DNA from: Janthinobacterium sp. TB1-E2
GTDB lineage: Bacteria > Pseudomonadota > Gammaproteobacteria > Burkholderiales > Burkholderiaceae_D
Assembly: GCF_036885605.1 (NCBI RefSeq)
Contig: NZ_CP142523.1
Span: 1,302,001-1,366,000 of the forward strand
Direction of reading: 5' to 3'
DNA length: 64,000 nt
The notes below the pieces were generated by a model. The model searched no databases, was not told the origin of the DNA, and saw nothing but the letters and a program-made list of their open reading frames with translations. Below, piece by piece: positions 1-64,000 of this stretch; positions within the stretch are counted from its first letter, which is position 1, and every line of letters starts with the position of its first letter. The position numbers were made by a program, and so were the translations under genes.

Positions 1-467
1 ATGCGCTGAACAAGGCTTACCAGCTGACGCATTCCTTGATCGCCTTCGGGCGCGGCGAACTGTTTGGCGTGGGCCTGGGCGGCAGCGTGGAAAAACTGCA
101 TTACCTGCCCGAAGCGCATACGGACTTCTTGCTGGCCGTGATCGGCGAGGAACTGGGCCTGGTTGGCGTGCTGATCGTGATCGGCATGTTCTACTGGATT
201 ATCAAGCGCGCGTTCGACATCGGCCGCCAGGCGATCGCCATCGACCAGACCTTTGCGGGCCTGACGGCGAAGGGCATCGCCATCTGGATCGGCGTGCAGA
301 CCTTCATCAACATGGGCGTGAACCTGGGCCTGCTGCCGACCAAGGGCCTGACCTTGCCCCTGATGAGTTATGGCGGCACGGGCGTACTGATTAACTGTAT
401 CGGCCTGGCGATTTTGCTGCGCATCGATTACGAAAACCGGATCCTCATGCGCGGAGGCCGGTTATGA
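1..467 (+). CDS. ftsW: FtsW, septal peptidoglycan polymerase (3' part)
   Basis: This is the C-terminal part of FtsW, the SEDS-family glycosyltransferase that polymerises septal peptidoglycan in the inner membrane; the 5' end lies before base 1. The reading frame is open from base 3. It carries the family hallmark [20 protein letters not shown], then [18 protein letters not shown], and the last transmembrane segments with [10 protein letters not shown]. An internal TTG at 36 is not the start. The gene overlaps murG by 4 nt (ATGA), as expected for translational coupling inside the dcw operon. Confidence 0.95.
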
Positions 468-1558
468 ACAACGTGACAAACTTGAAAACGACGAAAAGAC
501 TGATGATCATGGCGGCCGGCACCGGCGGCCATATCTTCCCGGGCCTGGCGATTGCGCAGACGATGCGCGCGCGCGGCTGGGAAGTGAGCTGGCTGGGCAC
601 GACCCACGGCATGGAGCAGGACCTGGTGCCGAAAAGCGGCATTCCCATGGACGCCATTGCGTTCTCGGGCATGCGCGGCAAGGGCCTGGCGCACACGGTC
701 AAGGGCGGCTTCAAGATGCTGGCCAGCTTCTTTGCCATCCGCCGCTTCATCGCGCGCCGCAAGCCGGACGTGGTGATGGGCATGGGCGGCTACGTCACCG
801 TGCCGGGCGGCCTGATGGCGCGCCTCAAGGGCGTGCCGCTGGTGCTGGTCAATGCCGACGCGGCGCTGCTGCTGTCGAACAAGACCCTGGTGCCGCTGGC
901 GCAGCAGGTGTGCTTTGGTTTCCCTGCCGATTTCGGCAGCGCCGCCGGCAAGGCCGTCGTGACGGGCAATCCCGTGCGCGCCGAGATCCTCGCGATGGCG
1001 CCGCCGGCGCTTCGCTTCGCGGGCCGCAGCGGACCGCTGCGCATCCTCGTGGTGGGCGGCAGCCTGGGCGCGAAAGCGCTGAACGACAATCTGCCCGCCG
1101 CGCTGGCGCTGATGCCGGAGGGCGAACGCCCGCTGGTGACGCACCAGTCGGGCAAGAAGAATATCGACGCCCTGCATGCCGCGTATGCGCAGGCGGGCGT
1201 GCAAGCCAATGTGGTCGACTTCATCGACGACATGGCCAAGGCATATACCGAGGCCGACCTGGTGATTTGCCGCGCAGGCGCCATCACCCTGTCGGAATTG
1301 ACGGCGGCCGGCGTGGCCAGCGTGCTCGTGCCGCTGGTGGCGTCGACCACCAGCCACCAGCGCGACAACGCGCAATGGATGGCAAAACAAGGCGCGGCGA
1401 TTCATCTGCCGCAAACGGAAATGAGTGCGGCGTCGCTGAGCACATTGCTGGCGTCCTTGACGCGGGATACCTGCCAGCACATGGCGCAAGCGGCACTGGC
1501 AGCAGGCAAGCGCGACGCCAATGAGGCGATCGCACACGTATTGGAAAAACTGGCATGA
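464..1558 (+). CDS. murG: MurG, UDP-GlcNAc:lipid I GlcNAc transferase
   Basis: MurG adds GlcNAc to lipid I to make lipid II on the inner face of the cytoplasmic membrane. The 364-aa product has the usual length. It shows the N-terminal glycine-rich [15 protein letters not shown] loop (about residues 17-31), the inter-domain [10 protein letters not shown] motif, and the C-terminal donor-binding stretch [22 protein letters not shown]. The ATG overlaps the ftsW stop by 4 nt. The next gene, murC, starts 10 nt downstream, so the operon is tightly packed. Confidence 0.97.
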
Positions 1559-1568
1559 GGTTAGCTCT

Positions 1569-2972
1569 GTGAAGCATAAAGTAAACAATATCCACTTTGT
1601 CGGCATTGGCGGCAGCGGCATGAGCGGCATCGCCGAAGTGCTGGTCAACCTCGGCTACAAGGTGTCGGGCTCCGACCTGGGCAGCAATGCGGCGACGCAG
1701 CGCCTGGCGAGCCTGGGCGCGACCGTCATGCTCGGCCACGCGGCCGAGAACATTGGCGACGCCGATGCGGTGGTCACGTCGGGCGCCGTCCCGCAAGACA
1801 ATCCGGAAGTGGCGGCCGCGCGTGCGCGCAAGATCCCGCTGGTGCCGCGCGCAGTGATGCTGGGCGAGTTGATGCGTTTGAAACGCGGCATTGCGATTGC
1901 CGGCACCCACGGCAAGACGACGACGACCAGCCTGGTCGCTTCTGTGCTGGCGCAGGGCGGTCTCGATCCTACTTTTGTGATCGGCGGCCGCCTGACCAGC
2001 GCCGGCGCGAATGCCAAGCTGGGCTCGGGCGACTACCTGGTGGCCGAAGCCGATGAATCGGACGCCTCGTTCCTGAACCTGACGCCGATGATCGAAGTGA
2101 TCACGAATATCGACGCCGATCACATGGACACCTACGAGCACGATTTCGAAAAGCTCAAGCAGGCCTTCGTGCAATTCACGCACCGCTTGCCTTTCTATGG
2201 CCGCGCCATGCTGTGCATCGACGATCCGCACGTGCGCGCCATCATCCCGTCCGTCACCAAGCCCGTCACCACCTACGGTTTCGCGGAAGACGCGCAAGTG
2301 CGCGCCATCAACGCACGCGCCGTGGGCCTGGAAATGCACTTTACCGTGCTGCAGGAAGGCTATCCGGACCTGGACGTGGTACTGAACCAGCCTGGCATGC
2401 ACAATGTGCAGAATGCCTGTTCGGCGATCGCCATCGCGCGTGAAATCGGCATCGCCGACAGCGCCACGCAGCAAGGCCTGGCCGAGTTCTCCGGCGTGGG
2501 CCGCCGCTTCACGCGCTATGGCGACGTGGCGCTGCCGAACGGCGGCAGCTTCGCGCTGGTCGACGATTTCGGCCACCATCCGGTGGAAACGGAAGTGACC
2601 CTGGCCGCCGCGCGCGCCGCCTATCCTGGCCGCCGCCTCGTGCTGGCGTTCCAGCCGCACCGCTACAGCCGCACGCGCGACCTGTTCGAGGATTTCGTCA
2701 AGGTGCTGGGCGCGCCCGACGTGCTGCTCTTGTCGGAGGTGTATGCGGCGGGCGAAGCGCCCATCGTCGCCGCCGACGGCCGCGCCCTGGCGCATGCGCT
2801 GCGCGCGCGCGGCAAGATCGAACCGATTTTCGTCGAGTCCATGAAGGACATGGCCGACACCATCATGAGCGTGGCGCGCGACGGCGACGTCGTGCTGACC
2901 ATGGGCGCGGGCTCCATCAGCGGCATCCCGCAACAACTGACTACGTATCCATCCAACACTGTAAAGGCCTGA
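1569..2972 (+). CDS. murC: MurC, UDP-MurNAc--L-alanine ligase
   Basis: MurC is the ATP-dependent Mur ligase that adds the first residue, L-Ala, of the peptidoglycan stem peptide in the cytoplasm. I place the start at GTG 1569 (467 aa): it follows the murG stop with an AGG-containing ribosome site, and the [15 protein letters not shown] nucleotide-binding motif then begins near residue 9, as in the family. A longer in-frame opening from 1521 would overlap murG by 38 nt and is less likely. The Mur-ligase P-loop GTHGKTTTT lies at residues 112-120, and the central DADHMDTY and C-terminal FQPHRYSRT motifs are intact. Confidence 0.96.
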
Positions 2973-2973
2973 T

Positions 2974-3942
2974 GTGAACCAAGCTTCAGCTATCGATGTA
3001 AAACAATTGGGCAAGGTTGGCGTCCTGTTCGGCGGCAGCTCGGCCGAGCGCGAAGTGTCGCTGATGTCCGGCACGGGCGTGCTGGCCGCGTTGACAAGCC
3101 GCGGCGTGGACGCGCATGCGTTCGACACGGGCGAACGCAGCCTGGCCGAACTGGCCGCTGAAAAATTCGACCGCGTCTTCATCGCGCTGCACGGCCGCTT
3201 CGGCGAAGACGGCAGCCTGCAGGGCGCGCTGGAACAGCTGGGCATTCCCTACACGGGCAGCGGCGTGATGGCTTGCGCGGTGGGCATGGACAAGATTTAC
3301 ACCAAGATGATCTGGCTGATGCATCAACTGCCTACGCCGAAGTACGCAGTGCTCGATGACAGCTCCGACCTGGCCAAGGTCGCCGCGGAACTGGGCTTGC
3401 CGCTGATCGTCAAGCCGCCGCATGAAGGTTCGAGCATCGGCATCACCACGGTCAACGAGGCATCGGCCTTCCAGGCTGCCTACGATATCGCCGCCGGCCT
3501 CGATGATTCCGTGCTGGCCGAGGAATTCGTCAAGGGCCGCGAGTTCACCGTCGCGATCCTGGGCAAGGGCGCCACGGCGCGCGCGCTGCCGCCGATCGAG
3601 ATCGTCGCGCCGCAAGGCAATTACGATTACCAGAACAAGTACTTCACGGACGACACGCAGTATTTTTGCCCGCCGCAGCTGGACCCGGCAATCGTGGCGG
3701 AGATGGAACGCATCGCCGTGGCAGCCTACCGCGCCCTTGGTTGCGAAGGCTGGGGACGGGTGGACGTGCTGATGCGCGCGGCCGACAGCAAGCTGTTCCT
3801 GCTGGAAGTCAATACCTCGCCCGGCATGACGGGGCACTCGCTCGTGCCGATGGCGGCGCGCGCGGTGGGCATCAGCTATGAAGACCTGTGCCTGGAAATC
3901 GTCGCTGGCGCGCGTCTGAAAATGCACAAGGGACAGCACTGA
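2974..3942 (+). CDS. ddl: D-alanine--D-alanine ligase
   Basis: An ATP-grasp ligase that makes the D-Ala-D-Ala dipeptide for the peptidoglycan stem. The 322-aa protein starts at GTG 2974, one base after the murC stop. It shows [14 protein letters not shown] (N-terminal D-Ala site), [12 protein letters not shown], the flexible ATP loop with [11 protein letters not shown], and the Mg/ATP-binding tail [16 protein letters not shown]. This is the dcw-linked DdlB type. ftsQ follows after 1 nt. Confidence 0.96.
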
Positions 3943-3943
3943 T

Positions 3944-4756
3944 ATGTGGCATGACGCTAAAAGCCTCAATACGACTGCCAACGGCTTGCTGGCCGCGGTT
4001 CTGGTCGTGTGCGTGGCCGCCGGCGTCTGGTGGGTGTCGCAGCGTCCCATGTTCGACCTGCGCACGATCAAGGTGGAAAGCGCGGACGACAAGGGCCTGC
4101 GCCACGTGAATTACCTGACCCTGCGCAGCGGCACTTTGGGCCGCATCAAGGGCAATTTTTTCACGACCAACCTCGATAGCGTGCGCGGCGTGTTCGAATT
4201 GGTGCCCTGGGTACGCCGTGCCAGCGTGCGGCGCGAGTGGCCGAACCAGCTGATCGTGGCGCTGGAAGAACACGAAGCGCTGGGCACCTGGGGCGAGGAT
4301 GGACGCCTGCTGTCGGTCAAGGGCGACGTGTTTACGGCGAACGTGGCCGAAGCCGAAGACGACCATGAATTGCCTGCGTTTGCCGGTCCCGATGGCAGCG
4401 AAAAAGAAGTATTGGCCACCTACGTGCAGCTGGCAAAGTGGTTTGCGCCGCTGAAGATGGTGCCGGAAACCCTGTCGCTGTCGAGCCGCTATGCGTGGAC
4501 CGTGAAACTGAATAACGGCATGAGCGTGGCGCTGGGACGCGAGCAGAATCATACGACCCTGAAGGCGCGGGTCGACCGGCTGGTGGGCATCTACCCGCAG
4601 CTGGCGAGCCGGCTGGAAAATATCGACACGATCGATATGCGCTACCAGAATGGCCTGGCGCTCAGTTCCGCCGGCCTGGTGATACCGGCCGAAGGCAAGG
4701 ATGGCAAGCCAGTGATCAAGAAGAAAAACAGCAGTCCGATTAAAAAACCGGCTTAA
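3944..4756 (+). CDS. ftsQ: FtsQ, divisome bitopic membrane protein
   Basis: FtsQ links early and late divisome proteins and recruits FtsB/FtsL. The 270-aa protein has a short cytoplasmic N-terminus, one transmembrane segment at about residues 10-27, a POTRA domain beginning near FDLRTIKVE, and a FtsQ beta domain containing VPWVRRASVRREWPNQL. The C-terminus is Lys-rich. It begins 1 nt after ddl, which is consistent with translational coupling. Confidence 0.94.
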   Translation: MWHDAKSLNTTANGLLAAVLVVCVAAGVWWVSQRPMFDLRTIKVESADDKGLRHVNYLTLRSGTLGRIKGNFFTTNLDSVRGVFELVPWVRRASVRREWPNQLIVALEEHEALGTWGEDGRLLSVKGDVFTANVAEAEDDHELPAFAGPDGSEKEVLATYVQLAKWFAPLKMVPETLSLSSRYAWTVKLNNGMSVALGREQNHTTLKARVDRLVGIYPQLASRLENIDTIDMRYQNGLALSSAGLVIPAEGKDGKPVIKKKNSSPIKKPA

Positions 4757-4801
4757 CCGAATACCCAATTAATTAATAGCCCAAAAAACTAGGCGAAAGA
4801 A

Positions 4802-6034
4802 ATGACAAAAGACGCGAAAAACCTGATCGTCGGCCTCGACATCGGCACCTCGAAAGTGGTGGCGGTGGTAGCCGAAGTGATGTCCGACGGGCGCCACGAA
4901 GTGATCGGGCTGGGCCAGCACGAATCGAAGGGCCTGAAAAAGGGCGTGGTGGTCAATATCGAGGCCACGGTGGAGTCCATCCAGCGCGCGCTGGAAGAGG
5001 CCGAGCTGATGGCCGACTGCAAGATCCGCAATGTGTACGCGGGCATTGCGGGCAGCCATATCCGCAGCTTCAATTCCAGCGGCATGGTGGCCATCAAGGA
5101 CAAGGAAGTGACGGCGACCGACGTGGCGCGCGTCATCGAGACGGCAAAAGCGGTTAACATTCCGACCGATCAGCAATTGCTGCACACGGTGCCGCAAGAG
5201 TTCATCGTCGACAGCCAGGAAGATGTGCGCGAGCCTATCGGCATGAGCGGCATCCGCCTGGAGGTGAAGGTGCATATCGTCACCGGCGCCGTGTCGGCGG
5301 TGCAGAACATCGTCAAGTGCGTGCGCCGCTGCGGCCTGGAAGTGTCGGACCTGATTCTGCAGCCGATGGCGTCCGCCGATGCCGTGCTCACGCCCGACGA
5401 GAAGGAACTGGGCGTGGTGCTGATCGACATCGGCGGCGGCACGACTGATGTGGCGGTATTCTCCGATGGCGCGATCCGCCATACGGCAGTCATTCCCATC
5501 GCCGGCGACCAGATCACCAACGACATCGCCATGGCCTTGCGTACCCCGACCGCGGAAGCGGAAGAAATCAAGATCCGCTATGGCGTGGCCAAGCAGGTCC
5601 TGGCCGACCCCGGCGAATCGCTGGAGGTGCCTGGCCTGGGCGACCGCGGCCCGCGCAACCTGTCGCGCCAGGCGCTGGCGGCAGTGATCGAGCCGCGCGT
5701 CGAGGAGCTGTTCGCCATGGTGCACCAGGTGGTGCGCGAATCCGGTTACGAAGGCGTGCTGTCGTCGGGCATCGTGCTCACGGGCGGCACGTCCATCATG
5801 CCCGGCATGGTGGAAATGGCGGAAGACATTTTCCTGAAACCGGCGCGCCTTGGCACGCCCGAGTATCGGGGCCAGCTGGCCGACGTGGTGCGCAGTCCGC
5901 GCTATGCCACGGTATTGGGCCTGCTGCTTGAGGCGAAGAAGCAATACCTGCGCGGCCACATCGTGACGCGTCAGGACGGCTCGGTGAAGGCAGTCTGGCA
6001 GCGCATGAAGGAATGGTTTTTAGGGAATTTTTAA
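4802..6034 (+). CDS. ftsA: FtsA, actin-like divisome protein
   Basis: FtsA tethers FtsZ filaments to the membrane and recruits later divisome proteins. The 410-aa protein has the actin-fold phosphate loops: GLDIGTSKVVAVVAE near the N-terminus and VLIDIGGGTTDVAVF near residue 205. It also has the late LTGGTSIMPGM adenosine motif and the C-terminal amphipathic membrane-targeting helix ending in QRMKEWFLGNF. It follows ftsQ after a 45-nt AT-rich gap. Confidence 0.97.
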   Translation: MTKDAKNLIVGLDIGTSKVVAVVAEVMSDGRHEVIGLGQHESKGLKKGVVVNIEATVESIQRALEEAELMADCKIRNVYAGIAGSHIRSFNSSGMVAIKDKEVTATDVARVIETAKAVNIPTDQQLLHTVPQEFIVDSQEDVREPIGMSGIRLEVKVHIVTGAVSAVQNIVKCVRRCGLEVSDLILQPMASADAVLTPDEKELGVVLIDIGGGTTDVAVFSDGAIRHTAVIPIAGDQITNDIAMALRTPTAEAEEIKIRYGVAKQVLADPGESLEVPGLGDRGPRNLSRQALAAVIEPRVEELFAMVHQVVRESGYEGVLSSGIVLTGGTSIMPGMVEMAEDIFLKPARLGTPEYRGQLADVVRSPRYATVLGLLLEAKKQYLRGHIVTRQDGSVKAVWQRMKEWFLGNF

Positions 6035-6188
6035 GGGCATGATTTACGCCCGGCAGTACAGGTTTTTTGGCAGCATCGCAGGTACACACACATAACTTAA
6101 TTTTATATTTAACCGCAGTTTTCAATCTCCAGTTCTCCTACCAATATGAGGCCTGGCGCTTGGAAACCGCATCTGATAGGAGCACATC

Positions 6189-7397
6189 ATGGAGTTCGAT
6201 ATGGTCGATAACACAGCTTTAGGTACCGTCATCAAGGTCGTCGGCGTCGGCGGTGCGGGTGGCAATGCAGTCCAACACATGATCAACAAAGGCATGTCGG
6301 GCGTGGAATTCATTGCCGCCAACACCGACGCACAGGCCCTGTCGACATCGAAGGCCCACAACATCATCCAGATCGGCGATACCGGTCTGGGCGCAGGCAT
6401 GAAGCCTGCCGTCGGCCGCCAGCTGGCCGAAGAGTCGCGCACGCGCATCGCCGATTCGCTGCGCGGCGCGCACATGGTCTTCATCGCCGCCGGCATGGGC
6501 GGCGGCACCGGTACGGGCGCCGCCCCCATAGTGGCCGAAGTGGCCAAGGAATTGGGCGCGCTGACGGTGGCCGTGGTCTCCAAGCCATTCTCGTACGAAG
6601 GCCAGAAGTGCATGGACATTGCCGACGAAGGCCTGGAGCAGCTGTCCCTGCACGTCGATTCGCTGATCATCATCCTCAATGAAAAACTGGAAGAGATCTA
6701 CGAAGACGAAAGCATGCTGGAATGGATGCAGCACGCCGATGATGTGCTCAACAACGCGGTGGCCGGCATTGCCGAGATCATCAACGTGCCTGGCCATATC
6801 AACGTCGACTTCAACGACGTGAAAACCATCATGGGCGAGCAGGGCAAGGCCATGATGGGTACGGCGACGGCTTCCGGCGTCGACCGCGCGCGCATCGCCG
6901 CCGAACAGGCTGTCGCTTCGCCGCTGCTCGATGGCATCGATCTGTCCGGCGCGCGCGGCGTGCTGGTCAACGTCACGGCCAGCCGTGGCTTGAAAGGTAA
7001 AGAGATCAAGGAAGTCATGGCTGCCGTGCGCGCGTTTGCCGCGCCGGACGCGTCGATCGCGCAAGGTATCGCCTACGACGACGCCATGGGCGACGACATC
7101 CGCGTGACCGTGGTGGCCACGGGCCTGGGCCGCGCGAAGAAAAACATCCAGCTGGTACCGCAGCAAGTGCTGCGCACCGGTACCCACAACAGCCCGCTGA
7201 CCCCGTCGGCTGCCATGGGTAGCGCGCAAGCGGCGACGACGACGGTGGGCGTGGCCACGCCGGCCGCCGGTTTCGACGGCATGAAGGCGCCTGCAGTATG
7301 GCGCCGCGAATCGGCTTCCGAGCAAGTGCGCGCGATGGAAAAGAATGGCATGGAGACGTACGACATTCCTGCTTTCCTGCGCAAGCAAGCGGATTAA
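6189..7397 (+). CDS. ftsZ: FtsZ, tubulin-like cell division GTPase
   Basis: FtsZ polymerises into the Z-ring. The 402-aa protein has the tubulin signature GGGTGTG at residues 104-110, the N-terminal VVGVGGAGGNAVQHM nucleotide loop, the T7-loop region NVDFNDVKTIM, a variable linker rich in Ala/Thr/Pro, and the conserved C-terminal peptide YDIPAFLRKQAD that binds FtsA and ZipA. The start has an AGGAGC ribosome site. The 154-nt gap after ftsA (6035-6188) is AT-rich and could hold an extra ftsZ promoter, but I do not see a clear -35/-10 pair. Confidence 0.98.
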   Translation: MEFDMVDNTALGTVIKVVGVGGAGGNAVQHMINKGMSGVEFIAANTDAQALSTSKAHNIIQIGDTGLGAGMKPAVGRQLAEESRTRIADSLRGAHMVFIAAGMGGGTGTGAAPIVAEVAKELGALTVAVVSKPFSYEGQKCMDIADEGLEQLSLHVDSLIIILNEKLEEIYEDESMLEWMQHADDVLNNAVAGIAEIINVPGHINVDFNDVKTIMGEQGKAMMGTATASGVDRARIAAEQAVASPLLDGIDLSGARGVLVNVTASRGLKGKEIKEVMAAVRAFAAPDASIAQGIAYDDAMGDDIRVTVVATGLGRAKKNIQLVPQQVLRTGTHNSPLTPSAAMGSAQAATTTVGVATPAAGFDGMKAPAVWRRESASEQVRAMEKNGMETYDIPAFLRKQAD

Positions 7398-7421
7398 GGT
7401 GATCTGATGTCAGTAAAGATG

Positions 7422-7450
7422 ACGGCGGCCTGAGGGCCGCCGTTTTTTTT
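7422..7450 (+). terminator. Rho-independent terminator after ftsZ
   Basis: A GC-rich stem (ACGGCGGCC / GGCCGCCGT) with a TGAG loop is followed directly by eight T. It lies 25 nt after the ftsZ stop and closes the dcw operon. Confidence 0.93.
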
Positions 7451-7579
7451 CCGGCTTTTGACTTTTGACTTTGCCTTTCCGGCCATTTTCTGCACAAATA
7501 CGGCAAGTCAGGCATACTATCGCGCAGTGTCGGCATCATGCCGGCAGAACCCTCAACCGACAGTACACAAGGAGTCAAC

Positions 7580-8086
7580 ATGACCATCAAGATCGGCGAC
7601 ACCCTGCCAGAAGGCACCCTGGCCGAATTCATCGAAAGCGAAACCGAAGGTTGCGCATTGGGCCCGAACACGTTCAACGTGCAAGACCTGGTCAAGGGCA
7701 AGAAGATCGCCATCTTCGGCCTGCCAGGCGCCTACACCCCGACCTGCTCCGCACAGCACGTGCCAGGCTACGTGCAGCACGCTGCCGACCTGAAAGCCAA
7801 GGGCGTCGATGAAATCTGGTGCATCTCCGTCAACGATGCGTTCGTGATGGGCGCTTGGGGCCGCGACCAGAAAGCCACCGGCGTCGTGCGCATGATGGCT
7901 GACGGCAATGCCGCTTACAGCAAGGCACTGGGCCTGGACGCCGATTTCTCCAAGCACGGCATGGGCACGCGCTCGCAGCGCTACTCGATGCTGGTCGACA
8001 ATGGCGTCGTGACGCAATTGAACGTCGAGCAAGGCGGCAAGTTTGAAGTGTCGAATGCCGAGACGCTGCTGGGCCAGCTGAAATAA
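7580..8086 (+). CDS. Peroxiredoxin, Prx5/redoxin type
   Basis: A cytoplasmic thiol peroxidase that reduces hydrogen peroxide and organic hydroperoxides. The 168-aa protein carries the peroxidatic-cysteine motif GAYTPTCSAQHVPGY with Cys56; this P-x-x-x-T-x-x-C arrangement is the Prx5 type. The start at ATG 7580 is set by an AAGGAG box at 7570-7575, and a longer opening from 7538 lacks one. A candidate promoter is TGCACA (7491-7496) with TACTAT (7515-7520). In related beta-proteobacteria a peroxiredoxin gene also often follows ftsZ, so it belongs to the core region rather than to the accessory block that follows. Confidence 0.92.
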   Translation: MTIKIGDTLPEGTLAEFIESETEGCALGPNTFNVQDLVKGKKIAIFGLPGAYTPTCSAQHVPGYVQHAADLKAKGVDEIWCISVNDAFVMGAWGRDQKATGVVRMMADGNAAYSKALGLDADFSKHGMGTRSQRYSMLVDNGVVTQLNVEQGGKFEVSNAETLLGQLK

Positions 8087-8092
8087 TCGTGG

Positions 8093-8190
8093 CGTAGGTT
8101 GGATTAGGCGCAAAGCGCCGTAATCCGACAATATTGTTGACGCCTTCGTGGTGTTGTCGGATTACGCGCTACGCGCTAATCCGACCTACG
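8093..8190. repeat. REP-like paired inverted repeat (copy 1)
   Basis: The outer arms CGTAGGTTGGATTAG and CTAATCCGACCTACG are inverted copies with one mismatch. Inside, TAATCCGACAA and TTGTCGGATTA form a second inverted pair. The element folds as two head-to-head hairpins, each with a GTCGGATTA-type stem. Closely similar elements lie at 21196-21300 (pair) and 35168-35197 (single, more diverged). It sits just after the peroxiredoxin stop and before the terminator. Confidence 0.85.
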
Positions 8191-8194
8191 ATGT

Positions 8195-8228
8195 AAAAAA
8201 ACGGCGCCATGTTGGCGCCGTTTTTTTA
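8195..8228. terminator. Bidirectional rho-independent terminator
   Basis: A symmetrical stem ACGGCGCCA / TGGCGCCGT with a TGT loop is flanked by an A-run on the left and a T-run on the right. It can stop transcription from the peroxiredoxin gene on the plus strand and from the convergent methyltransferase gene, whose stop codon it overlaps. Confidence 0.9.
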
Positions 8229-8993
8229 TTGCACCACCGGTTTTGTCGCCTCGAACATGGCCGCGTCGATATCGAAGGAATAATCGTCCTGCAGCGCGAA
8301 ATACTGGCGCGCTTCCTCGGGCGCGCCATCGAACAGGTTGCGGATGGCTGCCACTCTTTCGCTTGGTGTGCGCATGCGCGCCACCCATTCGTCGAACTGC
8401 ATCGTCAGTTTCCACACGCTGCGCAAGCTGTGCGTGAATCCCGCGTTGTTGAATTTGGCGCCCCATTCGCAGGTGCGGTAGTCGCGCACGTGGGAAGCAT
8501 CGCGCAGCATTTCCACCGCCTGCAAGGTGCTGTCGTACAGGGCTGTCTTGGGCGCGACGATGTCGACCACCAGCAAGGTGCCGTTCGGACGCAGCACGCG
8601 CCACGCTTCCGCGAGGGCCGCAGCCACGTCGTTCCAGTGGTGCGCGGAAAAGCGCGTGACGACCATGTCGAAGCTGGCGTCGGCAAACGGCAGGCGCGCC
8701 ACGTCGCCCTGTTGCGTGCTGATGTTGTGCAAGCCGCGCTGCACCTTCGCGTGGTCGACGACGTCGAGCATGGGCTGCGCCAGGTCGTAGGCGACCACCG
8801 ATTGCGCCACGGGGGCGACGGCAAAGCTGGCGTGGCCGGCGCCGCAGCCCAGGTCCAGGACGACGGGCTTGCCGTGGCGGCGCGCGCATTCCTGCATCAG
8901 CACCAGGTCGGCGCCTTGCGCGTGGACGGCGCTGCTCAGGTAGGCGTTGGCCGTCTTGCCAAACTGTTCGGTAACGACATCGTGCTGCTGCAT
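8226..8993 (-). CDS. Class I SAM-dependent methyltransferase
   Basis: A 255-aa Methyltransf_11/UbiE-like enzyme. The SAM-binding motif I, VLDLGCGAGHASFAV, lies at about residues 45-59; the acidic motif II region follows in VVAYDLAQPML, and the motif near FDMVVTRFSAHHW is typical of small-molecule methyltransferases. The start at 8993 has an AGGAGA box 5 nt upstream on the minus strand; an upstream ATG at 9059 has none. The substrate cannot be told from sequence. It is divergent from the regulator at 9098, which is a plausible controller. Confidence 0.88.
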   Translation of the reverse strand: MQQHDVVTEQFGKTANAYLSSAVHAQGADLVLMQECARRHGKPVVLDLGCGAGHASFAVAPVAQSVVAYDLAQPMLDVVDHAKVQRGLHNISTQQGDVARLPFADASFDMVVTRFSAHHWNDVAAALAEAWRVLRPNGTLLVVDIVAPKTALYDSTLQAVEMLRDASHVRDYRTCEWGAKFNNAGFTHSLRSVWKLTMQFDEWVARMRTPSERVAAIRNLFDGAPEEARQYFALQDDYSFDIDAAMFEATKPVVQ

Positions 8994-9097
8994 GGTTTTC
9001 TCCTGGTGATGGGTGAGTTCCTGCAGAATAGGGATAAAATTATCCTGTAACAAGACCATAACTTATACTGGTATATTCACTACCATGCTTCCATCTC

Positions 9098-9871
9098 ATG
9101 TCGAACAAACTTGCTGAATTCATCCGCGCCAGGCGCGAAGCCGTCACCCCCGTCATGGCTGGCTTGCCCGGCGGCGGGCGGCGGCGCACGCCGGGCTTGC
9201 GGCGCGAAGAGTTGGCGCAGCTGTGCGACGTCAGTCCCACGTGGCTGACGTGGCTGGAGCAGGGGCGGCCCGTGTCGGCGTCGGCCAAGATGCTGGCCCG
9301 CCTGGCGCAGGTGCTGCAGCTGAGCGCGGCCGAGCGCGCCTATCTGTTCGAGGTGGCCGACAAGCATGACCCCAGCCACGCGACAGGCGAGGGCGGTGGG
9401 CCTGCCAGAGCCGAACTGGCCGCCATCGTGTCCGCCATTGACGCGCCCGCCTACATCCTCGACCGCGCATGGAACGCCGTGGCGTGGAACGGCGCGGCGT
9501 CCACCTTGTTTGCGGGCTGGCTGCAGGCCGGGGACGGCGCACCGAACCAGTTGCGCTTCATGTTCCTGGAGCCTGGAGCGCGCGACCTGGTCGTCGGCTG
9601 GCCCGAGCGGGCACAGCGGCTGGTGGCGGAGTTCCGCGCCGATATCGGCCGGCAGGCGGACCAGGCGCCGCTGGCCGGCCTGATCGCGGAACTGGCCGGC
9701 GCCAGCCTGGAATTCCGGCTGTGGTGGAGTGCGCAGCAAGTACTGGGGCGCGATGGCGGCTTGCGCAGCTTCCAGCATCCGCTGCAGGGTGCGCTCAGTT
9801 TCAATCAGGTGACCTTGCACCTGGCGCGCCAGCATGAACTGAAGCTGGTGATGCTGTTGCCTGTGTCGTAG
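9098..9871 (+). CDS. XRE-family regulator with MmyB-like ligand domain
   Basis: A 257-aa transcription factor. The N-terminal helix-turn-helix covers about residues 28-60 and includes the subfamily signature RTPGLRREELAQL followed by SPTWLTWLEQGR. The rest resembles the PAS-like MmyB ligand-binding domain, which is known to bind small lipid-like ligands in related proteins. It is divergent from the methyltransferase gene across a 104-nt gap that contains a TGGTA-N7-TACCA inverted repeat (9069-9085), a candidate operator. The stop lies 4 nt from the convergent apbE-like gene. Confidence 0.85.
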   Translation: MSNKLAEFIRARREAVTPVMAGLPGGGRRRTPGLRREELAQLCDVSPTWLTWLEQGRPVSASAKMLARLAQVLQLSAAERAYLFEVADKHDPSHATGEGGGPARAELAAIVSAIDAPAYILDRAWNAVAWNGAASTLFAGWLQAGDGAPNQLRFMFLEPGARDLVVGWPERAQRLVAEFRADIGRQADQAPLAGLIAELAGASLEFRLWWSAQQVLGRDGGLRSFQHPLQGALSFNQVTLHLARQHELKLVMLLPVS

Positions 9872-9874
9872 ACG

Positions 9875-10915
9875 TCACTCGCGTGCTTGCCAGGTCCCGG
9901 CGTGCTCGTGCCGCTCTGCACCTGCAATGCGCGCTTGCATGGCTGCTGTCATGTGGACATTGCGCTGGGCGTCAACCATCAGCACTTCTTTCAGGTCGAG
10001 TTTTTCCGCCAGCGCTTGCCAGTCTCGGGGGCCGGTGATGAACAGCGGTTTGGAGTGGCCGTCCGAGCGCAGGCCAGGGGCGCGGCCGCCGCTGGCGATG
10101 ATGGTGACCGAAGCGACCAGATCGATCGGGTAGCCGCTGCGCGGGTCGATGATGTGCGGGCGGCGCTTGCCGTCCTTCATGAAGTAGCGTTCATAGTCAC
10201 CGCTGGTGCCGATCGCTTCGTTGTCGCGCAAAGCGATCTGCGCAACTGTCCCGGCGCCACGCGGATCACGGATGCCGACCTGCCACGGTCGTTCACCGGG
10301 CTGGCCTATGGCGATGACGTTGCCACCGATGTTGACCAGCGCCGCCTTGACGTGCGCTTCGCGCAGCAGCGCGGCGGCGCGGTCGAGCGCGTAACCTTTG
10401 GCGTAGCCGCCGAGGTCGATCATGACGGCAGGGTTGACGCTGCTGATGATGTTGCCGTTGTAGCGCAGGTCGGACAGCGATGGCCGCGCGTCGACCCAGC
10501 GCTTGATCTCGGCGGCCGGCGGTCCCTGCGCGCCGATGTCGTTTTTCTGGAAGCCCCACAGCCTGATCAGATGCCCAATGGTGGGGTTGAACAGCAGGCC
10601 GGAACGCACTGACAGCTTCTCGGCCGATTTTAGCAGGCCGACCATTTCAGCGTCGGCGCGCATTGGCTCGCCTTTGGCGATGCTGTCGTTGAGGGCGGTG
10701 AGCATGCTTGGCTCCCACGCGTGGAATTTACGGTGCAGGCGATCGAATTCTCTCAATACCTCGGCGCCAAGCAGATCGGCGCGCTGCTGCGAACCACCGT
10801 AGATGGTGATGTCGACCGTGGTGCCGAACACGTGGCCCCGGGTTTTGTAGAGGCGTTCCTCGCCGGAACAAGCAGTCAGGAACAGCAGTAGCGCCAGCAG
10901 CGTGCGGGTAAACAT
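9875..10915 (-). CDS. nosX: NosX/ApbE-type FAD:protein FMN transferase lipoprotein
   Basis: A periplasmic flavin transferase that covalently attaches FMN to a Thr in a partner; in nos clusters the partner is NosR. The 346-aa protein has a lipoprotein signal ending LFLTAC (Cys16). It also has the ApbE hallmarks DLGGYAKGYALDRAA, LVNIGGNVIAIG and HIIDPRSGYP. It is the last gene of the nos operon, 48 nt after the cytochrome gene. The match between this enzyme and the SGAT flavinylation site in NosR supports the role. A general ApbE paralogue cannot be excluded on sequence alone. Confidence 0.88.
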   Translation of the reverse strand: MFTRTLLALLLFLTACSGEERLYKTRGHVFGTTVDITIYGGSQQRADLLGAEVLREFDRLHRKFHAWEPSMLTALNDSIAKGEPMRADAEMVGLLKSAEKLSVRSGLLFNPTIGHLIRLWGFQKNDIGAQGPPAAEIKRWVDARPSLSDLRYNGNIISSVNPAVMIDLGGYAKGYALDRAAALLREAHVKAALVNIGGNVIAIGQPGERPWQVGIRDPRGAGTVAQIALRDNEAIGTSGDYERYFMKDGKRRPHIIDPRSGYPIDLVASVTIIASGGRAPGLRSDGHSKPLFITGPRDWQALAEKLDLKEVLMVDAQRNVHMTAAMQARIAGAERHEHAGTWQARE

Positions 10916-10963
10916 GGAATGTCTCCGGGTGTGGCCGCCGCGCGCAGGCGGCGGCCAGCAGTC

Positions 10964-11281
10964 TTAATTGCTCTTGGCGACCATGTAGTCGACCAGTGCT
11001 TTCACTTCATCATCCTTCAGGCCTGGATTGCCGCCGCGTGGCGGCATCATTTTCACGCCGTTGATGGCGCTCAGGTACAGCGCCGGCTTGCCTTTGGCGA
11101 TACGCGGTTTCCATCCCGCCTTGTCGCCAACCTTGGGCGCGCCCATGATGCCGCTGCCGTGGCAGGCCAGGCAGGTGGTGGAGTAGGTTTTCTCAACCTT
11201 GGCGGCGTCCGGCGCGGCGGCGGCGCTGGTGGCAGAGGTGATGGCTGCCAGCATTGCTGCCAGTGCAAGTAGTTTCTTCAT
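10964..11281 (-). CDS. Small c-type cytochrome of the nos operon
   Basis: A 105-aa protein with a cleavable signal peptide (MKKLLALAAML... ending AAAA), one haem-c site CLACH (Cys37, Cys40, His41) and a likely axial Met in NGVKMMPPRGG (Met79). It resembles cytochrome c5. The position between nosL and nosX suggests an electron donor to NosZ or a carrier between NosR and the respiratory chain, comparable to NosC proteins of other denitrifiers. The 96-nt gap before it (11282-11377) holds nothing I recognise. Confidence 0.88.
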   Translation of the reverse strand: MKKLLALAAMLAAITSATSAAAAPDAAKVEKTYSTTCLACHGSGIMGAPKVGDKAGWKPRIAKGKPALYLSAINGVKMMPPRGGNPGLKDDEVKALVDYMVAKSN

Positions 11282-11377
11282 GGTCTGTCTCTTTTCAAAA
11301 GTAAGTCGGCAAATGCCGGGGTAAAAACGGACCGGCGTTTTCCGCCGAACGGCAATGCCGGCCCAGGCGGTGGTGTT

Positions 11378-11899
11378 TCAATGCGCCATGGCGTGCGTCG
11401 GCATGGCGCCGCTGGCTTCGTTCAGCAGGGCCGGCGTGATCTGCTTGAAGCGCAGCACGCGGCCGCCTTCCTTGCGAACAAACGCTTCCGCGTCCACCTG
11501 CCGGCTGAACGAGGCGATGGCCGGGCCCATCGAGCCCTGCGCCTTGCTGCCTAATACATAGAGCGCGTCGTGTGCCCCGATCCAGTGGCCGTGCGGCTGT
11601 TGCCAGTTGGCGCTGCCCATGTCCTGCACGTAGAAGGCGCTGGTGGCGCGACGCTGTTCCGGCGCCAGCATTTCACCGAGCAGTTCTTTTACGTCACAGA
11701 AGTAGCTGGTCTTGCCGTCGGCGAAGCGAACCTGCGCTTTCGGCCCAGGGAAGTCGCGCAGCAGCATGCCGTCCAGCGCACATGCGGCTTCGTCGGACGG
11801 ATCAATGGCTGGCAGGTTGGTGGCGCTGTACGTGCAGGCGGCCAGCGCAAGGGTGGCCAGTGCGGCCAGCGCGCTCCTGCGCAGGTGGAAAATAGTCAT
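11378..11899 (-). CDS. nosL: NosL, copper-binding lipoprotein for NosZ maturation
   Basis: NosL is an outer-membrane-facing Cu(I) chaperone needed to assemble the copper centres of NosZ. The 173-aa protein has a lipobox ending LALAAC (Cys22), the Cu-binding Cys/Met cluster CALDGM (Cys40 and Met45), and the family stretch FADGKTSYFCDVKELL. The ATG overlaps the nosY stop by 4 nt, showing operon coupling. Confidence 0.9.
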   Translation of the reverse strand: MTIFHLRRSALAALATLALAACTYSATNLPAIDPSDEAACALDGMLLRDFPGPKAQVRFADGKTSYFCDVKELLGEMLAPEQRRATSAFYVQDMGSANWQQPHGHWIGAHDALYVLGSKAQGSMGPAIASFSRQVDAEAFVRKEGGRVLRFKQITPALLNEASGAMPTHAMAH

Positions 11900-12720
11900 G
11901 AAAATCTCCTGAGTGCGATAGAAAACGGTAAAAAAATCCAGGCTATCATCACGCCCGACAGCAGCGCCGGGTGGGTCCAGCCTTGCGGCATCACGGTGGC
12001 CAGGCCATACATGGCTTGCGCCTGGTCCGAGCTGAACACGTTCAGCAGGCGAAATACGTCGGCCGGGTTCAGCATCAGCATGGCGGCGAACAGGCCGCTA
12101 CCGAGCTGGCCCTGGCTGAGCACCATCACCCCCATCAGCAGCAGGTCGAACACCAGCACGAACAGGAACCACAGCGCCAGTGCAATGCCGCTGGCGCGGA
12201 CGCGGTCGCGGGTGCTGACCGATACCAGCATGGCAATGCTGAGGAAGGCCAGTCCCATCAGCACGGCGCTGGCGACGAATTGGGCGTAGCGCCAGCCCTC
12301 GGCCACAGTCAGTTGCGAGAACAGCGGCAGCAGGCCGGCGCCAAAGCCGATCGCGGTGGCGCTGGTGAGCGCCGCCGCCAGGCCGAGATATTTACCGAGC
12401 AGCACTTCCAGCGGCGTCACCGGCATCGACAGCAGCAGTTCCAGCGCGCCGCGCTCACGCTCGCCGACAATTGCGTCATAGCCGAGTATCAAGGCGATCA
12501 GCGGCACCAGATAGATCACCAGGCTGGACAGGCTGGCGATAGTGGCGTCGATGCCGTGGAAACCAACCTGTCCCTGCTGGGCTGCGCCGAAGTAGGCGAT
12601 GGCCAGCGCGAAGAAGGCAAACACCAGCGCCACGGCCAGCACCCAGCGGTTGCGCAGCCGCTCACGCCATTCTTTTGCGGCCAGCACGCCGACCTGGCGC
12701 CATTCAATGCGTGCGCGCAT
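11896..12720 (-). CDS. nosY: NosY, ABC transporter permease for NosZ maturation
   Basis: Integral membrane subunit of the NosDFY complex, which energises NosZ copper-centre assembly in the periplasm. I start at ATG 12720 (274 aa), giving an N-terminus MRARIEWRQVGVLAAKEWRE followed by about six hydrophobic segments. The open frame continues further upstream, but that part is a shadow of nosF. The start overlaps the end of nosF by 17 nt and the stop overlaps nosL by 4 nt. The conserved cytoplasmic stretch ERERGALELLLSMPV is typical of ABC-2 permeases of this type. Confidence 0.93.
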   Translation of the reverse strand: MRARIEWRQVGVLAAKEWRERLRNRWVLAVALVFAFFALAIAYFGAAQQGQVGFHGIDATIASLSSLVIYLVPLIALILGYDAIVGERERGALELLLSMPVTPLEVLLGKYLGLAAALTSATAIGFGAGLLPLFSQLTVAEGWRYAQFVASAVLMGLAFLSIAMLVSVSTRDRVRASGIALALWFLFVLVFDLLLMGVMVLSQGQLGSGLFAAMLMLNPADVFRLLNVFSSDQAQAMYGLATVMPQGWTHPALLSGVMIAWIFLPFSIALRRFS

Positions 12721-13657
12721 GGGTGCCTCCGTAGCCGAGAAATACTTGTTCCAATGTCGATTCCTGAATCGCGATGTCGTCGGCGCAAGCGGCCAGCTGG
12801 CGCAGCACCGCCATCTTGTCGGCCCTGGCGCAGCGCACGTGCAGCTGTTCGCCATGCACCTCCAGCGCCAGCTCCAGCGGCAACGCGGCCAGCGCCGCGC
12901 GCACGCCCGCCTGCAGCGCAGGCGCAATCGTGGCGGTAATGGTCAGCATCCGGGGCGCATGGGTACCCGTCCGCAGCTGCCTCAGCGTGCCTTGCGCGGC
13001 CACCGTGCCGCTCTGCATGATGAGCAGCTGGTCGACCCTGTGCTCGATCTCTGCCAGGATGTGTGAGGTGATGACGATGGTGGCGCCGCGGTCCTGCGCG
13101 GTGCGCAAGATGGCGTAAAAGTCGGCGATGCCTTGCGGGTCCAATCCGTTGGTCGGCTCATCGAGGAAGATCAGGTCCGGCTCGCCCAGCAGAGCCTGCG
13201 CCAGGCCGAGCCGCTGGCGCATGCCCTTGGAGTACCCCTGTACCGGCCGCGCGGCGGCATGCGTCAGGCCCACCAGGTCGAGCAACGGTGCGCAAGCAGC
13301 GCGCGCAATGTGCTTCAAGTCCGCAAAAAAGTACAGTACTTCCTGGCCACTCAGGTTATCGTAGGTGAGAAAACTTTCCGGCAGATAGCCGACGCGCCGG
13401 CGCGTCTGGCGAAAGGCAGGTTCGGCCGCGTTCTGGCCCAGTACGTGCAGCGTGCCGGCGCAGGGTGTGATCAGACCGAGCATCAGCTTGAATAGCGTGC
13501 TCTTGCCGGCGCCATTGTGGCCGATCAGGCCGAACATGGCGCCATGGGCGATGTCAAAGCTGACGTCCTGCAGCACTGTGAGCGCGCCGTAGCGATGCCG
13601 GATGCCGCGCAGGCTGACGGCGGCTTCAGTTGTATTCGATGCGGGGAGCGATGTCAT
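12704..13657 (-). CDS. nosF: NosF, ABC transporter ATPase
   Basis: ATPase subunit of the NosDFY maturation transporter. The 317-aa protein has Walker A GHNGAGKST (residues 46-54), the signature region YSKGMRQRLGLAQALL and Walker B/D-loop LIFLDEPTNGLD, then a C-terminal regulatory extension. The start lies inside the end of nosD (32-nt overlap), so the operon is tightly coupled. Confidence 0.95.
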   Translation of the reverse strand: MTSLPASNTTEAAVSLRGIRHRYGALTVLQDVSFDIAHGAMFGLIGHNGAGKSTLFKLMLGLITPCAGTLHVLGQNAAEPAFRQTRRRVGYLPESFLTYDNLSGQEVLYFFADLKHIARAACAPLLDLVGLTHAAARPVQGYSKGMRQRLGLAQALLGEPDLIFLDEPTNGLDPQGIADFYAILRTAQDRGATIVITSHILAEIEHRVDQLLIMQSGTVAAQGTLRQLRTGTHAPRMLTITATIAPALQAGVRAALAALPLELALEVHGEQLHVRCARADKMAVLRQLAACADDIAIQESTLEQVFLGYGGTHARTH

Positions 13658-14927
13658 TCCATTTCTTCCAATTCTGTGAGAGCGGGCGCATGCGCGGATG
13701 GCGGTCGACTACGCTTGGCGCGCGCAGCAGCGGAAACTGACGCGCGGCAAAGCGCAGCGTCTGCAGCGCGGGGCTGGCGCCGAGCAGCTTGAGCAGCGGG
13801 TATTGCCAGTTCAGACGGTCAACCAGGTCGTTCGCTTCATACGCCACGTCACCCTGGCCGTCGCCGTTCTGGTCCCAGCCGTTGTAATTGCTCCAGTAGT
13901 TGCCTTCCTGTTTGCCCCATTCGACATCGCGCGCGGCAACAAAGCGCACCTGCTCCTGGTTGCCGATGAAGTCGTTGCCATCGACTTGGTTGTTCGACGA
14001 GCCGGCCGACAGGTGCACGCCGGTGCGGTTATTGATGATCAGGTTGTGGCGCAGCGTGTTGTACTCGGCGTCATAGATGAAAAAACCACGGTCGTTGCCG
14101 GCCACCACGTTGTCTTCGATCAGCGAGTCCTGGATGGTGCGCAGCATGATGCCGTGATCGGTATTGCCCCACGCGATATTGCGGCGCACGGTCAGGCTGC
14201 GCACCTCCATCAGCGCCAGCCCGGCCCGGCTCAGATATACCTCGTTGTCTTCCCAGGTACTGTGGTGGGTGTTCATGTAGTGCGTGCCGTAGCGGACATG
14301 ATGGATGCGGTTGTGGCGAAATTGCGCGTCGCGCGAGACGTCGACATAGATGCCGTCGCGCGTGCCGCTGATTTCGTTGCCGGTGACGCGCGCTCCGCGC
14401 GTGTCGTACACCTGGATGCCATTGCCGCGCTGCGCCGACTGCAGGTCGCGCCGGCCGGTGATGGTGTTGTTCAGCAAGCGCGCATCGTCAACGCCTTGCA
14501 GCCAGATGCCGAACAGGTTGGCGACCAGTCGACAGTTGTTGATCTGTACGCGATGCGCGCCAGGTACGATATAAATGCCGGCGTTCTGCGCAGTGAGGTC
14601 CGCGCCGCTGTCGATCACGACCAGGCCGATCAGGGTGACGTCGGGGGCGGTGATGCGGATGGTGTCGCCGTGCCCTCGGCCGCTGATGGTGGGATGGCTG
14701 CGCCCTTGCAGCGTCAGCGCCTTGTCGACCAGCACGTGTTCGTTATACCTGCCGGGTGCGATCAGCAGTGTGTCGCCTTTCTGCGCACTGGCGATGGCCG
14801 CATTGATCGACGTGCCCGGCGCCACTTCCAGCACGGCGGCGGCCAGGCCAGGCCCATAGCCGGCCAATATGACTGCCAGCACCAGCGCGCGCATCAGCGC
14901 CAGCAGGGTGGAAGGCGCCAGCCTCAT
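13626..14927 (-). CDS. nosD: NosD, periplasmic beta-helix maturation factor
   Basis: NosD is the periplasmic partner of NosFY and is required for insertion of copper/sulfide into NosZ. I choose ATG 14927 (433 aa): it gives a signal peptide (MRLAPSTLLALMRALVLAVI) and overlaps the nosR stop by 4 nt. The open frame extends to 16055, but that is antisense-frame shadow of nosR. The mature part is a right-handed parallel beta-helix with repeated N-N-x-I/V turns (CASH/NosD domain), for example NNTITG, GNEISGTRDGIYV and NNRTGVHLSAGSSNNQVDGN. Confidence 0.93.
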   Translation of the reverse strand: MRLAPSTLLALMRALVLAVILAGYGPGLAAAVLEVAPGTSINAAIASAQKGDTLLIAPGRYNEHVLVDKALTLQGRSHPTISGRGHGDTIRITAPDVTLIGLVVIDSGADLTAQNAGIYIVPGAHRVQINNCRLVANLFGIWLQGVDDARLLNNTITGRRDLQSAQRGNGIQVYDTRGARVTGNEISGTRDGIYVDVSRDAQFRHNRIHHVRYGTHYMNTHHSTWEDNEVYLSRAGLALMEVRSLTVRRNIAWGNTDHGIMLRTIQDSLIEDNVVAGNDRGFFIYDAEYNTLRHNLIINNRTGVHLSAGSSNNQVDGNDFIGNQEQVRFVAARDVEWGKQEGNYWSNYNGWDQNGDGQGDVAYEANDLVDRLNWQYPLLKLLGASPALQTLRFAARQFPLLRAPSVVDRHPRMRPLSQNWKKWNDIAPRIEYN

Positions 14928-17101
14928 GCGTCTTCCTTGCCTTGCGACGGCAGCGTTGAGCGCAAGCTGTCGAGCGTAAGGAAGTAGCCGTCGGCGCCGA
15001 TACGCGTCAGCGCTTCGCCCTTGGCAGCTCGCCGCTTGCGCTCTTTCACCAGGGGTGGACAGGCGTGATCGTCGTAGTACATCACCATGCAGTCCAGGCA
15101 CAGCATGCATTCCATCTGATCGATTTTGCCTTGGCTGTCGATGGCGTGCGAGCCGCAACCGGCGGCGCAGGCGTGGCAGCTGGTGCATTCTGCCTTGCGC
15201 TTCAGACCGAACAGACGGAACTTGCCGGGCAGCGCCAGGCCCGCGCCCATCGGGCACAGGTATTTGCAGTAGGGGCGCTCGCTGAACAGCGACAGGCCCA
15301 GAATGGCGCCGATAAAGAGCCAGAATGGCCAGCTGCGGTTCCATACGCCGACCAGGAAAGTGGTCTTGAAGGGTTCGATTTCGGCCAGATGTTCGGCCGT
15401 CTCCATTGAGAACAGGGATACGCCGATCAGGCCGAAGAAGATGACGTACTTCAGCCAGCGCAGCTTGTCGTGCAGTGGTTTTGGCAGCAGTTTCTGCCAG
15501 CGTTTCAGGCCGATGGCGGAACCGAGTTTCAGCATCAGGTGCTGCAGCGAGCCGAATGGACATAACCAGCCGCAGAACAGGCCGCGTCCCCAGATCAGCA
15601 CCGTGATGATGATGAACCACCAGAACAGGAAGATGAAGGGATCGGACAGGAACAGCTCCCAGCGCCATTGATGGATCAGCGAATGGAGCCAGGTCATGAT
15701 CTGCGTGATGCTGGGCTGCGCCTTCAGGTAGAAACCGATGAAGCCGGCGCTGATGATCCACAGCACCAGCCGCGGCCAGCTGATCAAAGGCTTGTGCTTG
15801 CGCGTCGATGCACGCACCAGCCGGTCGCGTCGTGCGTACCAGATGGCGGTAAACAACAGGGTGGCGACGAAGAAGCCGATTTGCGCAATCCGGTCCAGCC
15901 AGATGTTTTGCCACGCCGGGCGCGCCGTCACCACTTTCGGATGGCCGCCTTCCAGATAGCGGGCCGGCAGCCAGTATGTCTGGTCGTAGTGGGTGAAGGT
16001 CTTGGCGCCCTTGGCGTCCAACTGATTGACCAGCAGCGTCAGCGTCCAAGGCCACGCCGGATTGAAGTGTTTCGAGCGGACGATGAAGATGCCCGATTCG
16101 CGGTATTGGGGCACATCGCCGGGCTGCAGGTGATACAGATTGAGATAGTCGGTATCGCGGAAGGTGTAGGTTTCAGGATCTTGCCGCACCTGGATGCGGT
16201 CGTAGATGCCGCCGCGCACAAAGCCCGAGCCCTTGAACGAGGTCTGGCCGCTGGCGATGACGAAGATCGCATGCTCGTCCGGCTTGAGGTCGCGCATCAG
16301 GCGCTGGTAGTTGTCCTCGCCCAGCAGGCTGTTGCCCAGCGTCGGCGTGTTGAGGTAGCCGAAGTAGAGATCGATGTAGTCGCCGCGTGCGCTGTCGGCG
16401 CCGACTTCGCGCGCGGTGATCGTCAGGCGGCCGACCGAGCCCTCGTCGGCCAGCTTGCCCCAGTTGAGGCGCTCGTCGAGCGGCGTGAAGCGGGCTGGCG
16501 GCCGCGCCGCCGCAGTGAAGATGCCGACCTGGCGGCCGATCTCATAGGCGCTGCGGGAAATTACCTGGTTCTCGGCGATGGCCGTCACGGTGGCGCCGCT
16601 GATCGCGTCCAATCCCACGCTGCCATCGCCGCCACGGCCAATTTCCAGCCTGGCGTCACCGCGCAGGCCGACATATTGTCCGATGAACTTGAGCAGCGCC
16701 GATTCCGGTATGCCGGCCAGCAGGATCGGTTCGGAATGCTTGATCACGCGCACGCCGGTAATGATGCCTGCGGTGTCCATGCCGATCAGTGTAATGACCG
16801 GCTTGCCGGAATAGGCGGGAATGTCCACCACGTCGGTTGACAGGAAAACGTAGCCAACGAGCTTGCCGCCGGTGTCCAGCGCTTGCACATAGCGTGGAGA
16901 ACCCATGCGCTGCGAGAAGCGCTGCGCTTGCGGCATCACGTCGCGGCAGGCGGCATGCGCGCACAGGTCGGCGCCGTGCAACAGTTCGGAGGAAAGTTCA
17001 GCGTCGTAGATGTTGGCGGCGGCGATGGGCGGTGCCAGCATAGCCAGTAACATCAAGCACGACGCCAGCGAATTGAACAAGGTTTTTAAAGTAGTCGTCA
17101 T
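14924..17101 (-). CDS. nosR: NosR, flavin/Fe-S membrane electron donor to NosZ
   Basis: NosR is a polytopic membrane protein that passes quinol electrons towards NosZ and supports its expression. The domains in order are: a signal peptide, a periplasmic FMN-binding domain with flavinylation site SGAT (in DAISGATVTAIAENQV), about five or six transmembrane helices, the FCGWLCPFGSLQHL and CKYLCPMGAGLALPG CxxxCP motifs, and a polyferredoxin tail with ECTSCHACAAGC and ECMLCLDCMVMY. I place the start at ATG 17101 (725 aa). An in-frame ATG at 17128 would add 9 residues, but it lies inside the loop of a perfect hairpin (17111-17140). The family is usually 700-780 aa. Confidence 0.94.
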   Translation of the reverse strand: MTTTLKTLFNSLASCLMLLAMLAPPIAAANIYDAELSSELLHGADLCAHAACRDVMPQAQRFSQRMGSPRYVQALDTGGKLVGYVFLSTDVVDIPAYSGKPVITLIGMDTAGIITGVRVIKHSEPILLAGIPESALLKFIGQYVGLRGDARLEIGRGGDGSVGLDAISGATVTAIAENQVISRSAYEIGRQVGIFTAAARPPARFTPLDERLNWGKLADEGSVGRLTITAREVGADSARGDYIDLYFGYLNTPTLGNSLLGEDNYQRLMRDLKPDEHAIFVIASGQTSFKGSGFVRGGIYDRIQVRQDPETYTFRDTDYLNLYHLQPGDVPQYRESGIFIVRSKHFNPAWPWTLTLLVNQLDAKGAKTFTHYDQTYWLPARYLEGGHPKVVTARPAWQNIWLDRIAQIGFFVATLLFTAIWYARRDRLVRASTRKHKPLISWPRLVLWIISAGFIGFYLKAQPSITQIMTWLHSLIHQWRWELFLSDPFIFLFWWFIIITVLIWGRGLFCGWLCPFGSLQHLMLKLGSAIGLKRWQKLLPKPLHDKLRWLKYVIFFGLIGVSLFSMETAEHLAEIEPFKTTFLVGVWNRSWPFWLFIGAILGLSLFSERPYCKYLCPMGAGLALPGKFRLFGLKRKAECTSCHACAAGCGSHAIDSQGKIDQMECMLCLDCMVMYYDDHACPPLVKERKRRAAKGEALTRIGADGYFLTLDSLRSTLPSQGKEDA

Positions 17102-17110
17102 GAGAATATG

Positions 17111-17140
17111 CCATGCCGGCTGACGCATCAGCCGGCATGG
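17111..17140 (-). other. Perfect hairpin between nosZ and nosR
   Basis: Arms of 13 bp (CCATGCCGGCTGA / TCAGCCGGCATGG) enclose the loop CGCA, 14 nt after the nosZ stop and 9 nt before the preferred nosR start. No T-run follows, so it is not a standard terminator. A stable 3' hairpin here could protect the nosZ message or attenuate transcription into nosR. Confidence 0.8.
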
Positions 17141-17154
17141 ACTTGCGGGACAAC

Positions 17155-19068
17155 TCAGGCTTCAACCAGGAAACGGCTACGCATTTCCAGATGCAGGGCG
17201 TGGCAGAAGTGCGTGCAATACAACCAGAACGCACCGGCGTGATCGGCCTTGAAAGTGACCGACTTGGTTTCCTGCGGATTGACGATAAAGTTGATGTTGT
17301 AGGTCGGGATGGCGCAACCGTGGGTTAAATCTTCGACCTTGTCGTAGTTGGTCAGGGTGAGCGTGACTTCATCGCCTTTTTTGACCTTGATGACCGGCAT
17401 GCTGAACGCCGGCGCTTGCGACATCAGACGCACATGCACCTTGTTGCCCTTGCGCTCGATGCCGGCGTTTTCCGGCGTGACGGCATTCGGGAAGTCGGTC
17501 ATGGTGTGGATCTGGCGCGTCTTGACCACGTCGCGGCGCACGATAATGCCATCGTGCGGTTCCGGGTAGGCAGTGTGATCGGCTATCAGCTTCATGCTGG
17601 CGCCGCTGATGTCCACCAACTGTTCGGTTTCAGGATGCAGCGGGCCGACTGGCAGGAAGCGGTCCTTGGAGAACTTGTTGCCGGAGTTGAGGTATTTGCC
17701 GTCAGCTTCCCTGGTTTCACCCATCGATGAGTAGTTATGGCCCGGCTGGTAGTGCACGTCCAGCTTCTCGATGATGACCTTGGCGTTTTTGTCGCCCTTG
17801 AACTGGGCAATGGCTGCATCCACATTCCATTTGACGGCTTGGCTGTCGAGGAACAGCGAGGTATAGGCGTTGCCCCTGCCGTCGAAGGCGGTGTGCAGCG
17901 GGCCGAGGCCGATTTCCGGTTCGGCCACCACGGTGTCGCGCGGATCCTTGACGTTACCGTCGAACCACTGCAGCACCTTGCTCAATTCAATCACGGTGGC
18001 GGTCGGCGACAGCTTGCCGGAGCAGACGAAGTATTTTCCGTCCGGGCTGGCGTTGACGCCATGCGGGTTCTTGCTGACCGGGACGTACAGCGAGATCGCG
18101 CTTTTCGGATCTGCGTTGGCAGCCTTGCGGCCATCGACCACGGGGACCTTGGAACTGCCGATGGTGGTGAACTTGCCTGCCTTGACCAAGGCCTCGACGC
18201 GTTCGATATGCAGGAACACGCAGGCATCGCGCTCGGCCGCCATCATGCCGTTCAGGTCGGCGGCGTTTTCCACGTTGTACTGGTTGCAGGCGGCCAGCTT
18301 GCCGTCGTACGAGGTGGCGCACAGATCCATATTGCCGTCAACGCGCACCTGCCACATCACTTCCATGGTCTCTGCGCTGACGCAGCTGAACAACGCACCC
18401 CACTTGTCCGGATTGTCCAGGTCGCGGCCGTCGTTCGGCAGCGGGATATGGAATTCGGCGCCGCAGAACACGCGGGTGGTGTAGTCAATCTTCTGGTCGA
18501 CCGGATCGCGCTTGTCAGGGAACAGGCCGTGGAAGCCGGCCACATTCGGCAGTTCGGTGATCTTGTCGCATTCCATGGTGTCCATGCGGATGCGCGCCAC
18601 GCGTGAATGCAGCTTGTCGTTGATGAACAGCCAGCGGCCGTCATACGTGCCGTTCTTGTAGCTGCCGTGGACGTGGTGGGTGTCGCCGGTGATGTATTTC
18701 AGCGTGCCGTCGGGCTTGGTGCCGATGATGGCTTTCGATTCATTGGTAATACCCCAGCCGACCATGCAATCGACGTTGAACACCGGGATGCGCTTGAGCG
18801 TGCGTCCGGAAGGCAGGCCGAGCACCCGCGCTTCGCCCGAATGGCCGGAACTGATGAAAGCATAGTAGTCGTCCAGCTGGCCTGGCGCGATCTCGGTGCC
18901 GTGATGTGCGGCCGGTGCGGCAGCGCTCTTGCCACCGGCGGCAGCTTCCTCCTTGCAGCCGGCCAGGCCCAACGTGACGCCTGCCAGGCCCAGTGCGGCG
19001 CTCTTGCCGAGAAAGCCGCGGCGGCTCGACGGCGTGTCGTTGGTGGTATCTATCTTCTTGCTGTCCAT
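17155..19068 (-). CDS. nosZ: NosZ, nitrous oxide reductase (Tat-exported)
   Basis: NosZ reduces N2O to N2 in the periplasm. The 637-aa protein has a twin-arginine signal SSRRGFLGKS (Arg16-Arg17), the clade I hallmark, followed by LGLAGC (Cys38), which also fits a lipobox. The seven-bladed propeller holding the CuZ cluster shows DTHHVHG (His131, His132, His134). The C-terminal cupredoxin domain has the CuA ligand set CTHFCHALHLEM (Cys618, Cys622, His626, Met629). Position 620 is His where Trp is usual. It is the first gene of the minus-strand nos operon; the start has a GGAG box 8 nt upstream. Enzyme length and metal sites look complete, so it is probably functional. Confidence 0.97.
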   Translation of the reverse strand: MDSKKIDTTNDTPSSRRGFLGKSAALGLAGVTLGLAGCKEEAAAGGKSAAAPAAHHGTEIAPGQLDDYYAFISSGHSGEARVLGLPSGRTLKRIPVFNVDCMVGWGITNESKAIIGTKPDGTLKYITGDTHHVHGSYKNGTYDGRWLFINDKLHSRVARIRMDTMECDKITELPNVAGFHGLFPDKRDPVDQKIDYTTRVFCGAEFHIPLPNDGRDLDNPDKWGALFSCVSAETMEVMWQVRVDGNMDLCATSYDGKLAACNQYNVENAADLNGMMAAERDACVFLHIERVEALVKAGKFTTIGSSKVPVVDGRKAANADPKSAISLYVPVSKNPHGVNASPDGKYFVCSGKLSPTATVIELSKVLQWFDGNVKDPRDTVVAEPEIGLGPLHTAFDGRGNAYTSLFLDSQAVKWNVDAAIAQFKGDKNAKVIIEKLDVHYQPGHNYSSMGETREADGKYLNSGNKFSKDRFLPVGPLHPETEQLVDISGASMKLIADHTAYPEPHDGIIVRRDVVKTRQIHTMTDFPNAVTPENAGIERKGNKVHVRLMSQAPAFSMPVIKVKKGDEVTLTLTNYDKVEDLTHGCAIPTYNINFIVNPQETKSVTFKADHAGAFWLYCTHFCHALHLEMRSRFLVEA

Positions 19069-19091
19069 CTCTCGTTCTCCATCGTTGCAAA

Positions 19092-19145
19092 ATTATAAAC
19101 AAGCATTTTACATGCATCTTTTAAAAAAACGATGACGTGGATCAA
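19092..19145 (-). promoter_or_regulatory. Candidate nosZ promoter with FNR/Dnr-like box
   Basis: On the minus strand, TTGATCCACGTCAT (19145-19132) resembles the FNR/Dnr consensus TTGAT-N4-ATCAA: the left half is perfect and the right half matches at 3 of 5. A TATAAT (19097-19092) lies about 44 nt closer to nosZ. The spacing to a start site predicted from this -10 (about -53) is not the classical -41.5, so either the -10 or the box is approximate. Control by an anaerobic or NO-responsive regulator would fit the operon. Confidence 0.45.
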
Positions 19146-19232
19146 GCATTTCAGGCAGCGCCGCCGCGATTGCGGCAGTACTTGATCCAGGCACTGTTTT
19201 CGTCGTCGCCCCTGATGAGCTGGCCGGCTTGC

Positions 19233-19238
19233 TATAAT
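19233..19238 (+). promoter_or_regulatory. -10 element for the DMT transporter gene
   Basis: A perfect TATAAT 95 nt before the AAGGAG ribosome site's downstream codon. The -35 region (CCTGAT, about 19211-19216) is poor. Transcription would start near 19245. Confidence 0.45.
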
Positions 19239-19284
19239 CAATCCCGGCAGCGCCTCCGCTGTGCTGGCTCCGGACGTCGCCATA

Positions 19285-20214
19285 ATGACGTTCCCAGTGG
19301 TCCGTCCCGGACCGGTCGTCAAGGAGCTTTCCCTGTCTTCTCGTCAAGAAAATCTGCACAGCATCTATGCGATGCTGATTGCGGTCGCCATGTTCTCGTG
19401 CATGGATACCGCCATGAAGCTGCTGTCTGCCCATTATCCCGCCACGCAGGTCACGGCGATGCGCTCGCTCAGTTCGTTGCCACTGCTGTGCGGCTACATG
19501 CTGTACCGCGGTGCGTTCAAGGGCATCTTCCGCATACGCTGGCCAATGCACCTGTTGCGCGCCGCACTCGGCATCGCCATGCTGACCACCTTTGCCTTCG
19601 GGCTGAAGTCGCTGTCGCTGGCCGAGGCATATTCGATCTTCTTCATCGCGCCGGCTTTGATCACGGCGCTGTCGGTGTGGGTGCTGAAGGAGCACGTGGG
19701 CCGCGGGCAGTGGGTGGCGATTGGCGTCGGCCTGCTGGGCGTGCTGGTGGTGCTGCGCCCCGAAGGCACCGGCTTCCTGTCGCTGGGCGGGCTGGCGATT
19801 CTGGTGGCAGCTGCCTGCTACGCCGTGTCGGCCATCAGCGCGCGCGTGCTGGCGCGCACCGACAGCACCGAGGCGATGATGTTCTGGCTGCTGACGCTGA
19901 TGTCGATTGGCGCAGTAACGCTGGCGTGGAATATCTGGGTGCCTGTGCGTGCCGAACACGGCTCGATCTTGATGGTGCTGGCGCTGTCAGGCTTCTTCGG
20001 GCAGTTGGCGATCACCAAGGCCTTCAGCACCGGCAAGGCGTCAATCGTGGCGCCGTTCGAGTACACGGCGCTGGCCTGGGGCGTGGCGATAGACTGGCTG
20101 CTGTGGCAGGCGCTGCCGGATCGCTATACCTTGCTTGGCGCGGCGATCATTATCGCCAGCGGCATCTACCTGGTGCGGCGCGAGGCCGTGCATGTGGAAA
20201 GTGAGCATCCCTAG
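19285..20214 (+). CDS. DMT-superfamily (EamA) permease
   Basis: An inner-membrane drug/metabolite transporter with about ten hydrophobic segments and two EamA repeats; the second begins near [22 protein letters not shown]. The substrate is unknown. The nearest ATG giving a full protein is at 19285 (309 aa) but has no ribosome site. An excellent AAGGAG box (19321-19326) is followed at 6 nt by an in-frame CTG (19333), which would start the protein at [14 protein letters not shown], just before the first membrane segment. No GTG or TTG competes. The gene is divergent from nosZ and 50 nt upstream of lpxC. Confidence 0.85.
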
Positions 20215-20252
20215 CATTTCTTTGCCGGTCAGCATTCCACGCCGCAACTGGA

Positions 20253-20258
20253 TATAAT
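20253..20258 (+). promoter_or_regulatory. lpxC -10 element, leaderless arrangement
   Basis: A perfect TATAAT ends 6 nt before the lpxC ATG, so transcription would begin at or within a base or two of the start codon. No Shine-Dalgarno sequence is present between the DMT gene and the ATG. Confidence 0.6.
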
Positions 20259-20264
20259 CGTGCC

Positions 20265-21200
20265 ATGTTAAAACAACGCACCATCAAACAACAGGTCCGC
20301 ACCATCGGTGTCGGTTTGCATTCCGGCACCAAGGTCGAGCTGATCCTGCGTCCTGCCGCGATCGACACGGGCATCGTGTTTCGCCGCATCGACCTCGACC
20401 CCATCGTCGAGTTTCCCGCCAGCGCCATGGCCGTGGGCGACACGCGCATGGCTTCCGTGCTGATCAAGGATGGCGCCAGGGTGTCCACCGTGGAACATCT
20501 GATGTCGGCGGCGGCGGGCCTGGGGATCGACAATATGTATATCGACGTGAATGCGGAAGAAATTCCCATCATGGATGGTTCCGCCTCGTCCTTCGTCTAC
20601 CTGCTGCAGCAAGCGGGCGTGGAAGAGCAGCAGGCGGCGAAGAAATTCATCAAGGTCATCAAGCCCGTGGAAGTTCGCCATGGCAAGGGTGACGCGGAGA
20701 AATGGGCGCGACTGTCGCCGTATGACGGCTTCAAGCTCGATTTCTTCATCGAATTCAACCATCCGGCCGTCGATGGCACGATGCAGCGCGCCTCCGTCGA
20801 TTTTGGCGACGTGTCGTATGTGCACGACGTGGCGCGCGCGCGCACCTTCGGCTTCATGCAGGACGTGGAAAGCTTGCGCGGCATGGGCCTGGCGCGTGGC
20901 GGTTCGCTGGAAAACGCCATCGTCATGGACGAGTACCGCATCCTCAACGCGGACGGCTTGCGCTATGAAGACGAGTTCGTGCGCCACAAGATCCTCGACG
21001 CCATCGGCGACCTGTACCTGGTGGGCCACCCCTTGCTCGCCTACTACACGGCGCACAAGTCGGGCCACGCGCTGAACAACCAGCTGCTGCTGGCGCTGCT
21101 GGAGCAGCCCGATGCGTATGAAATCGTCTCGTTCGACACGAACGAGGCGGCGCCGCAATCCTACCTGCGCCAGATGGAGCGCGAGTGGTCGCTGACGTAG
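20265..21200 (+). CDS. lpxC: LpxC, UDP-3-O-acyl-GlcNAc deacetylase
   Basis: The Zn-dependent enzyme of the committed step of lipid A synthesis, in the cytoplasm. The 311-aa protein has TVEHLMSA (first Zn His), [12 protein letters not shown], the second metal motif [17 protein letters not shown] and the active-site KSGHALNN His. In beta-proteobacteria lpxC normally follows ftsZ closely; here about 12 kb of other genes intervene. The TAG stop is formed by the first bases of a REP-like repeat. A TATAAT lies 6 nt before the ATG and there is no ribosome site, suggesting leaderless translation. Confidence 0.97.
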
Positions 21201-21300
21201 GTCGGATTAGCGGGGCGACGCCCCGCGTAATCCGACAACCATGTTGGCACTGATCGTGGTGTTGTCGGATTATGGCCCGAAGGGCCTAATCCGACCTACG
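21196..21300. repeat. REP-like paired inverted repeat (copy 2)
   Basis: The outer arms CGTAGGTCGGATTAG and CTAATCCGACCTACG are perfectly inverted. The inner TAATCCGACAAC and GTTGTCGGATTA arms make each half a hairpin. It is the same family as 8093-8190, with different loops (GCGGGGCGACGCCCCGCG here). The left arm supplies the lpxC stop codon (TAG, 21198-21200). The element separates convergent lpxC and dciA and may serve as their shared terminator. Confidence 0.87.
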
Positions 21301-21329
21301 CGATATGCGTTAATTTAGCGCCGTTATTC

Positions 21330-21839
21330 TCAGTCCCGCGGTTCCCGGTGGTGGCGCACCATGTTGCGCAGCGCCGCGATCAATTGCTCGTTCTGCTTCG
21401 ACGCGGGCAGGGCCGTGCTCAGCTCTTCCAGGGCCGACATGGCTTTTTCCGGCAAGACCAGCGCCCGCGTATGCACGATGGGCGCGATGCTCTTGATGAC
21501 TTGCACTTTCAGCTTGATGCCTGAAATCTGCCAGCCCTTTCTTTCCAGTTCCCCTTGCAACTTCGGCAATTGCTGCTTGAGCTTGGCCGCCAGCGCCGCG
21601 TTCGGTGTGGCCAGCACCAGTTGGCCGCCCTCGAATTGCAGGATGTCGCAGTGTTCGAACATGGCCGGCAAGGCCTTGGCGCAATCTTTTTGCAAGGCGG
21701 CCAGGCGCGTGACGGTGGGCATCAATGAGGCCATCGTCGCGTTGCCGCGCAGAAAATCGGTTGCGCCCGTGACGGCCGGGCCTGAACGGGCAAAGCCGTA
21801 GCCGCGGCGCGGCGCCGGAGAATAAGTGGGAGTTCGCAT
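21330..21839 (-). CDS. dciA: DciA-like DUF721 protein
   Basis: DciA-family (DUF721) proteins load the replicative helicase DnaB in most bacteria that lack DnaC. I start at ATG 21839 (169 aa). The open frame continues to 21950 but without a ribosome site. The conserved core runs from about LAALQKDCAKALPAMFEHCDILQFEGGQLVLATPNAA, with the family's short beta-strands (QLVLATPN) and basic C-terminal part. The position between lpxC and secA, facing secA, is typical of beta-proteobacteria. Confidence 0.8.
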   Translation of the reverse strand: MRTPTYSPAPRRGYGFARSGPAVTGATDFLRGNATMASLMPTVTRLAALQKDCAKALPAMFEHCDILQFEGGQLVLATPNAALAAKLKQQLPKLQGELERKGWQISGIKLKVQVIKSIAPIVHTRALVLPEKAMSALEELSTALPASKQNEQLIAALRNMVRHHREPRD

Positions 21840-22118
21840 GGCCGAAACATAGCACACTCGCCCGCGCATGACGAGTGCTGCCGCGGGTGCGGCGCAGGCG
21901 GGCTGGCCGTATTGCCTTACAGTATGGAAAATGTCCGCAATTTCTGCCATTTGTTTGTCATTAAGCTATTGTTATATGGCGCATTACCCCAACCATGTCG
22001 GGAACGCATGATAAAATCATCGTCTTTTGCCATAGTCGAACTCCGTGCGGTGACGCGATACCTACCTCGTTGTTCCCTACCGAGCTTTTTTTAACGGCGT
22101 TTTTTCAAGAATTCAAGC

Positions 22119-24887
<2,769 letters not shown>

Positions 24888-24908
24888 GGCGGTTTGACAG
24901 CCTGAACA

Positions 24909-24938
24909 AAAAACGGAGACCGCGGTCTCCGTTTTTTT
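24909..24938 (+). terminator. Rho-independent terminator after secA
   Basis: A perfect 20-bp palindrome ACGGAGACCG/CGGTCTCCGT is preceded by six A and followed by a T-run, about 25 nt after the secA stop. Confidence 0.92.
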
Positions 24939-24980
24939 ATGCCTTTTCAATTTGCGGGCGCGCATGTGTGGGCACGCATG

Positions 24981-25008
24981 TTCACCAGCGCCGCGAAGGC
25001 GCTACAAT
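24981..25008 (+). promoter_or_regulatory. Sigma-70 promoter of argJ
   Basis: TTCACC (-35, 24981-24986), 16-nt spacer, TACAAT (-10, 25003-25008). It lies 35 nt before the argJ ATG and just after the secA terminator. Confidence 0.6.
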
Positions 25009-25042
25009 AGCGCTTCCATTTTCCCTCGCAGAAGAACTCACC

Positions 25043-26281
25043 ATGGCCGTCAATTCTCCCAAGCCCGTCGCCGCCGACTTGAAAGCCGTCGCCGGCATTG
25101 AAATCGGTGTTGCCGAAGCCGGCATCAAGAAACCCAACCGCAAGGATTTGCTGGTATTGAAACTGGCGCCGACGGCCACCGTGGCCGGCGTGTTCACCCT
25201 GAACCGCTTCTGCGCCGCGCCCGTGCAAATTTCGAAAGCCAACCTGGCCGCAGTGACGGCCGGCGCCGCGCCGATCCGCGCGCTGCTGGTCAACACGGGC
25301 AACGCGAATGCGGGCACGGGCGAATCGGGCCTGGCCGACGCGCAGGCCAGCTGCGCCGCGCTGGCCGAGCTGCTGGGCTGCACGCCGCAGCAGATTTTGC
25401 CGTTTTCCACCGGCGTGATCCTGGAACCCTTGCCCGTGCAGCGCCTCGTCGCCGGCTTGCCGCAAGCCGTGGCCGCGCTGACCTCGGACAACTGGTTCTC
25501 GGCCGCCGAAGCCATCATGACCACCGACACGCAGCCGAAAGCCGGTTCGCGCACGGTCACCATCGGTGGCCACGCGGTGACCCTGACGGGCATCAGCAAG
25601 GGCGCCGGCATGATCAAGCCGAACATGGCCACCATGCTCGGTTTCCTCGCGTTCGACGCCACCGTGGCGCAACCGGTGCTGGACCAGCTGGTGAAACAGG
25701 CGGCCGATAAATCGTTCAACTGCATCACCATCGACGGCGACACGTCCACCAATGACTCGTTCATGCTGGTCGCCACGGGCGCCGGCAGCCTGGTCATCGA
25801 TTCCATCGACTCGCCGCACTATGCGGCACTGGCCGCCGCCGTCACCGAGCTGTCGACCTTTCTGGCACAAGCCATTGTGCGCGATGGCGAAGGCGCGACC
25901 AAGTTCATGACCGTGACCGTGGAAGACGGCCGCAACGTGGAAGAGTGCCGCAAGATCGCCTATTCCATCGCCCATTCGCCGCTGGTGAAAACGGCCTTCT
26001 TCGCGTCCGACCCGAACCTGGGCCGCATCCTGGCCGCCATCGGCTATGCGGGTGTGGACGATCTGGACGTGGGCCAGCTGAACCTGTACCTGGACGATGT
26101 ATGGGTGGCCAAGAATGGCGGCCGCAACCCTGACTATCAGGAACAGGATGGCCAGCGCGTGATGCAGCAAAGCGAAATCACCATCCGCGTCAAGCTGGCG
26201 CGCGGCGATGCCACGGCCACCCTGTGGACGTGCGACCTGTCGCATGACTACGTGTCGATCAACGCCGACTACCGCTCATGA
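25043..26281 (+). CDS. argJ: ArgJ, bifunctional ornithine/glutamate N-acetyltransferase
   Basis: ArgJ transfers acetyl from N-acetylornithine to glutamate in the cyclic arginine pathway. The 412-aa precursor cleaves itself at the Ala-Thr bond of the motif [16 protein letters not shown], exposing the nucleophilic Thr; that motif is intact. The start at ATG 25043 gives the expected N-terminus ([20 protein letters not shown]). A longer opening from 24866 runs through the secA end and terminator and is a shadow. The stop overlaps the next gene by 4 nt. Whether it is mono- or bifunctional cannot be decided here. Confidence 0.96.
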
Positions 26282-27159
26282 CCGGCCTCGATCAATTCCT
26301 GATCCGTGCCGAGCGGGTACTGGCGCGCCTCGAGTCGATCTTGCCGCCGGCCTTGCCGGCAACCGACTGGAACAGCTTTGCTTTCCGCTGGCGCCGGCGC
26401 CAGGGCGCGCTGCCTTATTTGCAGGCCGTGGTCCACGTGTCGAACATCGCGTTGGACGACTTGCACAATATCGGCACGCAAAAAGCGCAGATCGAGCAGA
26501 ACACGCGCCAGTTCGTCGCTAAGCGTCCGGCCAACAACGTGCTGCTGACGGGCGCGCGCGGCACGGGCAAGTCGTCGCTGATCAAGGCTTGTTTGAACCA
26601 GTTCGCCGACCAAGGCCTGCGCCTGATCGAAGTCGACAAGGCGGACCTGGTCGACTTGCCCGACATTGTCGACCTGGTGGCGGCGCGCCCCGAGCGCTTT
26701 ATCATCTTTTGCGACGACCTGTCGTTCGAAGAGGGCGAAAGCGGCTACAAGGCGCTGAAAGTGGCGCTCGACGGCAGCATCGCCGCGCAATCGGACAATG
26801 TGCTGATATACGCCACCTCGAACCGCCGTCACCTGATGCCGGAACGGATGTCCGACAACACGAGCTACAAGACGGACGACGATGGCGATCTGCATCCGGG
26901 CGAGACGGTGGAAGAGAAAATCTCGCTGTCCGAACGCTTCGGCCTGTGGCTGTCGTTCTATCCGTTCAAGCAGGATGATTACCTCGATATCGCGGCGCAC
27001 TGGCTCGCCTCGTTCGGCTGCACGCCGGAGCAGATCGCGGCAGCGCGCGGCGACGCCTTGCGCTGGGCCTTGCAGCGCGGTTCCCGGTCGGGCCGGGTGG
27101 CGTGGCAATTTGCGCGCGATTATGCGGGGAAACTTCCTGCGGGAAAGTTGCCGCAATGA
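26278..27159 (+). CDS. DUF815 AAA-type ATPase
   Basis: A 293-aa cytoplasmic P-loop ATPase of the DUF815 family, function not established. Walker A is GARGTGKSS (in [17 protein letters not shown]), the Walker B-like stretch is [14 protein letters not shown], and a sensor-1-like region is [17 protein letters not shown]. The C-terminal part with [21 protein letters not shown] resembles the lid of AAA+ proteins. It overlaps argJ and the NUDIX gene by 4 nt each (ATGA), so the three genes form one translationally coupled unit. Confidence 0.88.
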
Positions 27160-27578
27160 GCGAAGTGAAAATCAAACCGGTCGACGTCGCCGTCGGCATC
27201 CTGATGAAGCCGAATGGCGACGTGCTGCTGGGCCAGCGTCCGGCCGGCAAGCCGTATGACGGCTATTGGGAATTTCCTGGCGGTAAAGTCGAGCCTGGCG
27301 AAGCCATTTTTGATGCCTTGAAACGTGAGTTTGTCGAGGAACTGGGCTTGCATATCGACAGTGCCGAAGCCTGGTGCGGCGTCGAATATGTGTATCCGCA
27401 CGCCCATGTGCGCCTGCATTTCTATATCAGCCGCGAATGGCGGGGCGAGCCGCAAAGCCTGGAAGGACAGGCGTTCGCCTGGCAGGGCACGGTCGGCGTG
27501 GAACCCTTGCTGCCGGCCACCATTCCCCTGCTGGAATGGTTAAATGAGGTACGCCGGGAATCGCTGGCACCTGCTTAA
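27156..27578 (+). CDS. mutT: NUDIX hydrolase, MutT-type 8-oxo-dGTPase
   Basis: A 140-aa NUDIX enzyme expected to sanitise oxidised nucleotides (8-oxo-dGTP). The NUDIX box is complete: GGKVEPGEAIFDALKREFVEELG (GX5EX7REUXEEXG, given here as start and end of the motif). The preceding GQRPAGKPYDGYWEFPGG is characteristic of MutT. The ATG overlaps the DUF815 stop by 4 nt. Linkage to secA/argJ is common in beta-proteobacteria. The 119-nt gap that follows contains a GC-rich hairpin (about 27589-27622) without a T-run. Confidence 0.9.
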   Translation: MSEVKIKPVDVAVGILMKPNGDVLLGQRPAGKPYDGYWEFPGGKVEPGEAIFDALKREFVEELGLHIDSAEAWCGVEYVYPHAHVRLHFYISREWRGEPQSLEGQAFAWQGTVGVEPLLPATIPLLEWLNEVRRESLAPA

Positions 27579-27642
27579 TCCTTACTTGTGCCAGCGGGCA
27601 GCAGCATGCTGCGTGCTGGCGCAAGCTTTCCTGTGACTCTCC

Positions 27643-27670
27643 TTGTATAGTCGGCGCTTTGCGCTACAGT
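27643..27670 (+). promoter_or_regulatory. Sigma-70 promoter of the antitoxin/PIN pair
   Basis: TTGTAT (27643-27648), 16-nt spacer, TACAGT (27665-27670). It lies 27 nt before the antitoxin ATG and would give a short leader. Confidence 0.5.
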
Positions 27671-27697
27671 GCTTTCATCAAGCACCGGGAGTTTCGC

Positions 27698-27907
27698 ATG
27701 CCGCTGACACTGACCTTTACCGATACCGATGAATTGCTGATTGCCGCCTTGCACAAGCGTGCCCGCGCGCATGGGCGCAGCATCGAGGACGAGCACCGCG
27801 ACATCTTGCGCAGCGCCTTGCGGCCGCTGCCGAAGCGTCCGCTCGACGATATTTTGCGCAGCATGCCCGACGTGGGCTTCGATGCGGATTTCGAGCGCCG
27901 CTCTTGA
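27698..27907 (+). CDS. FitA-like ribbon-helix-helix antitoxin
   Basis: A 69-aa protein. The part LHKRARAHGRSIEDEHRDILRSAL has the pattern of the FitA/VapB-type antitoxin DNA-binding region; the C-terminal tail would wrap a PIN toxin. The start at ATG 27698 has a GGGAG box; an earlier in-frame opening at 27659 lies in the promoter. The partner gene starts 6 nt downstream, as in type II toxin-antitoxin operons. It probably represses its own promoter. Confidence 0.75.
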   Translation: MPLTLTFTDTDELLIAALHKRARAHGRSIEDEHRDILRSALRPLPKRPLDDILRSMPDVGFDADFERRS

Positions 27908-27913
27908 CCCGCC

Positions 27914-28336
27914 ATGCCTGTGCCAGCCTATCTGGTCGATGCGGATGTGATCGTTGCGGTGCGCAAGGGCAGCGCCGCGCCGGCGGGAGTGGCCGATTTT
28001 TTCGAGCGGGTGGCGCCCGAGGCGCGTTATGTGCCGGTGCAGGTGATCGCCCAATTGCGTGCAGGCATACAGTGCTGCTGGCGGCGCGAAGCGGCGCTGG
28101 AAGCACTGGCGCTGGAAGGCTGGCTGGAAGCCGTGCTGGCGGAATATGCGCCGCGGCTGCTGGAATTCGACCTCGATTGTGCGCTCGTATGCGCGCGTCT
28201 GCATGGCCGCGGCCACGCACATGGCGTCGATGGGCAGATCGCGGCGATGGGCATCGCCTATGGCTTGACGGTGGTCAGTGGCAGGCTCGACAGTTTCGTG
28301 GCGCAGGGGCTGCGCCTGGAAAATCCGTTTAGTTGA
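27914..28336 (+). CDS. PIN-domain (VapC/FitB-like) putative RNase toxin
   Basis: A 140-aa PIN-fold protein paired with the upstream antitoxin. Acidic residues near the N-terminus (Asp9, Asp11 in YLVDADVIV) and towards the C-terminus (Asp106 in HGVDGQIAAMGIAYGLTVVS, Asp126) fit the PIN active site. The second conserved acidic position, normally Glu in an ITxxEL-type motif, reads Gln47 (VIAQLRAG). It may therefore be catalytically weakened or use another residue. Function as an RNase is inferred from the family. Confidence 0.72.
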   Translation: MPVPAYLVDADVIVAVRKGSAAPAGVADFFERVAPEARYVPVQVIAQLRAGIQCCWRREAALEALALEGWLEAVLAEYAPRLLEFDLDCALVCARLHGRGHAHGVDGQIAAMGIAYGLTVVSGRLDSFVAQGLRLENPFS

Positions 28337-28349
28337 GGCTCATTGCGGC

Positions 28350-28538
28350 TTACTGTGGCTTGTTGTCTTCATCCGCAAGGGGATCTTCAAACGGGTCGGC
28401 GGCGGGGATCGTGTATTTCTCTTCGGCCCAGGCACCCAGGTCGATCTGCTTGCAGCGTTCCGAGCAGAAGGGGCGGAATTTGTTGGCTTCAGTCCATTCG
28501 ACTTTGGCGGCACAGGTAGGGCAGTTAACGACGGTCAT
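28350..28538 (-). CDS. yacG: YacG, zinc-binding DNA gyrase inhibitor
   Basis: A 62-aa protein of the YacG family, which binds GyrB and inhibits gyrase in E. coli. The four zinc cysteines are present (CPTC and FCSERC), followed by the conserved [16 protein letters not shown]. It is the last gene of the pilC-pilD-coaE-zapD-yacG series and ends 13 nt from the convergent PIN gene. Confidence 0.93.
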
Positions 28539-28559
28539 GATGGGGCAAATAAGTAACAG

Positions 28560-29315
28560 TTAAAAATTACAGAGCGTGAGCTCGAACGGGACATCTTCTT
28601 CCAGCGGCTTGGGTTTCAAGTCGCCGCCTTGGGTCGTGAAGCGTACCCACAGCATGTATTTGTTGGCGGAAATTTCCGGGATGGCGCCGCTGTTTTCATC
28701 GAGGCTCAGGCGCAGCATCTGGTACACCTTGCCTTGCAGCATTTGCTGGTAGCTGCCGCCATTGGCGATCAGTTTAACGGGTCCGCCGGAATCGCGCAGC
28801 AGGCGCAAGACGAGGGCCAGCGCATCGAACAGCGGCGCCAGCGGGGCGAACCACGCGTGAATGTCGGTCAGGCGCTGTTCGGAGCTGCGTTTTTGCCAGG
28901 CAAAATACGACGGCAAGTCGAATTCGCAGGCGCCGCCCGGGATGATGGTGCGGCCGCGGATGCTCATCAGCCATTCATTGTCGCGGATATTCTGGCCTGT
29001 CTTGCCTTGCGCCGCCACAAGGGCGCCGCTGACACTGTCGAGTTCACCGAGGATGGCATCGAGGGTTTCCGGCTCCACATTCGGATTGCTGCGGTAACCG
29101 AGCAGGCTTTGGCGCTGGCGCTCGAGTTCCTGCAGCAGGTCGGACTTCAGGTCGGCGCGGCCCGCCACTTCGAGCATATCGAAAATGGTTGCCAAGGCAA
29201 CATGGTGCTGCATTGCATGCTCTTGCTGGATGAAGAACTTGAATTTGTCGTACAGGTCTTCCAGCCGCAACAAGGTACGTATGCGTTCGTTGAAAGGGTA
29301 TTCGTAGACAATCAA
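28560..29315 (-). CDS. zapD: ZapD, FtsZ-bundling division protein
   Basis: ZapD (DUF1342/YacF) crosslinks FtsZ filaments. I start at TTG 29315 (251 aa): it follows an AAGGGA box, and the reading then opens LIVYEYPFNERIRTLLRLEDL, matching the family N-terminus. The open frame continues upstream, but that part overlaps the coaE end and is not ZapD. The core includes RSNPNVEPETLDAILGEL, IRGRTIIPGGACEFDLPSY and the basic FtsZ-binding region. It lies between coaE and yacG as in many proteobacteria. Confidence 0.9.
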   Translation of the reverse strand: MIVYEYPFNERIRTLLRLEDLYDKFKFFIQQEHAMQHHVALATIFDMLEVAGRADLKSDLLQELERQRQSLLGYRSNPNVEPETLDAILGELDSVSGALVAAQGKTGQNIRDNEWLMSIRGRTIIPGGACEFDLPSYFAWQKRSSEQRLTDIHAWFAPLAPLFDALALVLRLLRDSGGPVKLIANGGSYQQMLQGKVYQMLRLSLDENSGAIPEISANKYMLWVRFTTQGGDLKPKPLEEDVPFELTLCNF

Positions 29316-29377
29316 AATAATTCCCTTAAGTAAGGACCTGCAAACAATCCCGTGATTTTGAACCAAGCGTCGACAAA

Positions 29378-30037
29378 TTACAAACGTTGCGGGGCCATTC
29401 CAGCCATTCTTTTTGAAAATGCCAGATATAAATCGTGCAACTGGGCAATCTGCGGTGCCAGGGACGCCAAATCGCCGTTGTTGTCGATCACATCGTCCGC
29501 CGCCGCCAGGCGCATGGCGCGCGTGGCCTGCGTGGCCATGATGGCTTTGACTTGTTCTTCCGATAAGCCATTGCGCGCCATCACGCGCGACACTTGCAGG
29601 CTTTCTTGGCAATCGATGACCAGTACCCGGTTGACCCGCTCCACCCAGCCGCCGGACTCGACCAGCAGGGGCACGGCAAAGATCACGTAGCTGCCCGTCG
29701 CTGCTTCGGCCGCCGCCAGGGTGGCCTGGCGGATGCGCGGGTGCAGGATGGCTTCCAGTTTCGCCTTGGCCACAGCGTCGGAAAACACGAGGTTGCGCAT
29801 TTTGCTGCGGTCGAGGGCGCCACGCGCATCGGCGTAGTCGGCGCCAAATTCCGCCACCAGCGCCGGCATGGCCGCGCCATTGGGCGCCGTCAGGCTATGG
29901 GCGATCTGGTCGGTGTCGACGATGGAGGCGCCGCGCGCGGCGAACATGTCGGCCACCGTGCTCTTGCCGCAACCGATGCCGCCAGTGAGTCCGACGTTGA
30001 AATAAGGGACGTTGTGTCGTTGCATGTATTTATCCAT
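29378..30037 (-). CDS. coaE: CoaE, dephospho-CoA kinase
   Basis: Last step of CoA synthesis: phosphorylation of dephospho-CoA at the 3' ribose hydroxyl. The 219-aa protein has the P-loop [17 protein letters not shown] near residue 16, then the CoA-site [10 protein letters not shown] and HPRIRQA motifs. An alternative start four codons on (30025) is possible; neither has a strong ribosome site. It is 21 nt downstream of pilD. Confidence 0.94.
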
Positions 30038-30058
30038 AGGGGCGCAGTGATGCGCTGG

Positions 30059-30928
30059 TCAGCCGGTCAGGCCTAGCGTGAGCCGCGACAGGGGTGCGCC
30101 GTACAGCAGCGCGATCAGGCCCGCCGCCGCCAGGTAGGGGCCGAACGGAATCGGCTTGTCGCGCCCGCGCTTGGCAAACACGATCAGGCCGATGCCGACC
30201 ACGGCACCCACCAGCGACGACAGCAGGATGATCGTCGGCAGCATGGTCCAGCCCAGCCACGCACCGAGCGCAGCCAGCAATTTGAAGTCACCATAGCCCA
30301 TTCCCTCCTTGCCTGTCGCCAGCTTGAAGGCCCAGTACACGGCCCACAGGGCCAGGTAGCCGGCGGCCGCGCCGATGACGGCCTCTTGCAGGGGCACGAA
30401 AGTACCGTTGATATTGACCAGCAGTCCTGCCCACAGCAGGGGGAAGGTGAGGTCGTCCGGCAGCATTTGCGTATCGGCATCGATGAAGGTCATGGCGATC
30501 AGCAAATACGCGAACACAAGCGTGGCCAGGCCCGTCCAGCCGCTGCCGAAGTGCCAGATCAACAGGGCCGACAGCGCGCCCGTCAGCAGCTCGACGAGCG
30601 GGTAGCGCACGGAAATCGGCGCCTTGCAGGCGCTGCACTTGCCGCGCAGCAGCAGGTAACTGAGGACGGGGATGTTTTCCATGGCCGTGATGCGGTGGCC
30701 GCAAGCGGTGCAGTTCGAATGCGGCAGCATCAGGTTGTAGCGGTCCGTGTGCGGCAAGGGCAAGCCGCTTTCTTCCGCCACGTAATTATCGGAGTCGCGC
30801 TGCATCATTTTCGGCACGCGGTGGATCACCACGTTGAGGAAGCTGCCGACGATCAGGCCGAACAGGGCGGCGACGAGGGCGACGGGCAGGTTGCCGGGCG
30901 CGGCGAACAGCAGGGTATCTTGCAGCAT
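30059..30928 (-). CDS. pilD: PilD, prepilin leader peptidase / N-methyltransferase
   Basis: An aspartic membrane protease that cleaves and N-methylates type IV prepilins and type II pseudopilins. The 289-aa product from ATG 30928 has an N-terminal membrane segment (GLIVGSFLNVVIHRVP), the zinc-binding CTACGH...CSACKA tetrad, and the two catalytic Asp motifs FIDADTQMLPD and GMGYGDFKLLAALG. A TTG at 30964 could lengthen it by 12 residues. Confidence 0.94.
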   Translation of the reverse strand: MLQDTLLFAAPGNLPVALVAALFGLIVGSFLNVVIHRVPKMMQRDSDNYVAEESGLPLPHTDRYNLMLPHSNCTACGHRITAMENIPVLSYLLLRGKCSACKAPISVRYPLVELLTGALSALLIWHFGSGWTGLATLVFAYLLIAMTFIDADTQMLPDDLTFPLLWAGLLVNINGTFVPLQEAVIGAAAGYLALWAVYWAFKLATGKEGMGYGDFKLLAALGAWLGWTMLPTIILLSSLVGAVVGIGLIVFAKRGRDKPIPFGPYLAAAGLIALLYGAPLSRLTLGLTG

Positions 30929-31033
30929 GGTGGAGTGGTCTGAGGTGATGATGTTGCCGCGCAAACATTGCCTGGCACTGCCGCAGTGTAAAACATCTGC
31001 CGGTGCATGGGGACGTTTTGCGTGGCTTCACCT

Positions 31034-32230
31034 TTAAATCACGGCGCCCAGCTTGAAAATCGGCAAATACAGGGCGATCACGAGGGAGCCGACCAGCACG
31101 CCCAGCACGACCATGAGCGCCGGTTCCAGCAGCGTGGAAAGGGTAGCCACCGTGGCGTCGATATCGGCTTCGATGATATCGGCCGCGCGCGACAGCATGG
31201 CGTCGAGGGCGCCCGATTCCTCGCCGATCAGGGCCAGTTGCGTGAGCAGCGGGGGAAACACGCCGCTGTGCTCCATGGCCAGGGCCAGGCTGCCGCCGGC
31301 GCGGATTTCACGCTCGATGCGCGTTGTCGCTTCCTGGTACAGCGCGTGGCCGGAGGCGGCGCCCACCAGGCCGAGCGAGTCGAGCAGCGGCACGCCGGCG
31401 GCGAACATGGCGGCCAGGGTGCGTGTCCAGCGGGCGATCGCCGCCTTGCGCAGAAGCGGGCCGAACACGGGCAGGCGCAGCGCCCGCAGTTGTGTGTTGC
31501 GCCGCAAGGCGGGCCAGCGGCGCCAGGCCAGGTGCAGCAGCACGCAAGCGAACACGAGCGCCGCCAGCAAGGCCAGCCAGTAATGGACGAGGAAGGCGGA
31601 CACGCCCATGACGACGAGGGTGGGCAGCGGCAAGGGCGCGCCGAAGCTGTCGAAGACCTGGCGGAAGGCGGGCACGACCACGCTCATGATGATGGCCGTG
31701 ACGACGATGGCGACAAGCACGATGACCAGCGGATACATCAGCGCGCCGCGCACTTGCCGCCGCAGGGCGATGGCCTTTTCCTGGTGGGTGGCCAGGCGCG
31801 CCAGCAAGTCCTGCACGATGCCGGCCTGTTCGCCCGCCGCCAGCAGGTTGCAATACAGCTCGTCAAACAGCAGGGGGAACTGGCGGAAGGCCTGCTGCAG
31901 GCTGCTGCCCGCTTCGATGTCGTGGCGCAAGTCGCGCATCAGCTCCGTGACGGCCGGTTTGGCATGGCCCTTGCCGGCGATGTCGAAGGCGTGCAGCAGC
32001 GGCACGCCGGCCGCCATCATGGTCGACAGCTGGCGCGTGAACAGGGCGATATCCTTGTGTGTGATGGCCTTGCCGGGCGCGGCGCGCGGGGCTTTTACCT
32101 TGCTGGCAAGGATGCCCTGGCGTCTGAGCGCGGCCTTGGCCGTGGTGGTGTCGGTCGCGCGCAAGATGCCATCGACCGCCTTGCCATGGCGATCCGTGCC
32201 TTTCCACGCAAAGCGCCGCTCGGCCGCCAT
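31034..32230 (-). CDS. pilC: PilC, type IV pilus inner-membrane platform protein
   Basis: A GspF/PilC-family polytopic protein that couples the assembly ATPase to pilus polymerisation. The 398-aa protein has two GspF repeats: the first from FTRQLSTMMAAGVPLLHAF, the second from WTRTLAAMFAAGVPLLDSL; each is followed by membrane segments. The start at ATG 32230 is fixed by AGGAGG 5 nt upstream; a GTG six bases earlier is too close to that box. pilD follows, but the usual upstream pilB is absent; an MFS gene lies there instead. Confidence 0.93.
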   Translation of the reverse strand: MAAERRFAWKGTDRHGKAVDGILRATDTTTAKAALRRQGILASKVKAPRAAPGKAITHKDIALFTRQLSTMMAAGVPLLHAFDIAGKGHAKPAVTELMRDLRHDIEAGSSLQQAFRQFPLLFDELYCNLLAAGEQAGIVQDLLARLATHQEKAIALRRQVRGALMYPLVIVLVAIVVTAIIMSVVVPAFRQVFDSFGAPLPLPTLVVMGVSAFLVHYWLALLAALVFACVLLHLAWRRWPALRRNTQLRALRLPVFGPLLRKAAIARWTRTLAAMFAAGVPLLDSLGLVGAASGHALYQEATTRIEREIRAGGSLALAMEHSGVFPPLLTQLALIGEESGALDAMLSRAADIIEADIDATVATLSTLLEPALMVVLGVLVGSLVIALYLPIFKLGAVI

Positions 32231-32303
32231 GTGCACCTCCTGCCGTCACAGTAGCAGCGCCGGGCCAAAGCGCCAGCGGCGCTGGCGGCAAGCTTGATGT
32301 GGC

Positions 32304-33776
32304 TCAGCCTTTCTTGGTTTGCACTTCCGTCTGCACAACGGCCTGGGCCTTCACGTCGGCCGCATCTTCCTCGTCGCTGTCCGTGCCCTTGCTGATGCTT
32401 TCGCCATCGTCGCGGCGCAAGGTCCAGAACGTTAGCGAGGACAGCACCGTCAGGGCGGCCAGGGTCAGGAAGGCGTGGTGCAGCGCCGTGCTGAGCATGG
32501 CGCGGTCCGACTGCGGCATGTCGCCCAGGTACCAGCCCGTGATCAGCGAACCGAAGGCGAGGCCAAAGCTCATCGACAATTGCTGCATCGAGCTGGCGAT
32601 GGTGCTGGCCATGCTGGAGTCAGCCTTGTCGACGTCGGCATACGCGATGGTGTTCATGCTGGAAAACTGCAGCGAATTGAAAAAGCCCATGCACAGGCTG
32701 ATGGCGACGATCACGTACAGGGGCGTGCCCACGCTTACCTGGGAAAACATGGCGATGGTGACGCCGATCAGCACGGTGTTGACGATCAGCACCTGGCGGT
32801 AGCCGAAGCGGGCCAGCACGCGCGCGGAAATGAATTTCATGCCCATGGCGGCGGCCGCCGACGGCATCATCAGCAAGCCCGACTGCCAGGCGGGCAAGCC
32901 CAGGCCCAGCTGGTACAGCAGCGGCAACAGGAAGGGCAGGCCGCCCACGCCCAGGCGCGTGACGAAGCCGCCCACCACGGAGACGCGGAAGGTGCGGATC
33001 TTGAACAAGGTCAGGCGCAGCAGCGGGTGCAGCACTTCGCTCGAATGCCAGGCATACGCGGCCAGCAGGCTGATGGAAATGAACAGCAGCACGGCAAACG
33101 AGGTGCCGTCGATGCGGTGTTCGCCGAAGATTTCCAGCAGCCACGACAGCAGCGCGATACCCGTGCCGAACAGCACCAGGCCGATCAGGTCCAGCGGACG
33201 AGGCTTGTCGCCGTAATAATCGGGCATGTAGCGGTGCGCCAGGTACAAGGCCACCAGGCCGACGGGCACGTTGACGAAGAAAATCTCGCGCCACGACAGC
33301 CAGTGCACGATCAGCCCGCCCACCGTGGGGCCCAGCAAGGGGCCGATCAGGGCGGGGATGATGACGAAATTCATGGCCGCCAGCAATTGCGACTTGGGAA
33401 AGGTGCGGATGATGGTGAGCCTGCCCACCGGCATCATCATGGCCGCGCCCACCCCTTGCAGCAGGCGCGCGGCCACCAGCATGGGGGCGTTCACGGACAG
33501 GCCGCACAGGATGGAGGCGATGGTAAAGATGGCAACGGCGGCGGAAAACACGCGCCGCGTGCCGAAGCGGTCGGCCATCCAGCCGCTGATGGGAATGCAC
33601 ACGGCCAGGCTCAGGATGTAGCTGGTGACGACGGCCTTCAGGCTCAGCGGCGTCACGTTCAGGCTGGCGGCCATGGCGGGGATGGCGGTGTTGACGATGG
33701 TGGAGTCGAGTTGCTCCATGAACAGGGCGGTGGCGACCACCCAGGGAAGGTAGCTTTTAATCGGGGAACTGGTCAT
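32304..33776 (-). CDS. DHA2-family MFS multidrug exporter
   Basis: A 490-aa major-facilitator protein with about 14 membrane segments, like EmrB/QacA. It shows the motif LDSTIVNTAIPAM in the first helix (motif D1), GWMADRFGTRRVF between helices 2 and 3 (motif A), and the mid-helix antiporter-type stretch LIGPLLGPTVGGLIV (motif C). It probably exports drugs or toxic compounds by proton exchange. It ends with an acidic cytoplasmic tail. A 22-bp palindrome lies in the divergent region 113 nt before its start. Confidence 0.88.
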   Translation of the reverse strand: MTSSPIKSYLPWVVATALFMEQLDSTIVNTAIPAMAASLNVTPLSLKAVVTSYILSLAVCIPISGWMADRFGTRRVFSAAVAIFTIASILCGLSVNAPMLVAARLLQGVGAAMMMPVGRLTIIRTFPKSQLLAAMNFVIIPALIGPLLGPTVGGLIVHWLSWREIFFVNVPVGLVALYLAHRYMPDYYGDKPRPLDLIGLVLFGTGIALLSWLLEIFGEHRIDGTSFAVLLFISISLLAAYAWHSSEVLHPLLRLTLFKIRTFRVSVVGGFVTRLGVGGLPFLLPLLYQLGLGLPAWQSGLLMMPSAAAAMGMKFISARVLARFGYRQVLIVNTVLIGVTIAMFSQVSVGTPLYVIVAISLCMGFFNSLQFSSMNTIAYADVDKADSSMASTIASSMQQLSMSFGLAFGSLITGWYLGDMPQSDRAMLSTALHHAFLTLAALTVLSSLTFWTLRRDDGESISKGTDSDEEDAADVKAQAVVQTEVQTKKG

Positions 33777-33888
33777 GGATGCGAGCCTGAGGAGGAAAAA
33801 CGGAGCCGACAGTACGACGAATTGTCACATAAATGGCGCAGGCGTGCCGCCCACGCCTTTCATATTGCCACCGTGCGGGGGACATCGT

Positions 33889-33910
33889 CCATGGAACATT
33901 TGTTCCATGG
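33889..33910. promoter_or_regulatory. 22-bp palindrome, candidate operator
   Basis: CCATGGAACA-TT-TGTTCCATGG: 10-bp perfectly inverted arms with a 2-nt spacer. It lies between the divergent MFS gene (start 33776) and the lipoprotein gene (start 33982), about 113 and 72 nt from them. This size and symmetry suit a dimeric regulator; no regulator gene is adjacent. Confidence 0.6.
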
Positions 33911-33981
33911 CAATAGATTGCGGGCACGGCTAGCATGTGTTTTCCGGCAGCTCCCCTCTATTTCCCCGAAAGTCACACCAC

Positions 33982-35136
33982 ATGAAAAATGCACTTACCT
34001 TCCTTGTCCTCGGCGCAGCCCTGTCCGCATGCGGTGGCGGCAGCGATGGCGGCACGCCGGCAGCACCGGTCACGCCGCCCGTCGTGGTGACGCCGCCCGT
34101 CGTTTCCGCCGACAGCGTGGCCGTGGCGTCAGCCGCCGTGGCCAAGGAGGCTGGCCTGGCCGTCATCGCCGGCGCCAATGGGGACGAGACGGTGTATGAC
34201 GTGGCCGCCGATATCGGCGACACGTGGCGCATCACGTTCGACAGCGCGAAGAAAACCTACGCCATCCGCGTGCTGTCGACGCAGTTCGGCTTGAGCGACC
34301 GCAGCGGCACGTTCAGCGCCACCACCACCGGCCATCTCACCACTTACACGGGAACGGATTTCAGCGTCACCGTCGATGCGCGCACGCGCCTGCTGACGGG
34401 GACCGTGAAACTGGGCAACATGCATTCCAACGTCAGCGGCAGCGGCTATGCCGTCACGGACGTGGCCAAGCTGGCCGGCAACTATATATTTCTGGGCGCC
34501 ATGCGCAATGCTTCGAACGGCGGCGACCGTTTCAATCCGAAAGGCAGCCTCAAGGTGGTGGCCGATGGCAGCGCGCAACTGTGCAATGGCGGCGTGTTCA
34601 ATGCGCAAGGCGCGTGCTCCGCGGTATCGCCACAGCTGGAAGCGGAAAACGCCAGCCTGACTTTGGTCCGTGACGCGGCGCGTGGTCTGATCATTGCCCG
34701 CCAGGGTGACCAGGACTTCGGCATCGTCCACGTGCACGCCGGGGACCGGGGGCTGGCGCTGTTCATCGACCGCTACAGCCGCAACCAGCAGAACGTGCTG
34801 CGCGTGGGCACCATCGTGGCCGCCAAACAGCAAAAGATCGGCACGGAAATCGCCGGCAGCTACGCCTGCGCGGCGCCGGGCATCAGCGCGAAGATCGTCG
34901 TGGCCAGCAGCACCGCCACCATCACCAACAACACCGCCGGCAAGACGCATGCGGAAACCATCACCATCAACAAGCTGGGCCTGGGCGCGCAAGCCGTCGA
35001 TTTCGATGGCATCGCCGTGTTCAAGGACCCGGCCGACGTACCGGCGGATTATTCGATGTTCATGCCGGTGTCGTCGAGCATGGCGGTCGAATTCTCGACC
35101 GACCGCTCGTATATGGGCACGTGCCTGAAAAATTAG
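33982..35136 (+). CDS. Predicted lipoprotein of unknown function
   Basis: A 384-aa protein with a lipoprotein signal (MKNALTFLVLGAALSAC, lipid Cys at 17) followed by a Gly/Ser and Pro/Val-rich linker (GGGSDGGTPAAP). The rest is rich in Thr, Ala, Gly and Val and looks like extended beta structure. I do not recognise a family. Two internal Cys pairs (LCNGG/GACS and the late SYACAAPG/GTCLKN) may form disulfides. The ATG at 33982 is chosen for the signal peptide; an in-frame opening at 33937 is upstream. It is the only plus-strand gene between 28336 and the rRNA operon. Confidence 0.75.
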   Translation: MKNALTFLVLGAALSACGGGSDGGTPAAPVTPPVVVTPPVVSADSVAVASAAVAKEAGLAVIAGANGDETVYDVAADIGDTWRITFDSAKKTYAIRVLSTQFGLSDRSGTFSATTTGHLTTYTGTDFSVTVDARTRLLTGTVKLGNMHSNVSGSGYAVTDVAKLAGNYIFLGAMRNASNGGDRFNPKGSLKVVADGSAQLCNGGVFNAQGACSAVSPQLEAENASLTLVRDAARGLIIARQGDQDFGIVHVHAGDRGLALFIDRYSRNQQNVLRVGTIVAAKQQKIGTEIAGSYACAAPGISAKIVVASSTATITNNTAGKTHAETITINKLGLGAQAVDFDGIAVFKDPADVPADYSMFMPVSSSMAVEFSTDRSYMGTCLKN

Positions 35137-35167
35137 TCGCTAGCGTTTGAGGTGATCCAGTGAGTAG

Positions 35168-35197
35168 GTCGGGTTAGCCGGTACGGCGTAACCCGAC
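35168..35197. repeat. REP-like single hairpin (copy 3)
   Basis: GTCGGGTTA and TAACCCGAC flank GCCGGTACGGCG, giving one hairpin of the same type as the elements at 8093 and 21196, with the leading GTAGGTCGGGTTAG also matching. It lies between the convergent lipoprotein and cobQ genes and may end their transcripts. Confidence 0.7.
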
Positions 35198-35204
35198 ACC
35201 ACTA

Positions 35205-36659
35205 TCAGCGTGGCAACCGTTCCAGCGCATCCATCAATGGCATCGCCGCGTCGGCGATGCGATCCAGGCTGGCCTCGCGCAGGGCGGCGGTATCCACCGT
35301 GTGGCCGGAGTCCAGCCCGGCCCAGCGCAGCAGCGCCGAACACGCGGCGGGTGTGTCGAACATGCCGTGCAAATAGCTGCCGAGGATTTGCCCGTCGCCC
35401 GACACGGCGCCTTCCGGGCGTCCATCGATGACAAAGGCTGGCTGCGCCAGCGCCGCGCCATGCGAGACGCCCATGTGGATTTCATAGCCTGCCACGCGCG
35501 CATCGGCCGCGCCGTCAAACGCGCAGTGGCCGCTCACCTGTTCCAGCCGCTTGTCGCTTGTCAGCTCCGTCACCATGTCGAGCAGTCCCAGTGCCTTTGA
35601 CTCTCCCGGCGCGCCTTCCACGCCCAGCGGATCGCGCACGCTTTGCCCCAGCATCTGGAAGCCGCCGCAAATACCGAGCACTTTGCCGCCATAGCGCAGG
35701 TGTTTTGCCAGGTAGGCGGGCCAGCCTTGCTGTTGCAGCCAGGCCAGGTCGCCGCGCGTGTTTTTACTGCCAGGAAGGATCACCAGGTCGGCCGCTGGAA
35801 TCGGTTGCCCCTGCTGGATGAATTGCAGGTCGATATCGGGGTGGGCGCGCAGCGCGTCGAAGTCCGTGTGGTTGCTGATGCGCGGCAGTTGCGGCACCAC
35901 TACCTTGAAGGCGCCGCGTTCGGCTTGCATCGCTTCGACGGCGTCTTCCGCGTCGAGGAACAGGCCTTGCAGATAGGGCAGCACGGCCAGCACGGGTTTG
36001 CCCGTCTGCTGCTCGAGCCACTCGATGCCCGGTTGCAGCAGCGAGATGTCGCCGCGGAAGCGGTTGATGACGAAGCCGAGGATGCGTGCCAGTTCGCTGT
36101 CGGACAAGCACGCCAGAGTGCCGATGATGTGCGCGAAGACGCCGCCCCGGTCGATGTCGGCCACCAGAATCACGGGGCAGTCGACGGCTTCGGCAAAGCC
36201 CATGTTGGCGATGTCGCGCGCGCGCAGGTTGACTTCGGCGGGGCTGCCCGCGCCTTCGACGACGACGGCGTCGTACTGCTGGCGCAAGCGCGCGTACGAC
36301 TCCAGCACGGCGCCCATGGCGATGGTCTTGTATTGCTGGTAGTCGCGGGCATCCATCTCGGCGCGCACCTTGCCGTGGATGATCACTTGCGCGCCCGTGT
36401 TCGATGAAGGCTTCAACAGCACCGGATTCATATCCGTGTGCGGCGCGATACCGCAAGCCAGCGCCTGCAAGGCTTGCGCGCGGCCGATCTCGCCGCCGTC
36501 GCTTGTCACGGCGCTATTCAAGGCCATGTTTTGCGGCTTGAACGGCGCTACCGTCACGCCACGGCGTTTCAACAAGCGGCACAGGGCTGCGACGACGGTG
36601 CTCTTGCCCGCGTCGGACGTGGTGCCTTGCACCATCAGGGCGGGGAAGGGACTCTTCAT
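35205..36659 (-). CDS. cobQ: CobQ/CbiP, cobyric acid synthase
   Basis: Glutamine-dependent amidation of adenosylcobyrinic acid a,c-diamide to adenosylcobyric acid. The 484-aa protein has the N-terminal dethiobiotin-synthetase-like P-loop [12 protein letters not shown], then the class I glutamine amidotransferase domain with [14 protein letters not shown] (nucleophilic Cys). The start at ATG 36659 overlaps the upstream BtuF-like stop by 4 nt. It is the last gene of the riboswitch-led btuB operon. Confidence 0.94.
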
Positions 36660-37453
36660 GCCTGCTGCTCCTGCCACTGCGCGATGATGTCGCTGATCTG
36701 GCGCAGCCCTTCGGTAATCGCCGCCGGGCCAGGCGACAGAATGTCCGGCGACTTGATCTCGAACAGCATGTCATTGCGTACGGCGGGAATCGCCTCCCAG
36801 CCCGGGCGTGCCGCCAGTTGTGCTGGCTGGAATTTCTTGCCGCACCAGCTGGCGAGGATGATGTCGGGCGCGCGTGCGACTACCGTCAAAGGATCGGCGA
36901 TGATGCGTTCTTTCGCGCCGGGATGCGCGGACAATTCCGGGAAGGCGTCCGTGCCGCCGGCGATCCCGATCAGTTCCGCCGCCCAGCCGATGCCGCTCAT
37001 CAGGGGATCGTTCCACTCTTCAAAGTAAATCACGGGCTTGCGCGTCCAGGCGGCGGCGCGGGCCCGGGCAGTGGCGATGTCCGCGCGCAGGCTGGCGATC
37101 AATGCATTGCCCGCCGCCTCGCGCCGCACCAGCGCGGCCAGCACGGCGATCATGCGCAGGATGCCCTCCACCGTGCGCTGGTTGAACTGGTGCACTTCGA
37201 TGCCGGCCTTGACGAGGTCGCGGCAGATATCGGCCTGCATGTCGCAAAAACCGATCACGAGATCCGGTTTCACTGCCAGGATGCGTTCCAGGTTCGTGGA
37301 CGAAAAGCCGCTGATCTTGGTCTTTTCCTCGCGCGCGCGGGGAGGCCGCACGGTAAAGCCGGAGATGCCCGCGATGACGTCTTCGGCGCCCAGCGCGTAC
37401 AGCGTCTCCACGGCTTCCGTCGACAAACAGGCGATGCGCTGGTAGTGACTCAT
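36656..37453 (-). CDS. BtuF-like corrinoid-binding protein without signal peptide
   Basis: A 265-aa protein with the fold signature of periplasmic B12/iron-siderophore binding proteins ([20 protein letters not shown], then [15 protein letters not shown]). It starts at ATG 37453 ([11 protein letters not shown]), which overlaps the stop of btuF by 4 nt. No signal peptide is present with this or the longer start (37501). It may be a cytoplasmic corrinoid-binding protein or a protein that lost export. It is clearly distinct from the exported BtuF encoded next to it. Confidence 0.8.
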
Positions 37454-38349
37454 TGAGCAGCCTTGGTGCGGCGCTGGCGGGCCATTTCCAGCTGTTCGCA
37501 CATGGCGGCCGTGCCTTCGATCATGCGCGGGCCGGCGCGGTTCAGCAGGTCGCCATTCAGGCGGAACAGATTATTTTTGCGCACGGCCGTCATCGACGGG
37601 AAGGCGCGCCACATGGCCAGACCGCCTTCGCTGCGCGGATCGCTTTTTTCGCTGGTGCCGAAGATGACTTCCGGGTCTTCCTGCAACACGCCTTCCGGCG
37701 TGACGACGGGCGCCACCACCTTCATCGCGGCGAACACATTCTGGCCGCCGCATACACGCATCGAATCGCTGATGATGCTCGCGCCGCTCAAGGTGTACAA
37801 GGGCTTATCCCACACCTGGTAAAACACGCGCACGGGCGGGCGCTGCGCATATTGCGCCGTCAAGCTGGCCAGTTTGGCGCGCAGCTGGGCGGCGGCCGGC
37901 TTGGCGGTCTTTTCCGTGCCCATCAGCTGCCCCAGGCGCTCCATGCTGTCTGGGATATCGGCCAGCTTGCGCGGTTCGCTGTGATAGATCGGCACCTTCA
38001 ACTGGCGCAGCATGGCGATCTGGCGCTCGGCGCTGCCATGCATCCAGACGACGATCAGGTCCGGCTTCATGGCGATGATGCGTTCCATGTCGTACTGGCG
38101 GTTATCGCCCACCTGCGGAATCTTCTTGGCCGCTTCCGGGTAGTCGCTATAGCTGACGACACCGGCGATCTTCTCGCCGCCACCGGCTGCGAACAGCAGT
38201 TCCGTCACATGCGGGGCCAGCGCCAGGATGCGCTGTGCCGGTTTTTCCACGGTGACGGTATTGCCGTCGTCGTCGCGCACGGTGATGGCGGCATGCGTTT
38301 GCAGCGAGACCAGTCCGGCCAGCAGCAGCGATATGTTCAGGATTTTCAT
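37450..38349 (-). CDS. btuF: BtuF, periplasmic cobalamin-binding protein
   Basis: A 299-aa substrate-binding protein for the BtuCD importer. It has a cleavable signal peptide (MKILNISLLLAGLVSLQTHA) and the class III binding-protein core: PAQRILALAPHVTELLFAAGGGEKIAGV and MKPDLIVVWMHGSAER. The ATG at 38349 overlaps the upstream stop by 4 nt. BtuF with BtuC and BtuD encoded in the same operon makes a full ABC importer. Confidence 0.9.
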   Translation of the reverse strand: MKILNISLLLAGLVSLQTHAAITVRDDDGNTVTVEKPAQRILALAPHVTELLFAAGGGEKIAGVVSYSDYPEAAKKIPQVGDNRQYDMERIIAMKPDLIVVWMHGSAERQIAMLRQLKVPIYHSEPRKLADIPDSMERLGQLMGTEKTAKPAAAQLRAKLASLTAQYAQRPPVRVFYQVWDKPLYTLSGASIISDSMRVCGGQNVFAAMKVVAPVVTPEGVLQEDPEVIFGTSEKSDPRSEGGLAMWRAFPSMTAVRKNNLFRLNGDLLNRAGPRMIEGTAAMCEQLEMARQRRTKAAQ

Positions 38350-39332
38350 GTGTGCTTCCATGCGGTGAGGGCCTGCTGCAGGCGCAGCCAGGCGTGTTCA
38401 TCGAGGGGCAGGCCCAGGCGGATGCCGTGGGCGGCGTGGCGGAACAGGCGCACCCAGATGCCCGATTCCGCCATGTGGCGCCAGAACGCTTCGGCGCGAT
38501 CTTCGGGCCACCACTGAAACAGCGCCGTGCCGCTGCTGGCGATGCCGTGCGTGGCCAACAGCTGATGCAAGCGGTCGCCTTCGCCGCGCAGGCGTTCGCG
38601 CATCGCGTTTTGCCAGTGCGTATCGGTAAGCGCCGCCAGTGCCACCTGCTGCGCCGGGCCGCTGACGGCCCACGGGCCCAGCATGTCGGCCAGCTGTCCC
38701 AGCAGCGCGGGATGGGCGGCGACAAAGCCCAGGCGCAGTCCCGCCAGGCCAAAGAATTTGCCGATGGAGCGCAGCACGATCAGGCCCGGCTGGCCCGAGT
38801 GCGGACCGAGACTGGCGTGGGCTTCCGTGTCGCCAAACGCTTCATCGACCACCAGCCAGCCGCCGCGCGCGGCCAGCCGGGTGGCCCATGCCAGCAGCAG
38901 TGCGGGGGCAATGCGTTCGCCCGTGGGATTGTTCGGATTGCAGACGACCAGCACGTCGCAGCTGTCCACCGCATCGGCCAGTTGCGCATACGGCACTTGG
39001 CGCAATTGGTGGCCTTGCTGGCCCCAGTGGTGTGCGTGTTCCGCATACGAGGGCGCGGCCACCACCACGCGCGACGGCGCGCGCAGCCGGGGCAGGGCCT
39101 GGATGGCGGCCTGCGTGCCCGCCACGGGCAGCATGGCTGGCGCGTCATAGTAGCTGCAGGCGGCTGCGGCCAGCGCAGGATCGGACTCCGGCAGCCGGTG
39201 CCAGGCATTGGCGTCGGGTGCCGGCGCTGCATACCAGTGCGGGTTGATGCCGGTCGACAGGTCGATCCAGTCGGCCAGCGGTCTGCCATATTCGCGCGCG
39301 GCGTCGCGCAGGTTGCCGCCATGTTCAAGCAA
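38346..39332 (-). CDS. cobD: Threonine-phosphate decarboxylase (CobD/CobC type)
   Basis: A PLP enzyme that makes (R)-1-amino-2-propanol phosphate, the linker between the corrin ring and the nucleotide loop. The 328-aa protein has a fold-type I aminotransferase layout with CNPNNPTGER, VVDEAFGDTE and the PLP lysine in RSIGKFFGLAGLRLG. The N-terminus HGGNLRDAAREYG is diagnostic for this enzyme. The symbol follows Salmonella; some genomes call it cobC. It overlaps cbiB by 8 nt and btuF by 4 nt. Confidence 0.9.
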   Translation of the reverse strand: MLEHGGNLRDAAREYGRPLADWIDLSTGINPHWYAAPAPDANAWHRLPESDPALAAAACSYYDAPAMLPVAGTQAAIQALPRLRAPSRVVVAAPSYAEHAHHWGQQGHQLRQVPYAQLADAVDSCDVLVVCNPNNPTGERIAPALLLAWATRLAARGGWLVVDEAFGDTEAHASLGPHSGQPGLIVLRSIGKFFGLAGLRLGFVAAHPALLGQLADMLGPWAVSGPAQQVALAALTDTHWQNAMRERLRGEGDRLHQLLATHGIASSGTALFQWWPEDRAEAFWRHMAESGIWVRLFRHAAHGIRLGLPLDEHAWLRLQQALTAWKHT

Positions 39333-40278
39333 GGTATTTCCCCTTCAGGTAGAACAGGCCCGCCAGCAGCGCCATCCAGATCAGCCACAGGATGGCCGTT
39401 TCCGCCACCAGGCGCCAGGCGCGGTCGATATCGCGTGCTTCGGCCGGGCGGCCGGCACCCAGCGGCGGGCGGCGTTCCAGTTTACCGTCATAGATGGCGT
39501 CGCCGCCCAAGGCCAGGCCCAGAGCGCCGGCGCCGCTGGCCATCACGGGGCCTGCGTTCGGGCTGCCCCAGTTGGGGGCCTGGCTACGCCAGCAGTGCCA
39601 GGCGCGCTGTTTGTCGGCCATGGTTTTACCCAGTAAAACGTAAGATAGGGCCGTCAGGCGCGCCGGAAGATAGTTCAGAACATCGTCGATGCGCGCGGCG
39701 CAGCAGCCGAACCAGTCGTAGCGCTCGTTTCGATAGCCCCACATGGCGTCGAGCGTATTGGCCAGCCTGAATAGTACGGCGCCGGGGCCGCCCGCCACGG
39801 CAAACCAGAACAGAGTGCCGAAGACGGCGTCGTTGCCGTTTTCCAGCAGGGATTCTGTGCTGGCCTTGGCCAGGCTGGCCGCGTCGGCGTTGGCCGTGTC
39901 GCGGCTGACGATACGCGCCGTCAGCAGGCGCGCGTTGTCCAGGTCATCGATGGCCAGGGCATCGGCGATCGGTTGATTGTGGTCGCGCAGGCTGCGCAGG
40001 CCCAGACATAGATAGAGCAGGAAGACGTGGAGCGCCGCACCGGCCAGGCCGCACAGCCAGTAGGCCGCATAGCTGATCGGCAGCACGGCCAGCGACCACG
40101 CCAGCGCGCCGCGCAGCAAACGCCCGCGGCCCCGATTCAGCAGGCGTTCCAGTACGTTGGCGATGCGCCCAAATCCGACCAGCGGATGCCAGCGGCGCGT
40201 TTCTCCCAGCAGCATGTCGAGCAGCACGCCGGCCGTCATCAAGGCGGCCAGCATGGGTAGCGACAGGCCGCTCAGCAT
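39325..40278 (-). CDS. cbiB: CbiB, adenosylcobinamide-phosphate synthase
   Basis: A membrane enzyme that attaches aminopropanol (phosphate) to adenosylcobyric acid. The 317-aa protein starts at ATG 40278, in a 7-nt overlap with cobU. It shows GVLLDMLLGETRRWHPLVGFG, the conserved central stretch DTANADAASLAKASTESLLE, and four or five hydrophobic segments. Called cobD in Pseudomonas nomenclature. Confidence 0.93.
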   Translation of the reverse strand: MLSGLSLPMLAALMTAGVLLDMLLGETRRWHPLVGFGRIANVLERLLNRGRGRLLRGALAWSLAVLPISYAAYWLCGLAGAALHVFLLYLCLGLRSLRDHNQPIADALAIDDLDNARLLTARIVSRDTANADAASLAKASTESLLENGNDAVFGTLFWFAVAGGPGAVLFRLANTLDAMWGYRNERYDWFGCCAARIDDVLNYLPARLTALSYVLLGKTMADKQRAWHCWRSQAPNWGSPNAGPVMASGAGALGLALGGDAIYDGKLERRPPLGAGRPAEARDIDRAWRLVAETAILWLIWMALLAGLFYLKGKYLA

Positions 40279-40838
40279 GGGCCGCCTTTCAGGTACAGCG
40301 GCAGGCCGGCGGCGACAAAGACAGCCTTGTCGCACACGGCCGCCACGGCCTGGTTCAAGCGGCCCGCTTCATCGGTGAAGCAGCGCGAGATGGCGCCGTA
40401 GGGCACGATGCCCATGCCCACTTCGTTCGAAACGAGAACGAGGTCGCAATCGGTCTCGCCAATTTCCGCCAGCGCGTACAGCAGGTGGGCGCGCTCGCTG
40501 TGGAATAGTTCTGGCAGGGCGATGTCGCCCACGTCCGGGTACGTCTCGCCAGTGGAAAACATCAGGTTCGTCAGCCACAGGGTCAGGCAGTCGACCAGCA
40601 GCAGGCGGCCGGGCCGTGCTTCCCGCAGGATGGCGTCGCCCAGGCGCAGCGGTTCTTCCAGGGTGGCCCACCCGGCCGGGCGCTGCGCACGGTGATGCGC
40701 GATGCGCGTTGCCATTTCACCATCGCCCGCCTGCGCGGTGGCGATGTAGAGTACTTCCCTGCCGGACTCGCGGGCCAGCTTTTCCGCATGGGCGCTCTTG
40801 CCGGAACGGGCGCCGCCGAAGACCAGGGTGCGCGTCAT
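40272..40838 (-). CDS. cobU: CobU/CobP, adenosylcobinamide kinase/guanylyltransferase
   Basis: A bifunctional enzyme that phosphorylates adenosylcobinamide and then transfers GMP. The 188-aa protein from ATG 40838 has the P-loop VFGGARSGKSAHAE, the guanylylated His region TRIAHHRAQRP and the LLVDCLTLWLTNLMF motif. It sits between cobO (7 nt upstream) and cbiB (overlap). Confidence 0.94.
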   Translation of the reverse strand: MTRTLVFGGARSGKSAHAEKLARESGREVLYIATAQAGDGEMATRIAHHRAQRPAGWATLEEPLRLGDAILREARPGRLLLVDCLTLWLTNLMFSTGETYPDVGDIALPELFHSERAHLLYALAEIGETDCDLVLVSNEVGMGIVPYGAISRCFTDEAGRLNQAVAAVCDKAVFVAAGLPLYLKGGPC

Positions 40839-40845
40839 GGCGCTG

Positions 40846-41478
40846 TTACCACTCGGTGCCGATTTGTGCGCCGATGCCGGCCGCATACGCATGCTTGACG
40901 ACGGCCATTTCGGTGACCGTGTCGGCGATCGCGATCAGTTCGTCCGGCGCGCCGCGGCCCGTGATGACCACGTGCTGCATGGCCGGGCGTTCCAGCAGGT
41001 CGGCGATGACCTTGTGCACGTCGAGGTAGTTGTACTTGAGGGCGATATTGAGTTCGTCGAACAGCACCAGGCCATAGCTTGGGTCGGCCAGGAAGGTCTT
41101 CGCCTGTTCCCATGCCAGTTCAGCCTTTTCGATGTCGCGCTCGCGGTTCTGCGTTTCCCATGTATAGCCTTCGCCCATCGCATGAAAACTGATTTCGTCG
41201 GGGAAGCGGCGCAGGAATTTTTCTTCGCCCGTCGACATGGCGCCCTTGATGAACTGCACCACGCCCACTTTCATGCCGTGGCCCATGGCGCGGATGGCCA
41301 TGCCGAAGCCGCTCGAACTCTTGCCCTTGCCATTGCCCGTGTTGACGATGATGATGCCGATTTCCTTGTCGGCCTTGGCGATGGCCGCGTCGATGATGGC
41401 CTTCTTGCGTTCCATGCGCACGCGGTGGCGCTCGTTGATGGCGGCGGTGTCCGCATCGATGGTTTTGTTTTCGCTCAT
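40846..41478 (-). CDS. cobO: CobO/BtuR, cob(I)alamin adenosyltransferase
   Basis: Adenosylates cob(I)alamin or cobinamide using ATP. The 210-aa protein has the unusual P-loop VNTGNGKGKSSSGFG that defines the CobA/CobO/BtuR family, and LVLFDELNIALKYNYLD. It has an N-terminal helix that lies over the active site in family structures. It starts 1 nt after the btuD stop. Confidence 0.95.
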   Translation of the reverse strand: MSENKTIDADTAAINERHRVRMERKKAIIDAAIAKADKEIGIIIVNTGNGKGKSSSGFGMAIRAMGHGMKVGVVQFIKGAMSTGEEKFLRRFPDEISFHAMGEGYTWETQNRERDIEKAELAWEQAKTFLADPSYGLVLFDELNIALKYNYLDVHKVIADLLERPAMQHVVITGRGAPDELIAIADTVTEMAVVKHAYAAGIGAQIGTEW

Positions 41479-41479
41479 G

Positions 41480-42247
41480 TCAGTCCTCTTTTGGTATGAA
41501 TATCTTGCGTTTGCCGTGCTCGATGATCTCGATCGGGTGGCCCAGGTAGTCGCCCAGGATGGACGCCTGCATCACGTCGGCCACGGGACCTGCCAGCCAG
41601 CCGCCATCGCCCATCAGCAGCAGCGCATGGGTCGAGACGCTGTGCGCCAGGTTCAGGTCATGCCCCACCATGACCACGGTTTTGTTCTGTTCGCGGCACA
41701 GTCTGGCCAGCAGGCCCATGACGCTGACCTGGTGCGCCAGGTCCAGCGCGTTGGCTGGTTCATCGAGCAGCAGCAAGGGCGTATCTTGCGCCAGCATGGC
41801 GGCGATCGCCACGCGCTGGCGTTCGCCGCCGGACAGGCTGCGCACGTCGCGCTCGGCCAGGTGCTCCACTTCCATCGAGGCCAGCGCCGCCAGGGCGATG
41901 CGCTGGTCGTCGCTGCCTTCCCAATAGTGATTGTCGTGATACGGGTGGCGCGCCGACAGCACCGTTTCAATGACGCGGTACGAGAACGCGTCGTGGCGCG
42001 CCTGCGCCAGGAAAGCCCGTTCCCGCGCCAGCTCTTCCAATGGCCAGTCAATCAGGGCGCGGCCCTGTATCGTCACGTGGCCGGCATCCGGTTCGCGCAA
42101 TCCGGCCAGGGTGCGCAGCAAGGTGCTTTTGCCAGCGCCGTTGCGGCCGATCACGCTCCAGCATTCGCCATCCTTGATTTGCCAGATGAGGTTTTCCACG
42201 AGGGAGCGCGTGCCCGCTTTCAGGCCGAGTTGGTAGGTGCGTATCAT
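41480..42247 (-). CDS. btuD: BtuD, cobalamin ABC transporter ATPase
   Basis: The cytoplasmic ATPase of the B12 importer, 255 aa from ATG 42247. Walker A is GRNGAGKST, the signature is LSGGERQRVAIAAML, Walker B is PLLLLDEPANALD, and the H-loop follows in VVMVGHDLNLA. It lies 7 nt downstream of btuC. Confidence 0.93.
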   Translation of the reverse strand: MIRTYQLGLKAGTRSLVENLIWQIKDGECWSVIGRNGAGKSTLLRTLAGLREPDAGHVTIQGRALIDWPLEELARERAFLAQARHDAFSYRVIETVLSARHPYHDNHYWEGSDDQRIALAALASMEVEHLAERDVRSLSGGERQRVAIAAMLAQDTPLLLLDEPANALDLAHQVSVMGLLARLCREQNKTVVMVGHDLNLAHSVSTHALLLMGDGGWLAGPVADVMQASILGDYLGHPIEIIEHGKRKIFIPKED

Positions 42248-42254
42248 GCTTGTT

Positions 42255-43280
42255 TCATCCCCTGCGCAAGCGGTGCAATTGGTACAGGAAGACGGGCGCA
42301 CCGATCATGGCTGTCACCACGCCGACGGGCAGCTGCAATGGTGCCAGCACGGTGCGCGCCAAGGTATCGGCCAGTACGAGGAAGGTGCCGCCAGCCAGCG
42401 CGGCGGCGGGGATCAGCAGGCGGTGGTCGGGGCCGCAGGCAAAGCGCAGCGCATGCGGCACGATCAGACCGACGAAGCCCACGCTGCCGGCGCTGGTGAC
42501 GGCGCTGGCCGTAAGCAGGCCGGAACAGAAGAACAGTCCTTTGCGCAGCGCGCCCACGCGCACGCCCAGGGTGCTGGCCGCTTCCGCGTGCAGCGCCATG
42601 ACGTTCAGCGAGCGCGCGCAGCGCAAGGCGAAGACGAGGGCGCCGGCCAGGACCAGCCAGGGCATCAGCCGCGCAGGTGCGCCGGACAGGTCGCCGATCA
42701 TCCAGAACACCATGCTGCGCAAGCGGCTTTCCGGGGCGATGGACAGCATCAGGGTGACGATAGCCATGCAGGCCGAGGCGAGGATCACGCCCGTCAGCAG
42801 CAAGAGCGAGGCGCCGCCTTCGGCCGCCGTGCCGCCGCGCAGGTCGCGCCGGGCAAAGAAGTACAGCAGCATGGAGACGCCGACGGCGCCGGCAAAGGCC
42901 GCCGCATCGACCACCCACAGCGCGCACATGAACAGCAGCGCGGCCAGCGCACCGACGGAAGCGCCGGCGGAAATGCCCAGCACATACGGGTCGGCCAGAG
43001 GGTTGCGCAGGAGAGCCTGCATCATCAGACCCGCCAGCGACAGCGCCGCGCCGGTGACAAAGGCGGTCAGCGCGCGGCCCAGGCGCAGGTCGAGCAGGGT
43101 GGCGGCGAGGGTGTCGGTCTTGCCCTGTACGACATGGAACAGGGCGGAAGGCAGGTCGGCGAGCGGAATGGCGATCGAACCGATCATGCCGGAGAAAATC
43201 AGGCTGGCAATCGCGCACACGATCAGCACCGTGAGGATCACGGTGGCGCGGTGGCGCATATTGCGGAAAAATGGGTGCAT
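42255..43280 (-). CDS. btuC: BtuC, cobalamin ABC transporter permease
   Basis: A FecCD-family permease of 341 aa with about ten membrane helices. It has the conserved LRLGRALTAFVTGAALSLAG and ALLRNPLADPYVLGISAGAS stretches that contact BtuD and line the channel. I start at ATG 43280 (MHPFFRNMRHRAT); ATG 43259 is a second option. It follows btuB after 89 nt. Confidence 0.93.
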   Translation of the reverse strand: MHPFFRNMRHRATVILTVLIVCAIASLIFSGMIGSIAIPLADLPSALFHVVQGKTDTLAATLLDLRLGRALTAFVTGAALSLAGLMMQALLRNPLADPYVLGISAGASVGALAALLFMCALWVVDAAAFAGAVGVSMLLYFFARRDLRGGTAAEGGASLLLLTGVILASACMAIVTLMLSIAPESRLRSMVFWMIGDLSGAPARLMPWLVLAGALVFALRCARSLNVMALHAEAASTLGVRVGALRKGLFFCSGLLTASAVTSAGSVGFVGLIVPHALRFACGPDHRLLIPAAALAGGTFLVLADTLARTVLAPLQLPVGVVTAMIGAPVFLYQLHRLRRG

Positions 43281-43369
43281 GTACTGCCTTAAAAACGGGG
43301 ACTGCAGAACTGCATCTGCGGGCGATGACAACAATGCCATCGCCCGCAGCTTACATCATTACTACGTGC

Positions 43370-45241
43370 TTATTTCATGCCGTAGCGCACACCGACGAAG
43401 ACTTTCGAGCCTGGTGTCGCGTAGAAGCGGGCCAGTTCGTAGTCCTTGTTGGCGATATTGTTCCAGCGTGCCAGCACCGACCAGTCGCGGGCGAACTGGT
43501 AGGTGGCGTACAGATTGACCAGGCCATAGCCGCCCAGGACGTTCTTGTTGGCGGCATCGTCGAAACGCTTGCCCGACAGCTGCCATTCGGCGCCCGAGGT
43601 CAGCGCGCCCAGCGTGTAGTCGACGGCGAAGTTGGCGTGTTTCTTGGCGCGGCGTACCAGTTGCTTGTCCTTGGTTTCATCGCGTGGATCTTGCAGGTCG
43701 ATATTGCCGCTGACGTTGAACGCGCCGAACTTGCGTGCACCCGCGATCGTCAGGCCTTCCAGCAGCGCCTTGTTGACGTTGTAGGCGCAGCCGTAGCCGG
43801 TGAACAGCGGATCGGGACAAGGCGAGGTATTGACCAGCAGGTCGGTGACCTTGTTGTGGTAGTAGCTGGCGCTCAGTTTCGACACGCCGTCGTCGTAACG
43901 CAGACCCACTTCGACGTTGCGGCCCTGTTCCGGTTTGTTCGTCGCCAGGCCATAGCCCGGGTAGTACAGTTCATTGAAGGTCGGTGCGCGGAAGCTGGTG
44001 CCGTAGCTGGCGCTGGCGCGCAATGCGTTGGTGATGCGGTAGCCGTAGGCGACGCTGCCCGTGTTGTGCGTGCCGAATGCGGAACTGTCGTCACTGCGGC
44101 CGCTGATGTTGAACAGATGCGCGCCGCGCACCATGTTGTACGCCGCTGCGAAGGACTTGGTATGGCGTGCGCCCGTGACTTCCGGCGTGCTGCTCGACGT
44201 GACGTCTTCATCGCGGTAGCTGGCCAGCAGCTGCAGGTTGTCGCGCCCGATGCGGATGTCGTTCTGCCAGGTGATATCGGACTGCTTGGTGTCGATCTGG
44301 CTCTTGCCCCACGAGCCGGCGCTGCTGTCGTCGCCCGACTTGTCGCGTGCTTCCGCATAACGCAGTTCGCTGGTCCAGTTGGGCAGGAATTCGTTCTTCG
44401 TGAAGACCGAAATGTTTTCCAGTTTCTGGTTGCTGCGCGCATCGTAGCCAGGACCGGCGTCGTACTGGGCTTTCAGCTTGCTGTTCAACAGGACCAGGCC
44501 GACTTCATGGCCCTTGGCCATCTGGTAGCCGAACTGGCCGCTGAAGCTTTCCTTGTCGTAGCCGTCTTTGTCCGGATTGTAGGTGTACTCAGGCGATGCA
44601 CCGATCTTCGAAGCCGAGAAGCCATCCGATTTTTCCTTGCCAGCCGCCAGCGCATAGCTGAAGCTGTTCGGACCGCCGGTGGAACCTGCCACCTGGGCTT
44701 CGACCTGGCGCGTGTTGTTGCTGCCGTAACCGGCGAAAGCAGAGACGCGCGTGGCGCCGTCGCCTTTCTTCGTGAAGATCTGGATCACGCCGCCGATGGC
44801 GTCCGCACCGTACATGGTGCTCAGTGGGCCGTAGACGATTTCAATGTGGTCGATGCTGGAAAGGGGCAGGGCGCTCCAGTTGGCCGTACCCAGGGTGGAC
44901 GAACCAATGCGCACGCCGTCAACCAGCACGATATTCTGGTTGCTGTTCGCGCCGCGAATGAAGACGCTGGCCGCGGTGCCTGCGCCGCCGTTGCGCGCCA
45001 CTTCGATGCCGCGTTGTTTTTGCAGCAGGTCGACAATCGAGCTGGCGCCCGAGCGCGCGATGTCGTCCGAGCTGATGGTCTGCGTATCGCTCAATACTTC
45101 GCTCAGGTGTTGCGGGTAGCGGCTGGCGGTGACGACGACGGGATCGAAGGTGTCTGGCGTGGCTTGGGCGAAGGCGGCAGGCGCGGCAATGGCTAGCGCG
45201 AGCGACGTGAGCGCCGCGTGGCGGGAAACAGCATGGGTCAT
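43370..45241 (-). CDS. btuB: BtuB, TonB-dependent cobalamin receptor
   Basis: An outer-membrane receptor of 623 aa. It has a signal peptide (MTHAVSRHAALTSLALAIA), a TonB-box-like start (DTFDPVVVTASRYPQ), a plug domain with VDGVRIGSSTLG and IEIVYGPLSTMYGADAIGG, a 22-strand barrel and a C-terminal aromatic-rich strand (VFVGVRYGMK). The start at 45241 is preceded by a long leader that holds a B12 riboswitch, so expression should fall when cobalamin is plentiful. Confidence 0.94.
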   Translation of the reverse strand: MTHAVSRHAALTSLALAIAAPAAFAQATPDTFDPVVVTASRYPQHLSEVLSDTQTISSDDIARSGASSIVDLLQKQRGIEVARNGGAGTAASVFIRGANSNQNIVLVDGVRIGSSTLGTANWSALPLSSIDHIEIVYGPLSTMYGADAIGGVIQIFTKKGDGATRVSAFAGYGSNNTRQVEAQVAGSTGGPNSFSYALAAGKEKSDGFSASKIGASPEYTYNPDKDGYDKESFSGQFGYQMAKGHEVGLVLLNSKLKAQYDAGPGYDARSNQKLENISVFTKNEFLPNWTSELRYAEARDKSGDDSSAGSWGKSQIDTKQSDITWQNDIRIGRDNLQLLASYRDEDVTSSSTPEVTGARHTKSFAAAYNMVRGAHLFNISGRSDDSSAFGTHNTGSVAYGYRITNALRASASYGTSFRAPTFNELYYPGYGLATNKPEQGRNVEVGLRYDDGVSKLSASYYHNKVTDLLVNTSPCPDPLFTGYGCAYNVNKALLEGLTIAGARKFGAFNVSGNIDLQDPRDETKDKQLVRRAKKHANFAVDYTLGALTSGAEWQLSGKRFDDAANKNVLGGYGLVNLYATYQFARDWSVLARWNNIANKDYELARFYATPGSKVFVGVRYGMK

Positions 45242-45382
45242 GATAGTTTTCAGTAAGTAATATGCAACCAGCCGACGTCCCCGTAGGCCAGATTGAACAG
45301 AAGTGGGAACTGAAGATGACGATCGAAGATGGCCATGGGCCATTCGGATCGCGAACATCCCCGTTCGCACACTTCCACCTGT

Positions 45383-45594
45383 CCTGGCCGGTATCCGGGC
45401 TGGCAAGTGCGGCTATCCCACCTTCCCATGCTCGATGATTGCAAGCACAGTGGTTGTCAGAGATAGCTTGTCGCCCGCGTCCTGTTGGGAGGGGCGACAC
45501 TTGCTTACCGTTGCGGGGGCAGCACACGTTCGCCGCGAGCGCGGCATCGTGTTTCCCGTTTAACTGCGCTCATGGACATGAACGCGGGCACCAA
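45383..45594 (-). promoter_or_regulatory. Cobalamin (AdoCbl) riboswitch
   Basis: Read on the minus strand, the leader contains in order TTGGTGCCCGCG, GTTAAACGGGAA, the core GCTGCCCCCGCAACGGTAAG, AACCACTG, TGGGAAGG and the B12 box AGCCCGGATACCGGCC. These are the conserved blocks of the class I cobalamin aptamer in the right order and spacing. The aptamer ends about 140 nt before the btuB start; a hairpin TGCGAAC/GTTCGCG follows it and may be part of the expression platform. It would control the whole btuB-to-cobQ operon. Confidence 0.95.
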
Positions 45595-45603
45595 AACCCC
45601 GCC

Positions 45604-45609
45604 ATTATA
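45604..45609 (-). promoter_or_regulatory. -10 element of the riboswitch-led operon
   Basis: TATAAT on the minus strand (45609-45604). Transcription would begin near 45597, just 3 nt before the first conserved aptamer block. The -35 region (TTTCAG) is weak. Confidence 0.6.
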
Positions 45610-45654
45610 CGTGCAGTGGGCGTGGACTGAAATGGCTGGCTGGGCGCTTCGATA

Positions 45655-46209
45655 TCAGAAATCGACGACGACCGTCGCACCGTAGGCGATTTTATGGGCG
45701 GAACGGGCGGCCAGCAGGGCCGTTTCTTCCAATGGCAGCCGGGCTTGCAATGCCGACAGCAGGCGGATGGTGCCCGCATGGCAGATGATGATGGCCGTTT
45801 CGTGTTGTTCGCGCAACAGATCGCCTAAAAACGCATCGACGCGGGCAGCCATCGCCAGCACGTTCTCGCCGCCGCCGGGCCGGTACCAGGCAAGGTCGGC
45901 CGCCCAGGCATCGATGTCCGCGCGCGCAATCGCGTGCCAGGGCTGCATTTCCCATGCGCCAAAATCCATTTCGACCAGCCGCGCATCAAGGTGCAGGGCG
46001 CTGGAGGGTAAGTCTTGCGCCAATGCTGACGCCAGGCCGGCGCAGCGGCGCAGTGGACTCGCGTAGAGCGGCACACCGGCTGGCAGCGTTGCTTGCAAAT
46101 GGGCGTGCACCGTGGCCATTTCATGCGGCGCCACCGCCACGTCGCTGCGGCCATAGCAGGTGCCGCTGGTCACTTGCGGCGTGGGGTGGCGAACGAGGAT
46201 CAGGCGCAT
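45655..46209 (-). CDS. cobC: Alpha-ribazole phosphatase (histidine phosphatase)
   Basis: Removes the phosphate from alpha-ribazole-5'-phosphate or the cobalamin phosphate in the nucleotide-loop pathway. The 184-aa protein has the phosphohistidine motif LVRHPTP (His8), SPLRRCAGLA, the acidic DFGAWE motif and the second His in IICHAGTIRLL. It follows cobS after 6 nt and ends about 46 nt before the promoter of the riboswitch operon. Confidence 0.9.
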   Translation of the reverse strand: MRLILVRHPTPQVTSGTCYGRSDVAVAPHEMATVHAHLQATLPAGVPLYASPLRRCAGLASALAQDLPSSALHLDARLVEMDFGAWEMQPWHAIARADIDAWAADLAWYRPGGGENVLAMAARVDAFLGDLLREQHETAIIICHAGTIRLLSALQARLPLEETALLAARSAHKIAYGATVVVDF

Positions 46210-46215
46210 GCTTGT

Positions 46216-47022
46216 TCAGTAGAAGCGCAATGGAGGCTGGAAGCTGGAAAGGATTGCCAGGTAAATCGCTACTTCCGCCACCTGCTGCACGGCGCCCAGG
46301 CAGTCGCCCGTATAGCCTTGCAGGCGGCGCTGGCATTTGCGGCCCAGCCAGAATGCGGCAGCTGCCGCCGCCACGATGGCAAAGACCAGCGTGGCCCAGT
46401 AGAATATTCCCAGCAGGCCGCAGGCGATGGCGGGTAGCAGACCACAGACGGCGGCGATGATGAATTCTCCCGTAGTCATCTCCTGCGCCATCGGCTTGGC
46501 CTTGCCTTCATCGCGCGCATAGTCCATGGCCCAGATCAGCGAGACGGCGGCCAGGCGCGAGAGTGGATGGGCGATGAGTAAGGTTGCCACCACCGTGGCA
46601 GGCGGCAGCGATGCGAGCGCCGCGCATTTGATGGCCAGCAGGCACAGGATGCCGATCGCGCCATACGCGCCGATGCGCGAATCCTTCATGATTTCCAGCA
46701 CCCGTTCGCGCGTCAGGCCGCCGCCGAAACCGTCGCACATGTCGGCAAAGCCGTCTTCATGGAAAGCGCCCGTCAGGTAAATGCCGGCGGCGACGGCCAG
46801 CAGCACGGCCACCGCCGAAGGCAGGAGCCAGCTTGCCAGCAGATACACGGCGCCACTGATGGTGGCCACCACGACGCCCACCAATGGAAAGTAGCGCGAA
46901 GCGTGCTGCAGCCATGCTGGCTCGAAACCCACCCAGCGAGGGATGGGCAGGCGCGTGAAGAACTGCAGCGCGATGAAGAATAATCGGCATTGATGGATGG
47001 CGGCGGAAACGGGATTGGCCAT
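46216..47022 (-). CDS. cobS: CobS, cobalamin synthase
   Basis: A membrane enzyme that joins adenosylcobinamide-GDP and alpha-ribazole. The 268-aa protein from ATG 47022 begins ANPVSAAIHQCRLFFIALQF and carries the metal-binding signature GAFHEDGFADMCDGFGGG, followed by RIGAYGAIGILCLLAIK. It has about six hydrophobic segments. It starts 4 nt after cobT. A longer open frame to 47214 is out of context. Confidence 0.94.
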   Translation of the reverse strand: MANPVSAAIHQCRLFFIALQFFTRLPIPRWVGFEPAWLQHASRYFPLVGVVVATISGAVYLLASWLLPSAVAVLLAVAAGIYLTGAFHEDGFADMCDGFGGGLTRERVLEIMKDSRIGAYGAIGILCLLAIKCAALASLPPATVVATLLIAHPLSRLAAVSLIWAMDYARDEGKAKPMAQEMTTGEFIIAAVCGLLPAIACGLLGIFYWATLVFAIVAAAAAAFWLGRKCQRRLQGYTGDCLGAVQQVAEVAIYLAILSSFQPPLRFY

Positions 47023-47026
47023 GGTC

Positions 47027-48067
47027 TTAGTCTGGCGTGGACTTTTCGCTGACCTGGGCCGAGGCAAACGTCGCCATCTCGCGCATGAAGTTGACGGCCG
47101 CGTGCAGCAGCGGCAAGGCCAGCGCCGAACCCGTGCCTTCACCGAGGCGCAAATCGAGCTGCAGCAGCGGACGCGCTCCCAGGCTGGCCAGCAACTGGCG
47201 ATGGCCGTTTTCATCGGAGCAGTGCGAAAACACGCAGTAATCGAGGATGGCCGGTTGCAGACGGGCCGCCACCAGCAGGGCGCTGCTGACGATGAAGCCG
47301 TCGATCAGCAGAATCATGCGCCGTTCGGCCGCCTTGAGCATGGCGCCGGCCATCATGGCGATTTCGAAGCCACCAAAGGTAGCAAGCACGTCGAGTGGCG
47401 CGTTGACTGCCGCATGATGGGCGACGGCCACTTCGATCACCTGCTGTTTGTGCAGTATCCCTTCCTTCGACAGGCCGGTGCCGGCGCCCACGCAGTCGGC
47501 GACCGGTGTTCGCGTCAGCTTGTGCATCAGTGCGGCGGCGGCCGTGGTGTTGCCGATACCCATTTCGCCAAAGCCCAGCACATTGCCATCCAGTGTGGCG
47601 ACCAGGTCCATTCCCGCCTGCATGGCGGCCAGGCATTGCTCCTCGCTCATGGCGGGCTCTTTGGCAAAGTTGCGGGTGCCTGGGCCTTGCTTGCGGTCGA
47701 GCAAGCCGTCGCGTGGGCCAAAGTCATGGTTCACGCCGGCGTCTACTATATAGAGGGCGCAATCGCTCTGGCGGGCGAAGACGTTGATGGCGGCGCCGTT
47801 GCCGAGGAAGTTCTCCACCATTTGCCACGTCACGCTTTGCGGGTAGGCGGAAATGCCTTCGGCCACGACGCCATGGTCGGCCGCGAAAACGATGATGGCG
47901 GGTTGGCGCAATGCCAGTTGCGTGCTTTGCTGGATCAGGCCGATCTGGCGGGCCAGGGTTTCCAGCATGCCGAGACTGCCCAGCGGCTTGGTCTTGCTAT
48001 TGATGGCGTGTTCGAGGGCGCTGACCAGGGTGGGATTGGCGGTAGAGGTAATGTGTGGGATAGGCAT
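47027..48067 (-). CDS. cobT: CobT, nicotinate-nucleotide:DMB phosphoribosyltransferase
   Basis: Makes alpha-ribazole-5'-phosphate from dimethylbenzimidazole and nicotinate mononucleotide. The 346-aa protein has KTKPLGSLGMLETLA near the N-terminus, FAADHGVVAEGISAYPQSVT, and the glycine-rich GFGEMGIGNTTAAAA. It is the first gene of the cobT-cobS-cobC unit and is divergent from the rRNA operon. I see no riboswitch in its short upstream region. Confidence 0.95.
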   Translation of the reverse strand: MPIPHITSTANPTLVSALEHAINSKTKPLGSLGMLETLARQIGLIQQSTQLALRQPAIIVFAADHGVVAEGISAYPQSVTWQMVENFLGNGAAINVFARQSDCALYIVDAGVNHDFGPRDGLLDRKQGPGTRNFAKEPAMSEEQCLAAMQAGMDLVATLDGNVLGFGEMGIGNTTAAAALMHKLTRTPVADCVGAGTGLSKEGILHKQQVIEVAVAHHAAVNAPLDVLATFGGFEIAMMAGAMLKAAERRMILLIDGFIVSSALLVAARLQPAILDYCVFSHCSDENGHRQLLASLGARPLLQLDLRLGEGTGSALALPLLHAAVNFMREMATFASAQVSEKSTPD

Positions 48068-48147
48068 GGGAATCTATATGGATGAGGCAGGGTATGGTTG
48101 GCACTACGATATCACACAGCAATATTTGCCCAACTGCAAATTAGCGC

Positions 48148-48176
48148 TTGCGAGGTGTGCGGGGCAGGGCTATAAT
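48148..48176 (+). promoter_or_regulatory. rRNA operon promoter
   Basis: TTGCGA (48148-48153), 17-nt spacer, TATAAT (48171-48176), followed by the GC-rich discriminator TCGCCCCC that is typical of stringently controlled rRNA promoters. The start would be near 48183. The region 48068-48532 contains no gene: it is this promoter and the rRNA leader. Confidence 0.8.
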
Positions 48177-48327
48177 TCGCCCCCTCGCTGAACGACGCAT
48201 GCAAATGCCGAGTAAAGCAGAGTGAAAAAAGAAGGTTGACGAAATGCTGCAAACGCTTCATACTCTTCCTTCTTCGCAGCTGACAAACACAACGCTTTGT
48301 CGATGGCGCGAAAGCAGTACCGAATAC

Positions 48328-48340
48328 AGTTCTTTAACAA
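48328..48340 (+). promoter_or_regulatory. boxA antitermination element in the rRNA leader
   Basis: AGTTCTTTAACAA closely matches the E. coli rrn boxA TGCTCTTTAACA. It binds the NusB/NusE complex in known systems. Confidence 0.7.
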
Positions 48341-48342
48341 TT

Positions 48343-48370
48343 AACAGTCGATAAGTGTGGGCATTTGATG
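48343..48370 (+). other. 5' arm of the 16S RNase III processing stem
   Basis: This 28-nt stretch (beginning AACAGTCGATAAGTG) pairs along its full length with 50098-50125 (three G-U wobbles). It brackets the 16S rRNA and would form the RNase III substrate. Part of it (48357-48369) can instead pair with 48413-48425 inside the leader. Confidence 0.75.
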
Positions 48371-48532
48371 TAAGTGCAGCAGCGATCTTCGGATCGCTGT
48401 AAAACTTAAAATATCAAATGTTCACAAGAAATAATGAAATAGGATACTTCTTCGGAAGTAGCCTGTCAGTTTTTTGAGTGAGCGACCCGTCAGCAATGAT
48501 GGTGCCGGTAAAACGGCAAAGTAACAGAGATT

Positions 48533-50066
<1,534 letters not shown>

Positions 50067-50097
50067 GAGTTTGCACGAATCATGTAAATGATTCACG

Positions 50098-50125
50098 CAT
50101 CAAATGTTCACACTTATCGGCTGTT
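50098..50125 (+). other. 3' arm of the 16S RNase III processing stem
   Basis: The stretch beginning CATCAAATGTTCACAC is complementary to 48343-48370 over 28 nt and lies 33 nt after the 16S 3' end. Confidence 0.75.
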
Positions 50126-50163
50126 AAATGAAGAAGAAACAGTAGTCGTAGTAGTTCCGCGTT

Positions 50164-50240
50164 GGGGCTGTAGCTCAGCTGGTTAGAGCACCGTGTTGAT
50201 AACGCGGGGGTCGTTGGTTCGAGTCCAACCAGCCCTACCA
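50164..50240 (+). tRNA. ileT: tRNA-Ile (GAT)
   Basis: A 77-nt cloverleaf. The acceptor stem GGGGCTG pairs with CAGCCCT, the anticodon loop is TTGATAA (GAT), the T-loop is GGTTCGAGTCC, and CCA is encoded. It is the standard first spacer tRNA of the rRNA operon. Confidence 0.97.
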
Positions 50241-50252
50241 GTACAAATTCCC

Positions 50253-50328
50253 GGGGGATTAGCTCAGCTGGGAGAGCACCTGCTTTGCAAGCAGGGGGTC
50301 GTCGGTTCGATCCCGTCATCCTCCACCA
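50253..50328 (+). tRNA. alaT: tRNA-Ala (TGC)
   Basis: A 76-nt cloverleaf. The acceptor stem GGGGGAT pairs with ATCCTCC, including the G3-U70 identity pair for alanine. The anticodon loop is TTTGCAA (TGC) and CCA is encoded. Only 12 nt separate it from tRNA-Ile. Confidence 0.97.
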
Positions 50329-50410
50329 AAGTTTTACTCGAAAGTGCAAACGTAAGCCGGTCAACAAGACTGTGGTTTAGGTTTGATCTTTTAGCGATCA
50401 AAGCTGTTTC

Positions 50411-50422
50411 GTTCTTTAACAA
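50411..50422 (+). promoter_or_regulatory. boxA element before 23S
   Basis: GTTCTTTAACAA, a second copy of the leader boxA, lies in the spacer between tRNA-Ala and 23S, as in E. coli rrn operons. Confidence 0.65.
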
Positions 50423-50441
50423 TCTGGAAGAAGTAAAGATT
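50421..50441 (+). other. 5' arm of the 23S RNase III processing stem
   Basis: This 21-nt stretch (starting AATCTGGAAGAAG) pairs with 53539-53559 with one G-U. Further pairing continues inward between about 50487-50533 and 53497-53539, giving a long stem around 23S. The rest of the 50329-50587 spacer holds no other gene. Confidence 0.75.
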
Positions 50442-50587
50442 ATTTATTGATCAAGTCTATGCGTGCAGCAATGCATGAGGCGACTTGATGGGTAATGATT
50501 GTATGTATCAACAAACAAGCAACAACGTTGTACTTTCTTATTCCTGTAGCGCTCTTTGATGACTTCGGTCTTCAGAGGCTAACGTTA

Positions 50588-53468
<2,881 letters not shown>

Positions 53469-53538
53469 AACCTTAGCAGGTACAGAGGATAAGACGGTAC
53501 AACGTTGCGTGTGTGTTGATACTACCAGTCATTACCCC

Positions 53539-53559
53539 AATCTTTGCTTCTTCCAGATT
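53539..53559 (+). other. 3' arm of the 23S RNase III processing stem
   Basis: The stretch beginning AATCTTTGCTTCTTCC is the complement of 50421-50441; it lies between 23S and 5S. Confidence 0.7.
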
Positions 53560-53602
53560 CAGGCTTTGTCGCTCCATCGAGGACAAACGCCAGTACAAGT
53601 TA

Positions 53603-53718
53603 TGCCTGATGACCATAGCAAGTTGGTCCCACCCCTTCCCATCCCGAACAGGACCGTGAAACAACTTTGCGCCGATGATAGTGCTGCAACCAGTGTGAAA
53701 GTAGGTTATCGTCAGGCT
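53603..53718 (+). rRNA. rrf: 5S ribosomal RNA
   Basis: About 116 nt from TGCCTGATGACC to GGTTATCGTCAGGCT; the two ends pair. The internal CCCATCCCGAACAGGACCG is the conserved 5S loop. Confidence 0.93.
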
Positions 53719-53727
53719 TGTTATTCG

Positions 53728-53764
53728 AAAAAACCCCTTCCGGTGATCCGGTTGGGGTTTTTTT
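53728..53764 (+). terminator. rRNA operon terminator
   Basis: The stem AACCCC-TT-CCGG / CCGG-TT-GGGGTT with a TGAT loop is followed by a T-run, 10 nt after 5S. Confidence 0.9.
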
Positions 53765-53874
53765 ACGTCTGATAGTTTGTTGGGCGCTGTCGGCTGACGC
53801 GCGCGGTGACACAAATACGTGTTGCAGCTGTTCCAAATTGATACATGGGCGGCCGGATGCGGGGCATATAGGCA

Positions 53875-53890
53875 TGGCATGGCATTTGCT
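53875..53890 (+). promoter_or_regulatory. Sigma-54 promoter of the cytochrome c550 gene
   Basis: TGGCATGGCATTTGCT: GG (53876-53877) and GC (53888-53889) are exactly 10 nt apart, as needed for RpoN. It ends 38 nt before the pedF-like ATG. Confidence 0.75.
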
Positions 53891-53927
53891 CTTCTTGGAT
53901 ATTCACTAAAAAACCAAGGAGACCAGC

Positions 53928-54413
53928 ATGACCTATTCGATTCGTACCCTGCTCGGCATGGCGGCCGCCGGCGCCGTCGCCCTCACTTCCCTGCTGACCT
54001 TGCCGCATGCCTATGCGCATGGCAACGTCACGCCGCAAGGCGTCGACACCACAGGCTTGCCCAAAGTGGGCGACAAGTGGCTCGAACAAAACCCGTATCG
54101 CGGCAACAAGCTGGCTCTGACGGTCGGCACCTCGGCCTACAACCAGAATTGCGCCCGCTGCCACGGCATCGAAGCCATTTCGGGCGGTATCGCGCCGGAC
54201 TTGCGCCAGCTGGACCGCGATTGCTTCGGTATCAAGAATGAGACAAAGAAACAGGCTTGCTACAAGGAGACGGACAATTACTACCTGACCACCATCCGTC
54301 ACGGTAAAGTGCGCAATGGCGCCGTGTACATGCCGCCGTTCGAAGGCGTGTTCAACCAGGAAGCCATGTGGGCCATCAAGACCTATCTGGAAACCCGCCG
54401 CGAATCCAATTAA
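53928..54413 (+). CDS. pedF: Cytochrome c550 (PedF-like) of PQQ alcohol oxidation
   Basis: A periplasmic haem-c protein of 161 aa with a signal peptide ending in HAYA and one haem site CARCH. The conserved PYRGNKLALTVG before the haem site and YMPPFEGVFNQEAMWAIKTYLE after it are typical of the cytochrome that takes electrons from quinoprotein ethanol dehydrogenase. AAGGAG precedes the ATG by 6 nt. It is transcribed from its own sigma-54 promoter with the binding-protein gene that follows after 25 nt. Confidence 0.88.
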   Translation: MTYSIRTLLGMAAAGAVALTSLLTLPHAYAHGNVTPQGVDTTGLPKVGDKWLEQNPYRGNKLALTVGTSAYNQNCARCHGIEAISGGIAPDLRQLDRDCFGIKNETKKQACYKETDNYYLTTIRHGKVRNGAVYMPPFEGVFNQEAMWAIKTYLETRRESN

Positions 54414-54438
54414 GTCGAACCGATCACGAAGGAGTCCC

Positions 54439-55272
54439 ATGCGTTCATTTCAACTCCGGGGCATGCGCGCGATGATCTCGCTCGCTTGCCTGGCGCTGTG
54501 CGCAGCCGCGCCGGCGCATGCCGACTGGCAGAAAGTGCAGCAGTCGGGCAGCCTGAAAGTGGCTGTATATAACGAGTTCGCGCCGTTTTCCGACAAGGGT
54601 GTAGGGATCGATATCGACATCGCCGAAGCGCTGGCGAAAAAGTTGGGGCTGAAACTGAGTTTGCTGCCATTTCCCGCCGGCGAAAATCTGAACGACGATT
54701 TGCGCAATATGGTGTGGAAGGGGCATTATCTCGGTTATGGCCCCGCCGACGTGATGCTGCATGTGCCGGTCGACAAGAAGTTGATGGCTGACAACGACAA
54801 GGTCGAGATCTTCGCGCCGTATTACGTGGAAACCGTGCGCCTGGTGCGCAGCGCGCAAGCGGTGCCTCAGTTTGATGGCGTCGCTTCGCTGGCAGGCAAG
54901 CGCATCGGCGTGGAAAAGGTGTCGATCGCGGCCATGCTGATGCTGGGCGAAGACAATGGCAAGTACCGCGACGACGTGCGCATCTTCGATACGGCCGCCG
55001 AAGCCTTGCAGCAATTGCAGGCGGGCAAGCTCGACGCCGTGCTGGCCAACCGTTCGGAAATCGAATCGGTGCTGAAAAGCGACCCCGCTTTCCCCTTGAG
55101 CGAAGTGGCGTTCGCCCGCTTGCCGCGTGCCGGCTGGGCCGTGGGCCTGGCCGTCAGCAAGCAACAGCTCGACGTGGCCAAGTTGCTGCAGGCAGCCATG
55201 AACGAGATGGCGGCCAGCGGCGAACTGAAAACGATCTTTGAGAAGTATGGCGTGAAGGAGGCGCGGCCCTGA
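54439..55272 (+). CDS. Quinoprotein-associated periplasmic binding protein (MoxJ/XoxJ-like)
   Basis: A 277-aa family-3 solute-binding fold with a signal peptide ending PAHA, then LKVAVYNEFAPFSDKGVGIDIDIAEALAKKLG. Family members are encoded next to PQQ alcohol dehydrogenases and, for XoxJ, are proposed to bind or activate the dehydrogenase rather than feed an ABC importer. No permease or ATPase gene is nearby, which supports that reading. The start at ATG 54439 has AAGGAG; a longer opening within pedF is a shadow. Its exact ligand is unknown. Confidence 0.85.
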   Translation: MRSFQLRGMRAMISLACLALCAAAPAHADWQKVQQSGSLKVAVYNEFAPFSDKGVGIDIDIAEALAKKLGLKLSLLPFPAGENLNDDLRNMVWKGHYLGYGPADVMLHVPVDKKLMADNDKVEIFAPYYVETVRLVRSAQAVPQFDGVASLAGKRIGVEKVSIAAMLMLGEDNGKYRDDVRIFDTAAEALQQLQAGKLDAVLANRSEIESVLKSDPAFPLSEVAFARLPRAGWAVGLAVSKQQLDVAKLLQAAMNEMAASGELKTIFEKYGVKEARP

Positions 55273-55289
55273 AGTAGCTTGCTCTGGTT

Positions 55290-55326
55290 TAAAAGCCCGC
55301 GCATCGGAAGAGGCGCGGGCTTTTTA
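55290..55326. terminator. Bidirectional terminator
   Basis: The stem AAAAGCCCGCGC / GCGCGGGCTTTTT with a 10-nt loop lies between the convergent binding-protein gene and the TonB receptor gene; it has A- and T-runs on both sides. Confidence 0.9.
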
Positions 55327-55329
55327 GTT

Positions 55330-57468
55330 TTAGAAACTATATTGGGCGCTGACACCCAGCAGCCAATTGCGTCCTGGCGCCGCTTCATAGTAGCGTTTGT
55401 TGCTGTCGCCGACGATGACGGAGCCCACGTAGGTCTTGTCGAAAAGATTGTTCAGGCGGGCAAATTCCTTGAAGCGCCAGTTCCCCACGTTTTGTTTGGC
55501 GTTGAAGCGCGCATTGAACACCGTGTAGCCGGGCGCCGGTTTTTCGATGTTGCTGTCTTCCGCGTAGACCTGGTTGCTGGCCACGCTTTCCAGCGCCGCG
55601 CAAAAGCGGTCGAGCTTATCTTTCCACGCCAATTCCGCGAACAGGTTGGCGCTGGGCACGCCAGGCAAACGGCTGCCTTCGCGCACGCTGCCAAACGCCT
55701 GGTCATACACGGCGTGCAGGCTGGTCAGTGCTACTTTTGCCGTGAAACCATATGGCAAGTTTGAGTCCAGCGACACTTCCATACCTTGGCGCAAGGTTTT
55801 ACCTGCATTGCGATAGCTGGTGCGCCCGCCGCTGGACTTGTCGACCACCAATTCGTCGTTGGTCTTGATCTGGAACACGGCCGCGTTTACGTGGGTGTTG
55901 TTGGCGATTCTCGCCTTGATGCCTGCTTCCAGGTTGGTGCTGGTGGCCGGTTTTAGCTGGTAATTGAAGCCGCCGCCCGTGCCCGAGTAAAACAGTTCAT
56001 TCAAGGTAGGCGCCTCAAAACCGCGCGCGGCGCTGGCGTACACGTTGACGCTCGGCGTCAGTTTATACAGCAGACCCAGCACCGGTGTCGTGTGGCTGAA
56101 TTCGAGGCTGCCGCTGTCGTTCCCATTGCTGAGATAGTGGTCGTCGACCGCCACTTTCATCTTGCTGTAGCGCACACCTGCGCTCAGCAGCCATGGGCCG
56201 CTTTGCCATTCCGTCTGGATATAGGGATCGAGGCTGGAGACGACATTCTGCTCGTCGCGGCGCAGCTTGCCTTTCACGCCAAACGTGTTGCCGATGTAAT
56301 TTTCATAGCCGGTGCGGTCATCGCTGGAGCGGCCGTAATCGATGCCGATGGTGGTGCTCAGCTTGCCGCCTGCCAACTGGTTCACATGTAGCCAGTTGGT
56401 ATCGATGCCGTAGAACTCACGCTGGAAGTCAACCACGCCGCCCGAATGGCTAGGCGGCGCCTGGAAGCCTTTGGTAAAAGCCTGGTACTGGATCACGTCG
56501 CGGTTGCCGCCATACACCATCACATGCAGGCGGTCGTCGCCGAACGACTGTTCATAGGTGGCGCCGATTTGCTGGTGGTCGATGCTCTTGCGCGTGTTGT
56601 AGCGCTCGGCCAGGGTGCGCTTCGGGTTTTGCGTGTCGCTCGCATCGGTTTCGCCAGCGCGCGGGTCGCGGGCAAACGTGGCCCAGGTGGCACCCAGCGG
56701 ATCTTGCGTGTTGCCTTGGTGCAGGCTGTTGGCAACGATGGTCAGCTTGCTGTCCGCATTGGGCTTGACGGTGATCTTGCCGAACGCCTGTTCGCGCGTG
56801 GCGGAGCTGTGATCGCGGAAACCGTCCGTGCGGAAGCGCGAGCCGTCGAGCACGTAGCCGATGCCGCCTGCCTGGCCTTGTGCCGTCAAGTCCACTTTGT
56901 TGGTGCCGTAGCTGCCGCCCACCACATTTAATTCGACGGACGGGGGATTTTGCCCATCCTTGGAAAACAGCTGGATCACGCCGCCCGAGTGGTTGCCGTA
57001 GATGGCAGAAAACGGTCCGCGCAGCACTTCGATGCGCTCGGCCGTATCGAGGTTGAAGGTGGCGGCCTGGCCTTGGCCGTCGGGCATGCTGGCAGGAATG
57101 CCATCGCTGATCAGTTTGACGCCGCGCACGCCAAAGGCCGAGCGTGCGCCGAAGCCGCGCGACGAGATCTGCAAGTCTTGCGCATAGTTCTGGCGGTTTT
57201 GCACGACCAGGCCCGGCACGGCGGCCAGCGCTTCTGACGCGTTGACGCGGATTTGGCCATCTTGGATGCGGGCGCTGTCGACGACGTCGATCGAGGCCGG
57301 CACTTCCTGGCTGGGATGGGCGATGCGGCTGCCGCTGACGACCACCGTATCCATCAGTTGCCCGTTGGCCGGGGCAGCTGCCTCGGCGGCAAAGACGTGG
57401 GGGGCGAGGGTAGCGCTGCCGGCGACAAACAAGCTGGCGATGGTGTTCAGGCGGAAACGGTGCTGCAT
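55330..57468 (-). CDS. pqqU: TonB-dependent receptor, YncD/PqqU-like
   Basis: An outer-membrane receptor of 712 aa. It has a signal peptide (ending HVFA), a TonB-box-like MDTVVVSGSRI, and a plug with SSRGFGARSAFGVRGVKLIS, DGIPASMPDGQGQ and IEVLRGPFSAIYGNHSGGV; the barrel ends in LLGVSAQYSF. The RGFGARSAFGVRG and DGIPxxMPDGQGQ stretches closely match E. coli YncD (PqqU), the known PQQ receptor. In this locus it would import PQQ for the dehydrogenase; import of a lanthanide complex is an alternative. GGAG lies 8 nt before the ATG and a sigma-54 promoter about 70 nt upstream. Confidence 0.85.
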   Translation of the reverse strand: MQHRFRLNTIASLFVAGSATLAPHVFAAEAAAPANGQLMDTVVVSGSRIAHPSQEVPASIDVVDSARIQDGQIRVNASEALAAVPGLVVQNRQNYAQDLQISSRGFGARSAFGVRGVKLISDGIPASMPDGQGQAATFNLDTAERIEVLRGPFSAIYGNHSGGVIQLFSKDGQNPPSVELNVVGGSYGTNKVDLTAQGQAGGIGYVLDGSRFRTDGFRDHSSATREQAFGKITVKPNADSKLTIVANSLHQGNTQDPLGATWATFARDPRAGETDASDTQNPKRTLAERYNTRKSIDHQQIGATYEQSFGDDRLHVMVYGGNRDVIQYQAFTKGFQAPPSHSGGVVDFQREFYGIDTNWLHVNQLAGGKLSTTIGIDYGRSSDDRTGYENYIGNTFGVKGKLRRDEQNVVSSLDPYIQTEWQSGPWLLSAGVRYSKMKVAVDDHYLSNGNDSGSLEFSHTTPVLGLLYKLTPSVNVYASAARGFEAPTLNELFYSGTGGGFNYQLKPATSTNLEAGIKARIANNTHVNAAVFQIKTNDELVVDKSSGGRTSYRNAGKTLRQGMEVSLDSNLPYGFTAKVALTSLHAVYDQAFGSVREGSRLPGVPSANLFAELAWKDKLDRFCAALESVASNQVYAEDSNIEKPAPGYTVFNARFNAKQNVGNWRFKEFARLNNLFDKTYVGSVIVGDSNKRYYEAAPGRNWLLGVSAQYSF

Positions 57469-57537
57469 GCGGATTCTCCAATGTGAATAAAAGCCTGCTT
57501 GGTCGCGTGCGCGGCGCAGGTCTGCATCTGTGTATCA

Positions 57538-57554
57538 AGCAATATGCCTGCCAT
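57538..57554 (-). promoter_or_regulatory. Sigma-54 promoter of the TonB receptor gene
   Basis: On the minus strand TGGCAGGCATATTGCT: GG and GC are 10 nt apart. It lies 70 nt upstream of the receptor ATG and about 37 nt from the divergent sigma-54 promoter of the beta-propeller gene. Confidence 0.65.
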
Positions 57555-57590
57555 GTCTCCATTGGTGGGCTGAAATTATACGCGTGTCAG

Positions 57591-57606
57591 TGGCACGGCG
57601 TTTGCA
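57591..57606 (+). promoter_or_regulatory. Sigma-54 promoter of the beta-propeller gene
   Basis: TGGCACGGCGTTTGCA is a near-perfect -24/-12 element (GG 57592-57593, GC 57604-57605). The predicted start is about 57617, 55 nt before the ATG. Confidence 0.85.
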
Positions 57607-57671
57607 TACAGCAATGTTCAGATGCGCCGATGCCGCGCGCTTTTTCTGTGTTTTGCCATCGAAAGGTGATT

Positions 57672-58628
57672 ATGCCCAACTTCTTCTCGCGCTTGCGCCA
57701 AGTGTGCTGGCTGCTGCCTGCGCTCGCCAGCAGTACCCTCCAGGCTGCTCCATTTGCCTATGTTCCCAATGAAAAATCGGGCACCTTGAGCGTGATCGAC
57801 ACGGCGACCGACCAGGTCGTGCGCCAGATTGCAGCCGGCAAGCGTCCGCGCGGCATCGCCGCCGACCCCACCGGGCGGCAATTGTTTGTCACGGACGCCG
57901 CCAGCAGCGCCTTGCTGCTGATCGATAACGCTGGCGGCACCCCCGTGCGCACTGTGGCGCTGGGTAAGTCGCCCGAAGGCGTTAGCGCCTCGCAAGATGG
58001 TAGTCACGTGGCCGTGGCCGTCGAGGAAAACAATAGCGTGGCCTTGCTCGATGGCCATTCCGGTACCTTGCTCGCCGATATCAAGGTACAGGGACGCAAC
58101 CCGGAACATGCCGTCTTCAGCCCCGATGGGCGCTGGCTGCTGGTCAGCGCGGAAGAGGCCGAACAAGTCGATGTCATCGATGTGGCGCAGCGCCGCCAGG
58201 TGGCGTCCGTCGCCGTTGGGCTGCGTCCGCGCGGCATCGGTTTCAGTCCGGACTCGGGCCGCGCCTACGTGGCGTGCGAACTGGTCAATGCCGTCTACGT
58301 GATCGACATGGCCGCGCGCAAGGCGGTTGCCACCATTCCCGCTGGCAAGAATGCAAACGGCATCGTGGTCCATCCCAGCGGCAAGCAGGTGTATGTCTCG
58401 AACGGTATCGATGGCACGGTGATGGTGATCGACACGGCCAGCAACGAGGTGACGGCCACCATTCCCGTTGGCAAGCGCCCATGGAACATGGCCATCACGC
58501 CCGATGGCGCCAAGCTGTATGTGGCCAATGGCCGCTCGAACAGCGTTTCCGTCATCGACACGGCCAGCGCGCGCAAGGTGGCCGATATTGCTGTAGGTGA
58601 ATTGCCATGGGGCGTGGTGATTCGCTAA
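57672..58628 (+). CDS. PQQ-catabolism-associated YVTN beta-propeller protein
   Basis: A 318-aa exported protein with a signal peptide (LLPALASSTLQA) and seven propeller repeats of the YVTN type, for example FAYVPNEKSGTLSVIDTATDQV, QLFVTDAASSALLLID and KLYVANGRSNSVSVIDTA. Such proteins recur next to PQQ-dependent alcohol oxidation genes, but their biochemical role is not established. The start at ATG 57672 follows AAAGGTG; upstream in-frame openings pass through the promoter. It ends before an inverted repeat at 58636. Confidence 0.85.
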   Translation: MPNFFSRLRQVCWLLPALASSTLQAAPFAYVPNEKSGTLSVIDTATDQVVRQIAAGKRPRGIAADPTGRQLFVTDAASSALLLIDNAGGTPVRTVALGKSPEGVSASQDGSHVAVAVEENNSVALLDGHSGTLLADIKVQGRNPEHAVFSPDGRWLLVSAEEAEQVDVIDVAQRRQVASVAVGLRPRGIGFSPDSGRAYVACELVNAVYVIDMAARKAVATIPAGKNANGIVVHPSGKQVYVSNGIDGTVMVIDTASNEVTATIPVGKRPWNMAITPDGAKLYVANGRSNSVSVIDTASARKVADIAVGELPWGVVIR

Positions 58629-58635
58629 TGGCACA

Positions 58636-58668
58636 GGAACAGGTGTTCCAGTCTGGTACACCTGTTCC
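58636..58668. promoter_or_regulatory. Inverted repeat, candidate activator (UAS) site
   Basis: GGAACAGGTGT and ACACCTGTTCC (11-bp perfect arms, 11-nt loop). It lies 109-142 nt upstream of the sigma-54 promoter at 58777, the right range for an enhancer-binding protein. A second palindrome CCCTTGTAACAAGGG is at 58728-58742. It has no T-run, so it is a weak terminator at best for the propeller gene. Confidence 0.5.
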
Positions 58669-58776
58669 ATTGTGCAGCGGCGCAAGCCCGGGCATGCGCT
58701 GAAAAGCACACCGGTATTGACGCTACGCCCTTGTAACAAGGGTAAAAGCGGCTAAGTTTGTAGTGGGATGCCGAGC

Positions 58777-58792
58777 TGGCACGGCATTTGCG
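58777..58792 (+). promoter_or_regulatory. Sigma-54 promoter of the aldehyde dehydrogenase operon
   Basis: TGGCACGGCATTTGCG with GG (58778-58779) and GC (58790-58791) 10 nt apart. It lies 89 nt before the ATG of the aldehyde dehydrogenase. Confidence 0.85.
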
Positions 58793-58880
58793 GAAGACTC
58801 CGTGTACTCACCCCATCTGTACCAGGACGTTTGATTTTAATTACAGCAATTCCATTCTAATTAACCCGATAGAGGACGAC

Positions 58881-60401
58881 ATGAATCTCGCAGACATCAG
58901 CAAACTGGGCGTAGCCAATCCCTTCAAACAACGCTATGACAATTACATCGGCGGCAAATTCGTTGCCCCGGTAAAAGGTGAATACTTTCCTAACATCACA
59001 CCGATCACGGGCTTGCCATTTTGCGAAATCGCCCGTTCCACGGCGGAAGATGTCGAGCTGGCCTTGGACGCGGCCCATGCCGCCAAGGATGCCTGGGGCA
59101 AGACTTCGCCTGCGGAGCGCGCCAATATCCTGAACCGCATCGCCGACCGCATCGAACAGAACCTGAGCCTGATCGCCACGGCGGAAACCATCGATAACGG
59201 CAAGCCGATCCGCGAAACGATGAATGCCGACATTCCGCTGGCCATCGACCATTTCCGTTATTTCGCCGGTTGCATCCGCGCGCAAGAAGGTTCCGTCGCG
59301 CAAATCGATGCGGAAACCTATGCCTACCACTACCACGAGCCGCTCGGCGTCGTGGGCCAGATCATCCCATGGAATTTCCCGATTCTGATGGCTGTGTGGA
59401 AACTGGCGCCAGCCCTGGCCGCCGGCAATTGCGTCGTGCTCAAACCGGCCGAGCAGACGCCGGCGTCCATCATGGTGTTGATCGAGCTGATCGGCGATTT
59501 GCTGCCGCCGGGCGTGCTGAACATCATCAATGGTTTCGGCCTGGAAGCGGGCAAGCCGCTGGCGTCGAGCAAGCGCATCGCCAAGATCGCCTTCACGGGC
59601 GAAACAGGCACGGGCCGCTTGATCATGGGCTACGCCGCGCAAAACCTGATTCCCGTCACCCTGGAGCTGGGCGGCAAGTCGCCGAACATCTTCTTTGAAG
59701 ACGTGATGGATGCGGACGATGATTATTTCGACAAGTGCTTGGAAGGTTTTGCCATGTTCGCGCTGAACCAGGGCGAGGTGTGCACCTGCCCATCGCGCGT
59801 GCTGATCCAGGAATCGATCTACGAAAAATTCATCGAACGCGCCCTGAAGCGCGTGGCCGCCATCAAGCAGGGCAATCCGCTCGATTCGTCCACCATGATC
59901 GGCGCGCAGGCGTCTCAGGAGCAGCTGGAAAAAATCTTGTCCTACCTCGACATCGGCCGCCAGGAAGGCGCCGAAGTGCTGGCCGGCGGCGAGCGCAACA
60001 CGCAGGCGGGCGACTTGGAAGGCGGTTACTACGTGCGTCCGACCGTGTTCAAGGGCAACAACAAGATGCGCATCTTCCAGGAAGAAATCTTTGGACCGGT
60101 CGTGTCCGTGACCACTTTCAAGGATGAGGCCGACGCGCTGGCGATTGCCAACGATACCTTGTACGGCCTGGGTGCCGGCTTGTGGACGCGCGACGGTTCG
60201 CGCGCCTTCCGTATGGGACGCGCCATCCAGGCGGGCCGCGTGTGGACCAATTGCTACCACCTGTATCCAGCTCACGCCGCGTTCGGCGGCTACAAGCAAT
60301 CGGGTATCGGCCGCGAAAACCACAAGATGATGCTCGATCACTACCAGCAAACGAAGAACTTGCTGGTGAGCTATAGCCCGAAAGCGCTGGGCTTCTTCTA
60401 A
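58881..60401 (+). CDS. Acetaldehyde dehydrogenase (NAD, ExaC/AcoD type)
   Basis: Oxidises acetaldehyde made by the alcohol dehydrogenase to acetate, in the cytoplasm. The 506-aa ALDH has the NAD-binding [20 protein letters not shown], the general-base Glu in LELGGKSPN and the catalytic Cys in [12 protein letters not shown]. The end [27 protein letters not shown], quoted here only for its key residues, is that of the ExaC/AcoD group. The start at ATG 58881 follows AGAGGA. DUF779 follows after 54 nt. Operon with DUF779 and the PQQ dehydrogenase, under a sigma-54 promoter. Confidence 0.94.
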
Positions 60402-60455
60402 ACCGGTACACGCGCCGCGCCTGTCGTCCAGGCGCGGCGCGCAGAAAGGGATGCC

Positions 60456-60845
60456 ATGAGTGCAGCAATTGCCCGGGTGGTCGCCACCGATGCGGCACTG
60501 GAAATGATGGACAAGTTGCGCCAGCGTCACGGCCCGCTGATGTTTTTCCAGTCGGGCGGCTGCTGCGACGGCAGCGCGCCCATGTGCTACGCGCTGGGCG
60601 AGTTCGATGTCAGCGACACCGACATCTATCTCGGCAATTTGAATGGTACACCGTTCTACATGGGACTCGAGCAATTCGAGTACTGGGAGCATACCCAGTT
60701 GATTATCGATGTGGTCGATGGCAATGGCGGCATGTTTTCACTCGACAACGGCACGGGCAAGCGCTTCTTGACGCGTTCGCGCCTGTTCACCGATGAAGAG
60801 TGCGCCTTGCTGCATGCCCAGCCGCATGAGCACCGCAAGACTTGA
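60456..60845 (+). CDS. DUF779 protein
   Basis: A 129-aa protein with no assigned biochemical role. DUF779 genes are usually adjacent to acetaldehyde dehydrogenase genes and often regulated with them. The Cys-rich SGGCCDGSAPMCY near the N-terminus and the acidic stretch after it suggest metal or redox binding, but that is speculative. It lies between the aldehyde and alcohol dehydrogenase genes on the same strand. Confidence 0.9.
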   Translation: MSAAIARVVATDAALEMMDKLRQRHGPLMFFQSGGCCDGSAPMCYALGEFDVSDTDIYLGNLNGTPFYMGLEQFEYWEHTQLIIDVVDGNGGMFSLDNGTGKRFLTRSRLFTDEECALLHAQPHEHRKT

Positions 60846-60881
60846 TACACACACATACTAATAAAACAGAGGGAGATGATT

Positions 60882-62633
60882 GTGCAGAAAAAAATCATGG
60901 GGATACTCGTCGGTTTGGGTTTGGCATCGCTGGCCCAGGCGGCTGACGTGGGCAATGTCACCAATGCCATGCTCGACAGCACGGCGAAGAATCCAGCCAG
61001 CGTCCTGTCGTTCGGCATGGGCACGCAGGGCCAGCGCTATTCGCCGTTAACGCAGATCAATGACAAGACCGTGGCCAAGCTGGTGCCGGCCTGGTCGTTC
61101 TCGTTTGGCGGCGAAAAACAGCGTGGCCAGGAATCGCAGCCGCTGATTCACAACGGCAAGATGTTCGTTACTGCATCGTATTCGCGCATCTTTGCCGTCG
61201 ACTTGAAAACGGGCGCCAAGCTGTGGAAGTACGAGCATCGCTTGCCAGACGGCATCATGCCCTGCTGCGACGTGGTCAACCGTGGTGCGGCCCTGTACGG
61301 CAACCTGGTGATTTTCGGCACGCTCGACGCCTATCTGGTGGCGCTGGACCAGAATACGGGCAAGATCGTCTGGAAAGAAAAGGTCGACGATTATGCGGCT
61401 GGCTACTCGATGACGGCCGCGCCGCTGATCGCCGAAGGCTTGCTGCTGACGGGCGTGTCGGGTGGCGAATTCGGCATCGTGGGGCGGGTCGAAGCGCGCA
61501 ACCCGATGACGGGCGACCTCGTGTGGAGCCGTCCGACGGTAGAGGGCCACATGGGCCACCGCTACGACAAGGATGGCAAGGCGATCGACAATGGCGTGTC
61601 CGGCACCGCGAACAAAACGTGGCCCGGCGACCTGTGGAAAACGGGCGGCGCCTCGACGTGGATGGGTGGTACCTATGATCCGCAAACCAAGCTTGCCTAC
61701 TTTGGCACGGGCAACCCGGCGCCATGGAACAGCCACTTGCGTCCCGGCGACAATCTGTACTCGTCGTCTACCGTGGCGCTGGACGTGAAAACGGGCCAGA
61801 TCAAGTGGGCGTATCAAAACACGCCGAACGACGCCTGGGATTTCGACGGCGCCAACGAATTCGTCACTTTCGATATGGATGGCAAGCGCTACGGCGGCAA
61901 GGCCGACCGCAACGGTTTCTTCTATGTGATCGACGCCAATACGGGCAAGTTGCAGAACGCCTTCCCGTTTGTGAAGAAAATCACATGGGCCAGCAGCATC
62001 GACCTGAAGACGGGCCGGCCCAACTTCATCGCCGCCGGCCGCCCCGGCGACCCGACCAAGGGAGAGGAAGGCAAGAAGGGCACGACCGTGTTTGCCGCGC
62101 CTGCTTTCCTCGGCGCCAAAAACCAGATGCCGATGGCCTACTCGCCGCAAACCAAGCTGTTCTATGTGCCGGCGAACGAATGGGGCATGGATATCTGGAA
62201 CGAGCCGATCAGCTACAAGAAGGGCGGCGCTTTCCTCGGCGCGGGCTTCACCATCAAGCCCTTGTTTGATGACTATATCGGCGCCATGCGCGCCGTCGAT
62301 CCGAAGACTGGCAAGATCGTCTGGGAAATCAAGAATAACGCGCCGCTGTGGGGTGGCGTGATGAGCACGGCCGGTAACCTGGTGTTCTACGGCACGCCGG
62401 AAGGTTTCCTGAAAGCCGTCGATGCGAAGACGGGCAAGGAACTGTGGAAATTCCAGACGGGCTCCGGCGTCGTGGCGCCGCCCGTCACGTGGCAGGATGG
62501 CGACACGCAATATGTGGCCGTCGTATCAGGCTGGGGTGGCGCGGTGCCGCTGTGGGGCGGCGAAGTGGCGAAGAAGGTCAACTTCCTGGAACAGGGCGGT
62601 TCCGTGTGGGTCTTCAAGCTGGCATCGAAGTAA
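60882..62633 (+). CDS. PQQ-dependent alcohol dehydrogenase, lanthanide-type motif
   Basis: A periplasmic quinoprotein that oxidises ethanol and other alcohols, passing electrons to cytochrome c550. The 583-aa protein starts at GTG 60882, 6 nt after GGGAG; an ATG at 60876 is too close to that box. It has a signal peptide (LGLASLAQA), an eight-bladed propeller with tryptophan-docking repeats ([27 protein letters not shown]), vicinal cysteines CC (128-129) and the catalytic Asp320 in AWDFDGANE. The next-but-one residue is Asp322; that extra Asp is the recognised mark of lanthanide-dependent enzymes (PedH/XoxF), while Ca enzymes have Ser, Thr or Ala. No haem-c domain is present, so it is the type I soluble form. 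Confidence 0.94.
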
Positions 62634-62640
62634 CGGGGTG

Positions 62641-62722
62641 AAGCACCCGGGCCACACGGATGGGTGTCTCCCTGTCTGCCGGGTGCTTTCTTTTTGCTGA
62701 CGGCCCAGGCCGTCAGTTTTTT
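62641..62722 (+). terminator. Tandem terminators after the dehydrogenase operon
   Basis: First stem AAGCACCCGG / CCGGGTGCTT (62641-62688, long loop) with a T-rich tail. Second stem CTGACGG / CCGTCAG (62697-62716) followed by six T. Confidence 0.8.
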
Positions 62723-62840
62723 GTTTACCTGGATGACAGATACGCATACTTGCGGTCAAAAAATGAACACTGTCAGTGGCGATTGATCCGCCGCTGCACA
62801 CGTTCAATACGCTTTTTTTCTTTCTCCCTCTGAGGCTTGC

Positions 62841-62857
62841 TGGGCACGCTTATTGCC
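62841..62857 (+). promoter_or_regulatory. Sigma-54 promoter of the porin gene
   Basis: GGGCACGCTTATTGCC with GG (62843-62844) and GC (62855-62856) 10 nt apart; one mismatch to the TGGCAC half. It lies 64 nt before the porin ATG. Confidence 0.65.
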
Positions 62858-62920
62858 AAAGCTTGAGGTACATCAATCACTGGTGTGCACACTAAAAACA
62901 GAGAAGAAAGAGGAGAAGAA

Positions 62921-64000
62921 ATGAACACATGGATCAAGCTGGGGAGCCTCGGTGTCATGACAATCGCAGCGGTGGGACAGGCGCAAGCCGTCGATATCAA
63001 GGCTGGCGACTGGACCGTGTCGGTGGGCGGCATCGTCAACGCCTACTACACGCAAGTGTCGTGTTCGGGCGATGCGGTGGGCGGGCTGGCGCTGGGCGGC
63101 CAGGCGCTCGGTTGCGGCGGAGAGAAGGACCGAACCACCATCGGCAACGGCTTGCTGCCCAACGGCTTGATCACCTCGGCGAGCTCGAGGCTGGGCGAGT
63201 ACGACGTGAAAGCCTTGATCGGCATCTACAACTCGACGGCCACGGACAGCGCCATCAGCCAGAACAGCGTGGTCGACGTGCGCCAAGCCTTCTTCACGTT
63301 TGGCAATGAGCAGATGGGCACCTTCAAGCTGGGCCGCGACTATGGCATCTTCGGCGCGAACGCGATTTTGTCCGACATGACCTTGCTGGGTTCGGGCGCA
63401 CCCGTGCAGGCGACGCAGCGTGGCCGCGTGACCCTGGGCCATATCGGCGCCGGCTATACCTATCTGGGCAACTATGGCCAGATCATGTACAGCTCGCCGA
63501 AGTCGGGTGGCGTTGGCGTCGATGTGGCGCTGGTCAGTCCGGTCTCCGATACGCCCATCGTGGCAGGCTCGACCTATTCTTCGAAGTCGAGTCCGCAAGT
63601 GCAGGCGCAGCTGACGTATGCGCAGGAAGGGTTGAAGGCGTGGCTCGGCGTGAAGTCGCAAAAATTCACCTCGAAAACGCCAGGAGTCGATGACCTGACC
63701 ATGCGCGGCGTGGAAGTGGGTGGCTCGTACCAGATGGGCCCGGCTAGCGTACTGGTCAACTTCCAGGGCGGCAAGGGGCTCGGTATCTTGTCCGATGCGG
63801 ACCAGGGCGATACCAAATCGAAGAACTGGCTGCTGCAAGGCACGTATAAAACGACGGACAAGCTGAAGCTGGGTTTGTCCTACGGCATCAGCAAGAACGA
63901 CGACAACACGGCCGGCACGGGCGGCTTGAAGTCGAACGCCAACCTGACCCTGGGCGCGTATTACTCGCTCAACAGCGCGATCACCCTGGTAGGCGAGCTG
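62921..64000 (+). CDS. Porin, 5' part
   Basis: The first 360 codons of a Gram-negative general porin; the 3' end is beyond the window. It has a signal peptide (MNTWIKLGSLGVMTIAAVGQAQA) and a barrel start with VSVGGIVNAYYTQ. The repeating amphipathic strands include RQAFFTFGNEQMGTFKLGRDYG, quoted only by its key part. AGGAGAAG precedes the ATG. It does not show as a closed open frame because no stop occurs before 64000. It shares a sigma-54 promoter type with the PQQ genes, suggesting it admits alcohols or other substrates of that pathway. Confidence 0.88.
   Translation, partial: MNTWIKLGSLGVMTIAAVGQAQAVDIKAGDWTVSVGGIVNAYYTQVSCSGDAVGGLALGGQALGCGGEKDRTTIGNGLLPNGLITSASSRLGEYDVKALIGIYNSTATDSAISQNSVVDVRQAFFTFGNEQMGTFKLGRDYGIFGANAILSDMTLLGSGAPVQATQRGRVTLGHIGAGYTYLGNYGQIMYSSPKSGGVGVDVALVSPVSDTPIVAGSTYSSKSSPQVQAQLTYAQEGLKAWLGVKSQKFTSKTPGVDDLTMRGVEVGGSYQMGPASVLVNFQGGKGLGILSDADQGDTKSKNWLLQGTYKTTDKLKLGLSYGISKNDDNTAGTGGLKSNANLTLGAYYSLNSAITLVGEL

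Follow-up and report, generated by a model that had tools for sequence, protein, structure and literature searches.

The window analysed here is a stretch of 64,000 nucleotides from Janthinobacterium sp. TB1-E2 (GCF_036885605.1, NZ_CP142523.1, positions 1,302,001-1,366,000, forward strand). Near its end begins a cluster of about 16 kb, with predicted operon boundaries, which continues in the adjoining sequence L002. On the plus strand, a cytochrome c-550 of the PedF family (53928-54413; TIGR04494, 199 bits, cut-off 122) is followed by a periplasmic solute-binding protein of family 3 (54439-55272; PF00497) that is weakly MoxJ-like (TIGR03871, 35 bits, under the cut-off of 212). A TonB-dependent receptor lies on the minus strand (55330-57468). 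The plus strand then carries a PQQ-dependent-catabolism-associated beta-propeller protein (57672-58628; TIGR03866, 220 bits, under the cut-off of 287), the acetaldehyde dehydrogenase ExaC (58881-60401; NF050026, 950 bits, passing the cut-off of 900), a DUF779 protein (60456-60845; PF05610, 2e-44), a PQQ alcohol dehydrogenase (60882-62633; TIGR03075, 753 bits, cut-off 480) and a porin-like outer membrane protein (62921-64000, on to L002:1081). The last of these matched no Pfam or NCBIfam family, and "porin" is a name kept from an earlier sequence-only reading of this DNA. Outside the window follow a NosR-like gene (L002:1127-3241), an ApbE gene (L002:3231-4241) and, as the last gene of the cluster, an enhancer-binding protein on the minus strand (L002:6231-4243).

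The alcohol dehydrogenase is closest to quinoprotein ethanol dehydrogenases (best PDB matches 6zcw/6zcv, E 1e-248). Its residues 319-323 read WDFDG against WDFSG in ExaA, placing an aspartate at the serine of PedE/ExaA; the role of this aspartate is treated in a part of PMC5487730. The lanthanide-type aspartate occurs in 78 of 80 dehydrogenase loci, the pattern not being found in the other two. The enzyme is thus predicted to be of the lanthanide type, and may need a lanthanide for its activity.

Where does the cofactor come from? The best PDB matches of the receptor are E. coli YncD/PqqU (E 1.8e-157; residues 40-710 aligned, 529 bits). NF041535, an NCBIfam equivalog, is its best family by far, and at 653 bits it falls under the cut-off of 1200, so the protein is called a PqqU homologue and not a certified PqqU. 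PQQ is contacted by 12 residues of PqqU, and the nine named in the relevant part of PMC12124388 (Q84, K274, R304, Q308, Q310, R365, N477, Y481, and R536) are all identical in the aligned receptor. It is probably a PQQ importer, and the transport of PQQ would be its task. The genome encodes four PQQ enzymes, and a profile search of it gave no PqqC match, and no PqqE match over cut-off; this soil bacterium appears unable to make PQQ. A PqqC match over cut-off was present in 47 of 195 family genomes and in 0 of 14 control genomes. Twenty-five holders of the dehydrogenase have no PqqC. For the receptor type of at least 60% the Fisher value is 1.3e-6, which is no fair probability, since the genomes are related and 12 of these 25 belong to this genus. 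In the presence tables, for which 5-6 first-look candidates were scored per genome so that absences are not firm, identity is 98-100% in 11 of 13 genus members, while G048 reaches no more than 57% and G190 gives no match. Importers without biosynthesis are common elsewhere: PMC12124388 reports, in the part concerned, that only 23% of PqqU producers have PQQ biosynthesis genes.

How is the cluster transcribed? The sequence-only reading had proposed five -24/-12 elements, and all five are found in the window: TGGCATGGCATTTGCT before the cytochrome c550 unit (53875-53890, plus), TGGCAGGCATATTGCT before the receptor (57538-57553, minus), TGGCACGGCGTTTGCA before the beta-propeller gene (57591-57606, plus), TGGCACGGCATTTGCG before the aldehyde/alcohol dehydrogenase operon (58777-58792, plus), and the weaker GGGCACGCTTATTGCC before the porin unit (62842-62857, plus). 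Each keeps GG and GC at the stated distance of 10 nt. The common TGGCA core proposed for all five holds for four; the porin element has GGGCA, reading GGGCACG, with C after TTGC. The general context, which is weaker at the porin, is TGGCACG-N4-TTGC, the consensus stated in a section of PMC4676750.

Could such matches be chance words in a GC-rich genome? With up to one mismatch allowed, the window contains 35 copies of TGGCA-N6-TTGC where 30.2 are expected, an unremarkable count that leaves the consensus alone near chance. Six matches in the window are exact; four are elements of this locus, one lies at 31960, and one, at 58318 on the minus strand, sits within the beta-propeller gene, as a chance word might. 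The consensus was therefore dropped as proof of significance. Across the genome, exact matches number 120 against 39 for the reversed pattern.

Conservation decides the matter instead. The comparison set consisted of the TB1-E2 locus and 14 of 80 fetched loci, from other Oxalobacteraceae genera; it leaves out five Janthinobacterium loci (L008-L011, L028), L014, which starts inside the operon, and 60 loci with other gene orders. The measure was the best score within 250 nt upstream of a start, with a matrix approximating published frequencies. In these 15 mutually related loci, all 72 leaders scored for the five units contain an element: scores reach at least 15 at the cytochrome (14/14), receptor (14/14), beta-propeller (15/15) and aldehyde dehydrogenase (15/15), and at least 11 (11.4-12.1) at the porin (14/14), where none of 14 reaches 15. 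All 14 activator leaders in the sample carry one as well. By comparison, the 69 starts internal to operons (pooled from sbp, DUF779, adh, NosR-like, and ApbE) all score below 11. Shuffled leaders score at least 15 in 3 of 1720 cases and at least 11 in 51 of 1720, and random 250-nt windows from the fetched parts of the TB1-E2 genome do so in 15 and 144 of 4000. Between the constant blocks the N4 spacers differ among loci, the receptor element excepted, whose spacer is nearly invariant. The persistence of the elements across genera despite diverged flanks, together with the empty internal starts, already contradicts the chance explanation, which is scarcely credible. The elements are real by this measure, and their conservation gives strong support to sigma-54 control of the five units. 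The genome has one match to the RpoN DNA-binding domain (PF04552, E 6.5e-65).

The association extends to loci with other gene orders, of which 59 had enough upstream DNA to be scored (L076 was omitted). The dehydrogenase has an element of at least 12.5 near its start in 52 of these, and an element with a palindrome of the kind described below (at least 9/12) in 48. Among the seven without an element, four (L032, L033, L035, and L041) carry one before an upstream aldehyde dehydrogenase. L020, which counts against the main reading, has elements before the aldehyde and alcohol dehydrogenases alike. The activator homologue has an element of at least 12.5 in only 11 of 30 such loci, which also counts against that reading.

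A 17-bp palindrome, TGTTCC-N5-GGAACA, marks the leaders of the cytochrome, aldehyde dehydrogenase, porin, and activator, as well as a distant kinase/response-regulator pair, and is the candidate activator site. Upstream of the cytochrome unit lies TGTTCCAAATTGATACA (53829-53845, plus; 10/12), with at least 9/12 at 40-62 nt from GG in 14/14 loci. The aldehyde dehydrogenase leader holds TGTTCCAGTCTGGTACA (58644-58660, plus; 11/12), with at least 9/12 in 15/15 leaders, and a weaker copy 19 nt beyond it (58663-58679, plus; 9/12); these palindromes were taken from a separate scan. The porin is preceded by TGATCCGCCGCTGCACA (62784-62800, plus; 9/12), with at least 9/12 at 52-54 nt from GG in 13/14 loci; the L017 leader has 8/12 at the conserved place and its match of at least 9/12 elsewhere, which counts against the site. 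Within 400 nt, every cytochrome (14), aldehyde dehydrogenase (15) and porin (14) leader has a match of at least 9/12, as do 12 of the 14 activator leaders. For comparison, such matches occur at 3/69 internal starts, in 12% of shuffled sequences, and in 418 of 4000 windows drawn at random.

As a word, the palindrome is not enriched genome-wide: with up to two mismatches it occurs 129 times, and the reversed pattern 122 times. Support for the site thus comes from its placement and its conservation. It occurs at 12 places with 0-1 mismatch. Those at 1013656 and 1360644 have an element of at least 15 at 54 and 127 nt, respectively; the one at 277140 has no element of at least 12.5 in its stretch, and at 3321425 the sole near element overlaps the palindrome within an open frame. 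For six of the other eight, none of the 100 listed places (of 120) with an exact TGGCA-N6-TTGC is nearer than 10 kb, and the remaining two (5601869 and 5674589) lie beyond the range of those 100. A pair at 1029657/1029795 was rejected by eye, its element being part of a tract of collagen-like repeats. The kinase leader combines a perfect palindrome with an element, 52-74 nt apart, in all 24 genus loci that hold the kinase. The genome's three remaining full-length PQQ enzymes lack both element and palindrome.

Which protein reads the palindrome? No activator gene lies within the window, as the sequence-only reading had noted; its suggestion that the activator is encoded elsewhere fails, as the enhancer-binding protein ends the same cluster 3.2 kb past the window. 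It combines a GAF domain, an AAA+ sigma-54 activation domain with a GAFTGA loop at residue 427, and HTH_8, and its gene has an element of its own (L002:6405-6420). It is presumably AcoR-type, a name given from architecture and recall; among the 25 of 27 NCBIfam matches listed, none is AcoR and none reaches its cut-off. The genome has twelve strong enhancer-binding protein matches, and the eleven besides this one count against the assignment. The palindrome might be read by another regulator, such as a response regulator or a repressor, with the neighbouring protein reading something else. The activator leader has its palindromes on the downstream side of the -24/-12 element, where repressor sites would be, an arrangement that fits autorepression as well as activation; a section of PMC6615313 also sets the Clostridiales AcoR motif apart from the TGT-N10-12-ACA class, a further point against the proposed reader. 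That class, however, is reported there for fifteen groups of enhancer-binding proteins, and TGT-N11-ACA falls within it; moreover, the palindrome is found together with -24/-12 elements at four units of this cluster and at one distant unit. Another reader is an unlikely explanation, and the enhancer-binding protein of the cluster remains the preferred candidate.

The claim of a single sigma-54 regulon stands only in part. Sigma-54 control of the five units is supported; a single activator is not, because the palindrome occurs at three of the five units and is missing at the receptor/beta-propeller pair, where none of 29 leaders has at least 9/12. All units might use RpoN with two activators, an AcoR-like protein for the palindrome units and another enhancer-binding protein, responding for example to PQQ or metal need, for the divergent pair. 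Both elements of the pair are conserved (14 and 15 loci), yet neither a search of 450 nt upstream nor alignment revealed the palindrome there; the receptor element, unlike the others, keeps its spacer sequence as well, and the three further PQQ enzymes, which lack element and palindrome, would also need PQQ. On the other hand, the pair lies within the cluster, with the aldehyde dehydrogenase palindrome at a distance of about 1 kb; part of PMC8899819 reports activation, of a weaker kind, by enhancer-binding proteins without a site; and alignment showed no conserved alternative site at the pair. Two activators are a serious contender, at somewhat under an even chance.

Taken together, the sequence features make it quite likely that the cluster forms a sigma-54 regulon whose products oxidise short alcohols in the periplasm by means of a scavenged cofactor. 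The AcoR-type protein would sense an alcohol or its aldehyde, bind the palindromes and drive RpoN-RNA polymerase at the -24/-12 promoters. Its targets would be the cytochrome c550 unit, the operon of ExaC, DUF779 and the alcohol dehydrogenase, the operon of the porin, NosR-like and ApbE genes, and the distant kinase/response-regulator pair. The divergent promoter pair would produce the PqqU-like receptor and the beta-propeller protein, and PQQ would be taken from outside through the receptor. A broader and rather doubtful proposal is that, in PQQ non-producers of the family, sigma-54 unites PQQ import, lanthanide-type ethanol dehydrogenase, its cytochrome and a NosR-like module of flavin/iron-sulfur type in a single scavenging regulon, in which the AcoR-like protein reads alcohol, another enhancer-binding protein reads PQQ or metal supply at the divergent pair, and the two-component pair lies downstream of the first. 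If true, this two-signal regulon would replace the PedR1/PedS2-PedR2 logic of Pseudomonas. The likelier reading would yield a rule, open to test, for how Burkholderiales regulate alcohol dehydrogenases of the lanthanide type: RpoN with an AcoR-like activator and a defined candidate site. It would also tie acquisition of a shared cofactor to carbon-source use, in a genus where most of the members sampled have no genes for PQQ synthesis, and bear on PQQ sharing in soil communities.

Several known systems share parts of this arrangement. The Pseudomonas putida ped cluster (PedE, PedH, PedF) resembles it in the PedF-type cytochrome and in a quinoprotein ethanol dehydrogenase with the PedH-type aspartate. 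In contrast to the rule proposed here, ped is controlled by PedR1/AgmR and PedS2/PedR2 (PMC13390443, in part), and the relevant parts of PMC13390443 and PMC12997753 describe no RpoN control of ped genes. E. coli PqqU is homologous over the whole receptor, including the nine contact residues, and many PqqU producers likewise import without synthesis (PMC12124388, in part). What differs here is that the receptor gene is clustered with a PQQ enzyme and uses a shared, divergent sigma-54 promoter region; sigma-54 goes unmentioned for E. coli PqqU in that part of PMC12124388. Among the papers listed by the literature searches, none was seen that puts a PedH-type dehydrogenase or PqqU under sigma-54 control. 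AdhR of Clostridium beijerinckii (with sigma-54; PMC7017808, in part) and BmoR of Thauera (PMC8899819, in part) are enhancer-binding proteins of alcohol metabolism with upstream sites. However, the AdhR enzymes are iron- or zinc-type dehydrogenases, and the BmoR promoter drives an alkane monooxygenase.

A close parallel is Ralstonia solanacearum, in which, according to sections of PMC4676750, rpoN1 is required to grow on ethanol and the AcoR-like Rsc3129 is assigned to the ExaC Rsc3128, with a predicted RpoN promoter. Unlike here, a partial table in that paper gives Rsc3129 only ExaC, without cytochrome, porin, receptor, or alcohol dehydrogenase, and the R. solanacearum section names no activator site. 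In other Ralstonia, loci L068 and L071 contain relatives of the activator (57%), ExaC (69%), the cytochrome (62-63%) and the dehydrogenase (78%), and elements and palindromes accompany them. RpoN-dependent growth on ethanol with an AcoR-like activator is already known in Ralstonia.

The five -24/-12 elements proposed by a sequence-only reading, one for each of the cytochrome c550, receptor, beta-propeller, aldehyde/alcohol dehydrogenase and porin units, are present at the positions it gave, to within a base. The TGGCA core that it ascribed to all five is absent from the porin element, which has GGGCACG instead. With one mismatch allowed, the consensus occurs at chance level in the window (35 observed versus 30.2 expected); exact matches number 120 genome-wide, compared with 39 for the reversed pattern. 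The exact sequence TGGCACG-N3-TTTGC is found at only three places in the genome, two of them in the cluster.

Conservation was assessed on the own locus and 14 loci of other genera (Duganella, Rugamonas, Massilia, Pseudoduganella, and Telluria), all required to have the cluster's gene order. Element scores of at least 15 were found in 14/14 cytochrome, 14/14 receptor, 15/15 beta-propeller, and 15/15 aldehyde dehydrogenase leaders, and in 14/14 leaders of the gene for the enhancer-binding protein (the activator); every porin leader reaches 11 or more (14/14) and none reaches 15. A score of at least 11 was not found at any of 69 operon-internal starts (sbp, DUF779, adh, NosR-like, and ApbE), and the background for a score of 15 is 3/1720 shuffled leaders and 15/4000 random windows of the own genome. 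Between the receptor and beta-propeller genes, strong conservation is confined to the two elements. The receptor element (window 57538-57553, minus strand; TGGCAGGYAWATTGCW) is near-invariant over its full length including the spacer, which sets it apart from the other elements; it appears to be under some additional constraint.

The genome is a single contig of 6.31 Mb, of which the window takes up bases 1302001-1366000, and the cluster is flanked by two rRNA operons about 16 kb apart. As read from the sequence, the 5S of the upstream operon (at window 53598-53722) ends near 53720, and the 16S of the downstream operon starts near L002:6840 (L002 is a stretch of the same genome that reaches past the window end). 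The genes encode, in order, a PedF-type cytochrome c550, a solute-binding protein, the TonB receptor (minus strand), a PQQ-associated beta-propeller, the ExaC acetaldehyde dehydrogenase, a DUF779 protein (60456-60845, between the acetaldehyde and alcohol dehydrogenase genes), the PQQ alcohol dehydrogenase, a porin-like protein, a NosR-like protein (FMN_bind and Fer4_5), an ApbE flavin transferase, and the activator (minus strand); the NosR-like and ApbE genes follow the porin gene 3' in that order, within L002:1127-4241. The NosR-like protein scores 593 bits against NF046105, below the cut-off of 1000, and a relative of it is present in 22/60 loci that lack the cluster's gene order. The DUF779 gene is retained in relatives sharing that order. 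Pieces of rRNA lie on one side or the other of the cluster in 7/80 loci of relatives (L015, L018, L022, L025, L028, L036, and L065), and many relatives' contigs stop close to the cluster.

Where is the activator encoded? The sequence-only reading was correct that no activator gene lies inside the window, but its placement elsewhere was a window-edge effect: the gene sits just past the window end. Twelve strong and three weak Sigma54_activat matches were found in the genome, one of the strong ones at 1369678-1370166, just beyond the window. The 662-residue protein has a GAF domain, an AAA+ domain with GAFTGA, and HTH_8; its gene is convergent with the ApbE gene and has its own conserved element (genome 1371405-1371420, minus strand).

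Comparison of the loci also brings out a 17-bp palindrome, TGTTCC-N5-GGAACA, scored here by matches to its 12 fixed bases. Its distance from the element's GG is 40-62 nt in 14/14 cytochrome loci and 52-127 nt in 15/15 aldehyde dehydrogenase loci (in L019, from a relative, the palindrome matches at only 9/12 and ties with another place); in L008 and L028, two more loci from Janthinobacterium, the aldehyde dehydrogenase copy is at 221-224 nt. At the porin gene, a palindrome of at least 9/12 is found at 52-54 nt in 13/14 loci, the match there being 8/12 in L017. Counted at any place in the 400 nt upstream of the start, palindromes of at least 9/12 occur in 14/14 cytochrome, 15/15 aldehyde dehydrogenase, 14/14 porin, and 12/14 activator leaders (background: 3/69 internal starts, 12% of shuffles, 418/4000 random windows), and those of at least 10/12 in 12, 13, 5, and 12 leaders, respectively (background: 0/69, 1.1%, 72/4000). 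In activator leaders, the stretch from the element to the start codon holds a pair of copies spaced 19 nt apart; the gene is therefore likely to be autoregulated, positively or negatively. No palindrome of at least 9/12 was found in the 29 leaders of the receptor/beta-propeller pair. Sigma-54 control of all five units is thus supported by the conserved elements; control of all five by one activator is not supported by the palindrome, which is missing at this pair. The form TGT-N11-ACA fits a site class that one study describes in fifteen enhancer-binding protein groups; the same study puts clostridial AcoR outside that class (PMC6615313).

A perfect palindrome is also found far from the cluster, at genome 1013656, 54 nt from an element and before the genes for a short HisKA_3 kinase and a LuxR-type response regulator (genome 1011993-1013566, minus strand; L088:5993-7566 in another stretch of this genome). 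The kinase is found in 24/40 genus genomes (E <= 1e-60), and the perfect palindrome and element are kept in 24/24 of these at a spacing of 52-74 nt; the element scores 17.6 in 23 genomes and 14.0 in L106. A TonB receptor gene adjoins the pair.

Does this arrangement extend beyond the cluster's gene order? In 60 further loci without that order, 59 of which were scored over the 400 nt upstream of the gene and its first 60 nt, the dehydrogenase has an element of at least 12.5 in 52/59 (at least 15 in 16), a palindrome of at least 9/12 in 50/59, and both in 48/59; these counts are not independent, since the loci are related. Among the seven loci with no such element at the dehydrogenase, L032, L033, L035, and L041 carry one before an upstream aldehyde dehydrogenase, the sequence of L029 is truncated at that point, and L062 and L085 score 10.3 and 11.4. 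L020 has an element before each of the two dehydrogenase genes. From the 52 loci with elements, sigma-54 control is predicted for the dehydrogenase clade in Cupriavidus, Ralstonia, Variovorax, Noviherbaspirillum, and others.

The closest named relatives of the dehydrogenase are from Janthinobacterium (96-98% identity). Its closest PDB entries, labelled quinoprotein ethanol dehydrogenase in the match listing, are 6zcw and 6zcv (830 and 828 bits versus 675 for ExaA, 1flg), which we take to be PedH. Where ExaA has a serine, the enzyme has an aspartate (WDFDG); this aspartate is found in 78/80 loci, the WDFDG-type pattern not being found in two. The aspartate has been linked to lanthanides (PMC5487730), and the enzyme may need such a metal.

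In the own genome there is no match to PqqC and none to PqqE over the cut-off (best 54 bits versus 381). PqqC is over the cut-off in 47/195 family genomes, thus the model works; it is absent from 13/13 sampled genus members, and PqqE is over the cut-off in 5/40 genus genomes. The genome nonetheless encodes four full-length PQQ enzymes, the cluster's dehydrogenase and three membrane enzymes of the glucose/quinate/shikimate family (TIGR03074, 1003-1052 bits, cut-off 833; genome 3337495, 3218129, and 2261751), whose genes have neither element nor palindrome. E. coli YncD/PqqU gives the best PDB matches to the receptor, with 9/9 of the PQQ-contact residues checked being identical; the receptor's score is below the NCBIfam PqqU cut-off. 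Among 25 sampled family genomes with the dehydrogenase and without PqqC, a PqqU homologue is found in 24 (20 at >=60% identity, 4 at 38-48%), compared with 20/29 dehydrogenase-holders with PqqC. PqqU without PQQ synthesis is a known strategy (PMC12124388).

We propose that the GAF domain of the activator senses an alcohol or aldehyde, and that the activator would then bind the palindromes and open RpoN promoters serving oxidation, electron transfer, and entry. The receptor would be made from a sigma-54 promoter and would import PQQ. What the sequences establish directly is the presence of the elements, their conservation, and the gene content; the binding, the inducer, the metal, and the transport are deduced.

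The third exact TGGCACG-N3-TTTGC lies before the methylisocitrate lyase and methylcitrate synthase genes (genome 4261244-4261259, minus strand; L003:10244, also of this genome) and has 15 bases identical to the aldehyde dehydrogenase element. Growth on propionate is lost in R. solanacearum rpoN1 mutants, and PrpR/RpoN control is known from some bacteria (PMC4676750); therefore, this element would be a suitable positive control.

In R. solanacearum, rpoN1 is also required for growth on ethanol, and the AcoR-like Rsc3129 goes with ExaC (PMC4676750). Through this precedent, the principle of RpoN-controlled ethanol oxidation is already known. The literature surveyed revealed no extension of it to the lanthanide-type enzyme, cytochrome, porin, kinase pair, and PQQ importer of an apparent PQQ non-producer, together with a defined candidate site.
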